Origin: Thermococcus sp.
GTDB taxonomy: Archaea > Methanobacteriota_B > Thermococci > Thermococcales > Thermococcaceae
Assembly (NCBI RefSeq): GCF_027023865.1
Contig: NZ_JALVUC010000019.1
Span: forward strand, 108,486-172,485
Direction: 5' to 3'
DNA: 64,000 nucleotides
This document shows, piece after piece, positions 1 through 64,000 of this stretch (position 1 is the stretch's first letter; every line of letters starts with the position of its first letter). Below the pieces are notes generated by a model. It was given only the letters and a program-made list of their open reading frames with translations. It searched no databases and was not told the DNA's origin. The translations under genes and the position numbers were made by a program.

Positions 1-200
1 GCCGTTAGCATGACTAGTGACAGGTTCTCAAAGATCAGGGCGAGTATCATGCCTAAAACCGCGCCGAAGAGAAGTGAGTGGAAGAGGGCATGGGTGAGGA
101 AAGCCAGACCCTTCGTGTTTATCAGAGGGCTTAACATGCCCAGCAGGACGCTCACCATAATGCTCGCAAGGAAGGCGCGGAGGAGATACTCGGGAATCAC
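1..200 (-). CDS. Metal ABC transporter permease, N-terminal part (cut by window edge)
   Basis: This is the first 66 or so codons of an integral membrane permease; the rest lies left of the window. It starts at a GTG (198-200) that overlaps the TGA of the ATPase gene as GTGA, so the two are translationally coupled. The visible protein begins IPEYLLRAF, then has a hydrophobic segment, a polar turn SPLINTKGLAFLTHALFHS and a second hydrophobic segment. The motif with TKGLAFLTHALFHS resembles the zinc/manganese (ZnuB/MntB, ABC-3) permease family. The family call rests on this short stretch plus the adjacent ATPase; the metal cannot be decided. Confidence 0.75.
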   Translation of the reverse strand, partial: MIPEYLLRAFLASIMVSVLLGMLSPLINTKGLAFLTHALFHSLLFGAVLGMILALIFENLSLVMLT

Positions 201-1009
201 TTCCCCCCACCCCCATGTCTGTAGAGATGGACATCGCCCGTAATGCAGAAAAGCTTTCCGCCGACTGGAATAACCCTCGCCAGGGGGCCATAGACCGATT
301 TAACGACATCGTCCGTGAGAACATCCTCCGGCTTTCCAAAGGCTATTAACCTCCTGTTTATCAGCATAACCCTGTCACCAATGTCCAGTAGTGGGTTTAT
401 GTCGTGGGTCGTGATGACCATCGTGAGACCCTTCCGAGACTTTATCTTGCTGAGAATTCTTGCAACCTCAGCCCGGGCACTGGGGTCAAGTGATGAGAGG
501 GGTTCATCGAGGAGGAGAAGCTTGGGATCGCTTATGAGTGCCCTCGCTAGGAGGATCTTCTGCTTCTGGCCACCGGAGAACTGGGAGAAGAGGCGCTCAC
601 CGAGTCCGTCGAGACCTACGAACTCAAGGGCTTCTTCTGCCCTCCTCATAGTCTCGGGTGGGATTTTGAAGTGAACGAAGCCCCTCCTGTAGACCGCACC
701 CATCGCGACAACTTCGAGTGCCGTCAAAGGGACGCGTTCATTGAGGCTGTGGCTTTGAGGCACATAACCTATAAACTCACGCGCCTCACAGGGGTTCTTT
801 CCAAAAACCTCAAGCTTTCCGGTGTACTCCCTGTGGAAGCATGATACGGTTTTGAGTAGGCTGGTCTTGCCTGCACCGTTCGGTCCAAGGAGGAGGAGCG
901 TCTCACCCTTCTCAATGGAAAAACTCACTCCTCCTAGGGCAGGCTTTCCGTTGTAGAGTATCGTGAGGTTCTCTGCGGTTATGGCCTCCATTTCCATCTC
1001 CATGTTCAT
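197..1009 (-). CDS. Metal ABC transporter ATP-binding protein (ZnuC/MntA-like)
   Basis: This is the nucleotide-binding subunit that powers import by the adjacent permease, on the cytoplasmic side of the membrane. At 270 residues it is a single full ABC domain: Walker A GPNGAGKT at 42-49, Q-loop near residue 85 (VPQSHS), signature SGGQKQ at 145-150, Walker B LLLLDEP at 164-170 and switch His at 202 (TTHD). The ABC-3 permease downstream points to zinc or manganese. The start is ambiguous: ATG codons lie at residues 1, 3, 5 and 7. An AT-rich TATA-like stretch (about 1024-1033) just upstream suggests a nearly leaderless transcript starting near the first ATG. The substrate-binding protein is not in the window. 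Confidence 0.9.
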
Positions 1010-1195
1010 GTTAAGGAGGTCATTTTTAAACTTTCATGCGGTTATAGTGGACAAGAATGTGTACTGAAAGGTTCTTCCAAAAAACCGAAAGTGGGTTGCA
1101 AAAATTTTAAAAGCACCAACCCATACCCCAATTATAAAATTTTTGCAAGGCTCAGGTTTATAAGGCTCAAAGTTGAGCGGAGGGAGGTGATGATA

Positions 1196-1564
1196 ATGGC
1201 GTATCACAGGCGTGGGAACAACAATAGGAAAAAGAAGAGCAGACAGGTTCAGGGAAATGAGGTGATTCGAGTTCCCCTACCGAGGAACGGGCAGATCTTT
1301 GGAGTAATCGAGCAGGCCCTTGGTTCGGGCTGGATGGACGTCCGCTGCTCGGATGGCAAGATAAGGAGATGCAGGATCCCAGGCAAACTCAAGAGAAGGA
1401 TGTGGATGCGCGTTGGCGACGTTGTCATAGTCCAGCCTTGGGATGTTCAGAGCGACGAGCGCGGCGACCTCGTCTACCGCTACACGAGAACCCAGGTTGA
1501 CTGGCTCCTGAGGAGGGGCAAGATAAGCAGGGAGTTCCTCACCGGCAGCGAACAGCTGTTCTGA
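1196..1564 (+). CDS. eif1A: Translation initiation factor 1A (aIF1A)
   Basis: This is the archaeal orthologue of eIF1A/IF1, which binds the ribosomal A site during initiation. The 122-residue protein has a basic N-terminal tail ([13 protein letters not shown]), an OB-fold core (residues 25-95, with [13 protein letters not shown] and [16 protein letters not shown]) and a C-terminal helix [10 protein letters not shown]. Length and motifs match the family. The start is ATG 1196, chosen because GGAGGTGA (1183-1190) lies about 6 nt upstream and the protein begins MAYHRRG as in relatives; in-frame ATG 1190 overlaps the ribosome site. It heads a plus-strand cluster; the Rio1 gene follows within 30 nt. 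Confidence 0.96.
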
Positions 1565-1589
1565 ATTGGCCTCTCAGCGACAGGCAGTG

Positions 1590-2372
1590 ATGGAGATGCG
1601 CGAGGAAGCCCTTGAGCTTGAAGTTGAGCAGATGCTCCACCACAGGGAGCGAAAGGAAAAGGACAGTGAACTGTACAAGATAGCCAACGAGGTCTTTGAC
1701 AGAACCACAAATGAGACCCTAGCGTATCTCCACAGAAGGGGCAAAATAGGAACCCTCTATGGTGTCATCAGCACGGGCAAGGAAGCGAACGTTTTTGCAG
1801 GGATTGACGCCGATGGGGATAGGATAGCAGTCAAAATCTACCGCACGTATACCACCGAGTTCAGGAGGATGTGGGAGTACCTTGCGGCAGACCCCAGAAT
1901 CGGTTACATACCGAAGGACATGCGCAAGCTCGTCTTCCAGTGGACGAGGAGGGAATTTAAAAACCTCCAGAGGGCGGTTAAGTACGCCGTAAGGGTTCCT
2001 GAACCAGTAGTCTTTTGGAACAACATTTTGGTTATGGAGTTCATAGGCGATGAACTGCCTGCCCCGAGGCTGAAGGACGCCGAACGGGAGTTATCCAGAG
2101 AGGATTTTGAGGAGCTCTACAGCTTCACAATGGGCGTAATTGAGCGCCTCTGGAAGCGCGGTGGCATGGTACACGGGGATTTGAGCGAGTACAACATCTT
2201 AATATGGGACAGACCGGTTGTCATAGACTGGTCGCAGGCCACCGTGAAGAGGAATAGGATGAGCGTCGAGTTGTTAAAGAGAGATTTACGGAACATTATT
2301 AACTACTTCGCCCGAAAAGGCGTTTCGGTTGACGATTACAACCAGAAGCTCCGCGATCTTATTGAGGGGTGA
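1590..2372 (+). CDS. Rio1-type serine/threonine protein kinase
   Basis: Rio1 kinases act in maturation of the small ribosomal subunit. Visible features are the RIO ATP-binding loop STGKEANVFAG, the lysine in AVKIYRT, the catalytic loop HGDLSEYN and the metal-binding aspartate in VIDWSQA. Length of about 260 residues fits archaeal Rio1. The start is uncertain: TTG 1566 sits directly after the eIF1A stop without a ribosome site, ATG 1590 is the choice here, and ATG 1596 has an AGTGAT-like site upstream. It lies between eIF1A and a KH protein related to ribosome biogenesis factors, which supports a role in 30S assembly. Confidence 0.93.
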   Translation: MEMREEALELEVEQMLHHRERKEKDSELYKIANEVFDRTTNETLAYLHRRGKIGTLYGVISTGKEANVFAGIDADGDRIAVKIYRTYTTEFRRMWEYLAADPRIGYIPKDMRKLVFQWTRREFKNLQRAVKYAVRVPEPVVFWNNILVMEFIGDELPAPRLKDAERELSREDFEELYSFTMGVIERLWKRGGMVHGDLSEYNILIWDRPVVIDWSQATVKRNRMSVELLKRDLRNIINYFARKGVSVDDYNQKLRDLIEG

Positions 2373-2376
2373 GAGA

Positions 2377-3102
2377 ATGGACGAGTTTGAGAGACTCCTG
2401 CGGAAGTACGAGAGGATCGATAAGGATGGCACAGTCCTAAGGAAAGAACCCGAGGAGGAGATGAACTACACTGCAGAGGGCGAGCAGGAGGAGTTCCTGC
2501 GCATACCAAGGGAGCGCGTTGGTGTTCTCATCGGGAAAAAAGGTCAAACAAAGAGGGAGATAGAAGAGCGCACAAAGACAAAGATAGAAGTCGATGGAGA
2601 CACGGGAGAAGTCTTTGTAACTTCCACAGAGGAAACTGATGATCCACTCGCAGTGTGGAAGGCTCGCGATGTTGTCATGGCCATTGGGAGGGGCTTCTCC
2701 CCGGAGAGGGCATTTAGACTCTTCAACGAAGGAGAAACCCTGGAGGTGGTCACCCTCACGGATATAATCATCGGCAACGACAAAAACGCCCTGCCCAGGG
2801 TCAGGGGTAGGATCATCGGCAGGAAAGGCAGAACAAGGGAGATTATAGAGGAAATGAGTGGAGCTGACGTTAGTGTTTACGGGAAGACCGTCGCCATAAT
2901 CGGCAACCCCCTCCAGGTTGAGGTTGCGAAGACCGCCATTGAAAAGCTTGCCAAAGGCTCGCCGCACGGCGTCGTCTACAAATACCTTGAAAGGCGCAAG
3001 AAAGACCTCGAACTTGAAAGCTCGAACTACTATGAGGCCCTGGAGAGTGAAACCGGAGACTACTCCGAAGGCTCTGAAAACGAAGAGTATTGGGGGGACT
3101 GA
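2377..3102 (+). CDS. Two-KH-domain RNA-binding protein (Pno1/Dim2-like)
   Basis: The 241-residue protein carries two KH domains with clear GXXG loops, GKKG at 53-56 and GRKG at 148-151, separated by a stretch with VVMAIGRGF and a Pno1/Krr1-like arrangement. Eukaryotic Pno1/Dim2 works with Rio1 and Nob1 in late 40S maturation; the archaeal version is inferred to do the same and directly follows the Rio1 gene here, only 4 nt after its stop. The C-terminal 30 residues are acidic and tyrosine-rich, probably disordered. The start ATG 2377 follows GAGGGGTGAGAG; the upstream open frame is an extension only. Confidence 0.9.
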   Translation: MDEFERLLRKYERIDKDGTVLRKEPEEEMNYTAEGEQEEFLRIPRERVGVLIGKKGQTKREIEERTKTKIEVDGDTGEVFVTSTEETDDPLAVWKARDVVMAIGRGFSPERAFRLFNEGETLEVVTLTDIIIGNDKNALPRVRGRIIGRKGRTREIIEEMSGADVSVYGKTVAIIGNPLQVEVAKTAIEKLAKGSPHGVVYKYLERRKKDLELESSNYYEALESETGDYSEGSENEEYWGD

Positions 3103-3104
3103 AG

Positions 3105-4802
3105 ATGGCCGAGGCAAAGCAACTGTTTAAGGAGTTTAAGATACAGAGCGTCAGCGAGTTCTTCAGACGGAACGCGGCAATGCTCGGTTACACGGGCAAG
3201 ATACGCTCGCTGACCACAGTCATCCACGAGGCTGTTACGAACTCGCTCGACGCCTGCGAGGAGGCAGGGATACTCCCCTACGTCCGCGTTGAAATTGAGG
3301 AACTCGGAAGGGAGCACTATATTGTGACCGTGGAGGACAACGGCCCGGGAATCCCTGAGAAGTACATAACCCACGTTTTTGGCAAGATGCTGGCAGGAAC
3401 CAAGGCTCACAGGAACATTCAGAGCCGTGGTCAGCAGGGTCTCGGTATAAGCGGTGCGGTAATGTTCGCACAGACGACGAGCGGAAAGGCCACGCGCGTC
3501 ATAACCTCCACCGGGAACGACGAGATAATCGAGGCATGGGTTAAAATAGATGTGGACAAGAACGAGGGTAAAATCGTCAGAAAGGAAAAACACCCAAACC
3601 CAAAGGGCTGGCGCGGCACGAGGATAGAACTTGAGGTCAAGAACGTCCGCTACGTCCGCTCGAAGCAGGGAGTTTACTGGTATCTCAAGCTGACGGCAAT
3701 AGCGAACCCCCACACCCACATCGAGCTTATCGAGCCGGACGGAAAGCTGATAGCATTCCCGCGCTCAAGCGAGGAGGTTCCCGAGCCGCCGGTTGAGATG
3801 AAACCCCACCCGCGCGGGGTTCTCACCGATGACATTTACAGAATGGCTAAGAAGACGAGGAGGAACACGGTAAAACGCTTCCTCATTGGAGAGTTCTCGC
3901 GCATAAGCGACAAGAAGGTTGATGAACTCGTCGAGTACATAGCGGCCCTAAGGCTCATTAAGACAGAGAAGGACAGGGCCGTTCAGGAGCAACTCTACGA
4001 GAGACTTGCCAAAGGTGAGGTTAAGACCGTCCTCCGCTCCTTCAGAGGGTACACCAAGGTCATCAAGCAGGTGGCTAAGATAATGGACGAACCGCCCGAA
4101 AAGCTCACCTGGGGGGAGGCGGAGGAGATAGTTGAGGCATTCAAATACATGAAGTTCATGGCACCCCCGACACACGGCCTCAGACCCATCGGAGAGAAAA
4201 ACCTCGAGAAGGGTCTGACCGGAATCCTCAAGCCGGAGTTCGTGACTGCCGTAACAAGGCCGCCCAAGGTTTACTCCGGTGGGATCCCGTTCCAAGTCGA
4301 AGTGGGTTTGGCGTACGGCGGTGAGATTCCGGCGGGGTTTGAACTGCTCAGGTATGCGAACCGCGTTCCCCTCCTCTTCGATGCGGGTTCGTGTGTTACA
4401 ACACTCGCCGCTCGCTCCGTCGACTGGAAGCGTTATAAAGTCGACGACCTCGACAGGGCGCCACTGGCCCTAATGATAAACGTCATCTCCGTTCATGTTC
4501 CCTACACCGGAACCGGGAAGCAGAGCATAGCCAACGTCGAGGAGATTCAGACCGAGATTCGTTTGGCTATAATGGACGCTGCCAGAAGACTGCAAACGTA
4601 CCTAAGCGGCAAGCACCGGAAGATGGCGCAGGTAAAGAGAAGAAGAACCTTTGAAAAATACGTTCCAGAGATAGCAAGGGCATTGAGCATCCTGATCGGT
4701 GAACCTGAGGATGCAGTTAGAGCCTACTTCGCATCATACATAGAGAACCACTTCGCAGAAAAGGAGAATGCGAAGGAGGGGGAGGTGAGCGAGAATGCCT
4801 AA
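3105..4802 (+). CDS. top6B: DNA topoisomerase VI subunit B
   Basis: This is the ATPase subunit of the type IIB topoisomerase, which passes one duplex through another with subunit A. The 565-residue protein has the Bergerat GHKL fold: [10 protein letters not shown] at 41-50 (catalytic Glu 42, Mg-binding Asn 46), DNGPGIP at 78-84 and [10 protein letters not shown] at 107-116. A helix-two-turn-helix and transducer region follow; the switch lysine is in GTGKQS near residue 470. The start ATG 3105 comes 2 nt after the KH gene stop, after a G-rich stretch. Its last codons overlap the subunit A gene by 8 nt, so the subunits are co-translated. Confidence 0.97.
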
Positions 4803-5955
4803 AGGCAAAGCCATACACCGCGAAAAGCCAAAGGAGCGCTTTTCATACGACCCCACTAAGGTTCTCACCAAGCTCGAGGAATACGGCAGGAGAATCTTCA
4901 AGGAGGTAAAGGCCGGAAGGAACCCCTACTTTGACATACCGATGCGCGGGCTGAACAACGTTTACTTTGATGAGGAAAGGCGCGTCATCAGGATGGGTGA
5001 TAAGCTCTCAAGGCGCTATTTCCTCAACGTGGCCCACACAAGGAAGTTCATGCAAACGCTCCTTCTCATGGCCTACGTCAAGAGACTCGTCTCCGAGAGG
5101 AAGCACGCAAGTCTTCGTGAAGCTTACTACGCCAACAAACACACAATTCCCGGAACCAAAGAGAACACCTTCGAAGACCAGCGCGAGAGCGATCCCATCA
5201 TAGAGGACCTTGAGAGGATGATGGGTGTATTGAGGGAGGAGATGCACCTAACCGCGGACAGGCGCGGCTACATCTACGGCGACATTGTCATCCGCGACGG
5301 AGAGGACGAGTTCAACGCCGGGAAGCTCGGTATGGGCGGCTGGGCCGTTCCCGGAACGGTGGAACACCTTCAGTTCGTTGGGGTGAACGTGGACTATGCC
5401 CTCGTAGTCGAGACCGCCGCTATGGCTGACCGCCTGATAGAGGAAAAGTTCGCCCAAAAGCAGAACGCCCTCATCATAGCGACGCAGGGCCAGGCCTCGC
5501 GTGGCGTCAGAAGGCTCATCCACAGGCTCCACTACGAGGAGGGGTTGCCAATAATCGTCTTTACCGACGGCGACCCCTACGGCTGGTACATCTACTCCAC
5601 CATAAAGCAAGGCTCGATCAACCTCGCATACCTCAGCGAGAAGCTCGCAACTCCCGAGGCCAAATTCGTTGGAATGAGCATGGACGACATAGAGCGCTAC
5701 GGCCTGAAGAACGTTACTGAGAAACTCAAGGGGATCCCGCCCAACAAGAAGGGCGGTCCGACCGGTGACTACAAGAGGATCATTGAGGAGATGAACTACC
5801 CGTGGTTCCAGAACAAGGAGTGGCAGAGGCAGCTCAAGATGGCCCTTAAGATGGGAGTCAGGATTGAACAGCAGGCTTTAGCCAACAAGAGCCTTGAGTT
5901 CGTTGCCAAGAGGTACCTCCCCGAAAAGATAAACAGCGGGGAGCTGCTGCCATGA
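4795..5955 (+). CDS. top6A: DNA topoisomerase VI subunit A (Spo11-like)
   Basis: This is the DNA-cleaving subunit of topoisomerase VI, homologous to Spo11. In 386 residues it has a winged-helix CAP domain with SLREAYY at 106-112, the second tyrosine (112) being the likely nucleophile, and a TOPRIM domain with the DxD motif in [10 protein letters not shown]. Length is normal. ATG 4795 overlaps the end of subunit B, and the stop overlaps the next gene as ATGA, so translation of all three genes appears linked. Confidence 0.97.
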
Positions 5956-7199
5956 CGACGACGGAAGAGCTGGTAGCACAGGTCAACAAGATACTGGACG
6001 ATATTGGCATAGATATGGACGGGTTATTTGAGACCTTCCACCTCCCGTCCATTGCCTATCGTTTGAAGGAGAACCTTTCGCTTTTGCAAGAGCTTGAGAG
6101 GGACCTTTCAAAGCGCGTGGGCGAAGTAACCCCGTTCACAAGCATCACCGGGGAAAAGAACCGAGATCCCCACGTCCAGTGGATTTACAGAAAGAAGCGC
6201 AACAGGGTTCTCGCCCTAGAGCGTCTCCGCTCGGCAATAACCGCCCACAAAATGGCCCTGGCTTTAATCTCTGCCAACTATACCTTATTCTTTGGGAGAA
6301 GGCCAGTAGCGCTCAAGGAGTTAACGAGAGAAAACACGGAGGGAATCAAGGCCGTTCCAAACCTCGTCCAGCTCGGCAGAGTGGAAGTTCTGCCTTACCT
6401 GGCTTACTCCGGCGATGTTCTCAAGCTACTCTCAAGGGAGAGCATAGCCGTTAGGGAAGCTTTCAAGGAGATAAAAAGTAGGCTCCGCGAGAAGGGAACG
6501 GTGAGGACGCGCGGTTTAAGGATAGAGGTTGAGTACTGGGAGAGCAACAGACTCAAGAAGGCGAGGCTAGACCTCCCCGCCGATGCTGACATCGAAGGAG
6601 AGCTTAGGAAGCGCTACGGAAGGCGCTTCCGCTGGAGGGTTCTCAGCTTTGTGAAGACGAAGGGGGCTCTCATAAACAATCACTACACAGTGGACAATCT
6701 CTCCCTCGCCTACGCCATCCTCGATCCTGAAAAAGGCGCCGAAAAGCTCGGCCTCGACCTGTTCCGCTACTACTTCCTCACATCCAGCAATGACAGGGAG
6801 AACCTTGGCCTCTACCCTGACATAAGGCTCTGCATCGACTGCCACTACTCCCTCTTCGATCTGCCATTTAGGGACGAGCCCGAGTTTAGAACCGGCCATG
6901 GGAGCATACTGATAATGAGGAAGTGCGAGATGGAGGAAGCCCTCGTCGGGAAGAGGAAGGAGATATCGAGCATCCCCAACCATCTCCTCGGCGGCGTCCT
7001 GCTCTATGGCATGGGTGCATACGACGAGGAAGGAGTGGCTAAGATACTCGGTATAGACAGGGAAGAGCTTGTCGATGCCATAAAAAGGTTCGTCATCTCA
7101 GGCCTGCACAAAACCCTATTCGCCGATACGAAGAAGTTCGAGAAGTTCATGCCCAAGAGCGACAGGGCGAAGCAGTTCCTCACCCTTTTACAGGGGTGA
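5952..7199 (+). CDS. Conserved archaeal protein of unknown function (possibly DUF530)
   Basis: A 415-residue soluble protein without signal peptide or membrane segment. I do not recognise a catalytic motif. It has a helical, charged N-terminal half ([23 protein letters not shown]), a basic central segment [10 protein letters not shown], a short [12 protein letters not shown] motif with two cysteines near residue 295, and a helical C-terminus that looks like a small DNA-binding-type domain ([19 protein letters not shown]). From memory it resembles family DUF530 of archaea; this needs a profile search. It starts at an ATGA overlap with topoisomerase VI subunit A, so it is made together with the topoisomerase. 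Confidence 0.75.
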
Positions 7200-7203
7200 T
7201 CCG

Positions 7204-7626
7204 ATGAGGGTGGAGGTTAAAGCGAAGAACAACGCAGAACTCGTGAGAAAGCTCCGCGAGAGCCTCAGCGATGAGGTTACTGAAGTCTACATCAACCTCC
7301 GCCCGACGAAGGAGATACTGGTGAGGATTCTCGAAAACGCCCCAAACGTGAGGAAAATCTCCTGCCCGCCAAGCCTTTATCCAAAGGTCTCGAAGAAGGT
7401 TATAGCTGCCCTCGCTCAGATGGGTATAAAACTCCTCCCAGAGGGCTACCCCCGGGGGAGGCCGAGGAAGTACGATGAGGGCACGGTTAGGAGGGTGAGA
7501 GAGCTTATACGAGGGGGAATGTCTGCCAAGGAGGTCAGCGAGAGTCTTGGAATCCCCCTGCGGACGGTTTATTACATGGCGAAGCAGGTGGGGGGAGAAC
7601 GCAGCCGGAGTGGTGGACGTTTTTGA
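7204..7626 (+). CDS. DUF1699-like protein with C-terminal helix-turn-helix
   Basis: A 140-residue protein. Residues 1-85 form an alpha/beta domain with NLRPTKEIL and CPPSLYPKVSKKV, similar to what I recall of DUF1699. Residues 90-130 form a resolvase/TrfB-type helix-turn-helix (GRPRKYDE, MSAKEVSESLGIPLRTVYYMAKQ), so DNA binding is likely. It begins 4 nt after the previous stop (TGATCCGATG), at the end of the topoisomerase VI cluster, and may be a regulator of it. The family name is inference; the helix-turn-helix is clear. Confidence 0.75.
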   Translation: MRVEVKAKNNAELVRKLRESLSDEVTEVYINLRPTKEILVRILENAPNVRKISCPPSLYPKVSKKVIAALAQMGIKLLPEGYPRGRPRKYDEGTVRRVRELIRGGMSAKEVSESLGIPLRTVYYMAKQVGGERSRSGGRF

Positions 7627-7635
7627 CCTACTACA

Positions 7636-7643
7636 TTTAAAAG
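7636..7643 (+). promoter_or_regulatory. TATA box of mptA
   Basis: TTTAAAAG in the 61-bp gap after the DUF1699 gene, about 50 nt before the mptA start. Initiation is expected about 25 nt downstream, near 7665, which leaves a leader long enough for the GGAAGGTGAT ribosome site. Confidence 0.55.
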
Positions 7644-7687
7644 AGGAAGCCTGAAGCGAGACTGGACTAAAGTGGAAGGTGATTGCC

Positions 7688-8494
7688 ATGCCGATATTTG
7701 AGACCCAGGAAGAAACCCCAGAAATCAAAGAGCGCCTCCACCGCGTGGGTATAACCAACCTCAGAACAGTTGCTAAGATAAACTGGAAGGGAAGCGTTTA
7801 CACGTTTCTCCCGCTCTTTGAGGTCACCATAGACGTTCCCGCGGAGAAGAAGGGCATCCATATGAGCCGCCTGGTTGAGAGCATAACTGAGAGCATGAGC
7901 GAGGCAGTTGAGAGCGAGGTTCTGGAGGCCCACTCCTCCCTTGAGGAACTCGGGAAGTGCGTTATAAAGCACATTGAAAAGAAGCACCCGCACAAAAGGG
8001 CGGAGGTCTGGATTAAAACCCACCTCGTAATCCCAAGGGAAACGCCGGCGAGCGGAAAGACAAGCTACGAGCCTTACGACGTGGAGGTCGGCGTCATAAA
8101 GAACTACGATGGCTCGTTTGAAAAGGTTCTCCGCGTTAAGGTCATTGGCAACACCGTCTGCCCGCACGCGATGGCAAACAACAACGGAAAGACGCACATT
8201 CAACGCGCAATTGGGGAGCTTGAGGTCAGGGCGCCCTTCAGTAAGGAAATACCCCTCGAGGACATGATAGACGTCGTTGAAAGCTCCTTCAGCAACCCGA
8301 CTTACACACTCCTCAAGACGGTCGACGAGAACACCGTTGTTCAGGGCATGTTTACAAACCCCAAGTTCGTCGAAGACGTCGCCAGGGAGATCTTCGCGAA
8401 GGCCAGGGAGCGCTTCCCAGGCAAAATCCGCGTTAAGGTCATCAGCAACGAGAGCATACACAAGCACGACGTCATAGCGGAGACGTGGAGCTGA
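7688..8494 (+). CDS. mptA: GTP cyclohydrolase MptA (GTP cyclohydrolase IV, FolE2 family)
   Basis: It converts GTP to 7,8-dihydro-D-neopterin 2',3'-cyclic phosphate, the first step of archaeal pterin (methanopterin/folate-type) synthesis. The 268-residue protein shows FolE2-family features: [12 protein letters not shown] near residue 55, the metal/active-site motif [19 protein letters not shown] near 157-175, and the C-terminal [12 protein letters not shown]. The start ATG 7688 follows GGAAGGTGAT; a GTG at 7679 overlaps that site and is less likely. It has its own TATA box and appears monocistronic. Confidence 0.95.
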
Positions 8495-8699
8495 GGTTGA
8501 AATTCAAACTGCATTCTCCCCCTTTCCCATAGCCAAACTTTCTTCGGAACTCTGCCACGTTTTGTTAAACTGTTTCGTTAAATTGACTATGATGGAGTTA
8601 TTAAGTAACCAAATCCACATAAAACTTGACGCAGATAACTATAATGTCAAGCCTCACCGATTTTTTTGGAAATTTAATTTTAAGTTCGAAGTAAACGTT

Positions 8700-8968
8700 A
8701 AATATTACTTAGACGTAGTCACTACCGCCCGTGAGGGCGTATTCTCCGCCCTAGGGCAGGAGGGTCGGCAAACCCCCTGCCAGCAGTTGAAGTTTAAACA
8801 GGCACATTTATTAACCTTTCCTTATCCTGCTGGGGCTATTAGAACGAGGGATGGGCGAGCTGAGTGAGGTCTCCCCTTTGGTTCGCTCGCTGGTGGAACT
8901 CAAGGCACCCACTGGTACTAGGGAGTCTACGCGAGGGAAGACGTTAAAGATGGAACATCGAGGGCATT
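8700..8968 (+). mobile_element. Possible degraded IS605-type element (end hairpin plus TnpB 3' scrap)
   Basis: The 636-bp gap between mptA and EF-2 holds no intact gene. At 8725-8767 there are short GC-rich inverted repeats (CCGCCCGTGAGGGCG, then CCGCCCTAGGGCAGG) that look like the end hairpins of Thermococcales IS605 elements, comparable to the CTTTAGGGCGGGGATGC stretch before the TnpB gene at the right end of this window. From 8812 to 8968 an open frame reads ILLGLLERGMGELSEVSPLV and ends in TAA; its start resembles the region after the last RuvC motif in TnpB proteins. It is interpreted as a deletion remnant. The rest of the gap, 8495-8700, is AT-rich with nothing recognisable. Confidence 0.35.
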
Positions 8969-9073
8969 AAAAAAGATTTTATAAGAAGTCCGCACCCTCA
9001 TCGCCAATCACATCCAAAACCCTTAAGTAGTTTAAACGCGTCCTTACCGCCTCCATTCTAAACCGGGAAAAGC

Positions 9074-9080
9074 TTTATAA
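9074..9080 (+). promoter_or_regulatory. TATA box of EF-2
   Basis: TTTATAA preceded by a purine-rich GGGAAAAGC that fits a BRE. Its centre is about 54 nt before the EF-2 start, giving a leader of roughly 28 nt with the GGTGGTG ribosome site. Confidence 0.65.
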
Positions 9081-9130
9081 CCGGACCTTTTAAGTTAAGC
9101 CGACAAGCTCATCCAAGGATGGTGGTGTAT

Positions 9131-11329
9131 ATGGGAAGAAGGGAAGAGATGATTGCGAAGATTAAGGGATTGATGACCCAGCCTGAAAGGATCAGGAACA
9201 TGGGTATCGCCGCTCACATTGACCATGGTAAAACAACGCTTAGCGACAACCTACTCGCCGGAGCTGGGATGATAAGCGAGGAGCTTGCCGGAAAGCAACT
9301 CGTTCTTGATTTCGACGAGCAGGAACAGGCAAGGGGCATCACAATTAACGCTGCCAACGTTTCGATGGTCCACACATACGGGGGCAACGACTACCTTATC
9401 AACCTCATCGACACTCCTGGTCACGTCGACTTTGGCGGTGACGTTACGAGGGCCATGAGGGCCATTGATGGTGCGATAATAGTCGTCGACGCCGTTGAGG
9501 GTGTTATGCCCCAGACCGAGACCGTTCTCAGGCAGGCCCTTCGCGAATACGTCAAGCCCGTTCTCTTCATCAACAAGGTCGACCGTCTTATAAAGGAGCT
9601 CAAGCTCGGCCCGAACGATATCCTCAACCGCTTTGCGAAGATAATCACCGACGTCAACAGGCTCATCAAGAAGTATGCCCCTGACGAGTTCAAAAGCCAG
9701 TGGTTCGTTAGGGTTGAAGACGGTAGCGTCGCCTTCGGAAGTGCCTACTACAACTGGGCGCTCAGCGTCCCTTACATGAAGAAGACGGGAGTTTCCTTCA
9801 AGGACATCGTCGAGCTTACCAACAGCGGCGACCTAAAGACCCTCAGAAAGAAGGCCCCGCTCCACGTTGTCGTCCTTGATATGGTCGTCAAACACCTTCC
9901 GAACCCACTCGAGGCTCAGAAGTACAGGATCCCGCACCTCTGGAGGGGAGAGGTCGAGAGTGAGATCGGTGAGGCCATGCTCAAGTGCGATCCTAAGGGA
10001 CCGATGACGATGGTAGTCACTAAGATTATCCTCGACAAGCACGCTGGGGAAGTTTCAACCGGCCGCATCTGGAGCGGCACCGTTAAGACAGGCCAAGAGG
10101 TTTACCTCATAAACGCCAAGAGAAAGTCTAGGGTCCAGCAGGTTGGTATCTACATGGGGCCTGAGAGGATCAATATGGAATCCGTCCCGGCCGGTAACAT
10201 CGTCGCCGTAACCGGTCTCCGCGATGCAATGGCCGGCGAGACTGTTTCTGTTGAACGGATTGAGCCGTTTGAGGCACTTCACTACGCGAGTGAACCGGTC
10301 GTTACAGTGGCCATCGAGGCCAAGAACGTTAAGGACCTTCCGAAGCTCATCGAAGCCCTAAGACAGCTCGCGAAGGAGGATCCAACCCTACACGTCAAGA
10401 TCGACGAGGAGACCGGTCAGCACCTCCTCAGCGGTATGGGTGAGCTTCACCTTGAGGTCAAGCTCGTCAAGCTCAAGGAGGACTGGAAGCTCGATGTCGA
10501 CGTTTCACCTCCGATAGTCGTCTACCGTGAGAGCGTCACCAAGCAGAGCCAGATAGTTGAGGGCAAGTCCCCGAACAAGCACAACAGGTTTTACATCACC
10601 GTGGAGCCACTTCCGGACGAGGTATACGAGGCGGTTCACGAGGGGCTCATCCCGGAGGGCAGGCCGAAGGACCCGAAGGCCGTCGCCAAGAAGCTCGCTG
10701 AACTCGGCATGGACTACGAGGTAGCCAAGGGGATAGTGGACGTCTACCAGGGCAACCTCTTCCTCGACAACACCAAGGGTCTCCAGTATCTCAACGAGGT
10801 CATGGACCTCCTCGTTGACGGTTTCCACCAGGCAATGGACGAGGGACCGCTCGCCAGGGAGCCGGTCATGAAGGTGATGGTAAGGCTCCACGACGCAAAA
10901 ATACACGAGGACAACGTCCACCGCGGTCCGGCCCAGATCTACCCGGCTATAAGGACCGCTATCCACTGCGCCATGATGAAGGCCAACCCGGTTCTCTACG
11001 AGCCCTACCAGAAGGTCGTCATCAACGTGCCCTATGAATACATGGGTGCCGTCAGCAGGGAGATCAACCAGAGGCGTGGCCAGCTCATAGACATGCGCCA
11101 GGAAGGCGAGGTAATGATCATTATCTCCGAGGCACCGGTTGCGGAGATGTTCGGATTCGCCGGGGCCATCCGCGGTGCCACCAGCGGAAGGGCGCTCTGG
11201 AGTACCGAGCATGCGGGGTTCAAGCGTGTCCCGAACGAGTTAGCCCTCAACATCATCCGCCAGATAAGGCAGAGGAAAGGCCTCGATCCGAATCCGCCAA
11301 AGGAGCAGGACGTCTGCCCGCAACAGTGA
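9131..11329 (+). CDS. fusA: Translation elongation factor 2 (EF-2)
   Basis: This GTPase drives translocation on the ribosome. The 732-residue protein shows G1 AHIDHGKTT at 28-36, G3 DTPGH at 94-98 and G4 NKVD at 148-151, followed by domains II to V. Domain IV carries the loop [10 protein letters not shown], whose histidine is the expected diphthamide site. Start ATG 9131 is preceded by GGTGGTG and yields [10 protein letters not shown], the usual N-terminus in the group; an upstream in-frame start at 9119 would add four residues. Diphthamide genes are not in the window. Confidence 0.98.
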
Positions 11330-11461
11330 GCGGGCTGATTCCTTCCTATCCCCTATTCTTCACCGTTTATCCCACCGTTTTGTATGTTCGTTTGGTTGTT
11401 AAACACTCTCATTTTCTAAAACGTTATTAAATGCACCATACAAGTTTAACCCGGTGGTAGC

Positions 11462-11977
11462 ATGGGCGTTGAAGAGCACAAGAGGAAAGCCCCAAGGAGG
11501 TTCAAGTTCGCCGTTGTAACGGTCAGCGACACCGGGAGCCGGGGCGAAAAGGAAGACACGAGCGGGAGGTTTCTCCTAGAGGAGCTTGAGAAAGCGGGCC
11601 ACGAGAAGGTCTACTACACTATTGTCCCGGACGAGAAGATGGAGATCGTGGGGGCAGTGGTTAACGCCTTCAGAGCCGGAGCCGACGTACTCGTTACCTC
11701 GGGGGGAACGGGTATTGCCCCAAGGGACATCACTATAGAGAGCATTAGACCCTTCTTTGATAAGGAGCTTACAGGCTTTGGAGAGATATTCAGGTTCCTG
11801 AGCTACGATGAGATCGGAACTGCCGCCGTGATGAGTAGGGCCACCGGAGGAGTCATCAAGAGCTCCGGAAGGGCTATGGCAGTTTTCTGCCTGCCGGGGA
11901 GCCTTGGCGCCGCGAAGACGGGAATTAAAATCATACTGAATGAGGCGGGACATGTCCTGAAGCACGCGGGTGAGTAA
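11462..11977 (+). CDS. moaB: Molybdenum/tungsten cofactor protein MoaB
   Basis: MoaB/MogA proteins adenylylate molybdopterin before metal insertion; in Thermococcales the metal is usually tungsten. The 171-residue protein has the family motifs VTVSDTGSRGEKEDTSG, the phosphate-binding TSGGTGIAPRD and LPGSLGAAKTG. A ribosome site GGTGG lies before ATG 11462. The 132-bp gap upstream is AT-rich and holds no other gene. moeA follows directly: the moaB stop and the moeA start are 1 nt apart. Confidence 0.95.
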   Translation: MGVEEHKRKAPRRFKFAVVTVSDTGSRGEKEDTSGRFLLEELEKAGHEKVYYTIVPDEKMEIVGAVVNAFRAGADVLVTSGGTGIAPRDITIESIRPFFDKELTGFGEIFRFLSYDEIGTAAVMSRATGGVIKSSGRAMAVFCLPGSLGAAKTGIKIILNEAGHVLKHAGE

Positions 11978-11978
11978 T

Positions 11979-13169
11979 ATGAGGGAGTTTAAGAGGCTCA
12001 CGCCATATAGGGAAGCCCTCAGACTCATGCTGGGGGATTTAGTGGAGATTGGAGAAGTCGAGGAAATTCCGCTTGGAGGCGCGCTTAGCAGGGTTCTAGC
12101 GGAGGATATCGTCTCACCAATAGACAGTCCACTATTTGACAGAGCCGCAGTAGATGGATACGCTTTAAGGGCGGAAGACACATTCCAAGCTAGGGAGTAC
12201 AGACCGGTTGAAATTAAAGTCATCGACGAGATAGTTGCCGGAGAAGGGAGTAAAGTTAAAGTGAAGCATGGAACAGCTGTAAAGCTCACCACTGGGGCAA
12301 AGATACCCGAGGGTGCCAACGCGGTCCTAATGCAGGAGATGGCCGAAAGGGATGGGACTATCATAAGAGTTCTAAGGCCCGTCGCCCCCGGGCAGAACGT
12401 CGCTTTCGCCGGCGAAGACGTGAAAAAAGGCGAAGTGGTGCTCAAGAGGGGTCAGGTTCTAAGACCCCAAGACTTAGCACTACTTAGGAGCCTCGGTTTC
12501 AAGACAGTCAAAGTGAAGAGGAAGCCCCTCATCGGGATAATAGTTACGGGCGATGAACTCATCGAAGAGTTTGATGAGGAGACCCTAAAAGCCGGCAAAA
12601 TCTTCGACAGCAATTCAGTGATGCTGGAGGGACTTGTAAAGAGGTACTTCGGCGAGCCGAGGTTCTATGGGGTAATCCCCGACGACGAGGAAATAATTGG
12701 GGAGGCAATTGCAAGGGCTAAGAAAGAGTGCGACCTCGTTCTGGTTACCGGTGGTTCTGCCTTCGGCGATAGGGATTTTGCGCACCGCTTTGTTAACCTC
12801 CTCTTCCATGGGACGACTATAAAACCCGGCAGACCGGTAGGCTACGGAGAGAGGGTCTTCATTATGAGCGGCTACCCGGCGGCAGTCTTCACACAGTTCC
12901 ACCTTTATGTCAAGCACGCCCTCGCCAAACTCACTGGTGTTATAGATTACGAGACTAGGGTTTGGGCAAAACTCATCGAGAGGGTTCCGAGTCAGCTTGG
13001 AAGATACGAGTTCATCAAGATCCGCTATGAGAATGGGGAGGTCAGGCCGATACACAAGAAGGGAAGCGGAATCATAAGTTCCCTTGTTGAGAGCAACGGA
13101 TACTTGGAGATACCTGAAGACAGCGAAGGTTACCTCGAGGGGGAAGAGGTCTGGGTGACCCTCTACTGA
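11979..13169 (+). CDS. moeA: Molybdopterin molybdenumtransferase MoeA (copy 1)
   Basis: MoeA inserts the metal oxyanion into adenylylated molybdopterin. The 396-residue protein has SPIDSPLFDRAAVDGYALRA, the TGAKIPEGANAVLMQE segment, the MoeA/MogA domain motifs TGDELIEE and VTGGSAFGDRDF, and GRPVGYGERVFIMSGYPAA. Start ATG 11979 is preceded by GCGGGTGAG within the end of moaB; GTG 11970 is an unlikely alternative. A second, diverged MoeA lies at 62041-63243. In this copy the usual SGG[A/T]S[V/M]G is TGGSAFG and the later GLPG is SGYPA, so it may act on a different metal or step (inference). Confidence 0.93.
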   Translation: MREFKRLTPYREALRLMLGDLVEIGEVEEIPLGGALSRVLAEDIVSPIDSPLFDRAAVDGYALRAEDTFQAREYRPVEIKVIDEIVAGEGSKVKVKHGTAVKLTTGAKIPEGANAVLMQEMAERDGTIIRVLRPVAPGQNVAFAGEDVKKGEVVLKRGQVLRPQDLALLRSLGFKTVKVKRKPLIGIIVTGDELIEEFDEETLKAGKIFDSNSVMLEGLVKRYFGEPRFYGVIPDDEEIIGEAIARAKKECDLVLVTGGSAFGDRDFAHRFVNLLFHGTTIKPGRPVGYGERVFIMSGYPAAVFTQFHLYVKHALAKLTGVIDYETRVWAKLIERVPSQLGRYEFIKIRYENGEVRPIHKKGSGIISSLVESNGYLEIPEDSEGYLEGEEVWVTLY

Positions 13170-13393
13170 ATTATCCTTTCCATTAGGGCCGTAAAGCTCT
13201 TCGTTTTGACTATCCCCTGAAGCTCCTTGGGAAGGTCAAGCTGGGGTTCGTCGTCTTTCTCTTTCATCTTTCTGAGAAGGAGAAGCTTTTCCTCCGGTGC
13301 ATTCATGAGATCTTTAATCGGCGTTTCTGCAACCCATGGGAGCAACTCCCTCACGTCCTTAACATCCCGGCTATCATATGCCATGCAGGTCAT
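13163..13393 (-). CDS. Small conserved protein of unknown function
   Basis: A 76-residue charged protein, not recognised. It has no membrane segment and no known motif; the C-terminal half is rich in charged helices (EEKLLLLRKMKEKDDE). It overlaps the 3' end of moeA by 7 bp, tail to tail. ATG 13393 and the in-frame ATG at residue 4 are both possible starts and neither has a strong ribosome site. The call as a gene rests on its protein-like composition and the exact abutment with moeA. Confidence 0.6.
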   Translation of the reverse strand: MTCMAYDSRDVKDVRELLPWVAETPIKDLMNAPEEKLLLLRKMKEKDDEPQLDLPKELQGIVKTKSFTALMERIIQ

Positions 13394-13489
13394 CGCAGTA
13401 CGTTTAACGCTACAGATGTTAATAACGTTTTCTCTTCATATTTGGCACACTATAACAAAGAGTAACACAAACGTGGAAAGTAATGATAT

Positions 13490-13700
13490 GGCCCATCCGT
13501 AACCCCCGCTCTCATTGGAGCCTGACGGCAGAACTCGAGCGGGTTAACCCGGACGGGCCTTCTGTGCCCGGCCTGGGTTTCCCGCGGCCATCGTGCTCCG
13601 TAACGCGGAAGGCCCTCCCGCGGGGACCTCGCTGTAAGGTCGGGCTGTAGCCCCCGCATCGCCCCCCGGTTCATTCTCCCCGGGGTCCTCGCGCAGGGGC
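13490..13700 (-). ncRNA. GC-rich structured RNA gene of unknown class
   Basis: About 210 nt of very GC-rich sequence with no coding frame sits in an AT-rich gap. A strong TATA box (13724-13731, minus strand) places the start at about 13700, exactly where GC-rich sequence begins (GCCCCTGCGC). The 3' part, 13490-13559, folds into a long hairpin: a 10-bp stem pairs 13550-13559 with 13490-13499, then 13537-13547 pairs with 13500-13511. The 5' half offers CCCCGG/CCGGGG, GGGC/GCCC, GACCU/AGGUC and UCCG/CGGA hairpins. T-rich sequence follows the 3' end. It lacks the SRP core (GUCAGG..GGAAGG..AGCAGC) and the RNase P motif GAGGAAAGUCC, so an Hgc-type or unknown RNA is proposed. Confidence 0.7.
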
Positions 13701-13723
13701 AGTAGTAGTTGAAGGGGAGGAGT

Positions 13724-13731
13724 ATATAAAA
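13724..13731 (-). promoter_or_regulatory. TATA box of the structured RNA
   Basis: On the minus strand the sequence reads GTTTTATATACT, an excellent archaeal TATA element. It is about 26 nt before the inferred 5' end at 13700. It lies just past the stop end of the DUF835 gene, so it cannot serve that gene. Confidence 0.65.
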
Positions 13732-13735
13732 CTGC

Positions 13736-14839
13736 TCACTCCATGAGCTTGACGAGCTGTGCGTACTTGGTTTCCTCAAAGCTGTCCCTGTCAATCACGA
13801 CAATCAGGCTGCCCCTACTGACGAGGGTAAAATCACGGAGCTTTGAGAGGAACTTTAGGAGTGAACTCCAGCTGTTGTAGACCATGAGGTACTCAATGCA
13901 GTCCATAACCATAACGCCTCCACCACCAGCCTTCTTGAAGCCCTCGGAGTACTGGAACGCAAGCTCCGTCATCTTGGCCAAGTTAGTAGGTGGGATAACC
14001 TTATCGCTGGAGTTCTTGAACGGCACTGCCGTCACAAAGTATGCCTGCCATGCCTTCGGAACATCCGAGAGGTCGCGGAGGAACGCTAGGGCCGGAAAAT
14101 TCGAGAGTTGCCCTTTGAGATCTTTATATTCATCCACGTCGATCAGCAAAACTCCCCTCTTGAGGTCGAGTTTATGCGGAACCGTCCCCACTGGGACGTT
14201 GAACCTCTCTGTTGATGTGAGTTTAAAGAGCGCCCAGACCATCGCCACTATGAGCGATGCTGAGAACATGAAGCCAATGGGGAGGTACCATTTATGGTAG
14301 CCAAAAATGGCGGCGGGGATGAGGTGGATTCCGAAGAGTATGATGCTTCCGTAAAGGTATGTCATGATTCTCGGATAAATCTCCTTGAGCGGGCGGAGGA
14401 GGAAGCCACCCACTATAACGAAGGCGCTGGCGATTCCAAGGGCGGCGGCCCCACCAACGGTCCAGACAGCATCGCCAGTGTAGAGATAAATGAGAAGGAG
14501 GTAGGCCATCAGTGCGGGAGGAATCAGCGAGAAGTAGTATGCAGTCTGGTTGAGTATCGAAATGCCCTCTTCATCCAGGAACCTCACGGCACCGTAGAAT
14601 ATCAGGGCCGAGAAAATCGTTATGGAGATGTAGCCGAGGTAGTTCATGGGAACATTGGGCGATGCGGAGAGGGCTATTGCGATGGCATCAAACAGCCACG
14701 CAAGGGAGAATGAAAGCGCTGATACGCGTCTGTTCTTAAAGTATACCCTCAGCATCCACACGAAGGCCGTGATATCCCCCAAGCAGTACAATGGAAAACT
14801 CAACACCCACCAGAGCACTAACACCGTCCATTCCCGCAT
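13736..14839 (-). CDS. Membrane protein with C-terminal DUF835 domain
   Basis: A 367-residue protein. The N-terminal ~210 residues form about seven hydrophobic segments (for example VLVLWWVLSFPLYCLG and SALIFYGAVRF). The C-terminal ~150 residues form a soluble DUF835-type domain (VLLIDVDEYKDL ... VMVMDCIEYLMVYN ... SRGSLIVVIDRDSF). DUF835 proteins are common in Thermococcales and have no settled function; the fold resembles a degenerate ATPase or receiver domain. The start ATG 14839 overlaps the stop of the upstream adenylating-enzyme gene as ATGA, so the two are coupled. A TTG one codon earlier is less likely. A stand-alone DUF835 protein occurs at 43614-44045. Confidence 0.8.
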   Translation of the reverse strand: MREWTVLVLWWVLSFPLYCLGDITAFVWMLRVYFKNRRVSALSFSLAWLFDAIAIALSASPNVPMNYLGYISITIFSALIFYGAVRFLDEEGISILNQTAYYFSLIPPALMAYLLLIYLYTGDAVWTVGGAAALGIASAFVIVGGFLLRPLKEIYPRIMTYLYGSIILFGIHLIPAAIFGYHKWYLPIGFMFSASLIVAMVWALFKLTSTERFNVPVGTVPHKLDLKRGVLLIDVDEYKDLKGQLSNFPALAFLRDLSDVPKAWQAYFVTAVPFKNSSDKVIPPTNLAKMTELAFQYSEGFKKAGGGGVMVMDCIEYLMVYNSWSSLLKFLSKLRDFTLVSRGSLIVVIDRDSFEETKYAQLVKLME

Positions 14840-15897
14840 CAAACCTCCCTGTTAGGATCCGAAAATCCATCCCATTCAAAAGGCTCTCCCGGCTTCGCCC
14901 GGATTGATGTCTCGTTCTCCACCTTGACCACAAAAACCTCTGGCCGGGCTATGACGAAGGCGGAGCGTCCCCGTTCACCATAATCAACAACCCGCCATCT
15001 GTCTTCCTCCCTCTTAACCGGAAAGACCAACGTGAAAGGGTAGTTTGGATAGTATGTAAAGTGCCCCCTCTTCTGCACCCCTACCAGATCCCCAAATAGG
15101 TAGTAGCCGTAAAAGGGTATAAACGTTGTCCTAGAAAAGTTCTCCTCAAAATATCCCACAAAGCTTTTGTCTATTCCAACACCGCTGATCATCGCGGTCT
15201 CAATCCCCTCCGCGTAGGGTTCGAAGAGAGACATAAGCGGTGGGGCCGTGCGGACGGTGTTTACGGAGGTGTCGGTCTTCATAACGCGTTCTGTGTATTT
15301 GACCAGGGGGTCCAGGAGCCTCAGGGTGGCTTCGAGGCCCTGTTCCCTTAGAACCCTCTTGAGGCCGTCCGTTTCCATGCCTATGAAGTAGAGCGTTCCA
15401 CCGTATCTCCACACCAGCTCGCTCACCTCATCCTGATACCAGCCGTAGGGACCGTGGGCAATCGCCCTCATTCTATGTCCTTCACCGTACACTCCGGAGA
15501 GGCCGTAGATTTCATCCAGGGCGGCGTAAAGGTAGGCGTTCAGCGCCTTCAGGTATTGGGCATCCCAGTGGCCGATCGCCCTCTCCCTTGTCGTTCCAGA
15601 GGATTGATAAAAGCGCACCCTCCCGGTGTACCCTTCCGGCAGGAACCGGAGCCAGTTTGCCCTTAGGTAATCTTCCTCAACCGCAAACCCACCGTTCAGC
15701 AGGTTCTCCATGATTCGAGCGGGGGGACCATGGAAAACCTTATCCACGTCCGGATTCAAGGTATTCCTGACATCTCTCCAGTGGGGGGTGAATTTGGAGT
15801 GATATTCAAAGACCTCCCTTAGGTATTCCCCAACCGTGCCTTTGCTGACCCTTAGAGGTCTCTCCATAATCTGGGATAGAATGTTTTCATAGTTCAT
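14839..15897 (-). CDS. Adenylate-forming enzyme-like protein (short, LuxE/PaaK-like)
   Basis: A 352-residue protein related to the acyl-adenylate superfamily. Its phosphate-loop motif YQSSGTTRERA is at 98-106; the usual GxPK after SGTT is replaced by RERA. A central motif FYGYYLFGDLVG occupies the place of the A5 motif. It lacks the C-terminal subdomain that carries the A8 hinge and A10 lysine, as in LuxE-type acyl-protein synthetases. It is divergent from a full-length relative at 16016-17299 and overlaps the DUF835 membrane gene. ATG 15897 follows a TATA box at 15921-15929, so the transcript is probably leaderless. The substrate is unknown. Confidence 0.65.
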   Translation of the reverse strand: MNYENILSQIMERPLRVSKGTVGEYLREVFEYHSKFTPHWRDVRNTLNPDVDKVFHGPPARIMENLLNGGFAVEEDYLRANWLRFLPEGYTGRVRFYQSSGTTRERAIGHWDAQYLKALNAYLYAALDEIYGLSGVYGEGHRMRAIAHGPYGWYQDEVSELVWRYGGTLYFIGMETDGLKRVLREQGLEATLRLLDPLVKYTERVMKTDTSVNTVRTAPPLMSLFEPYAEGIETAMISGVGIDKSFVGYFEENFSRTTFIPFYGYYLFGDLVGVQKRGHFTYYPNYPFTLVFPVKREEDRWRVVDYGERGRSAFVIARPEVFVVKVENETSIRAKPGEPFEWDGFSDPNREV

Positions 15898-15920
15898 AGG
15901 GAATCTGTACGTGGCAGAGG

Positions 15921-15929
15921 TATAAAAGT
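15921..15929 (-). promoter_or_regulatory. TATA box of the short adenylating-enzyme gene
   Basis: Minus-strand ACTTTTATACC, about 25 nt before ATG 15897, which predicts a leaderless mRNA. It shares the 118-bp divergent region with the plus-strand gene at 16016, whose own TATA-like GTTAAAAC is at about 15976-15983. Confidence 0.5.
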
Positions 15930-16015
15930 ATTTTTGAATTCGTCCATCGTTCTCACCCGGACTCCCCTCGAAAATGTTAAAACTATCTACGTTAACTCAT
16001 GTTGAGGGTTTATCT

Positions 16016-17299
16016 ATGTCAATCATAGAGGGGAAACTGGACGATGGAATAAAGGGATACCTCGAGTACACAGTTAAGAAGGCCGTTGAAACCACCCCGT
16101 TTTGGAGGAAGAAGTTTGAAGATATGGATCCCGCAGAGGTAACCCCCGAGCTGCTCGCAAGGCTAACGGAGAGGGTCAACATACAGCCGCACGACCTATA
16201 CTCGACGGGGATGATATGGCCGGACTACATCAGGGAACCCAAACTCTTCTACACCGTTATGAGAACGAGTGGAACTACCGGAAGACCCAAGAGGGTCCCC
16301 TACACCCAAGACGACCGCATCAGAACTGGAAGGCAGCTTGAGCCGTGGATAAGAGGGTACATGGATAAGGGCGAGAGGATTGCCTCTTTCTTCCCACCGC
16401 TTCCTTCATCATCGGGGATGTTTGCCTACGGGGGATTTGAGACTGTCAACGCCAAGACTGCCTACTACCAGGTGCCCATCCGGTACCTCCTTGACAGAAA
16501 CGCTCTCCTACGCGAGTTCGAGGACATAAAGCCGACCTCAATCTTCTGCCTTACGGCTACAGCCTACAACCTCGGCCTCAACCTACCGGAGTCGATAAAG
16601 AACGACATCCAGACGATAGTCGTCGGCGGTGAGACACTAACACCGGAGCTTGCGAAGGCAACCCTCGAACTCTTCCCGAACGCGGTCATCATCGACAACT
16701 TTGGCTCGACGGAGGACGATGTAACCGGCTACCGCGTGATAACAGAGAAGAAAAGCTCACCTTTCACTTTCACGGAGTCCGTAGTGATTCTCAAAGATGA
16801 TGGGGACGGCTACGATCAGTACAAGCGGATATACATCACGAAGGTGATGCGCGAGGGAGAGCTGACAGGCCTTCATCTCTTCAACTACGACATCGGAGAC
16901 CTCGCGAGGGTTGAGAATGGTAAGGTCAAGAATATAATCCGCGTCAAGGATGTGATAAGCCTCGCCGGGGCAAAGCTCCACATAGACCAGATCATGGGGG
17001 TAGTCTACGACCACCCCGAGCTTCTCGACTTTGTGATAATCTACCACCCACTCTCTCCGGAGAATCCCAAACCAAAAGCTGTAATCCGCGTCGCCTACGG
17101 GGAGGAAAAACCTGCCGGAATAGAGGATGAGGTGAGGGAACTTATATACGATGCCAACAACCCGATCCGCTACGAGGTCGAGGAATCCAGGCAGGCGGAG
17201 CTTGTGATAGAGGCCGTCCCTCTCGAGAAGCTCCGCGCGGACCTCCCTAAGAGGCTCGGCAAGACGAAGAGGATATACATAGCCGGCAAAGACATTTAA
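16016..17299 (+). CDS. Acyl-adenylate-forming enzyme (phenylacetate-CoA ligase/F390 synthetase-like)
   Basis: A 427-residue AMP-binding enzyme. It has the P-loop TSGTTGRPK at 84-92, an A5-like motif NFGSTEDD, the A7 motif YDIGDLA, the A8 hinge motif RVKDVISLAGAKLH and a C-terminal lysine region PKRLGKTKR. Architecture and size fit PaaK-type CoA ligases. Start ATG 16016 is preferred because a TATA-like GTTAAAAC lies at about 15976-15983, inside the longer open frame that begins at 15974. It is divergent from the truncated relative at 14839-15897. The acyl substrate cannot be told from sequence. Confidence 0.8.
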   Translation: MSIIEGKLDDGIKGYLEYTVKKAVETTPFWRKKFEDMDPAEVTPELLARLTERVNIQPHDLYSTGMIWPDYIREPKLFYTVMRTSGTTGRPKRVPYTQDDRIRTGRQLEPWIRGYMDKGERIASFFPPLPSSSGMFAYGGFETVNAKTAYYQVPIRYLLDRNALLREFEDIKPTSIFCLTATAYNLGLNLPESIKNDIQTIVVGGETLTPELAKATLELFPNAVIIDNFGSTEDDVTGYRVITEKKSSPFTFTESVVILKDDGDGYDQYKRIYITKVMREGELTGLHLFNYDIGDLARVENGKVKNIIRVKDVISLAGAKLHIDQIMGVVYDHPELLDFVIIYHPLSPENPKPKAVIRVAYGEEKPAGIEDEVRELIYDANNPIRYEVEESRQAELVIEAVPLEKLRADLPKRLGKTKRIYIAGKDI

Positions 17300-17399
17300 A
17301 AGCTCCATAAACCCCTTTTCGTTTATTCCTTACTAACTTCATTGTCACAATGCCGAAAAATTATTTAAGACAATTCTCAAATCTCCAGCGGTGGTGCTG

Positions 17400-18650
17400 A
17401 TGGACGGAAAAATTATTCATGATGGGATTCACGGGAGTATGAAGCTAACCGGCCTCATCCTCGACCTCGTCAAAACACCCGAGTTCCAAAGGCTCAGGAA
17501 TATACGACAGCTCGGCCTGGCGTATCTCGTCTACCCCGGCGCGAACCACAGCCGCTTTGAGCACTCCCTTGGCGCGTGGAACATCGCCAAGAGGCTCTCC
17601 CAGGAGGTTGGTCTCAGTGAGGACGAGAACATGCTCCTCCAGGTGGGGGCGCTCCTCCACGACATCGGCCACGGGCCGTTCAGTCACACCTTCGAGAGCA
17701 TATACAAGCATTATGTCAAGGAGCACGATCACATGCGCCTTGGACAGGATATCATACTCGGAAGGACGAACATAACCGAGAGCGAGAACGGCGGCAGGAT
17801 TCCAGAGATAATCGAGGGCTACGGCTATGACTTCACGCCGGAGGATGTGGCAAACCTCATCCTCGGGAAGGCAAAAAAGACCTACCTCGGCCAGATGCTC
17901 CACGGGGATGTGGATGTAGACCAGCTCGACTACCTGATACGGGACGCCCACTACACGGGAGTCGCCCACGGCATAATCGACCTTGAGAGGCTTTTAAAGG
18001 TGCTCCGAATCCACAATGGGGAGTTAGTGGTCGATGAGAAGGGCATTGAAGCCGTTGAGGGGATGATGGTGGCGCGCTCTCTGATGTACTCGCGCGTCTA
18101 CTTCCACCACACGGTTAAGATAGCGGAAGGGATGCTGACGAGGGCTCTGGAATTCGCCCTCGAAGAGGGTCACCTCTGGGACTTCTGGAGGATGATAGAC
18201 TGCCGTGTGTTGGTTGAGCTTGAGGACCTTGAGGGTCTCCCGGCGGAGATGGTCAGGCGTGTGAAGTACCGCGAACTCTACAAGGCGGCCGTTCTGGCGA
18301 GCGCCAACGAGCTGAGCACGGAGGAGAAGAGGGAGCTTTTGACGGCCTACCGGAACGTTAAGAGAAGACAGGAGATAGAGCGCGCCTTAGCCGATGCAGT
18401 TGAAGCCAGTGAGGGGGAGGTCATCCTCGAGTTCAGCATAGCAGATCTAATGCTCAGTGAGCCAAGGCTTAAATCGGCTGAGATAAATGTTCTCCTAGAG
18501 AACGGCAAGATTCAACCGCTCACAAAGGTCACTCCACTGACCAACGCCCTCAAGAGGCGCCAAACCCCGCGCTGGGCGGTGCTGATAGCTTCACCTGCTG
18601 AATATGCTCCAAAGCTCAAGGAAGTCTGGAAGAAGGTGATGTTCTCTTAG
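17400..18650 (+). CDS. HD-domain phosphohydrolase (dNTPase/SAMHD1-like)
   Basis: A 416-residue metal-dependent phosphohydrolase. The HD signature is complete: His in NHSRFEHSLG, the HD pair in LLHDIGHGPFSH and the later aspartate in DVDQLDYLIRDAHYTG. These match archaeal/bacterial YdhJ/SAMHD1-like proteins that act on nucleoside triphosphates or related phosphates. ATG 17400 is preceded by GGTGGTG; GTG 17391 overlaps that site. A TATA-like TTATTTAAG lies at about 17360-17368. The gene is single, between the adenylating enzymes and a regulator. The precise substrate is unknown. Confidence 0.88.
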   Translation: MDGKIIHDGIHGSMKLTGLILDLVKTPEFQRLRNIRQLGLAYLVYPGANHSRFEHSLGAWNIAKRLSQEVGLSEDENMLLQVGALLHDIGHGPFSHTFESIYKHYVKEHDHMRLGQDIILGRTNITESENGGRIPEIIEGYGYDFTPEDVANLILGKAKKTYLGQMLHGDVDVDQLDYLIRDAHYTGVAHGIIDLERLLKVLRIHNGELVVDEKGIEAVEGMMVARSLMYSRVYFHHTVKIAEGMLTRALEFALEEGHLWDFWRMIDCRVLVELEDLEGLPAEMVRRVKYRELYKAAVLASANELSTEEKRELLTAYRNVKRRQEIERALADAVEASEGEVILEFSIADLMLSEPRLKSAEINVLLENGKIQPLTKVTPLTNALKRRQTPRWAVLIASPAEYAPKLKEVWKKVMFS

Positions 18651-18663
18651 GTGTATCCAGAAG

Positions 18664-19623
18664 TCAACCGAAGAGCTGTCTTTTTATCTCTCTTTTCAGT
18701 TCTTCTATAAGGTCTATTAGCTCGTCGGCGTCCCTTACCTCTTCAAGGCTCTCCTTTGGGATGAGCGGCACCTCACTGACAACCTCCTTCCTTGTCCTCT
18801 CAAGTATAAAGACTCCATCGGAGTTTATTATCCTCCCCACTTCAGCCACCATCTCTGCCCTCTTCACCGTGGAGCGGGTCTTGCGCTCGTCTATGCCGGT
18901 TAGAATTCTAAACTCATCCTCCTTTGAAACGGCGTTGAACGGTGCTTTATTCACCTTAACGACACCGAGACCAAGCCTCTTCAGTCGGTCGAGGATTTCC
19001 TTCTCAAGGGGCGTCTCAGGGTTGACGTTGAGGTTGGCCTCCACCAGGGAGTGGAGAACGTCAATAGGCTCAGCCAACGGCTCATCGAAGAGTTCCTCAA
19101 GCCTTACCGCGACCTCTAGGGAAACCGCCTGCTCACCACGTTCATAGTTTATCAAGCTCTTCCGTGAGACCCCTAGTAACTGGGCCAGCTCGTTTATCGA
19201 ATAACCCCTCTCCTCACGGAGGCGTCTTAGGAGTTGGCCGTTAACCCTCACATAGAAGCCACCGCGCTCGGCGAAGATGGCCGGCAGTTCGTTCTCGGCG
19301 AGGATGTCGTAGAGTGTTTCAGGCCTCAACGCGTAGATCCCAAAGCGCTCGTAAACCACACCCTCCTCAAGCCCCGCGTTTTTCGTTTTCACACCAACTA
19401 TGATGGGAGAAGCGTTGAAAAACTGGGCAAGGCGTTTTAAATCCTCGGCTTGATCTTCGGTTACGGTGTCGATGTTGGTGGCAACTTTAATGAACAGCAG
19501 CATGAATAACCTGCTCGCAACTAAGTCAAAGCACGAGCCACGGAACTCCATCCGCGCGGTTTTGTAGCCAGTACCCTTCAGCACGGCCTCGACGGTTTTT
19601 ATAAGCCTCTCCCTGTCCATCAT
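18664..19623 (-). CDS. XRE-family HTH transcriptional regulator, archaeal type
   Basis: A protein of about 319 residues. Residues ~1-110 form an alpha/beta domain resembling a restriction-endonuclease-like fold (FDLVASRLFMLLFIKVATN). Residues ~130-185 form a Cro/CI helix-turn-helix (LRRLREERGYSINELAQLLGVSRKSLINYERG). A C-terminal domain of ~140 residues follows. This is the family of putative archaeal HTH regulators of the PYRAB/MJ type. The start is the ATG pair at 19623/19620; the longer open frame to 19674 would run into the divergent GNAT gene. TTTATTAAG about 25 nt upstream predicts a leaderless transcript. Confidence 0.82.
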   Translation of the reverse strand: MMDRERLIKTVEAVLKGTGYKTARMEFRGSCFDLVASRLFMLLFIKVATNIDTVTEDQAEDLKRLAQFFNASPIIVGVKTKNAGLEEGVVYERFGIYALRPETLYDILAENELPAIFAERGGFYVRVNGQLLRRLREERGYSINELAQLLGVSRKSLINYERGEQAVSLEVAVRLEELFDEPLAEPIDVLHSLVEANLNVNPETPLEKEILDRLKRLGLGVVKVNKAPFNAVSKEDEFRILTGIDERKTRSTVKRAEMVAEVGRIINSDGVFILERTRKEVVSEVPLIPKESLEEVRDADELIDLIEELKREIKRQLFG

Positions 19624-19664
19624 TTTTAAATATGCAAACGGCTTAATAAACTTAAGGTGTTGGA

Positions 19665-20204
19665 ATGAGGCCAATAGTTCTCAAGGGCAAGCTGGTTTCG
19701 CTTGGTGTTCCACTCAGGGACGACCTTCACAAGGCGTGGCTCTGGTACAACGACCGTGACGTGAGGAGATACCTGTTAGAACCCGCCGAGGTCTTCTTCT
19801 ACGAGGACGAGCTTGAGTGGTACGAGACCCTGCGCAAGGAGAAAAAGCATGAAAAGGTTTTCGCCATTGTGGAGAACTCATCCCGATCGCTCGTTGGCTT
19901 CATTGGGCTTTACAGGATAGAACAGGGGGACGGTCATGCGGAGCTCGGCTATTTCCTTGCTAGAGAGTACTGGGGCTACGGCTACGCAAGTGAGGCGGTG
20001 AAAATGGTTCTTCAGTACGCCTTTGAGTGGCTCAATCTCAGGAAGGTCTACGCCAGGGTTTACGCCCCTAACAAGGCCTCCCAGCGAGTTCTCGAGAAGA
20101 ACGGCTTCGAACTCGCGGGGAGATTGAGAAAACACCACTACATACCGGAAGAAGGCTTCGTTGATGAGCTGATCTTTGAGAGGTTCAGGGCGGTTGATTT
20201 TTAA
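19665..20204 (+). CDS. GNAT family N-acetyltransferase (RimJ/RimL-like)
   Basis: A 179-residue acetyltransferase using acetyl-CoA. It shows the order of a GNAT fold: [32 protein letters not shown], the acetyl-CoA loop [15 protein letters not shown], and [17 protein letters not shown]. The RimJ/RimL subgroup acetylates protein N-termini or small amines, but the substrate here is unknown. ATG 19665 follows AAGGTG. It is divergent from the HTH regulator with 41 bp between starts, so it may be controlled by it. Confidence 0.88.
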
Positions 20205-20226
20205 ACCCCTTCCCTTTTCTCCAAAC

Positions 20227-21501
20227 ATGTTCATCCACATCGGAATCGATGACACCGACTCACCCAACGGCATGTGTACCACTTACCTAGGGGCACTTCT
20301 CTACCGCGAGCTTTCACGGATCGCAGAGCCTCTCGACCTGCCGAGGTTAATAAGGCTCAACCCAAACATTCCTTACAAAACACGCGGCAACGGCGCAGTA
20401 GCGATGAGCTTCGGGGCGGATGAAACGGTGATCCCCCAAATTAAGGACACCGTCCTCTTCTACGTGAGCCAGCTTGCTGACTTAGAGCACGAGAACACCA
20501 ACCCGGGAGTGGTTTTCCTCGAGGGAAAGATCCCGAATGAGCTGAGGGAGTTCTCACTGAAGGCTTTGGGGGAGCACGTTACGATTAGGGAAGCGGAGAG
20601 AACCGCTAGGGAGGTCGGGGCCGAGTACTTCAAGTTCAAGCTTGGCCGCGGGATTATCGGTTCCCTCGCGGCCATCGGCTACCCCCTGGAGAGGTTCACC
20701 TACGAGCTTCTGGCTTATCGCGAGCCTGAGAACTGGGGGACGCCGAGAAGGGTTAAAGAAGAGAGCGTCTTTCTGGCGGATAAATGGACTTATCCATTCA
20801 GCCACGACAACGTTGACCCTCACAAGCGAATCGTTCTCATAACACCGCACGGCAAAGACCCCGTTCTCGCTGGAATAAGGGGGATTGACCACGGCAGGGT
20901 TCTCCAAGTCTTTGAGCGCGTTGAGTTCGAAGAGCCGGTCGCGTTCTACCAGCTCTACAAGACCAACCAGAACACCGACGATCACCTTACTCCAAAGAAA
21001 ATTGGCGAGCTGAGGCTCTACGACAGCGCGGTAGTGAGGGGAAAGGTTGCCGGCCCTTATTGGGAGCACGGAAGGCATGTCTTCTTCGAGCTGGAGGACG
21101 AGACGGGGCGGATTCGCGTTGCAGCCTTTGAGCCGACCAAGAAGTTCCGCAACTATGTGAGAAAACTCCTGCCAGGGGATGAGATCATAGCGGCCGGTGG
21201 TGTCAAGGAGCACGGGGGTGTCCTCACGCTCAACCTGGAGAAGTTCTATCCGGTTAAGCTCGTCCCGAAGGTTGAATATCGGAAGCCGAAGTGCCCGAAG
21301 TGTGGAGGAACGATGAAGAGCAAGGGCGACTACCTCAAGTGCAAGCGCTGTGGCTACAAGATGCCGAGGAAGCTGGTTCCGGTCAAGGTGCCTCGTGACT
21401 TGGAGAAGAAAATCTACGAGGTCCCGCCAGACGCGAGGAAGCACCTGTCGAGGCCGCTTGTTCTACCGGGCGGGGAGGAGAAGATTTTAGAGCTTTTGTG
21501 A
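20227..21501 (+). CDS. tiaS: tRNA(Ile2) 2-agmatinylcytidine synthetase TiaS
   Basis: TiaS uses ATP and agmatine to make 2-agmatinylcytidine at position 34 of tRNA-Ile(CAU), so that it reads AUA. The 424-residue protein has the N-terminal [19 protein letters not shown] motif, the kinase-like centre with [14 protein letters not shown], an OB-fold ([23 protein letters not shown]) and a C-terminal zinc ribbon with CPKCGG and CKRCG pairs. Start ATG 20227 is chosen because the protein then begins [11 protein letters not shown]; it lies 22 nt after the GNAT stop. Confidence 0.96.
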
Positions 21502-21504
21502 TTG

Positions 21505-21975
21505 TCAGACTTTAGCTTTCCGAGTAACTTTTACCGGGTTAAGAAACTCTGGAAAGATATGGAGCACCGTGCGAAGGAGAATCAGTTCAAGAGCATAAGG
21601 GAGAAAGTAAAGCTCAAGAGGCATGTGTGCCCGTGAGAAGGCAGAGGTGCTTAGAGAAGCTTGAGAAGTTCGAGGAGGAGTACGAAAAGGACACGAGATA
21701 GAGGACGATGTCACGCTAGGGCACTCCTGTATCCGTTCCAGGTATGCGTGGATGTTACCCTAGACATCGTGGCAATGCTGACGAAAGACCTAGGCATAAC
21801 GGTCGAGGACGACTACACGAACATAGGCAGGCTTAGGGAGAAAGACGTTCTCAGCAAGGGTGAGGTATCCCTTCTAAGAGTTTACAACGGCCTGAGAAAT
21901 ACAATAGTCCACAAGTACGAGAGGCTCGACCTGCACTCGGTCAAAGGGGGCCTAGATAGAATAAAACGAAAAAAG
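21505..21975 (+). pseudogene. Degraded HEPN toxin (HepT/DUF86) with an upstream scrap
   Basis: The region between tiaS and deoxyhypusine synthase reads as broken toxin-antitoxin DNA. At about 21715-21970 one frame gives PFQVCVDVTLDIVAMLTKDL, then GLRNTIVHKY, the HEPN Rx4-6H RNase motif. The N-terminal part (AREKAEVLRE then LEKFEEEYEKD) is in other frames, with at least three frame breaks between 21640 and 21720. The C-terminus is cut shortly after RIKRKK, at the deoxyhypusine synthase stop. An open stretch at 21508-21636 (KKLWKDMEHRAKENQFKS) may be the tail of the partner nucleotidyltransferase antitoxin; that part is a guess. Confidence 0.7.
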
Positions 21976-21976
21976 G

Positions 21977-23056
<1,080 letters not shown>

Positions 23057-23518
23057 TCAAATCTCGTGCACCTTAGTTTCAATAACCTCCTCAACGTTGC
23101 CCTTCATGACCTTGCTAATAAGGCAGTAACTGTGGGTGAGATCGACGAGCCTCCCTGCCTTGGCCGCTTCCTCCTTGGGGAGCGAAAGCTCGATCGTGAT
23201 TAGCATCTTCTCAAACTTAAAGCCCCCATCGCTGTCCCTGGCAAGGAGGGGCTTCACCGTAACCCTTATGCTCTTTGGATGCACTCTGAGCCTTTCACTT
23301 ATACTGGTCATGGTGGTTATGAAGCACGCGGCCAACGCAGCGGGGAGCAACTGCTCGGGCCAGGTCACGTTTTCTGGCGCCCCCATCGGCGGGACTGAGA
23401 GAGGGTTGTCAACCTCGATCTCCCTTTTACCTATCGTCGTCTTCGTCCTTCCATCGCCAATCCACTCGGAAGTGGCTGAGAGGAGTTCAGCCGCAACCTG
23501 AAAGTCTATTTGCTTCAT
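23057..23518 (-). CDS. OsmC/Ohr-family protein
   Basis: A 153-residue OsmC-like protein, a family that reduces organic hydroperoxides through two cysteines. The first cysteine is in LPAALAACFITTM and the second in LTHSYCLISKVMKG, the expected spacing for an OsmC fold. ATG 23518 follows GGGTGATACT; the longer open frame to 23593 has no better site. Substrate not inferable. Confidence 0.88.
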   Translation of the reverse strand: MKQIDFQVAAELLSATSEWIGDGRTKTTIGKREIEVDNPLSVPPMGAPENVTWPEQLLPAALAACFITTMTSISERLRVHPKSIRVTVKPLLARDSDGGFKFEKMLITIELSLPKEEAAKAGRLVDLTHSYCLISKVMKGNVEEVIETKVHEI

Positions 23519-23627
23519 AGTATCACCCGCGGTCATTTCTTTTCGATAATCATTATAACACAGAGAATAAAAACTTAACCTTCTTTTGGGCATCGTATAC
23601 GTGTGTTTTAGGGCATCGTCTCACACT

Positions 23628-24674
23628 CTAACACTTTTCACCCATGACTGAACCCGTCAGCCTGGCCGTAACCGGAACCGAAAGGACTTTTCCTGGAGCT
23701 TTTTTCAGGAGCCACTCCTCTATCTCCCTGGCCCTCGCCCTACCCTCCCTCATCGCCGTTCCGATGTTCCGCGGTGCAACCACATCGCCGGCAAAGAAAA
23801 TCCCAGCTCCCTTCAGAATTCCCTCGTTGGCACAGACAACCTCCCTGATCGGATTCGTAGGGAGCTGGCCGATGGCGTAGGCAACGACGTCTGCATCCAT
23901 TACAAACCGCTCGTCGGTGGTTACGACGCTTCCCTCCTCTATTCTCGTCTTCGCGAACTTGACGCCTTGGATCCTTTCAGCCCCTAACACCCTCACCGGG
24001 GAAGCCATCTCGATGAACTCGACACCCTCGGCAATCAGCTTTTTAATCTCAGCCTTCGCGTAGCTGTGCTCAAGGGAGCGGCGGTAGACCATTGTTATCT
24101 TCTCAGCCCCGAGGAGTCCCGCTTCAATGGCGACGTCAACCGCAGTGTAGCCGGCTCCGATTACCACGACGTGCTTCCCCTTGAGGTCCGGAATCCTCTC
24201 CCAAGGGTAGTAACCTATCCTCGCCATTTTTATGTGGTGTAAGAGCGTTAGGGCATCGTAGACACCTGGCAGTTCTGCATCGGGTATTTTCAGCTTCCTT
24301 GGCCTCCACGCTCCTGTCGTTATGAGGAGTGCATCGAACTCTCCCAAAAGCCTCTCAAGTGAGACGAAGTGCTCTACCCACTCATCGCCGAGTTCCCTCA
24401 GTGAGTCATAGACGACCTTCGTCCTGAAGTGGAAGTGAACGCCGAGCCTTTCAAGGTCCCTCACTCCTTCCCTAACGGAACTTATTGGTATCCTAGCCTC
24501 TGGGATGGCAAAGGCGACCATCCCACCCCCTTCTGGCATTTTCTCGTAAACATGAACCTCGTATCTCCGGCAGGCGAGGTAACCAGCGGCGGTGAGGCCG
24601 GCAGGTCCAGCACCGATAACCGCTATCCTGAAAGGCTTCGGTTTGGACTTTTTTCTACAGATGTAGAACCTCAC
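23628..24674 (-). CDS. FAD/NAD(P)-dependent oxidoreductase (GltD/NfnB-like)
   Basis: A 348-residue flavoprotein with two Rossmann folds: FAD site VIGAGPAGLTAAG at 19-31 and NAD(P) site VVIGAGYTAVDVA near residue 172, plus the late FAD motif GIFFAGDVV. It resembles the flavin part of glutamate synthase beta subunit, sulfide dehydrogenase or NfnB, but lacks their N-terminal iron-sulfur domain. The electron acceptor partner is not adjacent. The start is a GTG preceded by a G-rich stretch (GGGGGGATTGG); no ATG precedes the FAD site in this frame, so the N-terminus is uncertain. Confidence 0.82.
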   Translation of the reverse strand: MRFYICRKKSKPKPFRIAVIGAGPAGLTAAGYLACRRYEVHVYEKMPEGGGMVAFAIPEARIPISSVREGVRDLERLGVHFHFRTKVVYDSLRELGDEWVEHFVSLERLLGEFDALLITTGAWRPRKLKIPDAELPGVYDALTLLHHIKMARIGYYPWERIPDLKGKHVVVIGAGYTAVDVAIEAGLLGAEKITMVYRRSLEHSYAKAEIKKLIAEGVEFIEMASPVRVLGAERIQGVKFAKTRIEEGSVVTTDERFVMDADVVAYAIGQLPTNPIREVVCANEGILKGAGIFFAGDVVAPRNIGTAMREGRARAREIEEWLLKKAPGKVLSVPVTARLTGSVMGEKC

Positions 24675-24845
24675 CCAATCCCCCCCAAATTTTTCAAAAA
24701 ATCTGTTTAGAACCGAATGTTATTCGTCTTAAGAGGCTTTCGATGGAAAAGCTGTCAAGATGACGGATTAGGTTACCCTAATCCAGGCAGTAATTGTAGA
24801 AACGCCAACCGCAAGGTTATTAGGTTGTGAGGGGTAGGGGATGGC

Positions 24846-25652
24846 ATGAGCGTTAGAATCGACCTTAACGGCCTTGGGGTTATCATCACAGCATCCTCAA
24901 GAGGAATAGGTTTCAACGTCGCAAGGGAGCTTTTGAGAAGAAACGCAAGGGTTGTTATAAGCTCCCATAATCCCGATAATCTCAAAAAGGCCAGAGAAGA
25001 GCTGTCTGAATTCGGGGAGGTTCACGCGGTTCCGGCGAACCTGTTCAGACAGGAGGATATTGAGAAGCTCGTCAAAGTGGCCTGGGAACTCCTAGACGGT
25101 GTCAACGCCCTCGTCTGGAACGCTCCTAACGTGCCCTGCGAGCCCTGTCTCCTCCACGAGGCGGGCTACCTTAACTGGATTGAAGCCTCCGCCCTTCACA
25201 CTGTTGCTCCAGGCTATCTAACGACGCTCCTCGTCCAGACGTGGCTTGAGAAGAAGATGACGGGCAGGTTCGTCTACCTCAACTCGATCTCAATAAAGGA
25301 ACCGATGCCCCCCCTTGTCTTGGCAGACATTACAAGGGCTGGGCTGGTTCAGCTGGCGAAGAGCGTCTCAAGAACCTATGGGAAGCATGGGATAAGGGCA
25401 TACTCGGTTCTCCTCGGTAGCTTTGACACGCCGGGCGCGAGAGAGAACCTAATGGCGGTTGCAGAAGAGAGGGGAGAACCCTTCGCGGATACCTGGGAGA
25501 GGGAAGTGCTTTCCAGAACGCCGCTCCACAGGACCGGGAGATGGAGCGAACTCGGCTCGCTCGTGGCCTTCCTCCTCAGCGACGAGGCAGAGTACATGCT
25601 CGGCTCAACCGTGGTTATCGACGGGGCGATGACGAGGGGTATTTTCCTTTGA
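24846..25652 (+). CDS. Short-chain dehydrogenase/reductase-like protein with altered active site
   Basis: A 268-residue SDR-fold protein. The cofactor motif TASSRGIG is at 15-22, the NAG equivalent is WNAPN at 91-95, and a serine at 147 (LNSIS) is where the catalytic serine should be. The expected YxxxK is missing: by spacing the positions hold Ala 160 and Arg 164 (LADITRAG). The C-terminus SDEAEYMLGSTVVIDGA is typical of classical SDRs. It may use another residue set or bind a ligand without oxidoreductase activity. ATG 24846 follows AGGGGATGGC. It is divergent from the flavoprotein gene. Confidence 0.82.
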   Translation: MSVRIDLNGLGVIITASSRGIGFNVARELLRRNARVVISSHNPDNLKKAREELSEFGEVHAVPANLFRQEDIEKLVKVAWELLDGVNALVWNAPNVPCEPCLLHEAGYLNWIEASALHTVAPGYLTTLLVQTWLEKKMTGRFVYLNSISIKEPMPPLVLADITRAGLVQLAKSVSRTYGKHGIRAYSVLLGSFDTPGARENLMAVAEERGEPFADTWEREVLSRTPLHRTGRWSELGSLVAFLLSDEAEYMLGSTVVIDGAMTRGIFL

Positions 25653-25692
25653 ATATTCAGGAAAATCCAACTCAAAAACAGAGGAGGAAACT

Positions 25693-26562
25693 TCAGAAAT
25701 AAATCCCCATTTCCTCCGCGATCTTCCTGAGGTGCTCTATCCTGGCTTCAGTCGGTGGGTGGGTGGAAAACAGGTTAGCTATGCTCACGCCCCGGAAGGG
25801 GTTAATGATGAACATATGGGCCGTTGCAGGGTTTCCCTCCTGGAGGGGCCTGTAGCGAACCGCCCCCTCAATCTTCATCAGCGCGCTTGCGAGTGCCTGA
25901 GGTTTGCCGCTTATCTTTGCTCCACCCTCATCCGCTAAGAACTCCCTGGAGCGACTTACGGCCGCTTGGATGAGCATCGCTGCGATTGGAGCGAGGATTG
26001 CTATCATAACCGCCACTATGACGTTGTCCCCGTCCCTGTCGTCACCGAAGCCATCGAATATTGCCATCCATCTGGCCCAGTAAGCGAGTTGAATTATCGC
26101 ACCGGCCATCGCTGCCGCGAAGGTTCCTATGAGCATGTCCCTGTGTTTGATATGCGTCAGCTCATGTCCCAAAACTCCCTCAAGCTCATCCCTGTTTAGG
26201 AGCTTCAGCAGGCCCGTGGTTACAGCGACGACCGCGTGCTTGGGGTCTCTACCTGTGGCAAAAGCGTTTGGGGTTTCCGTTGGGACTATGGCCACTCTTG
26301 GGGTTGGAAGGCCGGCCCTCTCGGCCAGGTCCCTCACAATAGCATAGAGTTCCGGAGCCTCATGTTCATCGACTATTCTAGCGTTGTACCAGCTCAGCAC
26401 AATCCTGTCGCTGTACCAGTAGGTGATGAAGTTGAAGGCTAACGAGAATAGGAACATCATAAACGCCCAGTTTGGCCCGCCAAAGAGGTAGCCTATGCCC
26501 ATGAGAAGGCCAGTCAATAAGGCCATCAGCAGGCCGGTTCTAAGCCACATCGCCATACCCAT
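25693..26562 (-). CDS. htpX: Zinc metalloprotease HtpX
   Basis: A membrane-bound M48 peptidase involved in membrane-protein quality control. The 289-residue protein has two N-terminal membrane segments, the zinc motif HELTH at 133-137, two further hydrophobic segments ([14 protein letters not shown] and [18 protein letters not shown]) and the third zinc ligand in [10 protein letters not shown]. It ends [12 protein letters not shown], a typical M48 feature. ATG 26562 follows GGAGGTGAGAGG. It appears monocistronic. Confidence 0.95.
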
Positions 26563-26610
26563 CCTCTCACCTCCAAGATTAAACTAACAAAAGGATATAA
26601 AAAGTTTCCC

Positions 26611-27132
26611 TTAAAGGGATCTGGACATGCATTCCCCAACCTTCCGGAGGAACTCTCCCCTCGAGAGGCATCCCTCACCGCGCTTGAGCCTCACCGCTGC
26701 CATCTTGTAATTGCCCTTTCCGAAGAAGCGGCAGACATTTTCAGGCTCGTCGATAAGCCTTGCGACCGCTAAAACATCCTTTCCGTGCTCGACGTAGTCT
26801 ATCACCGTGTCTTGGAAGCCGGTGAAGGTTATGACGCATTTCCTTGAGGGGTTCAATGGCTCAAGGTCCTCATCTATTGGAGGAAGCTCCTTGACGACGC
26901 AGGATTCAGGGTAGTTTCCCGACTTTATCTCCTTGATGAGTTCTGGAGGCTCACCTGTCCGCTTGAAATGCTCAATCTCTCCCTTTGGGACGTTTATAGA
27001 TCTACCAGAGTAGCAGAGCGTTCTCTCGTCGTGATACATAACGTAGGTTCCGCCCTTTAGGAAGAGGAACGCTATCCTCTCGCGCGGGAGGTCAAAGAGG
27101 TACCCCGCCGGACTCTCCTTCACCTGATACAT
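26611..27132 (-). CDS. Cysteine-rich protein of unknown function
   Basis: A 173-residue soluble protein that I do not recognise. It has six cysteines spread along it (LCYSG, ESCVV, KCVIT, VCRFF, GCLSR, ECMSR), with no CxxC pair, and no membrane segment. ATG 27132 is preceded by AGGGTGGTAGA. It lies between HtpX and the thermosome, each with its own promoter region, and the upstream ACCATTCTATCAC area is AT-rich. Function not inferred. Confidence 0.7.
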   Translation of the reverse strand: MYQVKESPAGYLFDLPRERIAFLFLKGGTYVMYHDERTLCYSGRSINVPKGEIEHFKRTGEPPELIKEIKSGNYPESCVVKELPPIDEDLEPLNPSRKCVITFTGFQDTVIDYVEHGKDVLAVARLIDEPENVCRFFGKGNYKMAAVRLKRGEGCLSRGEFLRKVGECMSRSL

Positions 27133-27202
27133 TCTACCACCCTGATAAAAATTTCAAAAAAGGCTTATAAAAATCGCTGGTCAGAAAAGGGGATAAAGGG
27201 CA

Positions 27203-28858
27203 TCACATGCCCATGTTCATGCCGCCCATTCCACCCATTCCGCCGGGCATTCCTCCGCCTTGGCCGCCTTCTGACTTGCTGGCCTTCGCCGCTATGACGT
27301 CGTCGATGCGGAGGATCATTATTGCCGCCTCACTCGCGCTCTTGATGGCCTGCTTCGTAACCCTTGCGGGAGCTATGATGCCCCTCTCGAGCATGTCAGC
27401 AGGCTCACCGGCAAAGACATCGATGCCTATTCCAACACCCTTGTTCTTGTGCTCGCTGATGACCTTGACGAGGACGTCGACGGTGTCAAGGCCGGCGTTC
27501 TCTGCCAGGGTCTTCGGGATTATCCTGAGGGCCTCTGCGAAGTTCTCTATAGCAAGGGCCTCCTTACCGCCAACCTGCTTGGCGTACTCGTCGAGCTTAA
27601 TGCTAAGCTCAATCTCAGGAGCACCACCGGCCGGGAGAACCGCGCCGTCCTCCATGACGTCCTTGACGACCTTGAGAGCGTCCTCCAAAGCACGCTCGAC
27701 CTCATCAACAACGTGCTCGGTTCCACCGCGGATGAGTATGGTGACCGCCTTCGGGTTCCTGCAGCCCTCAACGAAAATCATGTTCTCTCCAGCAACCTTC
27801 CTCTGCTCGACAAGCTCAGCCTCACCGAGGTCATCACTGGTGAGGTCCTTAACGTTGGTGACGACCTTGGCGCCGGTGGCCTTGGCGAGCTTCTCCATGT
27901 CACTCTTCTTAACGCGTCTAACGGCGAGGATGCCCTTCTTGGCGAGGTAGTGCTGTGCCAGGTCGTCAATACCCTTCTGGACGAAGACGACGTTAGCACC
28001 GGTCTCGGCTATTTTGTCAACCATCTCGCGGAGCATCTTCTCCTCCTGGTCAAGGAAGCTCATGAGCTGGTCCGGGCTTGTGATGTTGATCTTGGCGTCT
28101 GTCTCGGTCTTCTTAACCTCGAGTGCCTCATTGATGAGCGCTATCTTAGCGCTCTCAACCCTGCCCGGCATCCTGGGGTGAACGCGCTCCTTGTCGATGA
28201 CAACGCCGCGGATGAGTTCGCTTTCCTCGACGCTCTCACCGGCCTTCTTCTCGATCTTGATGTTGTCGATGTCTACGGTGTAACCTTCCTCGGTCCTCTC
28301 GGCAACCTGCCTGACGGCCTCGACGGCGAGCTTCGCAAAGATATCTTTGTGGCTCTCAGCGTTCTTGCCAGTCATCGAGGTCATGGCTATTCTCATAAGG
28401 GTTTCATCATCCTCAGGGTCGACCTTTATGGCCATCTGGTCGAGTATTTCTTGGGTTTTTTCGGCGGCCATGGTGTAACCCTTGACGATGATGCTCGGGT
28501 GAATGTTCTGGTCGAGTAACTCCTCAGCCTTCCTCAAAAGCTCGCCAGCGATAACAACCGCAGTAGTAGTACCATCACCAGCCTCCTTATCCTGAGTCTT
28601 AGCAACCTCAACCATCATCTTAGCGGCCGGGTGCTGGAGGTCAATCTTGTCGAGGATGGTGGCGCCATCGTTGGTGACAGTTACATCGCCGAGGCTGTCG
28701 ACGAGCATTTTGTCCATTCCTTTTGGTCCGAGGGTGGTCCTCACGGTCTCGGCTATTATCCTGGCTGCGAGAATGTTCAGTCTCTGAGCGTCCTTTCCAA
28801 CGTACCTCTGGGTCCCCTCCGGCAGAATAACAACCGGTTGTCCACTCAACTGAGCCAT
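27203..28858 (-). CDS. Thermosome (group II chaperonin) subunit
   Basis: This is the archaeal group II chaperonin subunit that forms a double-ring folding machine in the cytoplasm. The 551-residue protein has the ATP-site motifs LGPKGMDKM and TNDGATIL, the GDGTTTAVV loop, and the C-terminal GGM repeats ([17 protein letters not shown]) that project into the cavity. ATG 28858 follows AGGAGGAA. A strong TATA box lies at 28909-28917. Thermococcales may carry one or two subunits; only this one is present here. Confidence 0.98.
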
Positions 28859-28908
28859 TCCACATTCCTCCTGTCAACTCTTTTTTGCAGGAACACTTCG
28901 TCAGCACT

Positions 28909-28917
28909 CTATATAAG
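28909..28917 (-). promoter_or_regulatory. TATA box of the thermosome gene
   Basis: Minus-strand CTTATATAG preceded by an AT-rich stretch that could hold BRE-like sequence. Initiation is expected near 28888, about 30 nt before ATG 28858. A heat-shock operator cannot be confirmed by eye. Confidence 0.6.
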
Positions 28918-29056
28918 TTTTTTGTTCAAAAATTTCAAGATTTAGGATAAAATTTGTTTAAAATACAAAAAGATTCAATAAGATGGAAGAAAAGGCTAAA
29001 ACCTGAAAGTGAATTAAACCATAGACTTGAATGTTGCCAGAGGTACTGTGCAAGCG

Positions 29057-29740
29057 ATGTGGGGTGATAGGGTGAAGCTGATAAAGCAGGGCGCCGAGGC
29101 CAAGATTTACTTGGCAGAGTTTGAGGAGTTTTTTGGGGTAACCCTCCTGCCTGGCGAGCGGGTCATCGTGAAGCACAGGATTCCAAAGCGCTACAGGATA
29201 GAGGAGATAGATGTTAAGCTGAGAAAAGAGCGCACCATCAGGGAGGCGAGGATTCTACATAGGGCCAAGAAGTTCGGCGTCAACTGCCCCCACGTCTACG
29301 AAGTTGACATAAAGGATATGAAGATCGCCATGGAGTTCATAAACGGCTTCCGGTTGAAGGAGCACCTTGAGGGAATTCCAATTGAAGAGCGGCTGAAGAT
29401 ATGCAGGGAGATCGGGAGGCAGGTGGCGAGACTTCACGGGGCGGGCATAGTCCACGGGGATTTGACAACCTCAAACATGATACTCAAGGAGGGCAAAGTT
29501 TACCTCATCGACTTTGGATTGGCCGACTTCGACTCAACCCTCGAGGCAAGGGGAGTTGACCTCCACCTCCTGCAGAGGGCGATGGAGAGCACCCATTACA
29601 CCTGGGCCGAGAAGGGCTTCAACGCCGTTTTGGATGGTTACGGGGAAAGCCTGGATGAAGAAGCAAGGAGGGAAATTGAGGAAAAACTGGAAGAAATAGA
29701 GAGTCGCGGCAGGTACAGGGAAAGGAGCTGGGTGGGTTAA
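29057..29740 (+). CDS. bud32: Bud32/PRPK-type kinase of the KEOPS complex
   Basis: Bud32 is the ATPase subunit of KEOPS, which attaches threonylcarbamoyl to A37 of tRNAs (t6A). The ~227-residue protein has LIKQGAEAKIY, the lysine in VIVKHRIPKRYR, the loop VHGDLTTSN and the IDFGLA metal site, then a C-terminal helical region. The start is unclear: ATG 29057 (MWGDRVKLIKQG) is chosen, GTG 29072 has GGGTGAT 3-4 nt upstream, and the ATG at 29027 is less likely. Sua5, which makes the t6A precursor, is also in this window at 55145-56164. Kae1 is not. Confidence 0.93.
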   Translation: MWGDRVKLIKQGAEAKIYLAEFEEFFGVTLLPGERVIVKHRIPKRYRIEEIDVKLRKERTIREARILHRAKKFGVNCPHVYEVDIKDMKIAMEFINGFRLKEHLEGIPIEERLKICREIGRQVARLHGAGIVHGDLTTSNMILKEGKVYLIDFGLADFDSTLEARGVDLHLLQRAMESTHYTWAEKGFNAVLDGYGESLDEEARREIEEKLEEIESRGRYRERSWVG

Positions 29741-29754
29741 CCCCACGGTAGCGC

Positions 29755-31488
29755 TCATTCCTCCTTGAATGCTCTCAGCACCCTCTCAAAAATCTCCCTC
29801 TCTTTTCCGCGCTTCTTCCTGGCGAGCCTTTCCACGATAAGCTCGGGCGTGCTCTTTCCGATCCTCCCGAACTTTGGCTGTCTATCAACTATGAGGTTCA
29901 AGTCCTCGTTCAGGCCCTTCGCCTCTATTCCATCGACCCGCGCAAACGGGAGCTCCTTTCTCAGATCCTCCCCGAGATGGGAAACTATGACAACGTTGAA
30001 ACCCTTCTCGTGAGCCACTTTCAGGAGTTCCCCGATTATCTTGACGGCCGCACCGGGTTCGGTTATCGCCTCGAACTCGTCTATGAGTATCAGCTTCCTC
30101 CTGGAGCCTTTGAGCGCCCTGACGAACGAGCGCATGGCGGTTTCAAAGGCGCCGGCGCCGTAGGCACTCCTCTTTCTCCTGAAGAAGAAAAGTTCGTCCA
30201 ATGACCCTACCCATGCCCTTTCAGCCGGAACCGGGAAGCCCATGTGGGCCAGCAGTGAGATGTATGCGGTAAGCTCGAGCAGGGTCGTCTTTCCTCCGCT
30301 GTTGGCGCCGGTGAGGATTACAACGTTCTCACCTCGGAGGTTTTCAGAACCCGGGACTTCAAAGCCCTCCGGAACCGGACCAACGACGTAGCTCACGGGT
30401 TGGGGATTATCGATGAAGGGATGTCTCCCGTTGATGAAAGCCACTCCCCACCCATCAATCTCCGGAAACGTAAAACCTTCAGTGAAGCCCTTTACCGCCA
30501 GGAGGAAGTCGAGTTCATAAACTCCCAACAGCTCCTCCCTGAGCTTTGGAAGGAGTGGCATAATACTCTCCAGGATTTCCCTGCTCTTAAGGTAGAGCTC
30601 CACCGCAAGCTCGCGCTCCAAGACCTCTCTCAGCTCTTCAATCCTCCCGGGTGGGGCCCTGACCGGGAAAAGCTCCTCCCTGGGGAATAGCTCCACCGAA
30701 ACGCCGAGTCTTGTTGAGAGGTCTTTCTCGGTCCGGGTTATCATGCCAAGTATCTCGTCCTCGACCTTTCCGAAGTGGCGGAAGATGGCTTCGTAGTTTC
30801 CCTCCCTGAGTTCCCCGAGAAATTCAACCAGCTCCCTACCACTCAGCGTCAGGCTAAAGTTCTCCAGCTTCTTGGATACATTCTCATTCAGCTCACGCTC
30901 CGCTTCGGCAACGGTCTCCTCGAGGGACTCGAGAACCAACCGCTTTTGCATAACTTCCTCCAGCTCTTCAAGTGCATTGAGTATCTCCCTCGCAACGCTT
31001 TTTATACCGGTTAGCTCCCCAATCGCTGAGAGCGCCTCAAGTGTATCCCGATTCTCCCAGAGGGGCATCACGTAAAGCTCGGGAGCAATCTGCGAGGGGG
31101 CAAGCTCGACGTCGATTCCGTAGCTGACCGTGCTCAGAACGAGGGTGTAGCCTTCCGCATCCTCAGGCGACGTCGAGACGGGGCATAGGCCCAGTTTCTC
31201 CGCTTCTTCAATCTCTCCCGGGTCAACTATCAGAACCCTGTCGTGGAGATAGTCCCTTCGGAACTTAACCGGCCGCACGTGCCCTATGAACTCCGCGAGG
31301 CTGGTCGAGACCCTCCCGAGGCCCTCTCTGAGGTATGACTGGCGTCGTAGTATCTCCTCTGGGTCGGAAGTAGGTTTGAACTCATCGAGAAAGCGGGCGC
31401 TCCCAGGAAGGAGCAAACGCTTCTTTATCTCTTCCCGGATGTTTTTGTATAGTGCCCTCGCCTCAGGATTGAGCCTCACAGCGGCCAC
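29755..31488 (-). CDS. MutS-family ATPase lacking the mismatch-recognition domain
   Basis: A 577-residue protein with a MutS core and clamp region of helical, charged sequence and a C-terminal ATPase: Walker A TGANSGGKTT near residue 402, signature region near AYGAGAFETAM, Walker B LILIDEFEA and VIVSHLGEDL. There is no N-terminal MutS I domain, so direct mismatch reading is unlikely; no Smr nuclease domain is seen at the end. It fits the archaeal MutS-like group related to MutS5/MutS2. It is convergent with Bud32 with 14 bp between. Confidence 0.85.
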   Translation of the reverse strand: MAAVRLNPEARALYKNIREEIKKRLLLPGSARFLDEFKPTSDPEEILRRQSYLREGLGRVSTSLAEFIGHVRPVKFRRDYLHDRVLIVDPGEIEEAEKLGLCPVSTSPEDAEGYTLVLSTVSYGIDVELAPSQIAPELYVMPLWENRDTLEALSAIGELTGIKSVAREILNALEELEEVMQKRLVLESLEETVAEAERELNENVSKKLENFSLTLSGRELVEFLGELREGNYEAIFRHFGKVEDEILGMITRTEKDLSTRLGVSVELFPREELFPVRAPPGRIEELREVLERELAVELYLKSREILESIMPLLPKLREELLGVYELDFLLAVKGFTEGFTFPEIDGWGVAFINGRHPFIDNPQPVSYVVGPVPEGFEVPGSENLRGENVVILTGANSGGKTTLLELTAYISLLAHMGFPVPAERAWVGSLDELFFFRRKRSAYGAGAFETAMRSFVRALKGSRRKLILIDEFEAITEPGAAVKIIGELLKVAHEKGFNVVIVSHLGEDLRKELPFARVDGIEAKGLNEDLNLIVDRQPKFGRIGKSTPELIVERLARKKRGKEREIFERVLRAFKEE

Positions 31489-31491
31489 CTC

Positions 31492-31875
31492 TCAGCCCCT
31501 GTGCCTCTCGTACCAGCCCCATCCTTTCTTCGGGCCGAAGGCCCTAACGCCCTCATGGACAAGGATTACGCGCAGTCTCTTAGCCATCTCGTGGCTTATA
31601 TCACCGTGCTCCTCCATCCAGTTGATCACCTCAAGGGCCTCGTCGTCCGTCTCGCACCTCCTGAGGAAGTCTATAACCGTTGGAGTATAGCCCGAGAAGT
31701 TCCTAGCCTCTTCATCTTCCTCTGATTCCCCCTCAGACGAGCGGTAGGCGCCCACCGGAAGGCCCCATCCCTCAAGCTCCCTCGCTAGCGCTGGAAAAGT
31801 CTCCTCAAACTCCTCCCTGTCGTACTCCTGCCAAGCGAAGTCATCAGGGAGTCTCTTCCTTTTCTTCTCGTCCAT
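31492..31875 (-). CDS. DUF2095-like small protein
   Basis: A 127-residue acidic protein with no catalytic motif. It has a central stretch GYTPTVIDFLRRCETDDEALEVI and a helical C-terminus ending GWYERHRG. I recall the family as DUF2095 of Thermococcales; function unknown. ATG 31875 is chosen; the open frame upstream extends into the divergent gene. Its start is 61 bp from the divergent DUF123 gene, with a TATA-like TTTATAAACC (31905-31914) between. It is 3 nt upstream of the MutS-like gene and is probably co-transcribed with it. Confidence 0.7.
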   Translation of the reverse strand: MDEKKRKRLPDDFAWQEYDREEFEETFPALARELEGWGLPVGAYRSSEGESEEDEEARNFSGYTPTVIDFLRRCETDDEALEVINWMEEHGDISHEMAKRLRVILVHEGVRAFGPKKGWGWYERHRG

Positions 31876-31935
31876 CCGGTACACCACAACGATTTCGGTG
31901 CAATGGTTTATAAATCGGTGGGTGAAGTTCCGTCC

Positions 31936-32379
31936 ATGAAGGGGTCTTACTTCCTCGTGATACGGCTTGACGGTGACAAAATCGTAAGAACAAAGGCCCG
32001 GGAGTTCCCGCTGGGGAAGGGTTACTACGTCTATGTCGGCTCGGCTATGAACTCCCTCGAAAAAAGGGTTAAGAGGCACTTCTCGAAGGAGAAAAGGCTC
32101 CACTGGCACATCGACTATCTTCTAAAAGAGGCGGAGCTGCTCAGGGCATACCTAATTCCAAGCAAGGATAGGCTTGAAGAGAGGCTGTCTCTGGAAGTTT
32201 CACGCTTCGGCCAGCCTGTTGAGGGCTTCGGCGCCGGCGACGTTAGGGTGAGCACGAATCTCTACCGGTTTGAGGAGAAGCCGGATGAAGTCCTGATGGG
32301 AATTCTTGAGGAGCTTAGCCTGAAGTGGAAAAGGGTTAAAAGTGAGGAAGAGATTAGGAAGTTCGGTGGAAGAAGATGA
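31936..32379 (+). CDS. DUF123-type GIY-YIG-like nuclease-fold protein
   Basis: A 147-residue protein of the DUF123 family. The GIY-YIG-like motif is YFLVIRL followed by YYVYVGSAMNSLEKRVKRHF, with HWHIDYLL and a conserved Arg/Glu pair downstream. It lacks a second domain. In several archaea DUF123 is fused to endonuclease III, which suggests a repair role; here it stands alone. ATG 31936 gives MKGSYFLVI. It ends in an ATGA overlap with the GGGP synthase gene. Confidence 0.82.
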   Translation: MKGSYFLVIRLDGDKIVRTKAREFPLGKGYYVYVGSAMNSLEKRVKRHFSKEKRLHWHIDYLLKEAELLRAYLIPSKDRLEERLSLEVSRFGQPVEGFGAGDVRVSTNLYRFEEKPDEVLMGILEELSLKWKRVKSEEEIRKFGGRR

Positions 32380-33137
32380 AGCTTCAGCTTGGGAAGGTCG
32401 AGAAGTATATCCACGAAAAGCTCAAAAAGGAGAAGCTCCACTTCGTTCTCCTCGACCCAGATGACGTTGACCCAGAAACGGCCGGGAAGATAGCGGAGAT
32501 GAGTGAGAAGATAGGTGCCGATGCGATAATGATAGGCGGTTCTACTGGTGCGGAAGGGGAAGTTTTAGACGATGTCGTTAGGGCAATTAAGGAGTCATCA
32601 TCACTGCCAACGATACTCTTCCCCGGCTCCCACGGCGGGATAAGCAGGTACGCTGATGCAATATTCTTCATGAGCCTGCTCAACTCGCGCAATCCCTTCT
32701 TCATCACAGGTGCGCAGGCTTTGGGAGCGTTCCAAGTGAAGCGCTACGGTATAGAGCCAATACCAATGGCATACCTCATAATCGAACCCGGTGAAACCGT
32801 CGGCTGGGTCGGCGATGCTAGACCCATCCCGAGACACAAGCCAAAGATAGCGGCTGCCTACGCTCTGGCCGGCCGATACCTCGGGATGCGCCTTGTCTAC
32901 CTTGAGGCCGGTAGCGGGGCAGAGAAGCCGGTTCCCCCTGAGATGATTTCCATCGTGAGAAAAGTCATAGACGTCCCGCTGATAGTAGGGGGTGGCATAA
33001 AAACCGGGGAGCAGGCAAGGGCCGCTGTGAAAGCCGGGGCCGACATCGTTGTCACGGGGACGGCGATAGAGAAGGCCGGTTCTCTGGAAATGGCCAGGAA
33101 AAAGCTTGAGGAACTCAACAGGGGAATAAAAGGATGA
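32376..33137 (+). CDS. Geranylgeranylglyceryl phosphate synthase
   Basis: It joins geranylgeranyl diphosphate to sn-glycerol-1-phosphate, the first committed step of archaeal ether lipids. The 253-residue TIM-barrel protein has LLDPDDVDPE, the GGSTGAEG loop, LFPGSHGGIS, LEAGSGAEKPVP and the phosphate-binding GGGIKTGEQA and VTGTAIE. It is coupled to the DUF123 gene by an ATGA overlap. Length is normal for group II enzymes. Confidence 0.96.
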   Translation: MKLQLGKVEKYIHEKLKKEKLHFVLLDPDDVDPETAGKIAEMSEKIGADAIMIGGSTGAEGEVLDDVVRAIKESSSLPTILFPGSHGGISRYADAIFFMSLLNSRNPFFITGAQALGAFQVKRYGIEPIPMAYLIIEPGETVGWVGDARPIPRHKPKIAAAYALAGRYLGMRLVYLEAGSGAEKPVPPEMISIVRKVIDVPLIVGGGIKTGEQARAAVKAGADIVVTGTAIEKAGSLEMARKKLEELNRGIKG

Positions 33138-33251
33138 TTCCTTTCTTTTGCCGACGAACCACAACTTTTTTATAAACTCCCGGCCAGCTTTAGGCCGTGA
33201 TGGACTTCAGTGGAACCGACGTGGAGGTGAGAGCAATGAGGGGTGAGGAGG

Positions 33252-34442
33252 ATGACGGTAGTAAAGGCCGCGCTTGGAACCTCAGAAACGTTCAGAGGCA
33301 AGCTCAGGGACGCGTTCCTTCTCTCGTTCCCGGCGCTGTTCCTGTGCCTGATATTTGACTTCGTAGGCGGTGCTGTTCTCGGTAAGAACTGGGACACGAT
33401 AATGAACTACTTCCCGATACTTGTGTTCATAATGCCGGGTTTGATGGACCTCCGCGGCAACATTTTCTCCGCCCTGGCGTCTCGTTTCACGACGAAGCTC
33501 AACCTCGGTCTCATCGATAGCGTCCGCGATCCCGAGGTTACAACCCAGATAGTCATGGCCATCCTGAGCAGCAAGATACCCCTCATAGTCCTCTGGGTCG
33601 TTGGCCTGTTCATCGTCCACAACATCTTCCAGGACGTTATAGTCCTCCTGATGGTCATAGCCTCTGCGATATTCATCGGGGTCCTCCTCGGCTACGGAAC
33701 GGCCTTCATAACGATCATTCCCTTCAAGAGGGGCTACGATCCGGACCTGATAGCGGCCCCCCTCATAAGCTCGATGGCTGACCTCATAACGATGCCCACG
33801 ATGGTCTACTTTGCGCTCCTCTACCTGAACAACAAGGGGGCTTTTTACCTGCTGGCATTCTCGATGCTGGCGGTTCTTATCTTCCTGGCATTCAAGGCCC
33901 GCTTCAAGAAGGAGCACAAGAGGGCCTTTGGCGAGCTCGCGGCGGTCATCGGTGCAATGTCCCTTATAGAAACCGTCACAGGCGGCCTGCTCGTCACCTA
34001 CCAGCAGGTCATCAACGCCGTCATAATCGTCAGCGTCATGTGGCCGAGCGTCAACGACAGCATGGGCAACTTCGGCTCCATAATAGCGGCGAAGGTTTCA
34101 ACGAAGATACACCTCAAGGGTGCCAAGGCCGTCAGGAGCAGGGAAACCCTCTACGACTTCATCGCCCTTCTCATCATCGCCCCCATAATAGGCTACCTGA
34201 CGAACCTGATCTCGATGTGGGTGGTGGTTCACTACATCCACAGGCCGGCCAGGATACTCTGGAACTTCGTGCTCGGGTTCCCTCTGATAATCCTCATGGC
34301 CATGCTCATCGGGCTGGTCGTGGCACTCCTGGCGGACAGGTACAACTGGGACCCCGACAACGTGGCGATACCGGTAGTTACGACGCTCAGCGATGTTATA
34401 GGGACGATGTTCCTCATCTGGGTGGCACTGAGCGCCATGTAA
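33252..34442 (+). CDS. MgtE-like divalent cation transporter (two-repeat membrane protein)
   Basis: A 396-residue protein with about ten membrane segments. Two internal repeats each carry an MgtE-type pattern: PGLMDLRGNIFSALASR in the first half and MWPSVNDSMGNFGSIIAAK in the second. It lacks the cytoplasmic N and CBS domains of bacterial MgtE, as in SLC41-type archaeal proteins, so Mg2+ or other divalent transport is likely. ATG 33252 sits 5 nt after GGGGTGA. A stronger site GGAGGTGA at 33222-33229 precedes ATG 33236 in another frame, which encodes a short open frame. A convergent small gene follows at +3. Confidence 0.85.
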   Translation: MTVVKAALGTSETFRGKLRDAFLLSFPALFLCLIFDFVGGAVLGKNWDTIMNYFPILVFIMPGLMDLRGNIFSALASRFTTKLNLGLIDSVRDPEVTTQIVMAILSSKIPLIVLWVVGLFIVHNIFQDVIVLLMVIASAIFIGVLLGYGTAFITIIPFKRGYDPDLIAAPLISSMADLITMPTMVYFALLYLNNKGAFYLLAFSMLAVLIFLAFKARFKKEHKRAFGELAAVIGAMSLIETVTGGLLVTYQQVINAVIIVSVMWPSVNDSMGNFGSIIAAKVSTKIHLKGAKAVRSRETLYDFIALLIIAPIIGYLTNLISMWVVVHYIHRPARILWNFVLGFPLIILMAMLIGLVVALLADRYNWDPDNVAIPVVTTLSDVIGTMFLIWVALSAM

Positions 34443-34444
34443 TC

Positions 34445-34684
34445 TCATGCACCTGCGGTTATCCTGAGGGAGAACCCGCCGTTCTTTATCATTTTTCTGA
34501 GTTTCTTGCGGAGGGATTCCGGATCGTTCTCCAAAATCTCCAGCTTCACCTCGGAGATCCCCCTGTGGTCGGGCGGAAGGAAGTGCACGGCCCTTATTCT
34601 CCCCCTTATCTCCTGCAGGATCTTTGACAGCACGGTTCCTTTCTCCCTGTAGGGGAGCTTCATCTCAAGTTCAACCGTTTTCAT
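34445..34684 (-). CDS. Small ACT/ferredoxin-fold-like protein
   Basis: A 79-residue protein. Its pattern of a beta strand, a helix with KGTVLSKILQEI, two strands (AVHFLPPD, EVKLEILEN), a helix with ESLRKKLRKMI and a final strand FSLRITAG resembles a beta-alpha-beta ACT-like sensor, but I do not see a named family. ATG 34684 follows AAAGGTGAGAGGC. It is 2 bp tail to tail from the MgtE-like gene and may sense a ligand of that transporter (inference). Confidence 0.6.
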   Translation of the reverse strand: MKTVELEMKLPYREKGTVLSKILQEIRGRIRAVHFLPPDHRGISEVKLEILENDPESLRKKLRKMIKNGGFSLRITAGA

Positions 34685-34734
34685 GCCTCTCACCTTTCTA
34701 TTTTATGAACAAAGTCGTATAAAACCTTTTTCAT

Positions 34735-34746
34735 TTACCATGGTAA
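34735..34746. promoter_or_regulatory. 12-bp perfect palindrome upstream of the small ACT-like gene
   Basis: TTACCATGGTAA lies 51-62 bp before the start of the minus-strand gene and about 10 bp upstream of its TATA-like GTTTTATAC (34717-34725). A perfect palindrome here fits an operator for a dimeric regulator, possibly one that responds to a metal. No second copy was noticed in the window. Confidence 0.35.
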
Positions 34747-34797
34747 TTTAACCGGCGGACGAATATTCCTGCCGGTTATGAAAAAACCGCGAAAGGG

Positions 34798-34804
34798 ATT
34801 TAAG
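34798..34804 (+). promoter_or_regulatory. TATA box of the H/ACA RNA
   Basis: ATTTAAG, with purine-rich GAAAGGG upstream as a BRE. Its centre is 26 nt before G34827, the 5' base of the RNA's lower stem, so position and structure agree. Confidence 0.6.
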
Positions 34805-34826
34805 AACACGCCTTGAAGGTCCCAAC

Positions 34827-34898
34827 GCCCCTGGGAAACCGCGGGGGATGAGCGCTTTGGCGAGCCGTGAGTCCCCTTCGCTCCCCGGGGGCACACTC
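34827..34898 (+). ncRNA. Single-hairpin H/ACA guide RNA
   Basis: The 333-bp gap between the ACT-like and glycosidase genes holds a complete archaeal H/ACA unit. A 9-bp lower stem pairs 34827-34835 (GCCCCUGGG) with 34884-34892 (CCCGGGGGC). An internal loop has guide arms AAACCGC (34836-34842) and UUCGCU (34877-34882). The upper stem GGGGA/UCCCC carries K-turn-like signals GAUGAG (34847-34852) and GUGAG (34867-34871) around an apical loop. The box ACA (34893-34895) follows the lower stem directly, and the RNA would end three bases later at 34898. Such RNAs guide pseudouridylation with Cbf5, Nop10, Gar1 and L7Ae. The predicted target pattern is GCGAA-UN-GCGGU. Confidence 0.85.
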
Positions 34899-35017
34899 AT
34901 GACCCTCATTCTTCAAGCGCTGGGTTGAGAGTGATTATCCTTCTCAGTCTCGGCATACTTCAAGGGTTGTACCAAAAGTAGTTTTACAAGAAAAGAGTGA
35001 ATGACAGCGGTGGGAGC

Positions 35018-36058
35018 ATGAAGAAAGCAATTGGCGTGCTAGTAATTACTACACTCCTCCTGGTGTTCTTTACCTGGAACACTGGCGAGCATCGTGGAAA
35101 GGGAACTTCCTCAGGGGATGTCAAAACCTCGGGTGGAAGCTCGATAACCGCCGTCGAATACCAGAGAATGCTGGGCGTGGGCATAAACGTGGACTGGATG
35201 GCCTTTGCGAAGGTTAACCACTACTACTTCCACTGGCGCTCAAGTGGAGTGAATATTCCAGAGTATTTCAAAGAGAAGGGCTTCTCCAACGTCAGGATTA
35301 GAGTGAGCGAGGACGTCGTTGCGAACAGGACTGCACTCCTCCAGCTCGGCGAAATCGTTAACGACACCTTGAAGGCCGGGTTGATTCCCATAATAACCTA
35401 CACGGCCCCAGAGCTGAGGGAGAACCCCACGAGCAAATCCGCGCAGGAGCACTTCGTTGAGTGGTGGAGGACCGTCGCCGAGTACTTCAGGGGTTATCCC
35501 TACACCCTCTCCTACGACCTGCTCATAGAGTCGAGCGGGGCCATCAAAACCCACCCGGAGATCCTTAACGCGGTTTACAGCCAAACAATACAGGAGATAA
35601 GGGCGATAGACCCTTACAGGCTGGTTTTCGTCACGCCGCCGTACACTTCAAGCCCCTTCTATTTAAACGACCTCCACGTCACGAACGATGGTTATACCTT
35701 AGCGGAATGGCACATCTACGCATCCGGACCAAAGAAGTGCGCATACAACGAGAGCTACATTGAAAACGCAATTTCAAGCGCCCTGAACTGGTCGCGGAAA
35801 ACCGGAATTCCCACGTGGTTCGGGGCGTGGAGGCCAAACTGTTACCTGAAAGGTGGAGGAAACGGGAATGAACCGCTGTGCCCGATGGGACTCGAACTGA
35901 ACTTCACCAGGACCATGGTTTCAGCCCTCTCCAAAGCCGGAATCCCCTATGACATCAATGCGGACGTTCACTTCTTCGACATCTCGAACCTAACGTGGTA
36001 TAAAAGCCAGGAGAAGGCTCTTGAGATTATCCTCCATCCTCAACGTACGGCGCGGTGA
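35018..36058 (+). CDS. Secreted glycoside hydrolase-like protein (GH5-like)
   Basis: A 346-residue protein with a signal anchor (residues 3-20, KAIGVLVITTLLLVFFTW) and a short linker rich in Gly/Ser, then a TIM-barrel domain resembling GH5 cellulases: RIRVSEDV, the acid/base-like Glu 171 (LLIESSG) and HIYASGP near 232. The usual nucleophile motif GEFG appears as WFGA at 267-270, so the nucleophile may be displaced or the family assignment wrong. ATG 35018 follows GGTGGGAGC. Its end overlaps Hef by 32 bp, tail to tail. Activity not assured. Confidence 0.65.
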   Translation: MKKAIGVLVITTLLLVFFTWNTGEHRGKGTSSGDVKTSGGSSITAVEYQRMLGVGINVDWMAFAKVNHYYFHWRSSGVNIPEYFKEKGFSNVRIRVSEDVVANRTALLQLGEIVNDTLKAGLIPIITYTAPELRENPTSKSAQEHFVEWWRTVAEYFRGYPYTLSYDLLIESSGAIKTHPEILNAVYSQTIQEIRAIDPYRLVFVTPPYTSSPFYLNDLHVTNDGYTLAEWHIYASGPKKCAYNESYIENAISSALNWSRKTGIPTWFGAWRPNCYLKGGGNGNEPLCPMGLELNFTRTMVSALSKAGIPYDINADVHFFDISNLTWYKSQEKALEIILHPQRTAR

Positions 36059-38444
36059 TGACCCTCCTGATCTCCCTGGCCTTTTTCTCGCCTATGCCCT
36101 CGACCTCCTTTAGTTCCTCCTCGGTTGCTGTAAAGACCCGCTCCACGTTGCCGAAGTGCCTCAAAAGCCTCTTCGCCAGAGTCGCCGAGACATTCGGAAG
36201 ACCCTCGACTATAAGCCTCTGCCTCTCAGAGAGGGTTAAAGCTTTCTTCTCGCTCCTCAGGCGAACCTCCTTCTTCCGCTCCTCCTGCTCACGTTTGGCC
36301 ATTAAGTATATGAAACCCGCCGTTTCCTCTTTGGTCGAGGAGAAGAGTATTGGAACGCCCCAGTCGAGGGTTACGGCAGTTATTGCCCCTCTTATTGCGT
36401 TCGGGTGGACGTTCCTGATGCCGTAAAGCTCGCCCTCGATGATTATCACCGGTTTCTCATAGGCTTTTTTCAGGCGTTCCACCTGGTCAAAGAGCCTGCC
36501 ATCGATTATGGACTGTATGAAGTCGTTGGCGCTCTTCCTCTCTATTCCCACCTCTTCGCTGACAACGTAGTCAGCAACATCCAGCGTTCTAACCTCGACT
36601 TCCGCTCCGAGTTCCTTCAGAAGCTTCGGAACCCCGCTCCTAAGCTCACGTGAATCGACGTAAACAACGATACCCTTTGGTTTCCTCACAAAAATCGGCT
36701 TTATGGGAAGTTCTTTGTCTTCTTCCGGGATCTTTCCGGCTTCCTTTTTATCCTTTTCAACTTTGGAACCTTTTTCCATCTTTGGACTCTCTTCTTTCAC
36801 TGCCTTTGAGAGTTCTTCTTTCTCCTCCTGTTTTGGCTTCAGGAACGAGTCCAGCGGGGTTATCTTTCCCCTACCCATCTCGGCACTCCCCGAAACTTTT
36901 TCCCTTATTTTAGGGTTCTTCTCTTTCGGCCTCTCCTTCTCAAGCTCCCGGGCGATTTTTTTTATCGCTTCAAACATGCCCCTCTCCTTCCGCTTTGAAC
37001 TCCAGTAATATGCTTCATCCCTCGTTCCCTTCGCCATCAGAACGACGACCTTTCCAGGTCTGTGCCTGCCCGTTCTACCACGACGTTGGATGCTCCTTAT
37101 CGCTGAAGGCACAGGCTCGTAGAAAACTACGAGGTCAACCTCAGGGACGTCGAGGCCTTCCTCGCCAACGCTTGTGGCAACGAGGACGTTGAACTCTCCC
37201 CTAGAAAAAGCTTCAAGGACTTCTTTCTGCTCCTTCTGGCTCATTCCCCTATCCTTTCCCCTGCTGGCCTGCCCTATGAAACGTTCCACTGAGACCCCCA
37301 TCTCCCCAAGCTCCTCAACGATTTTCCTTCCAGTGTCGCGGTAGTTGGTGAAGACAATTATCTTGGAGTTCTGCTTTCTCTCGAGCTGCTTCCTCACCAG
37401 CTCCATCAGTTTTTCCATCTTCGGGTGGTCGATTCCGCTCTCATTCGCCTGAACTAGGAGATAGACCACCCTCCTCATGCGCGGGTCCTCCATGAGTTCC
37501 CTGCTCGACTTAGCCCTCTTATCCTCACGGAGCTTTTTGAGGTAGGCCCTTAGAGCGGTTAATCCCTGCGTTTCAAGGAGTTCTATCGCGTGGAGGAGCT
37601 TTATGGCCTTGGCCTGATGCATCCTCAGCCTCCCGATTTCGTAGTTTCCCCTTGCAACCTCTTGGTTGATCTTTGAACCGGCTTGGAGAACCTCCCTCTT
37701 GGAGACCTCGGGTGAGTAGGTTGAGACGAGCTTGAAGTGGGCAAGCGGTTTGAGGCTCTCCTTCAGCATCTCCCTCAGGAGGGAGCGGACCTCCTTGTAA
37801 ATCTCCGGAAGTTCGACTTTAATCCACTCAAAGGCGATCTTTTGGACGTAGGGTTTGACATCGGGCGAGCTTTCGGTTCTCATCTCTACGTGCTCCACCC
37901 TGAGGTTCTTCACTATCTCGCGTATTTTCTCCTCATCGCTCCCTGGAGATGCTGTCAATCCCAAAACGAGCGGATGTTTGGCTGCTTTCAAATACTCCTT
38001 AGCAATGAAGACGTAGGAGTAGCTTCCAACCGCGCGGTGGGCCTCGTCTATAACAAGCAGAACCACATCTTCCAGAGAAATCCTGCCCGTTAGGATATCG
38101 TTTTCCACGGTCTGAGGTGTTGCGGTAATGACAATGCTCTCCTCCCAGAGCTTTTTCCTCTTTTCAGGCGACAGTTCTCCAGTCAGGACGTTTATACTCT
38201 CCTGTGGAAGGTCAAAGAGCCTTTTAAAATCCTCCGTATGCTGAACTGCAAGGGGTTTCGTCGGAGCCAAAAAGAGAACCTTCCCGTTGTAATTCGATAA
38301 CCTGTAGTCCGCTATCAGCATCGCTATGAGCGTCTTCCCCAGTCCAGTCGGAAGGACGACGAGGCAGTTGCGCTCCTTGCACCTCGCGTAGATGACTTCC
38401 TGATAGACGCGCGGTTCGATTGAATCTCTCCTGAGGTAACCCAT
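36027..38444 (-). CDS. hef: Hef helicase/nuclease (XPF/FANCM family)
   Basis: Hef acts at stalled replication forks. The 805-residue protein has an SF2 helicase (Walker A LPTGLGKT at 31-38, DEAH in VIDEAHRA, TASPGSDEE, motif VI QRRGRTGR), a long charged linker of ~110 residues, and a C-terminal XPF-type nuclease (GIERKSANDF) with tandem helix-hairpin-helix (LPNVSATLAKRLLRHFG, VEGIGEKKAREI). All expected parts are present. ATG 38444 is the start. It is divergent from no gene; the small membrane protein lies upstream on the same strand. Confidence 0.97.
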   Translation of the reverse strand: MGYLRRDSIEPRVYQEVIYARCKERNCLVVLPTGLGKTLIAMLIADYRLSNYNGKVLFLAPTKPLAVQHTEDFKRLFDLPQESINVLTGELSPEKRKKLWEESIVITATPQTVENDILTGRISLEDVVLLVIDEAHRAVGSYSYVFIAKEYLKAAKHPLVLGLTASPGSDEEKIREIVKNLRVEHVEMRTESSPDVKPYVQKIAFEWIKVELPEIYKEVRSLLREMLKESLKPLAHFKLVSTYSPEVSKREVLQAGSKINQEVARGNYEIGRLRMHQAKAIKLLHAIELLETQGLTALRAYLKKLREDKRAKSSRELMEDPRMRRVVYLLVQANESGIDHPKMEKLMELVRKQLERKQNSKIIVFTNYRDTGRKIVEELGEMGVSVERFIGQASRGKDRGMSQKEQKEVLEAFSRGEFNVLVATSVGEEGLDVPEVDLVVFYEPVPSAIRSIQRRGRTGRHRPGKVVVLMAKGTRDEAYYWSSKRKERGMFEAIKKIARELEKERPKEKNPKIREKVSGSAEMGRGKITPLDSFLKPKQEEKEELSKAVKEESPKMEKGSKVEKDKKEAGKIPEEDKELPIKPIFVRKPKGIVVYVDSRELRSGVPKLLKELGAEVEVRTLDVADYVVSEEVGIERKSANDFIQSIIDGRLFDQVERLKKAYEKPVIIIEGELYGIRNVHPNAIRGAITAVTLDWGVPILFSSTKEETAGFIYLMAKREQEERKKEVRLRSEKKALTLSERQRLIVEGLPNVSATLAKRLLRHFGNVERVFTATEEELKEVEGIGEKKAREIRRVITAPYVEDGG

Positions 38445-38478
38445 GATTTAAAGAAAGAGACCGAGGATAAAAAGCTTC

Positions 38479-38835
38479 TCATACGAGCCTGAGAAGCCAC
38501 CGGACGGCAGTGAAGGCGAACGACGTCGGTTGAATTCCTGCGAGTAAGAGGGAGTTATTGACGGCTGGGAGGGTCTTGAGGAGCACGAAAAACCCCGCAA
38601 ATATCCCAAACACGGGAGAGAACTTGGTCATCTTCAGGGTGAACCACAGAAGTGCTAGACCAACAACAGTGTACACCAGGTACGTAAGGGTGAACATCCA
38701 AAGGTTCCCCAATCTAGCGGCGAGAACTGGATTGGCCTCTGAAAAGCCAAAGCGGATTCCATAGATGGTGGTTGTGAAATCCGCCACTGAGGCAACGAGA
38801 AAGAGAATCAAAAACCACCGAGTTGATACTCTCAT
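38479..38835 (-). CDS. Small membrane protein (DUF5658-like)
   Basis: A 118-residue protein with four membrane segments. The N-terminal motif DFTTTIYG followed by EANPVLAA resembles DUF5658. Function unknown. It ends 34 bp before the Hef start on the same strand and could be co-transcribed. ATG 38835 is preceded by a region shared with the divergent gene at 38902. Confidence 0.7.
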   Translation of the reverse strand: MRVSTRWFLILFLVASVADFTTTIYGIRFGFSEANPVLAARLGNLWMFTLTYLVYTVVGLALLWFTLKMTKFSPVFGIFAGFFVLLKTLPAVNNSLLLAGIQPTSFAFTAVRWLLRLV

Positions 38836-38901
38836 CTATAGTCACCACATACATAGGAACCTACACAGGAAAGGGTTTAAAGTTTTCGCCCAAGTTATCG
38901 C

Positions 38902-39420
38902 ATGCTCCTCACAAGGCACGCAGAGAAGAGGCTTATCAAGAGGCTCGCGAAGAGGAGAAAGTCCAAGCGAGTCTATTCCAAGCTCTGGGAGTTTCTGAAC
39001 CGCTCGGTTAGGATTAGGGTAAACGATGAGGTAGTGATTTTTACGGACGGACGGAAGAGTCTCGTTTCGGTTAAACTCGACTGCAAGATGCTTTCATTGG
39101 GGGAGATTAAGAGTAGGGTTGACGGGATAAAACAACCCTGCAAGTGCGTCTTTTCTGATGGGAGGCTCGTGAAGGAAACGATTCCATTGAAATTCCTCGA
39201 ACTGGTTCCGGATGGTGTCTATTGTTTCTACATCAACCGTGAGAAGAGGAGTTTTTATGTTGGAAGCAAGCCTCCTCTGCTGGCGATAACATTGAGGCCG
39301 GCGAAGAAAAGCGAAAGGGAGAACTACGCGCTTTCCTCAATAGGAACGACGAGGATTTCACCAAAAGGCTCCTCCTGGATGAGTTCAACCTTCCCCATAT
39401 TTGAGAGGAAGAGCAGGTAG
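38902..39420 (+). CDS. Protein of unknown function, 3' end overlapping scpA
   Basis: A 172-residue basic protein. Its N-terminus LTRHAEKRLIKRLAKRRKSK resembles the start of small toxin/DUF4258-like RNase families, followed by VFSDGRLVKETIPLKF and VYCFYINREKRSFYV. The last ~33 residues overlap ScpA by 97 bp antisense and look like shadow sequence, so the original stop may have been lost. ATG 38902 lies shortly after a TATA-like TTTAAAG (38876-38882). I do not assign a function. Confidence 0.55.
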   Translation: MLLTRHAEKRLIKRLAKRRKSKRVYSKLWEFLNRSVRIRVNDEVVIFTDGRKSLVSVKLDCKMLSLGEIKSRVDGIKQPCKCVFSDGRLVKETIPLKFLELVPDGVYCFYINREKRSFYVGSKPPLLAITLRPAKKSERENYALSSIGTTRISPKGSSWMSSTFPIFERKSR

Positions 39421-39986
39421 AGGAATGTTCTTGCCACGTACTTTGGCGTCGGGTCGAAGACGAGGTCCCAGAAGCGTATCGGCGAGCCGGTCTCACCGTA
39501 CATCCTGACCACTATCTCATGGAGCCTGTTGACGTGCTTCTGGATGTCAACGCGGAAGTCCTCAACGACGAAGACCTCCTCTTCTATTTCAATCTTCTTC
39601 CGCTTCCGTGGCTTCTTCCTCTCTGCTTCCTCAAGGGCGTCCATTAAAGCGTCAAGCAGGTCGTCAAAGGTGTAGTAGCGCTCCATCCTCCTCAACGGAG
39701 GTGCGAGAGGCTCGACCTCGACCCTCAGGCGCTCCTCGTGTTGCTCTTCCTCTTCCTCCTCATCCTCGTGGAGCAAAGCCTCGCTCTTCATCCTCACTAG
39801 TATCGAAGCGGCTAGGATAGCCCTAGCCGAAACCCTCAGGTCGAGGTCCTTCATCTCACGCAGTCTCTCGATGTACTTCTCGGTGAGGTCGACTATGTCG
39901 ATGTTCCAGGGGTCGACCTTGCCCATAGTGACGAGCTGGAGGAGGATGTCAACGGGCGTTATCTCCTCTTCCCTTCGTGCCTCCAT
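39324..39986 (-). CDS. scpA: Segregation and condensation protein ScpA
   Basis: ScpA is the kleisin that bridges SMC heads. The 220-residue protein has an N-terminal kleisin motif (EEEITPVDILLQLVTMGKVDPWNIDIVDLTEKY), an acidic linker (HEDEEEEEEQHEERLRVE), and a C-terminal winged helix (VARTFLYLLFLSNMGKVELIQEE). ATG 39986 follows GGGTGAGCAAA and the start overlaps the SMC stop region, so the two are co-translated. The antisense gene at 38902 overlaps its end. Confidence 0.93.
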   Translation of the reverse strand: MEARREEEITPVDILLQLVTMGKVDPWNIDIVDLTEKYIERLREMKDLDLRVSARAILAASILVRMKSEALLHEDEEEEEEQHEERLRVEVEPLAPPLRRMERYYTFDDLLDALMDALEEAERKKPRKRKKIEIEEEVFVVEDFRVDIQKHVNRLHEIVVRMYGETGSPIRFWDLVFDPTPKYVARTFLYLLFLSNMGKVELIQEEPFGEILVVPIEESA

Positions 39987-39991
39987 TTTGC

Positions 39992-42900
39992 TCACCCTTC
40001 CACTCTTCCAAACATCTCCCTGTGCTCCTCCTCGTTCTTCTCCCGTATCTGGGCGAGTATCTTCCTGGCTTTCTCAAGACTGAGAGAGACAACCTTTGAA
40101 ACACCGTTTCTCATGCTGACGCCGATTATCCTATCCGCGTTTGCCATCATGACGTCGCGGTGGGTCATGATTATGAACTGACTGTTCTGGGAGGACTCCC
40201 TGATGAGGTCGGCAACACGCTTTACATTTGCGTCGTCAAGGTGGGCATCTATCTCGTCGAGGAGGTAGAACGGAGCGGGCTTGTAGCGCTGGATGGCAAA
40301 GATAAAAGCGAGGGCTATTATTGCCTTTTCACCGCCGCTCATGGATTCAATCCTCTTGACCTCCCTGCCAGCGGGCCTTGCCTCGACCTCTAGACCACCG
40401 GCGAATGGATCTTCCTCGTTTTCAAGGGTGAGCTTTGCATCCCCGCCAGGGGAGAGCTTTCCAAACAGCTCTGAGAAGTTTCTCGCTATGGCATTCAGCG
40501 TCTGAAGGAATACCTGCTTCTTCTGACCCTCTATCTCTCCAATGAACTCTTCTATGCTTTCCTTCTCAGCGACGACCTGCTCGCGTTTGCTCTTCAGCTC
40601 GAGGTATCTGCGCTCGACCACCTCAAAGTCCTCTATGGCCTTCATGTTCACAGGCTCGAGAGAGCGTATCTCCTCCTCCATCTTGATTATCTGCTCCCTG
40701 AGGGCGTCAAGTTCGAGCGGAATCTCCGTTATTGAGCGTATGATCTTTGAATCATACTGCTTAAGTTCTTCCCGCCTCTCCGCCAGTGCACCTTCATACT
40801 GGGCGAGCTTTATCTTCAGTGTGTTAGCCTCTACGCGAAGCTCCTGCAGTTTTGCCGAAAGCTCATCCTTCTCGCTCCGGAGTTCCACTATCTCGTTTCT
40901 AAGCTCCTCGCGTCTCTCGCGGAGTTCCTTAAGCTCATCCTTAACGTTCTCCTCCGCCTTCTTAAGCTCCCCAAGCTCCGTCTCGTACTCATCTATGGCC
41001 TTTCTGTTCTCCTCGATGTTAGCCTTCAGTGCATTTATTCTGTTGACGAGGCCCTCTACCTCCTCTTCAAGGTCTGCCTTCCTTGGAAGAAGCTCTTCGT
41101 TTATTCTCGCCTCAAGGGACTCAAGCTTACTCTCCACCTTGCTCAACTCGGTTTGGAGCTTGCTTATCTCGGCCTCGACCTCCCTAATGCGCTGGTTCAG
41201 CTCCCTCGCCTCCGGGTTCTCGAGGGCTTTCTTGAGCTTCTCGCGCTTTTTCTCCAGCCTCTCTATCCTGCCGCGGAGCTTCGCCATCTCACCCTTTACC
41301 CCGTGGATTCTCTCCTCCAGCGCCTTGATAAGCCTCTCGTTCTCCCCAACCTCCTCCGATAGGGCTTTGTCCTCCGCAAGAAGCCTCTCCATCTCCTTTT
41401 GGACGACCTGAAGGTCCTTGCTCAGGTCGCTCTTCTTCATGCGCAGGTTGAAGAGCTCGTTCTCGAGCCCCCTGACCTCAAGCTTGAGGGCGTTTACCGC
41501 GGATTCCAAAGCTTCTTTCTCGCGTTCCATCTTTTCAACGCGCTTCCGTATCTCCTCCACATTTACCCCAAGCCTTCCGCGGGGTCTATAGTGGCCGCCG
41601 GTTATGGCACCACTCCTCTCCAGGAGTTCACCACCGAGGGTGACCATCCTGATTTTACCTATTCCGACGCTTCTCGCTTCATCCATGTCCTCAACGATGA
41701 GAGTGTCGCCGAGGGCATAAGCTACTGCATTCCTGAAGCGCGGATCGTAGTGGACTACGTCGATGGCAGGAACACCAAGGGCTGGCTTTTCGCGCATCGA
41801 GCGCGACTTTATCTTGTTAAGCGGCAGAAAGGTAAGCCTTCCAAGCTTCTTTTCCTTGAGGAGCTTTATAGCCCTCTCGGCAACACGGTCGTCCTCCACA
41901 ACAACGTTGTCGTAGTTGCCACCGAGGGCCACCTCAACGGCCAGTGCATATTTCTCATCAGTGACGGTTATCAGCTCACCAAGGGTGCCGTAGAGGCTGG
42001 GGATGTTGCTCCCCTTGATGAACTCTACCGCACGGTTTCCGCGAACCTCCCTCTGAGCTTCGGCTTTTATCAGCTCCTCCTTTGCCTTGGCCCTCTCCCC
42101 CTCGACCTTTTCCAAAGCTTTTGTCGTCTCCCCAAGCTCTTTTTCTGCTTTCCTGAGCCTCGCCTCGGCCCTTGAGATCTTCTCCTCAACATCATCAAGT
42201 TCGGAGCGTTTCGATTCGAGGGATTTCCTAGCTTCCTCAATTCTGGACTTCAATGTCATCCTCTTTGCGTTGTTCTGAGCTATCTTAGCCTTCGCACGCT
42301 CTATCTCCTCTCCAAACTTCTTTATGTCGCCCTCATGCATGTAAAGCTCCTTCTTTGCCTCCTCAAGCTCAGCAACGACCTTGTCAAAGTCCTCCTTCGC
42401 CACGGCAAAGCTCCTGTCTATCTCGCCGAGCTTCACAACAAGCTCGTTCTTGACGACCTCCTTCTCCTTGATTTCAGTTATGAGTTTCTCTTTCCTCTTG
42501 CTCCAACGGGTTATCGCGCTCCTGCTCTTCTTTACCTCTCCGGAGACCTTCTTCAGATCCTCCTTAGCTTTGGCCATACGTCTCTGGCTCTCCTCTATCT
42601 CCTTCTCCGCATTCTCGATATTCCGCTTGGCAAGCTCGATCTTGGATTTAACCTCGCTTATCCTCCTCGTTACCTCGAGTATGCCGTCCTCGCTCTTCTC
42701 TTCAAGCTCTCCCTCAACTGCACTCAGCTCCTTCTCCTTTGCGACTATTTCCTTTGCAACTTCCTTGAGCCTGGCTTCAACCGCTGCTATCTCGGCCCCA
42801 AGTTCCTTGTTTCGAAGGTTACTCTCTCCTATGAGGTTCTCAAGCCTCCTTACCTCCCCGAGGAGGAGCGTAACCTTAGCCTTCTCCACTCTGTCTTTCA

Positions 42901-43558
42901 AGTCGAGGTAGCGAAGGGCGTCGTTGCGCTCCTTCTCAAGCTTGTCGAGCTGGGCCTTTACCTCCCTTATGAGCAGATCAACACGCGCGAGGTTCTCCTC
43001 GGCCTGCTTCAGCTCAGCCATTGCCTTCTCCTTCTTGGAATCGTACTCGGCTATTCCAGAGATCTCATCGATGAGGAGCCTCCTCTCGGTGGGGGACATC
43101 TTGATGAACTTCGTGATATCACCCTGCAGGACGAGGTTGTATCCCTCCGGCGATATCATCGCGGCACTCAGAACGTCAAGTATATCGCTCCTGCTCGTCC
43201 TCTTACCGTTGAGCCAGTAGGTGCTTCTGCCATCTGGATAAACGCGCCTCTTAACGACAACTTCATCCTCATCAACGGGAAATCCCCTATCCTCGTTGTT
43301 GAAGTACATAGCCACTTCAGCGTACTTCGCGGGAGGCTCGCTCTTAGTTCCGGCGAAGATGAGGTCGCTTATCCTCGTCGCGCGCATTGCTTTGGCCGAA
43401 AGCCCGCCGAGAACGAAAAGAACGGCATCACCTATGTTGCTCTTTCCAGAACCGTTGGCACCGACTATCGCAGTGAATCCCTTTGAGAATGGAACCACAA
43501 CCTTTCTGTTACCGTAGGATTTGAAGCCCTTCATTTCAATCTTTTCAATGTAAGGCAT
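39992..43558 (-). CDS. smc: Chromosome segregation protein SMC
   Basis: SMC is the ring-forming ATPase that organises the chromosome. The 1188-residue protein has an N-terminal Walker A GANGSGKS at 33-40, two coiled-coil arms, a central hinge (VEVALGGNYDNVVVEDD to RSGAITGGHYRPRG), and a C-terminal head with signature ESMSGGEKA and Walker B FYLLDEIDAHLDD. ATG 43558 is normal. It forms a two-gene unit with scpA. Confidence 0.98.
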   Translation of the reverse strand: MPYIEKIEMKGFKSYGNRKVVVPFSKGFTAIVGANGSGKSNIGDAVLFVLGGLSAKAMRATRISDLIFAGTKSEPPAKYAEVAMYFNNEDRGFPVDEDEVVVKRRVYPDGRSTYWLNGKRTSRSDILDVLSAAMISPEGYNLVLQGDITKFIKMSPTERRLLIDEISGIAEYDSKKEKAMAELKQAEENLARVDLLIREVKAQLDKLEKERNDALRYLDLKDRVEKAKVTLLLGEVRRLENLIGESNLRNKELGAEIAAVEARLKEVAKEIVAKEKELSAVEGELEEKSEDGILEVTRRISEVKSKIELAKRNIENAEKEIEESQRRMAKAKEDLKKVSGEVKKSRSAITRWSKRKEKLITEIKEKEVVKNELVVKLGEIDRSFAVAKEDFDKVVAELEEAKKELYMHEGDIKKFGEEIERAKAKIAQNNAKRMTLKSRIEEARKSLESKRSELDDVEEKISRAEARLRKAEKELGETTKALEKVEGERAKAKEELIKAEAQREVRGNRAVEFIKGSNIPSLYGTLGELITVTDEKYALAVEVALGGNYDNVVVEDDRVAERAIKLLKEKKLGRLTFLPLNKIKSRSMREKPALGVPAIDVVHYDPRFRNAVAYALGDTLIVEDMDEARSVGIGKIRMVTLGGELLERSGAITGGHYRPRGRLGVNVEEIRKRVEKMEREKEALESAVNALKLEVRGLENELFNLRMKKSDLSKDLQVVQKEMERLLAEDKALSEEVGENERLIKALEERIHGVKGEMAKLRGRIERLEKKREKLKKALENPEARELNQRIREVEAEISKLQTELSKVESKLESLEARINEELLPRKADLEEEVEGLVNRINALKANIEENRKAIDEYETELGELKKAEENVKDELKELRERREELRNEIVELRSEKDELSAKLQELRVEANTLKIKLAQYEGALAERREELKQYDSKIIRSITEIPLELDALREQIIKMEEEIRSLEPVNMKAIEDFEVVERRYLELKSKREQVVAEKESIEEFIGEIEGQKKQVFLQTLNAIARNFSELFGKLSPGGDAKLTLENEEDPFAGGLEVEARPAGREVKRIESMSGGEKAIIALAFIFAIQRYKPAPFYLLDEIDAHLDDANVKRVADLIRESSQNSQFIIMTHRDVMMANADRIIGVSMRNGVSKVVSLSLEKARKILAQIREKNEEEHREMFGRVEG

Positions 43559-43613
43559 AGCTCACACCTAACGCGAGAATGGTGCGGAAGGTTATATAAC
43601 TTTACCCCGACTC

Positions 43614-44045
43614 TCAATCGAGTATCCTGCGGAGCATGTGAATTGTCCTCTCGTCAAGGGCACCGCTCACCGTGACGTAGAAGTTAGAACCAGCTAGGAC
43701 AGCCGTATCGCGAAGCTTGCCCGTGAATTTAAGGGCAGTATCAAGGCCGTTCTCAATGACTAGGTACTCGAAGGCGTCTAGGATTACGTCCGACTGGGAA
43801 TCCTGAAGAAGCCGCCAGATGGTTTGCTCAAGGATATGAAGCTTTGAAGGATCCACATGTCCAGGGTGGGGTACCTTTGAGAGGTAGATGAGCCTGACGT
43901 TGGTAGAGGGATTAATGTTGTACCGTCTCGTTATGACAACTTTCTGGATGTGTGGGTTGGACTGAAGGATGCTATGAAAGCCCTCCTCGTCGAGAAGTCC
44001 CGAACCCTGAAACAGGGGTTCCTTCTTGCCAAACCATAGTGACAT
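43614..44045 (-). CDS. Stand-alone DUF835 protein
   Basis: A 143-residue protein. A short basic N-terminus (MSLWFGKKE) is followed by a DUF835-type domain with VVITRRYNINPSTN, SDVILDAFEYLVIENGLD, and FYVTVSGALDER. The motif order matches the C-terminal domain of the membrane protein at 13736-14839. No membrane segment. ATG 44045 follows CCGGTGAGGC. It is just upstream of smc but has its own promoter region (AT-rich, 44055-44186). Function unknown. Confidence 0.75.
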   Translation of the reverse strand: MSLWFGKKEPLFQGSGLLDEEGFHSILQSNPHIQKVVITRRYNINPSTNVRLIYLSKVPHPGHVDPSKLHILEQTIWRLLQDSQSDVILDAFEYLVIENGLDTALKFTGKLRDTAVLAGSNFYVTVSGALDERTIHMLRRILD

Positions 44046-44186
44046 ATGCCTCACCGGTGGACGAATTGAATTTAAGCCACAGCATAATAATAACAGAAAT
44101 TTATAAAACTTTCCATTTTACTAGATTAATGGACACAATTGGGTATTAGTATTTAACAAAAATAAACAATCAACGAAAAAGGGCAA

Positions 44187-44585
44187 TCAGTTCCTCTGGC
44201 AGAGTTCGAGGAGAACCCCCGTCACGGCCTTGGGGTGGACGAAGGCTATCCTCGCTCCCCCAGCACCGGGTCTGGGCTTCTCGTCGATGAGGCGATAACC
44301 CTTCCCCTTAAGCTCCGATAAGTGTCCCTCTATGTCGTCGACTCCGAGGGCGATGTGGTGTATCCCCTCACCACGTTTGGCTATGAACTTTGCTATCGGT
44401 GAGTCTTCAGACGTTGGCTCTAGAAGCTCTATCCTGCTCTCCCCTACGTGAATTATCGCTGTCCTGACCTTCTGATCCGGGACTTCCTCCACCTCATCCA
44501 CCTTGAGGCCAAGACCCTCCCAGACTTTTATGGCTTCGTCGAGGTTCTTAACTGCAATCCCAACATGGTCTATCTTCTTAAACAT
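44187..44585 (-). CDS. mce: Methylmalonyl-CoA epimerase
   Basis: It interconverts (R)- and (S)-methylmalonyl-CoA. The 132-residue glyoxalase-fold protein has metal ligands in [31 protein letters not shown] and GVLLELCQ, matching the family. ATG 44585 follows GGTGATACC. It is the third gene of a minus-strand set: mutase B12 subunit, MeaB-type GTPase, epimerase. Confidence 0.95.
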
Positions 44586-44596
44586 GGTATCACCAC

Positions 44597-45553
44597 CTAA
44601 ACTTTGAGAGCTTCGCCCATAATCCTTTCGGCCGCTGAATACGGGTCAAGCTTTCTCTCAACGACGGCGTTTATAAGTCCCTCAGTGTTTTCCTCCCTAA
44701 GCTTCCCCTCAACCTTTCTCGCCACTTCCCCGGCGACGATGGCCTTTATCTCCTCCCTGGCGCGTTTTTTCCGTCTCTCATCAAGCTCCCCACTTCTCTT
44801 GAGGAACTCGTGGTGCCTCTTTATGGCCTCCCAAAGTGGTTTCACGCCCTTCAGGGTGAACGCTATCGTCTCGACTATCGGCGGCTCCCAGCCGAGCTTC
44901 CTCCATTTTTCCTTCTCGAACTCGATGGCCATTTTCAGCTCAAGGTAGAGCATCTCAGTCCCTTCCCTGTCAGCCTTGTTTATGGCGAATATGTCGGCTA
45001 TCTCCATCAGCCCCGCTTTTAAAGCCTGAACCTCATCCCCAAGGCCTGGAACGTTAACGAGGACCACCGTGTCAGCGGTCTTCACGATGTCCACTTCTGT
45101 CTGGCCGACTCCTACCGTCTCAATGAAAATGACGTCGCAACCGTAGGCGTCGAGTATTCTAACCGCGTCGTTCGTTGTCTTTGCCAAGCCGCCGAGAGAA
45201 CCACGAGTGGCCATGCTCCTTATGAAAACACCCGGATCGGTGGAATGCCTCTGCATCCTCAGCCTGTCACCGAGGAGGGCACCACCCGTGAACGGTGATG
45301 TGGGGTCGATGGCTATGACTCCAACGACCTTTCCCTCGTCCCTTGCGAGCTTTATGAGCTTGTCCAGAAGGGTTGACTTTCCAGCCCCGGGAGGGCCCGT
45401 TATTCCAACGACGTAGGCTTTCCCGGTGTGAGGATAAACGAGCCTCGCTATCTCCTTTGCGTTCTCTTCATCGTTTTCGGCAAGGGTAATAAGCCTCGCC
45501 GCGGCTTTTTTATCGCCCTTGAGAAGTGCCTCCACCAGTTCTTCGAAGCTCAT
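44597..45553 (-). CDS. meaB: MeaB/ArgK-type GTPase, methylmalonyl-CoA mutase chaperone
   Basis: MeaB proteins protect and reload the B12-dependent mutase. The 318-residue G3E-type GTPase has Walker A GPPGAGKS near residue 57, [34 protein letters not shown] and the NKAD motif. ATG 45553. It lies between the mutase small subunit and the epimerase; the order supports a propionate/methylmalonyl-CoA route. Confidence 0.95.
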
Positions 45554-45591
45554 AGGGCATCGGGGAGAATAAGAAATGGGGGGATATAAAC

Positions 45592-46023
45592 CTAAGCCTC
45601 CTTAAACCTCTTGAGGTTCTCAACGGCCCTGTCAACGAACTCAATGGTCTTCTGAAGGGAGGTTCCAGGTCCGAAGACCTCCGCGACACCCATCTTTTTG
45701 AGTTCCTCTGCATCATCGGGCGGGATTATACCACCAGCGAAGACAACGACATCTTCGTTCAGCTTGAGACCCCTTTCCTCAAGGAGCTTTAGTATCCTCG
45801 GAATGAGAACCATGTGTGCGCCGGAGAGTATACTTATCCCTAAAACCGGTGCGTCCTCCTGGATCACCGTCTCAACTATCTGCTCTGGCGTCTGTCTTAT
45901 CCCAGTATAGATAACCTCGTAACCTGCCTCTTTCAGTGCCCTGGCGACGACTTTCGCACCCCTGTCGTGACCATCCAGACCAGGCTTTGCTATGACAACG
46001 CGAACCTTTGAACGCTCGACCAT
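45592..46023 (-). CDS. Methylmalonyl-CoA mutase, B12-binding subunit
   Basis: This separate C-terminal domain binds cobalamin. The 143-residue protein has the DxHxxG motif GLDGHDRGAK, the SILSGAHM segment and FAGGIIPPDD. In archaea the mutase is split; the larger catalytic subunit is not in the window. ATG 46023 follows GGTGGTGAGC. It leads the minus-strand set with MeaB and the epimerase. Confidence 0.94.
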   Translation of the reverse strand: MVERSKVRVVIAKPGLDGHDRGAKVVARALKEAGYEVIYTGIRQTPEQIVETVIQEDAPVLGISILSGAHMVLIPRILKLLEERGLKLNEDVVVFAGGIIPPDDAEELKKMGVAEVFGPGTSLQKTIEFVDRAVENLKRFKEA

Positions 46024-46143
46024 GCTCACCACCGTCCCTTTTTAGGCTAGGAGATATTTAAACCTTTGTCAAAGTTCAAGTGTGGGCTTTACTTTGGATA
46101 TTTTGTCCAGAAGCCTTTTTAACCATAGGATTTACCCCAAGAC

Positions 46144-46809
46144 ATGCTGAGGTTCCCACACGACACCCACACCCACACGGTTTACTCAGACGGGAGCGGC
46201 GCGATAGCCGACAACATCGCTATCGCCGAGGATAGAGGACTAAAACTTCTCGCGATAACCGACCACAGCCACTACCTCGGGCCTAAAACCCTAAACCGCT
46301 ACGTCCGGGAGGTTAGGCACTGGGCTGAGGATTCGGAGGTCAGGGTCCTGGTTGGCGTTGAGGGCAACATCACGGTCGACGGCGTTGACGTTCCGGACTG
46401 GATGGCAAAGAAGCTGGACTTTATTATAGCGAGCGTCCACGAGTGGCTCGAAACGCCGGAAGAATACCTTGAACTCGTAAAGGCAGCCCTGATGGATGAA
46501 AACGTCGATGTGATCGGTCATTTCGGTGCCAACTTCCTCTACATCGGCTTTCCAGGGACGGACGAACTTCAGGAGATCTTTGAGCTTGCGGAAGCCAACG
46601 GAAAGGCCTTTGAGATCAGCTCCCGCTACCGCGTCCCGGACGTCGGGTTCGTGAGGGAGTGCATACAGCGCGGAATAAAGCTTACCTTCGCGAGTGATGC
46701 TCACAATCCCAGAAGTGTTGGAAACGTGGAATGGAGCGAGAAGGCCTTTTTAAAGGCAGGTGGAGAAAAGGGGGATTTGCTCTTCGGGGAATTTTGTGAG
46801 GGCTTATGA
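46144..46809 (+). CDS. PHP-family metal-dependent hydrolase
   Basis: A 221-residue PHP-domain protein, a family with a trinuclear metal site acting on phosphate esters. Metal ligands are HDTHTHTVYSDG, ITDHSHYLG, a glutamate in VGVEGNI, SVHEW, IGHFG and SDAHNP. This is the stand-alone YcdX/histidinol-phosphatase-like form; the substrate is unknown. ATG 46144 follows no strong ribosome site, and TTTTTAACC upstream suggests a nearly leaderless mRNA. Confidence 0.88.
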   Translation: MLRFPHDTHTHTVYSDGSGAIADNIAIAEDRGLKLLAITDHSHYLGPKTLNRYVREVRHWAEDSEVRVLVGVEGNITVDGVDVPDWMAKKLDFIIASVHEWLETPEEYLELVKAALMDENVDVIGHFGANFLYIGFPGTDELQEIFELAEANGKAFEISSRYRVPDVGFVRECIQRGIKLTFASDAHNPRSVGNVEWSEKAFLKAGGEKGDLLFGEFCEGL

Positions 46810-46837
46810 TACGGGTAGAACAGCTTCAACGACTGCA

Positions 46838-46942
46838 TTTCAATTCTCCTAGAGTCTTATTATCCGGGGGGACGTTCCGTCCCCCACACCCCCTCAAATC
46901 CATTCCATCAGAGGTATACATCTCCTAGAGTCTTATTGCAAC
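46838..46942 (-). CRISPR. Collapsed two-repeat CRISPR locus
   Basis: Two copies of a Thermococcales CRISPR repeat are present, read on the minus strand as GTTGCAATAAGACTCTAGG...AATTGAAA. The leader-side copy (46914-46942) is intact at its 5' end but its last seven bases are changed. The far copy (46838-46866) is intact at its 3' end but its first five bases read CGGAT instead of GTTGC. About 47 bases separate them, more than a normal ~37-nt spacer. They contain a perfect 8-bp hairpin, GGGGGACG-TTC-CGTCCCCC (46867-46885). No cas gene is in the window. The locus is probably inactive. Confidence 0.75.
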
Positions 46943-47146
46943 GTTTTAAAACAGGAAATAGTGGCATTCAGGCGATTTTCGTTCCCCACATCACTATTCG
47001 AAAAAAATTTCGTTATGGATTTTTTGATAATCTGTAACACTTCGTTTGATAATAACAAACTGTAATTAAAAACTTCCAAAGGGAAAATAGCAGATGAAAC
47101 CACGAAAAAAATTTCCAAAACGCTTAAAATCCTAAAAACAGAAGAC
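46943..47146 (-). promoter_or_regulatory. CRISPR leader
   Basis: About 200 bp of strongly AT-rich sequence, with runs such as GAAATTTTTTTCG, lies directly upstream (minus-strand sense) of the leader-side repeat and ends at the Maf gene stop. Composition, position and orientation match leaders of Thermococcales arrays. No gene is supported here; the one open frame is low-complexity. Confidence 0.6.
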
Positions 47147-47716
47147 TTAACGTGATAGAACCTCAAAACCCATTTCTCTAAGCTTCCAGACTATTTCAAG
47201 GGGAAAACCAACGACGTTATAGTAATCGCCCTTTATCCACTCAACGAAGAGGCCAGCCTTCCCCTGTATGCCGTAGGCCCCTGCCTTGTCCATTGGCTCT
47301 CCAGTGGCTATGTATGCCCGTATCAACCCCTCGTCAAGCTCGCGGAACTTGACCTCTGTAACGGCCTTCCCGCAGTGTTCTTCACCCTTATGGATTATGC
47401 AGTAACCTGTCGTGACCCTATGTATCCTCCCGCTGAGGAGTTTGAGCATTTTAAAGGCAATTCCCTCGGTTTTTGGCTTGCCCAAGATTCGGCCGTCTAT
47501 GCTTACCACGGTGTCAGCACCTATCACCGTAGAATCAGGGAAAACGCGGGAGTAAACCTTCCTCGCCTTTCTCCGCGCCAGTTCTAGGACGTATTCGGCA
47601 GGCTCGCTCAGGGAGCACCCCTCACTAGCTCCGCTCGGCACGACCTCAAACTCGGGAATAAAATGGGAGAGTACCTCTCGTCTCCTCGGGCTGGAGGAGG
47701 CGAGGATTAAAGACAT
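47147..47716 (-). CDS. Maf-family nucleotide pyrophosphatase
   Basis: Maf proteins hydrolyse non-canonical or methylated nucleoside triphosphates. The 189-residue protein has the N-terminal LASSSPRRREVL loop, GADTVVSIDGRILGKP, a KA(V)TEVKFREL segment and DKAGAYGIQGKAGLFVEWIKGDYYNVVG. ATG 47716 overlaps the upstream stop as ATGA. Its stop end faces the CRISPR leader. Confidence 0.93.
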   Translation of the reverse strand: MSLILASSSPRRREVLSHFIPEFEVVPSGASEGCSLSEPAEYVLELARRKARKVYSRVFPDSTVIGADTVVSIDGRILGKPKTEGIAFKMLKLLSGRIHRVTTGYCIIHKGEEHCGKAVTEVKFRELDEGLIRAYIATGEPMDKAGAYGIQGKAGLFVEWIKGDYYNVVGFPLEIVWKLREMGFEVLSR

Positions 47717-48084
47717 CAGGTTAAGCACCCCTCAATTTCCCTGACGACCTCTTCAACGTCCCTCTCGAACTCAAAAACACTACGAAGGTTCCCGCTAATT
47801 TTTGGACAGTCACTCCCCATCCTTCTGAGCTTCGTATGGACAATGGCCTTCTTTCCATCCTTTTCCAGTGTATACTTCCTGTAAACAACGTCACAGTCGT
47901 CGCCCTCAGGAGTATCGGTGGAAACGTTGAAACGTGCCTTTAGAACCCTGTCGATGCCGTTGAGTATCTCCATCGCTATATCGTAGCTCCTGTCCTCTAT
48001 AACCATCGGAACGCAGATGTGCTCCAGGTTGTGTTTGTCAAACTTGTGAAATGTCTCCGGCATTATGATAACATCATACCTCAT
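47716..48084 (-). CDS. Conserved protein of unknown function coupled to Maf
   Basis: A 122-residue soluble protein. It has four cysteines (HICVPM, DDCDVV, SDCPK, GCLT) and no known motif. ATG 48084 is preceded by GGTGGTTGCG. It ends in the ATGA overlap with maf, so the products are probably needed together. Function unknown. Confidence 0.7.
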   Translation of the reverse strand: MRYDVIIMPETFHKFDKHNLEHICVPMVIEDRSYDIAMEILNGIDRVLKARFNVSTDTPEGDDCDVVYRKYTLEKDGKKAIVHTKLRRMGSDCPKISGNLRSVFEFERDVEEVVREIEGCLT

Positions 48085-48130
48085 CGCAACCACCAGTGAG
48101 AAATAGGTGGGAGGGTTAAAAAGTTGTCCT

Positions 48131-48349
48131 TCATTCTCCTGAACTTTTAAGGTTCGATTCCAGCCCTTCTACCTTCTCCCCCAGCCTTTCCAGCTCCGCT
48201 GAAATTGCAAGCAGGAGAAACGCGAGGATGAGAAGGGCCAGCCAGAGCATGATAATCCCCGTTGCCCTGTATTCAAAAGTGCTGTAGGCCAGGAGGGCGG
48301 CGGCGATTAGGATGGTGAACAGGGCAGAGAAATCCTCAACGAGCCTCAT
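48131..48349 (-). CDS. Small two-segment membrane protein
   Basis: A 72-residue protein with two hydrophobic segments (FTILIAAALLAYSTF and GIIMLWLALLILAFLLLAI) and a charged helical tail (ELERLGEKVEGLES). No family recognised. ATG 48349 follows GGGGTGAATAG. It stands between an AT-rich gap and the gene above. Confidence 0.65.
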   Translation of the reverse strand: MRLVEDFSALFTILIAAALLAYSTFEYRATGIIMLWLALLILAFLLLAISAELERLGEKVEGLESNLKSSGE

Positions 48350-48432
48350 CTATTCACCCCCAATTATCAAAGACAGGCCATTCTTTACCATTAGAAGAAA
48401 AAATAAGAGAAATCATAAAAAGTTTTCTACCC

Positions 48433-50241
48433 TCAGGTGCTCGCCCATATCTGTATACCTGCATCGATGAGCCTTTTGAGTTCCTTCCCAATAGGAGTGC
48501 TCTTGCCCACCTTAACGAGACCCTTCTTGCTCGGCGTTGCCGTGAAGATGTACTGTTCGCCACCGTAGAATTTCAGCGGCTTCTTCGCGTAATCCGGAGA
48601 GACGCGGAGCGCTATCGTTTTCTTCTTCTCCTCGACCTCAACGGCAACCTTCTCCTTCGGCTTCGCTTCCTCGCGCTCGGCGAAGCTCTTGACATCGATA
48701 CTTATGCCAATCTTCTTCTCAAGGTCAGTGATACGCTTGCCCTTCTTGCCGATTATCGCCGGGATGTCGAACTCATCCGCGTAGATAACCGCCTTGTGCG
48801 GACTCGTTATCTCAACCTCAGTGTAGAGATCAGGCAGAAACTTCTTTATCTCCTGCTTAAGCCTCCTCTCAGCGAGCTTCAAAGCGGGAGCCTTCTCCTC
48901 CTTCCTGACCGGGACGACGCTGACCTCTTCACCGTAGGTGTAAATCTCGTACTCAAGCTCGCCGGTCTCGAAATCACGAACCTCTATAACGGGCCTCGCT
49001 AAATCATCCTCCTTCATGCCGTTCGGCACCTTGACGAGGTACTCCAGCGTCAGAACCTTCTCAACACCGCCGGCCTTGATGAAGATGACCGTATCGATTA
49101 TCTGCGGTATCATTCCAAGCTCGACCCTACCTATAAAACGCTGAACCGCGTCTATCGGCTTCGTCGCGTGGACGACGCCGACCATTCCCACTCCAGCCAT
49201 GCGAAGGTCTGCATAGATCTTGAAGTCGCTGGTCTTCCTCATCTCATCGAATATCGTGTAATCGGGCCTGACTAGGAGGAGTATGTCTCCTGTCAGCTCC
49301 ATCCTACCGTTCAAAGCGGTGTACTGTGTTATCTCTTTACCCACCTGGAGGTCGCGCGGCTTCTCCATGGTCTTTACGACTTTACCCATAGAGGCGTACC
49401 ACTCAGCTAAAGCCTGCGCAAAGGTGGTTTTTCCTTCACCAGGGGCACCGGAAATGAGAATTCCTTGTGCTCTATCCTTAAGGCGCTCTAAAAGATTGTC
49501 ACCAAGTTCATAGTCCTCTATGCCTAACTTTATAACCGGCCTCACCGCGGTTATTTCTATTCTATCCGAAAAGGGCGGCTTCGCTATGACTATACGATGA
49601 TTCCTGAGCTGAACAACAGTCGCCCCAGGCTCGTCCATCTCGATGAAACTCTCCGGATCGCGTCTCGCGCGCTCGACTATATCATCGGCTATCTCGTGGA
49701 GTTCTTCATCCGTTAGAACCTCGTCCCTGATCGGAACGAACTTCCAGTTTCCGGGCTTTCCCTTCTTGGCAAAGGGCCTTAAACCTCCCTTCAGATGAAC
49801 GCTCATCGTGGTCTCGTCGAAGAAGTCCTCGAGGCGGTGTCTCGGCTCTTTCTTAGCGGTGAGGTAGACAACCTCTATCCCCTTCGCTATCGCAACGTCT
49901 CTCTGCACCCCATCGCCGGTTACAAGGGTGGCTCCAAGCTCCCTCGCCGTCTCACGGACCATGTGGTCTATCTCACCGGCCTTAGCTCGTCTAATCTGCC
50001 ACTGCTCAGGCCTCCCGCCGTAAAACTCAAATAGGATTCTTCCCTCGTCTGCCATTTTCCTGAGTTTCTTAAGTTCCTCAAGGCCTGTGTGTCCTATCGC
50101 CTTCCCCTCGTTGGCCTGATGCTCTATCTCCGCTACGACAGCATCGGGGATGACGACCTTGACCTTCTCGTTGAACGTTGAGAGGAACTGCGTCAGGCGA
50201 CCGTCAACTATCACGCTAGTATCAGCAACGAACACTCTCAT
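48433..50241 (-). CDS. PIN domain-VirB11-like ATPase-KH domain protein
   Basis: A 602-residue fusion. Residues 1-140 form a PIN nuclease (VFVADTSVIVDGR, Asp 7; VVAEIEHQA; LVTGDGVQRD with conserved acids). The middle is a PilT/VirB11-type ATPase (Walker A ISGAPGEGKTT, DYTIFDEMRKTSDF as Walker B/Asp box, VHATKPIDAV). A KH domain with the IIGKKGKRI loop comes near residue 510, followed by a ~60-residue tail. The combination is known across Euryarchaea and suggests RNA processing; the target is unknown. ATG 50241 follows GGGTGAGAAGA. Confidence 0.9.
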   Translation of the reverse strand: MRVFVADTSVIVDGRLTQFLSTFNEKVKVVIPDAVVAEIEHQANEGKAIGHTGLEELKKLRKMADEGRILFEFYGGRPEQWQIRRAKAGEIDHMVRETARELGATLVTGDGVQRDVAIAKGIEVVYLTAKKEPRHRLEDFFDETTMSVHLKGGLRPFAKKGKPGNWKFVPIRDEVLTDEELHEIADDIVERARRDPESFIEMDEPGATVVQLRNHRIVIAKPPFSDRIEITAVRPVIKLGIEDYELGDNLLERLKDRAQGILISGAPGEGKTTFAQALAEWYASMGKVVKTMEKPRDLQVGKEITQYTALNGRMELTGDILLLVRPDYTIFDEMRKTSDFKIYADLRMAGVGMVGVVHATKPIDAVQRFIGRVELGMIPQIIDTVIFIKAGGVEKVLTLEYLVKVPNGMKEDDLARPVIEVRDFETGELEYEIYTYGEEVSVVPVRKEEKAPALKLAERRLKQEIKKFLPDLYTEVEITSPHKAVIYADEFDIPAIIGKKGKRITDLEKKIGISIDVKSFAEREEAKPKEKVAVEVEEKKKTIALRVSPDYAKKPLKFYGGEQYIFTATPSKKGLVKVGKSTPIGKELKRLIDAGIQIWAST

Positions 50242-50322
50242 TCTTCTCACCCCTTCATCCGGACAGCCCTCTGACTAAAGGTTCATAAAGGTTTATGCCG
50301 TAGGATTTAGAGGGAGATACGA

Positions 50323-51060
50323 ATGGGCAGGCTCATATCGGTTGCCTCAGGCAAAGGGGGGACCGGAAAGACGACCACCACCGCAAACCTCTCAATAGCT
50401 CTCGGGAAGATGGGCCACAAGGTCTGCGCCGTCGATGCCGACCTCACCATGGCCAACCTGAGCCTCGTAATGGGAATAGACGACGCCTACACAACGATAC
50501 ATGATGTACTAGCAGGAAAGGCCGGGATAAACGACGCAATTTACGCGACCACCTACGAGAACGTTTATCTGATCCCAGCGGCAATAGACTGGGAGCACGT
50601 CATAAGGGCCGACCCGAGGGGCCTGCCCGGGACGATAAAGGCTCTCAAGGACGCCTTTGACTTCGTGATAATCGACTGCCCTGCCGGCCTACAGATGGAC
50701 GCGATGAACGCTATGCTGAGCGGAGAGGAGGTTCTGCTCGTCACCAACCCGGAGATCTCGTGCATAACGGACACGATGAAGGTCGGAATAGTCCTAAAGA
50801 GGGCCGGATTAGCTGTTCTCGGATTCATCCTGAACCGCTACGGGAGGAGCGACAACGACATACCGCCGGATGTGGCGGAGGAGGTTATGGAGGTTCCCCT
50901 TCTAGAGGTCATCCCCGAGGATCCGTCCGTCAGAGAAGCGACCCTTGAGGGTGTTCCAGTCGTTGAATACAGGTCAAACTCCGATGGAGCAAAGGCCTTC
51001 ATGGAGCTGGCCGAGAGGATAACGCGCATAGCCGGCTTCAAGGCAAGAGTGATGGGTTAG
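50323..51060 (+). CDS. MinD/ParA-family ATPase
   Basis: A 245-residue deviant Walker ATPase: GKGGTGKTT at 10-18, VDADLTMANLS as switch, VIIDCPAGLQ as Walker B, and a C-terminal amphipathic-type helix (FMELAERITRIAGFKARV) that could contact membranes as in MinD. Archaea have several such proteins with roles in chromosome or protein positioning. ATG 50323; the divergent PIN-ATPase gene starts 82 bp away. Confidence 0.9.
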   Translation: MGRLISVASGKGGTGKTTTTANLSIALGKMGHKVCAVDADLTMANLSLVMGIDDAYTTIHDVLAGKAGINDAIYATTYENVYLIPAAIDWEHVIRADPRGLPGTIKALKDAFDFVIIDCPAGLQMDAMNAMLSGEEVLLVTNPEISCITDTMKVGIVLKRAGLAVLGFILNRYGRSDNDIPPDVAEEVMEVPLLEVIPEDPSVREATLEGVPVVEYRSNSDGAKAFMELAERITRIAGFKARVMG

Positions 51061-51109
51061 TGTTCCGAGGGATAGGGGAGGGTTCAGGAGTCCAATCCTC
51101 TCCAGCTCA

Positions 51110-51127
51110 TCTGAACAAACGTTCAGA
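51110..51127. repeat. Inverted repeat upstream of asnB
   Basis: TCTGAAC-AAAC-GTTCAGA, a perfect 7-bp inverted repeat with a 4-nt loop, lies in the 151-bp gap between the MinD-like gene and asnB. It has no T-run after it, so it is more likely an operator or an RNA hairpin than a terminator. No second copy noticed. Confidence 0.35.
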
Positions 51128-51211
51128 GAAACCCCCTTTCTCTCGTAACCACACCATCGCGAAAGGGAGAAGTCTTTTCTTCCCCGAGGCAAAGCCCTAT
51201 CGGTGAAAAGG

Positions 51212-52654
51212 ATGTGTCTTATAGCGGGAGGAATCGGCTCAAATCTCAGGGAAAAATTCATCACCATGATTAACGCCGGAAAACATCGCGGCCCTGATAG
51301 CTTCGGTGTTTGGACTGATAAAGGTGTGCTCAAATCAGATGACTTTTCAGAGGTTTCTGAGATACCCAAGGGGGGTATTGGCCTTATCCAGTGCAGGTTG
51401 GCCATGACAGGTTCGAAGACCTTCACACAGCCCTTCATCAACGAGTTCGCCCTTACTCACAACGGAGAGGTATACAACCACCGTGAGCTTCGTGACTGGC
51501 TAGAGGGTAGGGGGGTCTCCTTTGAGAGTGACGTGGACAGTGAGGTGATTCTCGGACTCATAGAGCACCTCCTCGGGGAGGGCCTCAAGATTGAGGAGGC
51601 AGTGAGAAGAGCTATGTCGATGCTTGAGGGCGACTACGCGGTCGCTCTCTCGGACGGGGAAAGTATATACCTCTTCCGCGACCCAGTTGGGGTCAGGCCG
51701 CTCTACTACTCCCCCAGCGGTTTTTTTGCGAGCGAGAAGAAAGTTCTATGGGCGATAGGGGAGGACGCCATACCTGTAAACCCGGGAGAACTAGTCACAT
51801 TATCCAAAGAAGGGGTTAAGATCAGGAGGGTCTTCTCGCTTGAGAATCTGAGGAGGAAGCCCTTAACGGGAGAGCGCGCCGTCAATGCAGTTCTTAGGGC
51901 TTTGAACTGCACTGTTAAACACCGCATTGGGAGGAAAACAGGAATCCTCTTCTCGGGTGGACTCGACAGCTCACTCGTTGCACTTCTCGCATCAAAGTAC
52001 TCCCAAGTTATCCTCTACACTGCCGGAGCAGAGGGAAGCCCTGACCTTGAGTGGGCGAGGAAGGCCGCCGAGACCCTCGGACTGCCCCTCAGGGAGTATA
52101 TCTTCGACCTTGAGGAAGTTAAAGAGGTCGTTCCAAAGGTAACCTTTGCCATGGAAGAACCAAACCCAATGAACCTCGCAATAGGCATCCCACTCTACTT
52201 CGCCACTAGAACTGCGGGAGGAGAAGGGACAAAGGTTCTCCTAAGTGGCCAGGGAGCGGACGAGCTCTTCGGCGGCTACGCAAAGTACCTTGAAAGGCCG
52301 GAGCTGATGGACGAAGATCTGCGGGAGCTTGCCGAGAGGAATCTTGCAAGGGACGATAAGATAGAGATGCTCAACTCGGTCGAGGGACGCTTTCCATTCC
52401 TGGGTCTTCCGGTCGTTTCGGCCGCAATCAACATCCCGGTAGAACGTAAAATCGAAGATGGCGTTAAGAAGATGATCCTTAGAAAAGCCGCTGTCAAAGC
52501 CGGTCTGCCGGAAGATCTCGCCATGAGGGAGAAGAAGGCCGCACAGTATGGGAGTAACAGCCAGAAGCTTCTCAAAAAGCTCGCAAGGAGGGAAGGACTG
52601 ACCTTGCGTGAATACGCTGAAAAGGCCTTTCAGGAGGTATTTAAACGGGACTAA
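51212..52654 (+). CDS. asnB: Asparagine synthetase (glutamine-hydrolysing)
   Basis: It makes asparagine from aspartate with glutamine as ammonia donor. The 480-residue protein starts MCLIAGG, so after Met removal Cys 2 is the glutaminase nucleophile. The Ntn domain shows HRGPDSFG, RLAMTGS and NGEVYNH. The synthetase domain has the PP-loop FSGGLDSS and SGQGADELFGGYAKYLE. ATG 51212 is three codons inside the open frame and is required for Cys 2. It is monocistronic. Confidence 0.95.
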   Translation: MCLIAGGIGSNLREKFITMINAGKHRGPDSFGVWTDKGVLKSDDFSEVSEIPKGGIGLIQCRLAMTGSKTFTQPFINEFALTHNGEVYNHRELRDWLEGRGVSFESDVDSEVILGLIEHLLGEGLKIEEAVRRAMSMLEGDYAVALSDGESIYLFRDPVGVRPLYYSPSGFFASEKKVLWAIGEDAIPVNPGELVTLSKEGVKIRRVFSLENLRRKPLTGERAVNAVLRALNCTVKHRIGRKTGILFSGGLDSSLVALLASKYSQVILYTAGAEGSPDLEWARKAAETLGLPLREYIFDLEEVKEVVPKVTFAMEEPNPMNLAIGIPLYFATRTAGGEGTKVLLSGQGADELFGGYAKYLERPELMDEDLRELAERNLARDDKIEMLNSVEGRFPFLGLPVVSAAINIPVERKIEDGVKKMILRKAAVKAGLPEDLAMREKKAAQYGSNSQKLLKKLARREGLTLREYAEKAFQEVFKRD

Positions 52655-52794
52655 ACTCTCCTGAACATTGTTTAATGATCCGGCCCTCCAAGGAGGTTTC
52701 CAACATTTTCTGCTGACCAGGCAGGGAACGAAGACAAACGGTTTCGTGAAAAAGGCTTAAATGGACTCCTTCCAAGAGAGAAACGGTGGAAGAG

Positions 52795-54036
52795 ATGTGG
52801 AGGTGGATCATAGTAGGATTTATAATGTTCATCATGCTCACCCCGGTTCTCGGTTCACAGACCTACGTGGGAGCAACAAGCGATGGACTGGTCATTCTAA
52901 CCACGAACAATGAGGCCGATCTGGCGGTTGCCTACAATGTGGCTGCCCTTCTAAATGCGAAGGTTATCGTCAGTCCCTGGGGGACCTACGACCCGAAGGT
53001 GAGCGCTGAAATCCTGAGCGCTAGACCGGATAGGGTGATAATAATTGGCGGCCCAGTGGCGGTTCCGGAGGACTACACCGCGGATCTGAGTGGTTTCGGA
53101 ATCTCCTACGAACGCTGGTATGGTGAAACAAGATATGGGACGAACCTACAAGTGGTCGAACATCTCCGGGAGGAGTTTCCAGAGGTTCTCAACGACGTTA
53201 GAACGGTTGTCGTGATAAACGGACGCGACGGACTCGCACTCAAGAGTTACACAGATGAGTTGCTGATCGGAACAGGAGCACCATCCCTCCTCATCCTAAC
53301 GGGCTCAGGAAAAGTTGAGGAGACGATGAAAGCCCTTGATGAACTTGGAAAAATCGAGAAACTAGTCTATCTAGGCACCACGAAAAATGGAAAACCCCTC
53401 CTCCCTCTGAACAAAGAATGGCTGAGCGACTTCGCGAGGGGTCGCTTTGGAAGCCAGTTAGCGGTTGAGGAGAAAGCCATCTCACCCGGCCCCATCGAAC
53501 TGGGGGAGCTGATTGAGGAGGTCAGCAACAAAACCTCGGAGGCCGGGAAACTCCTGGACGGTCTTCAGATTCCATCCGCCCGGAAGAGGCTTCAGGATGC
53601 AAAGAGCTTTTTGAAGATGGCCATGGACGCCTACAGCTTGGGTGACTACTACCGCGCCTACGAAATGATAATGAGAGCTAGCTGGAACGCCGACTTCGTT
53701 ATAGCCAGCGCTTATAGGGAGATGATGACCGTTTACCAGGGCTCGGCAGCACTGATGCTCAGGAGAAAGCTCACCCGCTTCCAGGTTATGGTCGAGTTTC
53801 TGAAGATGCAGGGTTACAACGTGAGCGATGCGGAGGCACTCCTTCAGCAGGCACTCAACGCCCTCAACCAGGGAAACTACTCGGAGGTTCTCAACGATCT
53901 GCTGCCACAGATAAAAAGAGAATTGGCCATGGAAGTACGCATGGGGCGTGTAAAGTTAAGGCACGCTGAGAACGGAGTCCCCAGTGGATCAAACGGCCAT
54001 GGATCCTCACACGGGGGACGGAACGGGAGGCCGTAA
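52795..54036 (+). CDS. Secreted protein with cell-wall-binding repeat 2-type domain
   Basis: A 413-residue exported protein. A signal segment (IIVGFIMFIMLTPVLG) precedes an N-terminal domain with motifs DRVIIIGGPVAVPEDY and YERWYGETRYGTNLQVVEHL, typical of CW_binding_2 (PF04122-like). The second half is helical and charged, with two repeated-looking helical hairpins (LLDGLQIPSARKRLQDAK; ALLQQALNALNQGNYSEVL), and it ends in a Gly/Ser/His-rich tail. In archaea such proteins sit on the cell surface. ATG 52795 follows GGTGGAAGAG. It precedes a glycosyltransferase. Confidence 0.75.
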   Translation: MWRWIIVGFIMFIMLTPVLGSQTYVGATSDGLVILTTNNEADLAVAYNVAALLNAKVIVSPWGTYDPKVSAEILSARPDRVIIIGGPVAVPEDYTADLSGFGISYERWYGETRYGTNLQVVEHLREEFPEVLNDVRTVVVINGRDGLALKSYTDELLIGTGAPSLLILTGSGKVEETMKALDELGKIEKLVYLGTTKNGKPLLPLNKEWLSDFARGRFGSQLAVEEKAISPGPIELGELIEEVSNKTSEAGKLLDGLQIPSARKRLQDAKSFLKMAMDAYSLGDYYRAYEMIMRASWNADFVIASAYREMMTVYQGSAALMLRRKLTRFQVMVEFLKMQGYNVSDAEALLQQALNALNQGNYSEVLNDLLPQIKRELAMEVRMGRVKLRHAENGVPSGSNGHGSSHGGRNGRP

Positions 54037-54073
54037 CCCTTTTTAATGCCCTTCCCTATTTTTCCCGGTGAAA

Positions 54074-55105
54074 ATGAGGATTCTCATGGTTGGACACTAC
54101 CCCCCGCACAGAGGGGGCGTTGCAAATCACCTTGATAGCCTTGTGAGGGAGCTCAGGAGGAGGCATGAGGTTCACGTCCTGACCTACGGGCCTATCAAAC
54201 CGAGGGGCTTCGAGAGGGAACTCGTTCATCAGGTTCGCGTCCCCCCTGTTTACGGCCTCAGGGGGACAAGCTTCGCGTTCTTGGGTTCAAGAGAGATAGT
54301 AAAACTACACCACGAGTTCAACTTTGACCTCATCCACACCCACTTCGTTGGAACTACTAGTTTCACGGGCGTTCTTGCAAAGGAAAGAACAGGACTACCG
54401 CTCGTCGTCACGGCTCATGGGAGTGACCTTGAGCATACCGCAAAGCTAACCTTGGGGAGGGTCTACGTCAAAAAGAGCCTGAGTGAGGCGGATGCCGTTA
54501 TAACAGTCAGCCACTGGCTAGCGAAGAAAGTGATGTCTCTGGGAGCGAGCGCGGTTAGGGTGATACCAAACGGCGTGAGGGAACTCGAAGAGGTTGATTC
54601 CGGAAAACGGGAGGTGATAACATTTATCGGTGCCCTCAGGAACTACAAGAGTCCGGAAACCTTCATCGAGCTTGCAAAGCGCTTTCCCGAGCGGAAGTTC
54701 ATAGTGGCCGGAGATGGACCGCTTAGGGAAAGGCTGGAGAGGAGCGCGCCGCCAAACGTCCGCTTCCTTGGATACCGGGGTGATGTGGAGAGTATCCTCT
54801 CACAAAGCGCCCTTCTTGTTCTTCCATCAAGGAGAGAGGGCTTTGGCCTCGTAATCCTTGAGGCGAACTCGCTAGGTGTTCCCGCCGTGGGAAGAAGGGT
54901 GAGCGCGATACCCGAGCTTATCAGAGAGGGCAAGAACGGGTTAACCTTTAAGAGCTTTGAGGAACTAGTGGAGGCAGTAAGAACCCTCCTGAAGCCAAAA
55001 GAAAACAGAAAAAGCGGAAAAATCGGAAGAAGAGTCGCCTCCACATATTCTTGGGAAGATGTCGCGGAAGAAGTTGAGAGGGTATACCTCTCGGTCCTGG
55101 AATAG
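54074..55105 (+). CDS. Glycosyltransferase family 4 enzyme
   Basis: A 343-residue GT-B glycosyltransferase. It has the N-terminal MVGHYPPHRGGVANH, THFVGTTSF, VTAHGSDLE and the C-terminal donor-site motif PSRREGFGLVILEANSLGVPAVG (E..FG..LE) of GT4. It could act in surface polysaccharide or lipid glycosylation; sugars unknown. The start ATG 54074 follows CCGGTGAAA; GTG 54068 overlaps the ribosome site. Confidence 0.88.
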   Translation: MRILMVGHYPPHRGGVANHLDSLVRELRRRHEVHVLTYGPIKPRGFERELVHQVRVPPVYGLRGTSFAFLGSREIVKLHHEFNFDLIHTHFVGTTSFTGVLAKERTGLPLVVTAHGSDLEHTAKLTLGRVYVKKSLSEADAVITVSHWLAKKVMSLGASAVRVIPNGVRELEEVDSGKREVITFIGALRNYKSPETFIELAKRFPERKFIVAGDGPLRERLERSAPPNVRFLGYRGDVESILSQSALLVLPSRREGFGLVILEANSLGVPAVGRRVSAIPELIREGKNGLTFKSFEELVEAVRTLLKPKENRKSGKIGRRVASTYSWEDVAEEVERVYLSVLE

Positions 55106-55144
55106 TTTTTTTAACCGCTTTTCAGAGCTATCTCCGGTGAGAGC

Positions 55145-56164
55145 ATGACGATAGTAATAAACATGCGCGACGGGTTGGACGAGATGAAGATTAGCGTGGC
55201 GGCGAAGCTCATACTCGATGGAAAGCTCGTCGCCTTTCCGACCGAAACTGTTTACGGCCTCGGAGCCGATGCACTCAACGGGGAAGCCGTTAAGAGGATA
55301 TTCGAGGCGAAGGGGAGGCCCGCAGACAACCCACTCATAATCCACATAGCCGATTTCAGCGACCTCAAGATACTCGCTAGGGAAATCCCAAAGGAGGCGA
55401 AGCTTTTAGCGGAAAAGTTCTGGCCCGGGCCGCTCACGATGGTTCTCCCGAGGAGGGAAGAGGTCCCCCACGTCACCACCGGTGGATTGGATACCGTTGC
55501 AGTTAGAATGCCCGCTCACCCCATAGCACTCGCCCTTATAAGGGCCAGCACCATGATAGCCGCCCCCTCAGCCAACATAAGCGGGAAACCCAGCCCAACC
55601 CTCGCGGAGCACGTTGTTGACGACTTCTACGGCAGGATCGAAGCCATAATAGACGGTGGAGAGACGAAGGTGGGTGTTGAGTCGACGGTGCTGGATTTGA
55701 CCTCGGAGAGACCGACCCTCCTCAGGCCCGGTGGCCTGCCGCTCGAGGATATAGAAAGGGTCATCGGTGAAGTAGAGATACACCCTGCGGTGAGAGGCAA
55801 GCTCGTCAACGTTGCAAAGGCACCCGGGATGAAGTACAAGCACTACTCTCCGAACGCTCAGGTTGTGGTGGTGGAAGGACCGAGGGAGCGCGTTAGAGCG
55901 GGGATAGCTGAGCTTGTGGAGCAATACCACTCAAAGGGGCTCCACGTTGGAGTTATGGCAACTGAAGAGACGGAAGCAGACGAATTCTTTTACCTGGGAA
56001 ACACCACTGAGGAAGTAGCCAGAAACATCTTCAGGGCACTCAGAGAGCTTGACAAGAGGGGAGTTGATGTCATCATCGCCGAGGGAATTGAGGAGAGGGG
56101 CCTTGGTCTTGCAGTGATGAACAGGCTGAGAAAAGCGGCGGGATACAGGATAGTTCGGGCATAG
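55145..56164 (+). CDS. L-threonylcarbamoyladenylate synthase (Sua5/YrdC)
   Basis: It makes threonylcarbamoyl-AMP from threonine, bicarbonate and ATP for t6A37 in tRNA. The 339-residue protein has the YrdC domain (FPTETVYGLGADA, KGRPADNPLI, PGPLTMVL, SANISGKPSPT) and the C-terminal Sua5 domain after the linker APGMKYKHYSPNA. ATG 55145. With Bud32 at 29057 it supplies two of the t6A genes here. Confidence 0.95.
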   Translation: MTIVINMRDGLDEMKISVAAKLILDGKLVAFPTETVYGLGADALNGEAVKRIFEAKGRPADNPLIIHIADFSDLKILAREIPKEAKLLAEKFWPGPLTMVLPRREEVPHVTTGGLDTVAVRMPAHPIALALIRASTMIAAPSANISGKPSPTLAEHVVDDFYGRIEAIIDGGETKVGVESTVLDLTSERPTLLRPGGLPLEDIERVIGEVEIHPAVRGKLVNVAKAPGMKYKHYSPNAQVVVVEGPRERVRAGIAELVEQYHSKGLHVGVMATEETEADEFFYLGNTTEEVARNIFRALRELDKRGVDVIIAEGIEERGLGLAVMNRLRKAAGYRIVRA

Positions 56165-56229
56165 ACAACGCTTAAATAGTAAGGGAACGAAGATGGCCAA
56201 GAGGGGCTTGAATCACAGGGGTGAGCGGT

Positions 56230-57420
56230 TTGGTCGCGCTGACAGGTTTTGAGGGGCCGGAGGAGCTTGAGGAGCTTGCATTCCAGAAGATAAAGGAAGG
56301 TAAGATAAAGGATGGGTTAAAACTGATTCTTCGGGCGGCTAAAAAGTATGAAGAAATAGGGAAGAGGGAGGACGCCGCAAGACTCTACAAGTATCTAGGC
56401 TTCGTGCTCATCGAGAGGACAGGCTCCCCCGAGAAGGCACGTCCATCCCTCCTAAAGAGCGCATACTTTTACATAGACCTCATCGAGGAGGAGATTGACA
56501 GGCCGGAGGTGGACGTTAACCGCCTCGATGATTTCTGCTTCAGTGTGCTAGAGATATTCCTGGCGGTAAACGATGTCAAAAATCTGAAAAAATACGCCGA
56601 GGAGTTCGCTGCAATATATGAGGATCTCGGCTCCGCCTACGAGGAAGGCGACGATGTAACCATGGCCATCAGGGCTTACGAGTCAGCCTACCACTACAGC
56701 GTTATCATAGATGAAAAGGGGAGAATGCGCGCCATGGCAGAGAAGCTCATCACACTCTACGGTCAGGTGGCAGAGGAAAAGCTCCAGAGGGGGGACATAG
56801 CCGGGGCGGCTGAGGAGTTCTACAGACTCGCGTGGTACATACAGGCCATCTTCGGCTATGACATTCACTTCATGGAGATGATGGACACCGCCGCCAAGAA
56901 CTTCGAGAAGGCCAGCAAGGTCTCTTACTCACAGGGTGACCTTGACGGAACAACAACATACCTCGTCAGGGCCGAGTACTCTTACCTCCTCGCGAAGAAC
57001 ACGAACAGAGCTAAACTCATAGGTATAAACACGGCCAGGATGCTCAACCAGGTTATAGGAACCCATAGGGCTAAGGGAAATGATGAATCAACCGCCGTGA
57101 AGATAATAGAGCTTGCCGAGGCTCTTGTTGGAATAGGTAAAATCGAAGAGGCCCTACGAGCGTACCGAGCGGCACTCGAGACGAAGAGCGATATCAAACT
57201 TCGGGTGAGGTTCAGACTGGCGCTTCTGAAGAGGTACTGTTCTGAAAAAGGGAGTCCGGAACTCCTCCGTGAGGTTCACTCCATCGAATATTACATGAGA
57301 AAAGATAACTATGTACGTGCACTCAACCTCGCGGAAAAGGCAATAGAGAAGAGGAAAGAACTCGCAGAAGTCCTCCAAGGCGTCTACGAGGCAGAGGGCA
57401 TTTACCAAGAAACCCAGTGA
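56230..57420 (+). CDS. TPR/SNAP-like helical-repeat protein
   Basis: A ~396-residue all-helical protein of repeated paired helices (for example EKARPSLLKSAYFYIDLI, VTMAIRAYESAYHYSVI, GTTTYLVRAEYSYLLAK, EEALRAYRAALE). The pattern resembles TPR or SNAP-type scaffolds that bind other proteins. No enzyme motif is visible. The start is uncertain: TTG 56230 is preceded by GGGGTGAGC, GTG 56221 overlaps that site. It is convergent with a small gene of unknown role. Confidence 0.7.
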   Translation: MVALTGFEGPEELEELAFQKIKEGKIKDGLKLILRAAKKYEEIGKREDAARLYKYLGFVLIERTGSPEKARPSLLKSAYFYIDLIEEEIDRPEVDVNRLDDFCFSVLEIFLAVNDVKNLKKYAEEFAAIYEDLGSAYEEGDDVTMAIRAYESAYHYSVIIDEKGRMRAMAEKLITLYGQVAEEKLQRGDIAGAAEEFYRLAWYIQAIFGYDIHFMEMMDTAAKNFEKASKVSYSQGDLDGTTTYLVRAEYSYLLAKNTNRAKLIGINTARMLNQVIGTHRAKGNDESTAVKIIELAEALVGIGKIEEALRAYRAALETKSDIKLRVRFRLALLKRYCSEKGSPELLREVHSIEYYMRKDNYVRALNLAEKAIEKRKELAEVLQGVYEAEGIYQETQ

Positions 57421-57439
57421 GCAAAAGAGAGAACGGACA

Positions 57440-57865
57440 TCAGCCCTCCCTTTTAACTTCAACCCTCGGAATGGGAACGTGGTACGGAAGGCGAAGCTCT
57501 TTAGCGAGGATCATCAAGAGGGGTGCCACCTCACTCGTTATGAAATTGACGACCTCGGCGAAGGTTATGGAGTCGACCTTCTTCTCATCCTCCCAAAGGT
57601 TCAGTATCTCATCTACCTGCTCCTTGTTAGATGGCAGGTAAAGAACTGCACCGTCAATGACACCTTGGGCTATCTTGGGGTTATATTCGATCTCGTAACT
57701 GAAGATGACCTCGACCCCGTTTATCTTGCCCGTTGGTGTCCTCATCTCACCCAGTCTAACTTCCTGTATAGTGGGTGAAAGTCTGACCTCAATCTGACCC
57801 GATGGAACGAAGGGAGAGGTCTTCTTAAGCTCCACCCTTGAGATGTTGAACCCAAGCACCGGCAT
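57440..57865 (-). CDS. Conserved small protein of unknown function
   Basis: A 141-residue protein. The N-terminus MPVLGFNISRVELKK leads into several beta strands (GQIEVRLSPTIQEVRLG, VEVIFSYEIEYNPKIA, GAVLYLP) and a long C-terminal helix (AEVVNFITSEVAPLLMILAKEL). The strand-rich start and C-terminal helix resemble SecB-type chaperones, but this is only a topological hint. ATG 57865 follows GGTGGTGATAGGA. It lies tail to tail with the helical-repeat gene. Confidence 0.65.
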   Translation of the reverse strand: MPVLGFNISRVELKKTSPFVPSGQIEVRLSPTIQEVRLGEMRTPTGKINGVEVIFSYEIEYNPKIAQGVIDGAVLYLPSNKEQVDEILNLWEDEKKVDSITFAEVVNFITSEVAPLLMILAKELRLPYHVPIPRVEVKREG

Positions 57866-57944
57866 TCCTATCACCACCTCCACTAACCAGCGCCACGTAT
57901 AAAACTATCGGTAGGGCTTTAAGATTTCCGGCGAGGTTTCACCG

Positions 57945-58649
57945 ATGGTGAGAGAAAAGACCGTTAGGATATGGGATGATAGGGAAGTCGTTTATACTCC
58001 AAGAAGATGGCGCTACCTCCGGGAGAAGCGCGAGAAAGCGCTCAGGATAATGGAGCGTTTGACCCAATTCGATCCAATCCTCTACGGCAGCGTCGCGCGA
58101 GGGGACGTCAGGAAGGACAGCGATGTGGACATATTCATCCCGGTGAAGGCCCCGAGCTACCTCATTGAGTTGGCTTTAGAGGATCTCACACGGCGAAGAA
58201 AGATCGTCATGGCAACGCCCTGGCACCTCATCAAGGGCGTCATCGAGATAGACGAGGAGACGACGGTTACCTTCCCGCTGATCGACCCCACTGACAGGGA
58301 GCTAGAGTTCTATCGCTGGGGAGGGGCAATAGATCTGAGGGGCATCAAAACCAGCGAACGCGTTCCAGGCGTCAATAAAAAGCTCATCCTCCTTTTCCCA
58401 ACGGAAAAAGGGCACGTCGAGCGCGAGGTCGTTGGGAGGGAGAGCGAAGTCGCGAAAATCCTTGGGGTTAGTGTTGATATCGTCACCGAGCGCGTTCACG
58501 TCCTAACAAGGAGAGACAAGATCGGAAGGACTGGGATATACATAAACGAGGAGGTTCCTGACTGGATGAGCTTTGAAGAGGCTCTAAAGACCATAGCCGA
58601 CCGCGACCCAAACGTGAGAAGGAAGGTTAAGGAGGGGGGAGGGGTTTAG
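57945..58649 (+). CDS. Pol-beta-type nucleotidyltransferase domain protein
   Basis: A 234-residue protein with the nucleotidyltransferase motif GSVARGDVRKDSDVDIFI (GS 48-49; Asp 60 and Asp 62). After this catalytic half there is a C-terminal domain with a helix-turn-helix-like segment (VAKILGVSVDIVTERVHVL) of uncertain role. It is longer than MNT antitoxins, so it is probably a free-standing enzyme or regulator. ATG 57945 follows GTTTCACCG. It is convergent with the nuclease-like gene, 61 bp apart. Confidence 0.8.
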   Translation: MVREKTVRIWDDREVVYTPRRWRYLREKREKALRIMERLTQFDPILYGSVARGDVRKDSDVDIFIPVKAPSYLIELALEDLTRRRKIVMATPWHLIKGVIEIDEETTVTFPLIDPTDRELEFYRWGGAIDLRGIKTSERVPGVNKKLILLFPTEKGHVEREVVGRESEVAKILGVSVDIVTERVHVLTRRDKIGRTGIYINEEVPDWMSFEEALKTIADRDPNVRRKVKEGGGV

Positions 58650-58710
58650 AAACCGTTAAAATAAACAAGATGAAGAAGGGGTAGTGCAAATCAGGAACCA
58701 CCTAACACCA

Positions 58711-60195
58711 TCATCCCCTCGAGTTGAAATAATCCGATATTGTCGCGAGACTGAACTTGAGATAATCCTCGAAACCCTTCATGTCCAGTATTATGAATGG
58801 CGCTTTCTCCGGGTCAGTTATCAATCTCGATGTGATACCACGCCTATTCATGTCCGCGAGTACTTCCGCTACCGCACTTTCATTCAACTCCAGCTTTTGT
58901 AGAAGCTCCTCATATTCCCTCCTGGCAACACCCGCTGTGAGTATCGTGTAGAGTACACCAAACTTCTGTGCATAATACCCCAAGTTGGCCGGGCGCTTTG
59001 TCTTTGTTACGAGATACTGAAAGACCTCTATTGGAGCCTTGAGAACATCATATATTGGCTCAGCACGGGAATTTCTTTCCGTGTCCTGGATCGTCAGACC
59101 ATACCTTTCAAGTTCGCTGAAAAATCTGAGAGCATCATCTCTCAACGCTGTTTTCACGAGGAAGTTCGAGAACATTGGAATGGTCGGATGCTCAGAAAGC
59201 TCCATGTAGTCCAGGTCGAAATAGCTATATCTCCCGAGTACTCTTACATTCTTTACCGCCTTGAGTATTGGGTCCTCCTTTTTGGCATATCTACCGCCTG
59301 TTATTGGTGTGTACTCGTATTCTTTGAGAACGACCTCAAGCGAGAAGTGGTTCGGTGTATACCAAAGCGACCCGTAAAGTATTATCCACAGCTTATCGCC
59401 GTATTCTCTGGCGAGTTCCTCAAGCTCCGCCTTGTGCTCTCTGAGACGTTTGAGAATAAGCTCGTGCCCAGCTTTCAGTCCCCTTTCGCTTGGGCTTGCA
59501 AAAGCTTTCCTAGCGTACCCTGTCCCTTTTCTCGAGATATTCACCAAATTGAGTCGTTGGAGGATAGATAGAACCTGTGGTTTTATGTTCACGCTCTCGT
59601 ACTCATTTGGGGCCGTTGGTCCGGTCATTGGGTTGTAATGGACGCGGACTTCTACGGGGAGATCCCTTGAGATATAAACCATTCCAAGTGCGTTCAAGAC
59701 CTCATCAGCAAAGTTTTCAAGACCGTACTCCTCAAGCTCTTCAATTATACGGTTGATTTCTCTCTCCGAGGCACCGACAAAAACCTCCGGTGGTTTTTCT
59801 TCCTTTGTCCTGGAAGAGTAGGGATAATCCGGTGGTACACCAAGGTCTCTCCGAAGTTCGTGTTCAAAAGAGTCTATGTCAAGTACTTTTATCCTCTTTC
59901 CATCGACTACAACCTCATCAACCTTTTTTGAGTGTCTCAGGACGATGATATATCTGTAATCGTAGTTGTTCATAGCCAGTTTTTTTGCATCTCTGGCCAC
60001 ATCACCAGTGTCCACGATCTCAACGCCGATAGTTGTGTTTCCTTTCCTTCCCACGACATCGGCCCGGCCCCAACCACCCTCTGGTATGCGGGCTGGTGCT
60101 TCAGAACTTGCGGTAAATCCGTAGAAACGAAGTAGGTTTACTACGCTCTCTTTTACAACATCGTGCCACGTTTTTCCGGCACTTTCAGGATTCAT
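58711..60195 (-). CDS. Restriction-endonuclease-like protein with helical/winged-helix C-terminus
   Basis: A 494-residue protein of unknown system. Residues 1-125 form a PD-(D/E)xK-like fold: an N-terminal helix with Glu 16, GWGRADVV (Asp 46), GVEIV (Glu 59), with a nearby lysine pair (71-72). The usual ExK is ExV, so the lysine may have migrated. Residues ~150-500 are helical with winged-helix-like stretches (QVLSILQRLNLVNISRKG; EVLADMNRRGITSR) and a middle beta-rich piece. ATG 60195 follows CCGGTGACC; TATA-like ATTATATCC lies at about 60225-60233. It is AT-richer than its neighbours and flanked by a VapC scar, which fits acquisition. Likely target DNA or RNA is unknown. Confidence 0.65.
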   Translation of the reverse strand: MNPESAGKTWHDVVKESVVNLLRFYGFTASSEAPARIPEGGWGRADVVGRKGNTTIGVEIVDTGDVARDAKKLAMNNYDYRYIIVLRHSKKVDEVVVDGKRIKVLDIDSFEHELRRDLGVPPDYPYSSRTKEEKPPEVFVGASEREINRIIEELEEYGLENFADEVLNALGMVYISRDLPVEVRVHYNPMTGPTAPNEYESVNIKPQVLSILQRLNLVNISRKGTGYARKAFASPSERGLKAGHELILKRLREHKAELEELAREYGDKLWIILYGSLWYTPNHFSLEVVLKEYEYTPITGGRYAKKEDPILKAVKNVRVLGRYSYFDLDYMELSEHPTIPMFSNFLVKTALRDDALRFFSELERYGLTIQDTERNSRAEPIYDVLKAPIEVFQYLVTKTKRPANLGYYAQKFGVLYTILTAGVARREYEELLQKLELNESAVAEVLADMNRRGITSRLITDPEKAPFIILDMKGFEDYLKFSLATISDYFNSRG

Positions 60196-60364
60196 GATAG
60201 GTCACCGGTCTACTTTTCTTTCCTGGTGGATATAATCTTTTCCGTTGCCAGATATTGTTCAGAATTTTTTTATCCAGCAGGCTATGGTTTTATCTCACCT
60301 TTTTGCCTTATCATATCCCAAGTAAAAGGCCGGAAAACAGATTGAGCGCTCTATGTGCTTATGA

Positions 60365-60517
60365 AGGAATAATATCCCTCTTGAGAAGATCGTGTTTCTG
60401 GGGGTAAACGAGTTCGTGTTTGAGGAGACAAAGAGAATACTGGATGAACACGGCCTCCTGCCGAACGACGCCATTATACTCGCGACTGCAGATTTTTCAG
60501 ATGCTCTGCACTCATAA
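60365..60517 (+). pseudogene. C-terminal scrap of a VapC-type PIN toxin
   Basis: An open stretch reads EFVFEETKRILDEHGLLPND then AIILATADF, the last PIN-domain motif (GLLPNDAxIxATA), and stops soon after. There is no upstream part, no antitoxin and no start codon, so it is a remnant. The rest of the 423-bp gap (60196-60364, 60518-60618) contains only the promoter region of the nuclease-like gene and AT-rich sequence. Confidence 0.7.
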
Positions 60518-60618
60518 TGCTCAATTCAGATTTTATCGAGACATGCGAGAAGAAGACATCAAACCAATAACATCTCCCAGGACTCTCAAGAATGAACTTA
60601 AAAGAAAGGGGAATAAAC

Positions 60619-61986
60619 TCAGTCCTGGCAACAGCGTTCCTTCATATTGGCAGGCAGTATCTCCTTGAAGCCCGTGTACTTCCACAGAGCCTTCGGGAGC
60701 TTCACGATGCCCTCTTCCGTCTGGTGGTTCTCGAGGATGGCAACTATCGCCCTCGAAGTTGCTATCGCCGTCGAATTGAGCGTGTGGAGGAACTTCGGCT
60801 TCTCGTGAGTCTTGTCGCGGTAGCGGATGTTAAGCCTTCTTGCTTGCCAGTCGGTGCAGTTACTCGCTGAAACAACCTCGCGGAACTTGCCCTGGCCCGC
60901 CATCCATGCCTCGATGTCGTACTTCTTTGCCGCAACGTAGCCTAAATCGCCGGTGCAGATATTGACAACGCGATAGGGTATCTCCAGGGCCTGGAATATC
61001 TCTTCCGCGTTCTGAAGGAGCCTTTCGTGCCACTCCCAGCTCTCCTCCGGGCGGGAGTAGACGAACTGTTCGACCTTGTGGAACTGGTGGACGCGGAAAA
61101 TTCCCTTCGTGTCCTTTCCTGCCGTTCCCGCTTCCTTCCTGAAGCACGGTGAAACGCCGACATATAGAAGTGGTAAATCCCTGCCCTCTATTATTTCGTT
61201 GGCGTGAAGGCCGGCGAGTGGGTGCTCTGCCGTCGGGATGAGGTAGAGATCCTCCCCCTCGACCTTGTAGATGACGTCTTCGAAGTCGTCAAAGCTGGTA
61301 ACGCCTTCCTCAACAAAGCGGTGGACCATGTAGGGTGGAATAACCGGAGTAAATCCCTTTTCAATGAGCTTATCGAGGGCAAAGCGGATTAAAGCGAGGT
61401 CAAGGAGGACAAGCTCGTTCATGAGGTAGTAAAAGCGCGCGCCGCTGACCTTAGCGGCCCTCTCGAGGTCTGCTCCGCCGAGAAGTTCGAGCATGTCAAC
61501 GTGGAGCTTCGGCCTCCAGCTCAGAAGCTCGTAGTCCATCTTTCCTAGGCTCTGCTCTTTGAAGCTCTCAAGGAAGCCCTCCCAAACGTGAGCCTTGCCC
61601 CAGAACTTTATCGGGACGTTCTCCGTGTCGTCTTTTCCAACGGGGACGGTCTCATGGGTTATGTTGGGCAAACGCCAGAGGTAGTAGTCAATTTTTTCCC
61701 TAAGTTCATCGACTTCCTTTTCGAGGGTCTCGATCTGCCCCACTATCTCATTGCTTTTGGCCAGGAGATCCTCTATCGGCTCCCCAGCCTTCTTACGCTT
61801 GCCTATCTGAACGGCAAGCTGGTTGCGTTCCTTTCGAAGGGCGTTTATCTTCCTGAGGTTCTCGCGCCACTCCCTGTCGAGTTTGAGGATTTCATCTATC
61901 CAGGCGAGCTTATCGGTTTCGCCACGCTTGATGAGGTCATTCCTGACAACTTCGGGGTTTTCACGGATGAGCTTTATGTCCAGCAT
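60619..61986 (-). CDS. serS: Seryl-tRNA synthetase
   Basis: It charges tRNA-Ser. The 455-residue protein is the common (bacterial/eukaryal-like) SerRS: an N-terminal coiled-coil arm (residues ~30-100, LREKIDYYLWRLPN at its end), class II motif 1 near residues 190-215, motif 2 SPCFRKEAGTAGKDTKGIFRVH and motif 3 with SRAIVAILENHQTEEG. ATG 61986 follows GGTGAGAGCG. It lies alone between the VapC scar and the second MoeA. Confidence 0.97.
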   Translation of the reverse strand: MLDIKLIRENPEVVRNDLIKRGETDKLAWIDEILKLDREWRENLRKINALRKERNQLAVQIGKRKKAGEPIEDLLAKSNEIVGQIETLEKEVDELREKIDYYLWRLPNITHETVPVGKDDTENVPIKFWGKAHVWEGFLESFKEQSLGKMDYELLSWRPKLHVDMLELLGGADLERAAKVSGARFYYLMNELVLLDLALIRFALDKLIEKGFTPVIPPYMVHRFVEEGVTSFDDFEDVIYKVEGEDLYLIPTAEHPLAGLHANEIIEGRDLPLLYVGVSPCFRKEAGTAGKDTKGIFRVHQFHKVEQFVYSRPEESWEWHERLLQNAEEIFQALEIPYRVVNICTGDLGYVAAKKYDIEAWMAGQGKFREVVSASNCTDWQARRLNIRYRDKTHEKPKFLHTLNSTAIATSRAIVAILENHQTEEGIVKLPKALWKYTGFKEILPANMKERCCQD

Positions 61987-62040
61987 CGCTCTCACCTGGG
62001 GGAAGAAGGGGAAGAACTTTAAAAAAGGTTTTGATGGCTT

Positions 62041-63243
62041 TCAGCCGAAGAAAGTAACCTCAACCTCCTCCCCTGCTTCGAGTATCTCCACATTTTCAGG
62101 AACCTCTATGAAGCCGTCGGCATCGACGAAGCTGGTAACAGCCCCACTACCCTTGAGTATCGGCACCGCGTTATCTCCCTCTATCCTGACCGGTAGGAAC
62201 TGCCTCCTACCCTTGACGGAGAAAACCTTGTGGGCGAGCCTCTTCCTGACCTTCCTGACCTCGCTCTCCCTGCCAATTAGCTTCCTGAGGAGCGGTGCAA
62301 CAAGGAGCGTGAAGTTGGTGAGGCAGCTCGTTGGATAACCGGGAAGACCAAGGACGGGCTTTCCATCGATGAGGCCTATAACCGTCGGCTTTCCTGGCTG
62401 TATTGCTATACCGTGTATCTTGACCTCACCAAGCTCTTCAACGATGGAGTTCGTGAGGTCTCTCACCCCTCCACTCGCGCCCCCGCTGAGTATAACGATA
62501 TCGCAACGTTCCAAACCCTTCTCGATGAGGGTCTTAAGGCTCTTGCGGTCATCCCTTGCTACTCCAAGGAAAACCGCCTCCCCCCCAAGCTCCCTCACCG
62601 CGTCTGTTACCGCCCTTCCGTTTATGTCGTAGATTTTACCGGGGGCTAGTTCCCTGCCCGGAAGAACGACCTCACTACCTGTGCTTATCACTGCCACCCT
62701 CGGCCTTCTGAAGACGGGGACTTCCAAGATGCCCACCGCCGAGAGGAGAGCAGTCTCCTTGAAGCTCAGCCGCGTGCCCTTTCTGAGGAGGAGTTTACCC
62801 TTTGGAATGTCCACACCTGCCTTCATGACGTCCATAGCAGGGTATGCAGGCTTGAAAACTAAAATCTCATCCCCTCTCCTCTCGACGTCCTCGAACTGGA
62901 TCACCGCGTCGGTTCCCTCTGGAAGGGGAGCACCTGTGGAGATGTAAACTGCTTCATCCTTCTCGGGCTTCACATCGAGGGAATCGCCTGCATGAACCTC
63001 ACCGATAACCTTCAGCCTTACCGGATCACTCTCGCTCGCCATGAAGGTATCCTCCGCCCTAACGGCGTAGCCGTCGACGGTTGCCCTATCAAAGGGCGGA
63101 ACATCGATTGGGGAAACAATGTCCTCAGCCAGGACCCTGCCGAGTGTCTCCCCAAGCGGAACCTTCTCGACCTTTGGCTCGAGAGGAAATGAGTTTATCG
63201 TCTCAAGCGCCTTCTCAAGTGGTACAACCTTAAGGAATGCCAT
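62041..63243 (-). CDS. moeA: Molybdopterin molybdenumtransferase MoeA (copy 2)
   Basis: A 400-residue MoeA with all family motifs: DVPPFDRATVDGYAVRAED, GAPLPEGTDAVIQFED, STGSEVV, YDINGRAV, SGGASGGVRD, PGKPTVIG and GLPGYPTSCLTNFTLL. It resembles the canonical MoeA more closely than copy 1 at 11979. The metal it inserts (molybdenum or tungsten) is not decidable. ATG 63243 follows GGGTGATGGC. It is convergent with nothing; the TnpB gene lies across the upstream gap. Confidence 0.95.
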   Translation of the reverse strand: MAFLKVVPLEKALETINSFPLEPKVEKVPLGETLGRVLAEDIVSPIDVPPFDRATVDGYAVRAEDTFMASESDPVRLKVIGEVHAGDSLDVKPEKDEAVYISTGAPLPEGTDAVIQFEDVERRGDEILVFKPAYPAMDVMKAGVDIPKGKLLLRKGTRLSFKETALLSAVGILEVPVFRRPRVAVISTGSEVVLPGRELAPGKIYDINGRAVTDAVRELGGEAVFLGVARDDRKSLKTLIEKGLERCDIVILSGGASGGVRDLTNSIVEELGEVKIHGIAIQPGKPTVIGLIDGKPVLGLPGYPTSCLTNFTLLVAPLLRKLIGRESEVRKVRKRLAHKVFSVKGRRQFLPVRIEGDNAVPILKGSGAVTSFVDADGFIEVPENVEILEAGEEVEVTFFG

Positions 63244-63419
63244 GCCATCACCCTAAGAGAGAGGGATAGTTCTCTATAAATGGGTTGCGTAAGCAGGAGT
63301 GTTTACTTCTTTCTTCTGAAAGCCTTGTCCTTTAGGGCGGGGATGCAAGGGTTCTAAAACCAGCCCGCAAACAGGAAAGCAAACCATTTTAAAACCTAAG
63401 AACCATACCATACTTTGAG

Positions 63420-64000
63420 ATGAAACGCTCAGTAACCATCAAACTCCAGCCCTCAAAAGAACAAGAGAAAACCCTCTTCAAGCTAGCCGACATTGAGGCT
63501 AAAGTCTGGAACCGAGTAAACTACCTCCGCAGGCAAAGAATTCTTCAAAGAACAAATCATTGACTTCAATAAGACTGAAAAGATTGTTTATGAAGAATTA
63601 AAAAAGGAAATCGGTTCTGCGACAGTCCAGCAAATTTGCAGGAAGAACGCTGAAAGCTGGCGTAGTTTCTTCTCACTCTTAAGGAATAAGCGGGACGGAG
63701 AACTACCAGAATGGTTCAAACCAAGACCACCAAACTACTTGAAGGACGACGGGAAGAGAAAACCATTAATCGTCCTCAGGAACGACCAATACAAGATTGA
63801 CGGGAATACGCTCATTCTAAAAGGTCTCGGAAAATTCAAACGCCTCGAAATTCAATTCAATGGTAGAATACACTTGAGGGGCAAGCAAGGACGCTTAGAG
63901 ATAACCTATGACACCGTTAAACGTAAATGGTATGCTCACGTTAGCTTTACCGTTGAAGAAAAGTTAACCAATGGTGAGTGGGTTAAAGTCCCAAGAGAAC
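63420..64000 (+). pseudogene. IS605-type TnpB gene, frameshifted and cut by window edge
   Basis: A TnpB (OrfB) reading frame begins at ATG 63420 (MKRSVTIKLQPSKEQEKTLF) and shifts at 63535-63537: CAA-A-GAA has one extra A, so the first frame ends after ILQRTNH at about 63565. In the shifted frame EFFKEQIIDFN and the rest read normally to 64000, with GKRKPLIVLRNDQYKI and RLEITYDTVKRKWYAHVSF typical of the TnpB middle. The RuvC motifs lie beyond the window. The gap before it (63244-63419) carries CTTTAGGGCGGGGATGC, a GC-rich motif seen at ends of these elements. Programmed shifting is unlikely as the slip run is only AAA. Confidence 0.8.

Follow-up and report, generated by a model that had tools for sequence, protein, structure and literature searches.

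How two CRISPR repeats, each damaged on its inner side, came to stand around a short perfect hairpin in place of spacers is the question raised by a small locus within the 64,000 nt of Thermococcus DNA analysed here (the window). The window genome (G000) is a draft assembly in 26 contigs, 98.7% complete. The interest of the locus lies in the hairpin, which is a conserved trailer element of Thermococcus CRISPR arrays with a second home in a protein-coding gene. The full account that we favour, with a probability of roughly 0.6, is that the locus would be the relic of an array collapsed by one deletion, in which an ancestral trailer unit was left behind and the hairpin of that unit serves as a cap.

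Anatomy of a collapsed array

Direct reading and a repeat search found a 17-bp core of a CRISPR repeat, TCTCCTAGAGTCTTATT, twice in the locus (46845-46861 and 46921-46937), identical at 17 of 17 positions and with a start-to-start distance of 76 nt. The CRISPR sense strand is the minus strand, on which the full 30-nt repeat of the former array reads GTTGCAATAAGACTCTAGGAGAATTGAAAG. The leader-side copy, GTTGCAATAAGACTCTAGGAGA, holds positions 1-22 of this repeat and the far copy, AATAAGACTCTAGGAGAATTGAAAT, positions 6-30; both are intact on the outer side only, as the first-pass annotation had described, and share the core. The sense-strand order is half a leader, GTTGCAATAAGACTCTAGGAGA, 25 nt, GAGGGGGTGTGGGGGACGGAACGTCCCCCCGGAT, and AATAAGACTCTAGGAGAATTGAAAT. 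The hairpin lies exactly where it had been placed before, at 46867-46885: nucleotides 46867-46874 pair with 46878-46885 to form 8 bp, and 46875-46877 make up the 3-nt loop. The 47 bp previously given as the distance between the repeats follow if full 30-nt repeats are assumed, and 59 nt separate the identical cores. Table 1 lists the features of the locus. No RNA family of Rfam matched at the relic locus. Elsewhere in the window, Rfam matched HgcG and Pab160, both H/ACA RNAs, at 13482-13756 (minus strand) and 34827-34895 (plus strand), which is ordinary for Thermococcales.

Table 1. Features of the relic locus and its gene borders, in window positions
Feature	Position	Strand	Basis
PHP-domain phosphatase gene, trailer-side border	46144..46809	+	Pfam PF02811 1.5e-12, NCBIfam NF006251; border kept in 9 species
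Terminal (leader-distal) CRISPR repeat, positions 6-30, without first five bases GTTGC	46837..46861	-	Sequence; same 5' truncation in other species
59-nt stretch between cores: 25 nt species-specific, then conserved hairpin element	46862..46920	-	25 nt common to the paralogous C8 trailer, not to other species
Conserved trailer hairpin element, GAGGGGGTGTGGGGGACGGAACGTCCCCCCGGA (sense)	46863..46895	-	CRISPR and gene copies; 44 strong copies in 24 Thermococcus genomes
8-bp perfect hairpin with 3-nt loop, sense GGGGGACG-GAA-CGTCCCCC	46867..46885	-	Sequence, fold, stem pairing
Leader-proximal repeat with positions 1-22 of 30 and TGTATACC instead of the final 8 nt (5' handle ATTGAAAG)	46921..46942	-	Sequence; same truncation at A22 in the C8 paralog of the same genome
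Deletion-junction side of leader; about 200 nt with TATA element and GCCCTG/repeat junction block missing	46943..46998	-	21-leader alignment
Surviving distal leader block, GGAAGTTTTTAATTACAG...ATAACGAAATTTTTTTCG	46999..47080	-	Aligns with leaders of other arrays
Maf nucleotide pyrophosphatase gene, leader-side border	47147..47728	-	Pfam PF02545 4e-59; upstream of orthologous arrays

The first-pass annotation had proposed a search of the genome for full arrays with the same repeat and for cas genes. The 17-bp core recurs exactly, at periods of 66-68 bp, in two ordinary arrays of the window genome (C8:51026-51638, with the exact cores at 51093-51638, and C19:309383-310337), and a cas1 gene lies at C19:397876. 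Regular spacing, with spacers of about 37 nt, is missing from the window locus, which has two partial repeats only and a period of 76 nt as against 66-68. The locus is a relic rather than a working array. It is also orthologous to working arrays of other species, and these, together with the two arrays of its own genome, bear out the earlier reading of a collapsed CRISPR locus; that it is an array relic, ordinary in kind, we regard as highly probable. The trailer of the C8 array matches the window locus in its truncated repeat and in the 25 nt behind it and continues with a diverged hairpin, GGAGG-ATAAAA-CCTCC; this unit closes a normal array of 10 repeats. The array at C19:309k has no hairpin.

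For 20 other arrays the leaders could be aligned across some 400 nt. They comprise two blocks, the distal one being GGAAGT...TAACGAAATTTTTTTCG and the repeat-proximal one containing a TATA-like element (AGAAAGGCTTATAAA or CTTAAATATT) and ending in CCTG before the first repeat. In the alignment of 21 leaders, only the window locus has lost about 200 nt of the repeat-proximal part with its TATA element while retaining the distal block (46999-47080), and it has no complete leader with promoter and repeat junction. The AT-rich leader of about 200 bp noted in the first-pass annotation is therefore real leader DNA, of which the distal half alone survives. The imperfect deletion suggested there is supported, on the leader side. 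One deletion that began halfway through the leader and stopped immediately ahead of the trailer unit would leave the distal leader half and the trailer unit. Lacking the leader part that holds TATA element and repeat junction, the locus is probably not transcribed from a promoter of its own and probably unable to acquire spacers. There is a small chance that the collapse is a misassembly in a 26-contig draft of one strain, but the loss of unique leader sequence is not expected from collapsed repeats alone.

The trailer hairpin in Thermococcus arrays

The same hairpin is found at the site between the maf and PHP-phosphatase genes in at least eight other Thermococcus species, mostly behind full arrays, with repeat counts of up to 47. 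The PHP border follows the hairpin-bearing trailer in eight other Thermococcus genomes and the maf border is present in seven, the G003 contig beginning within its array and thus falling outside the seven. At these orthologous sites the last full repeat is followed by 20-50 nt, then GAGGGGGTGTGGGGGACGGAACGTCCCCCC, and then a 5'-truncated terminal repeat. In an alignment of nine species, identity reaches 83% within the hairpin, 30% over the preceding 38 nt, and 53% over the following 45 nt; the hairpin therefore evolves far more slowly than its surroundings.

We read the trailer ends of 20 hairpin-bearing arrays or array remnants. All have a last 5'-intact repeat, 20-50 nt and then the hairpin, and the terminal repeat behind it usually lacks the first 3-5 nt (GTTG or GTT). 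The repeat that precedes the hairpin is often altered at its 3' end, the future 5' handle of the crRNA (TGTATACC in the window, ATTTTGGG in G014, ATTCCTAG in G012, and AAGGGGAG in G019), and has a normal handle in G082 and G004b. These readings show that the unit of 5'-intact repeat, 20-50 nt, hairpin, and 5'-less terminal repeat is ancestral in Thermococcus arrays, at this and at other loci, so that the loss of the inner halves is older than the collapse. The first-pass annotation had attributed the altered inner halves to the collapse itself and had taken strains with a normal array and the same hairpin at this place as evidence to the contrary; the comparison across species reveals such arrays, with altered halves of this kind, in other Thermococcus species. 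Four arrays of G003 share one trailer unit, their similarity ending right behind the hairpin, and the maf array of G034 has no hairpin.

The maf array of G019 (G019:C1:1238629-1239414) is leaderless and has three hairpin units, on the leader side, inside, and at the end, a structure compatible with additional deletion and fusion events between arrays. Its units have GAA, AAA, and TTC loops; GAA and TTC are reverse complements of each other, as an inversion of the loop would produce. A TTC loop also occurs in the gene copy of G017.

A pattern scan with up to 3 mismatches located the hairpin at 36 places in 23 of the 61 Thermococcus genomes and the reversed control pattern at none, and the hairpin is thus no chance palindrome. 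With a covariance model, 44 strong copies (E of 1e-5 or better) were found in 24 of the 115 genomes of the class, all of them Thermococcus, in line with the earlier expectation that the hairpin would be present elsewhere. Read in context, 26 of the copies lie in CRISPR arrays and 16 in a single gene, and the other 2 are relics. The array copies are at the trailer end in 24 cases, the other two being the non-terminal units of the G019 maf array. Each genome with strong copies has 1-4 of them, and 42 of the 44 occur in just two contexts. The hairpin element, 28-33 nt long, is retained at leader-distal array ends in many Thermococcus species. In the relic G081:C79 the hairpin survives and the array is gone, the flank matching the C8 locus of the window genome with no repeats left. 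In the other, G000:C7:1943, a degenerate repeat and the hairpin stand behind a gene end. In G029 (C1:188410), which supplies one of the 24 trailer-end copies, the hairpin is exactly the last 'spacer', of 30-31 nt, between degenerate copies of an unrelated 29-nt repeat, GTTTCCGTAGAACATAATTGTGTGGAAAG, and this array adjoins cas genes, identified by reading.

No strong trailer copy was detected by the covariance model in G010, G013, and G031, which have several arrays each; the count of arrays without hairpin is only approximate, these three genomes having been assessed by the model. A pattern scan of named genomes yielded Thermococcus and unrelated palindromes only. Among phages, plasmids, and viral contigs there was no credible match (none in plasmids, and phage matches at E 0.2). 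A viral or plasmid origin was rejected, as no plasmid matched and the two matches in viral contigs reflect GC-rich chance similarity. No published description of the Thermococcus trailer hairpin was found in the open-access literature searched.

The cells of the stem pair in 96% of cases, compared with 53-62% in slid controls, and the 59-nt stretch folds at -24.4 kcal/mol (z of -2.3 against shuffled sequences). Compensatory change was observed at one stem pair only and is confined to the G019 copies. Fold and pairing support a hairpin, with selection on the DNA as possible as selection on an RNA structure; covariation was rejected as proof of RNA structure, being too weak. Second-tier matches of the model (22-30 bits) represent a separate, dispersed GC-hairpin repeat (GGGGGTGTGGGGGCGTTAGCCCCCCGGAG...) adjoining tRNA genes. 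This repeat is found in 54 of the 61 Thermococcus genomes, in up to 15 copies, and is absent from the window genome; its frame resembles that of the trailer hairpin.

The copy inside a hot-dog thioesterase gene

The second home of the hairpin is the gene for a thioesterase-like protein of the hot-dog fold (Pfam 4HBT), which is present in 93 of the 94 genomes of the family. Of the 51 hot-dog genes compared, 15 have the hairpin as an in-frame insert of 30 nt, GGGGGTGTGGGGGACGGAACGTCCCCCCGG, at one codon position, and the others do not; carriers such as G025:C22:27589-28002 and G014:C1:242309-242722 have close relatives without it. The insert appears to have been inserted rather than to be ancestral. 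Rickettsia palindromic elements are likewise in-frame palindromic inserts in protein-coding genes, but the Thermococcus insert is far shorter (30 nt), has a single target site, and shares a reservoir in CRISPR arrays.

A gene tree was built without the insert, and a sixteenth copy, G081:C161, was left out of it as lying on a contig edge. A single clade of carriers is rejected (p-AU 7.7e-8). Parsimony gives 11 changes, at least four of which are forced by well-supported branches, although recombination may inflate the number, since the tree is that of one short gene. Compared over nine divergent carriers, the insert shows 96% identity (92% at third codon positions), a conservation that reaches well past its codons and includes synonymous sites; no other 28-nt stretch of the gene exceeds 89% (75% at third positions). 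This pattern points either to selection on the nucleotides themselves or to more than one arrival of the insert. The genes of G014 and G001 are near-identical outside the insert and differ around it, and short-tract recombination is involved in at least this pair. Of the 15 genomes with the insert, 11 lack a strong trailer copy, and the insert is absent from most genomes that carry the trailer hairpin. A guide targeting the hot-dog gene of its own host was rejected as an explanation: there is no seed match, and gene and trailer copies are mostly in different genomes.

What the hairpin may do at array ends

In class 1 arrays that place the repeat part 5' in the crRNA, the oldest repeat is an extra one and a potential source of extraneous crRNA (PMC13187072). 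Extraneous crRNA is suppressed elsewhere by hairpins in the guide and by mutation of the extra repeat (PMC12080349, PMC13187072), type II-C systems using either such mutations or a helix of the 8-bp class that traps the guide (PMC12080349). As the expected end of the array has both an 8-bp hairpin and a terminal repeat that lacks its 5' end, we propose that the trailer hairpin is a cap which would stop the last repeat from yielding extraneous crRNA. We put this function forward tentatively, at somewhat below even odds, its precedents coming from type II-C and type VI systems only.

In the RNA, the hairpin would fall within the guide part that follows the last 5'-intact repeat; together with the damage to the repeat ends, it would keep that repeat from producing an extraneous crRNA. 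Such a crRNA, if uncapped, might occupy effector complexes or target the host's own downstream DNA. The observed anatomy agrees with this proposal in that the hairpin lies 20-50 nt behind the last 5'-intact repeat, in or next to its guide, and in that the extra repeat is damaged: terminal repeats lack GTTG or GTT, and the preceding handle is often abnormal, with G082 and G004b as the normal cases. In Pyrococcus, the related Cas6 enzyme requires the 5' end of the repeat. A guide-like RNA, which the first-pass annotation had considered, is unlikely to be made in the normal way, given the altered 5'-handle region. Array duplication would have spread the element, and some other route would have carried it at least twice, into the array with the unrelated repeat and into the hot-dog gene. 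Three observations count against a cap. The hairpin is not universal, with no strong trailer copy in, for example, G010, G013, and G031 and none in the C19:309k array or the G034 maf array; the same element resides in a coding gene, a setting in which a cap for CRISPR arrays would have no purpose; and stem covariation is weak.

Trailer stability and array collapse are known (PMC8047081), and the Thermococcus hairpin resembles the described cases in its position at the oldest end, in the degenerate terminal repeat, and in a terminal unit that outlives the array. The known trailers, however, carry old spacers specific to a strain or lineage (PMC8047081), whereas the hairpin recurs across species, loci, and unrelated repeats, and the window collapse, unlike those described, also removed the promoter half of the leader. 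The hairpins that act against extraneous crRNA in types II-A, II-C, and VI (PMC12080349, PMC13187072) likewise combine a helix of the 8-bp class, by the extra repeat or would-be guide, with repeat mutations. They are system-specific leader-repeat or upstream structures, in contrast to a conserved sequence element of archaeal repeat-guide arrays with a putative suppressive role. CRISPR trailer ends are usually viewed as passive old memory; a conserved capping element that also occurs in a coding gene would offer a testable case of how class 1 archaeal systems handle the extra repeat, or, alternatively, a tiny mobile palindrome with CRISPR arrays as its niche.

That the hairpin is such a non-autonomous palindrome, REP- or MITE-like and without a role in CRISPR function, is in our view rather doubtful. 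It might be moved by a hairpin-recognising transposase and have entered next to terminal repeats and at one hot-dog site, with array duplication carrying it along. The polyphyletic in-frame insert, the hairpin between the unrelated repeats of G029, and the dispersed tRNA-side family of similar GC hairpins all speak for mobility. Small palindromes of this kind (PMC3733652, PMC12306157) are 20-40 bp long, have a conserved 5' flank, and occur in more than one genomic context, as the hairpin does. High copy number dispersed in intergenic DNA, typical of REP sequences, is not seen: the hairpin has low copy number (1-4), lies in CRISPR trailers and at one gene site within a coding region, and has no tetranucleotide tag of the GTAG/CGTC kind (PMC3733652, PMC12306157). 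The confinement of 42 of the 44 strong copies to two contexts also tells against mobility, and the two remaining copies lie where an array once was or with a fragment of a repeat. No target-site duplication was seen, and no copy in the phages, plasmids, and viral contigs searched. Of the earlier suggestion that the hairpin is the end of a mobile element, the form of a known transposon end found no support in the sets searched, and the small mobile palindrome persists as the main rival. A related possibility, which we consider unlikely, is a site-specific element that repeatedly entered and left one hot-dog codon position and trailer ends with unrelated repeats, its nucleotides being kept in both by a hairpin-recognising factor.

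The hairpin might also be a very old but ordinary last spacer, stable at the trailer and copied with arrays, with the gene as its protospacer or as an off-target site of Cas1-Cas2 integration. It does occupy a spacer position, stable trailer spacers are known (PMC8047081), and in G029 it fills exactly one 30-31-nt spacer between repeats. Several findings make this quite improbable. The match to the gene covers the handle-distal end only, leaving the handle-side 20-50 nt unmatched, so that there is no seed match; a protospacer including the handle-adjacent seed was not found, nor was any phage, plasmid, or viral match. Most of the genomes concerned have the trailer copy or the insert without the other, the insert looks inserted rather than ancestral, and old spacers are expected to drift, yet the hairpin is conserved. 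Finally, an insertion of 59 bp into one repeat that duplicated a 17-bp target, as Cas1-Cas2 might cause by integrating wrongly within the repeat, would account for the perfect cores and for outer parts that sum to exactly one repeat. It was rejected as extremely improbable and largely refuted: the C8 paralog closes a normal array of 10 repeats with this truncated repeat, these 25 nt, and a diverged hairpin, and the orthologous trailers are built alike, with repeat parts that differ in extent.

Loci with two half-repeats around a hairpin are explained by our preferred account as array relics, and repeat finders would misread them as spacer-bearing arrays. A similar remnant in the window's own genome is the relic at G000:C7:1943-1988, a lone degenerate CRISPR repeat with the hairpin at a gene end and no array. 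The hairpin-less C19 array (C19:309100-309500) has a final repeat with other sequence in place of its 3' half (GTTGCAATAAGACTCTTCTACAATTTTC), which may be a different means of disabling a terminal repeat.
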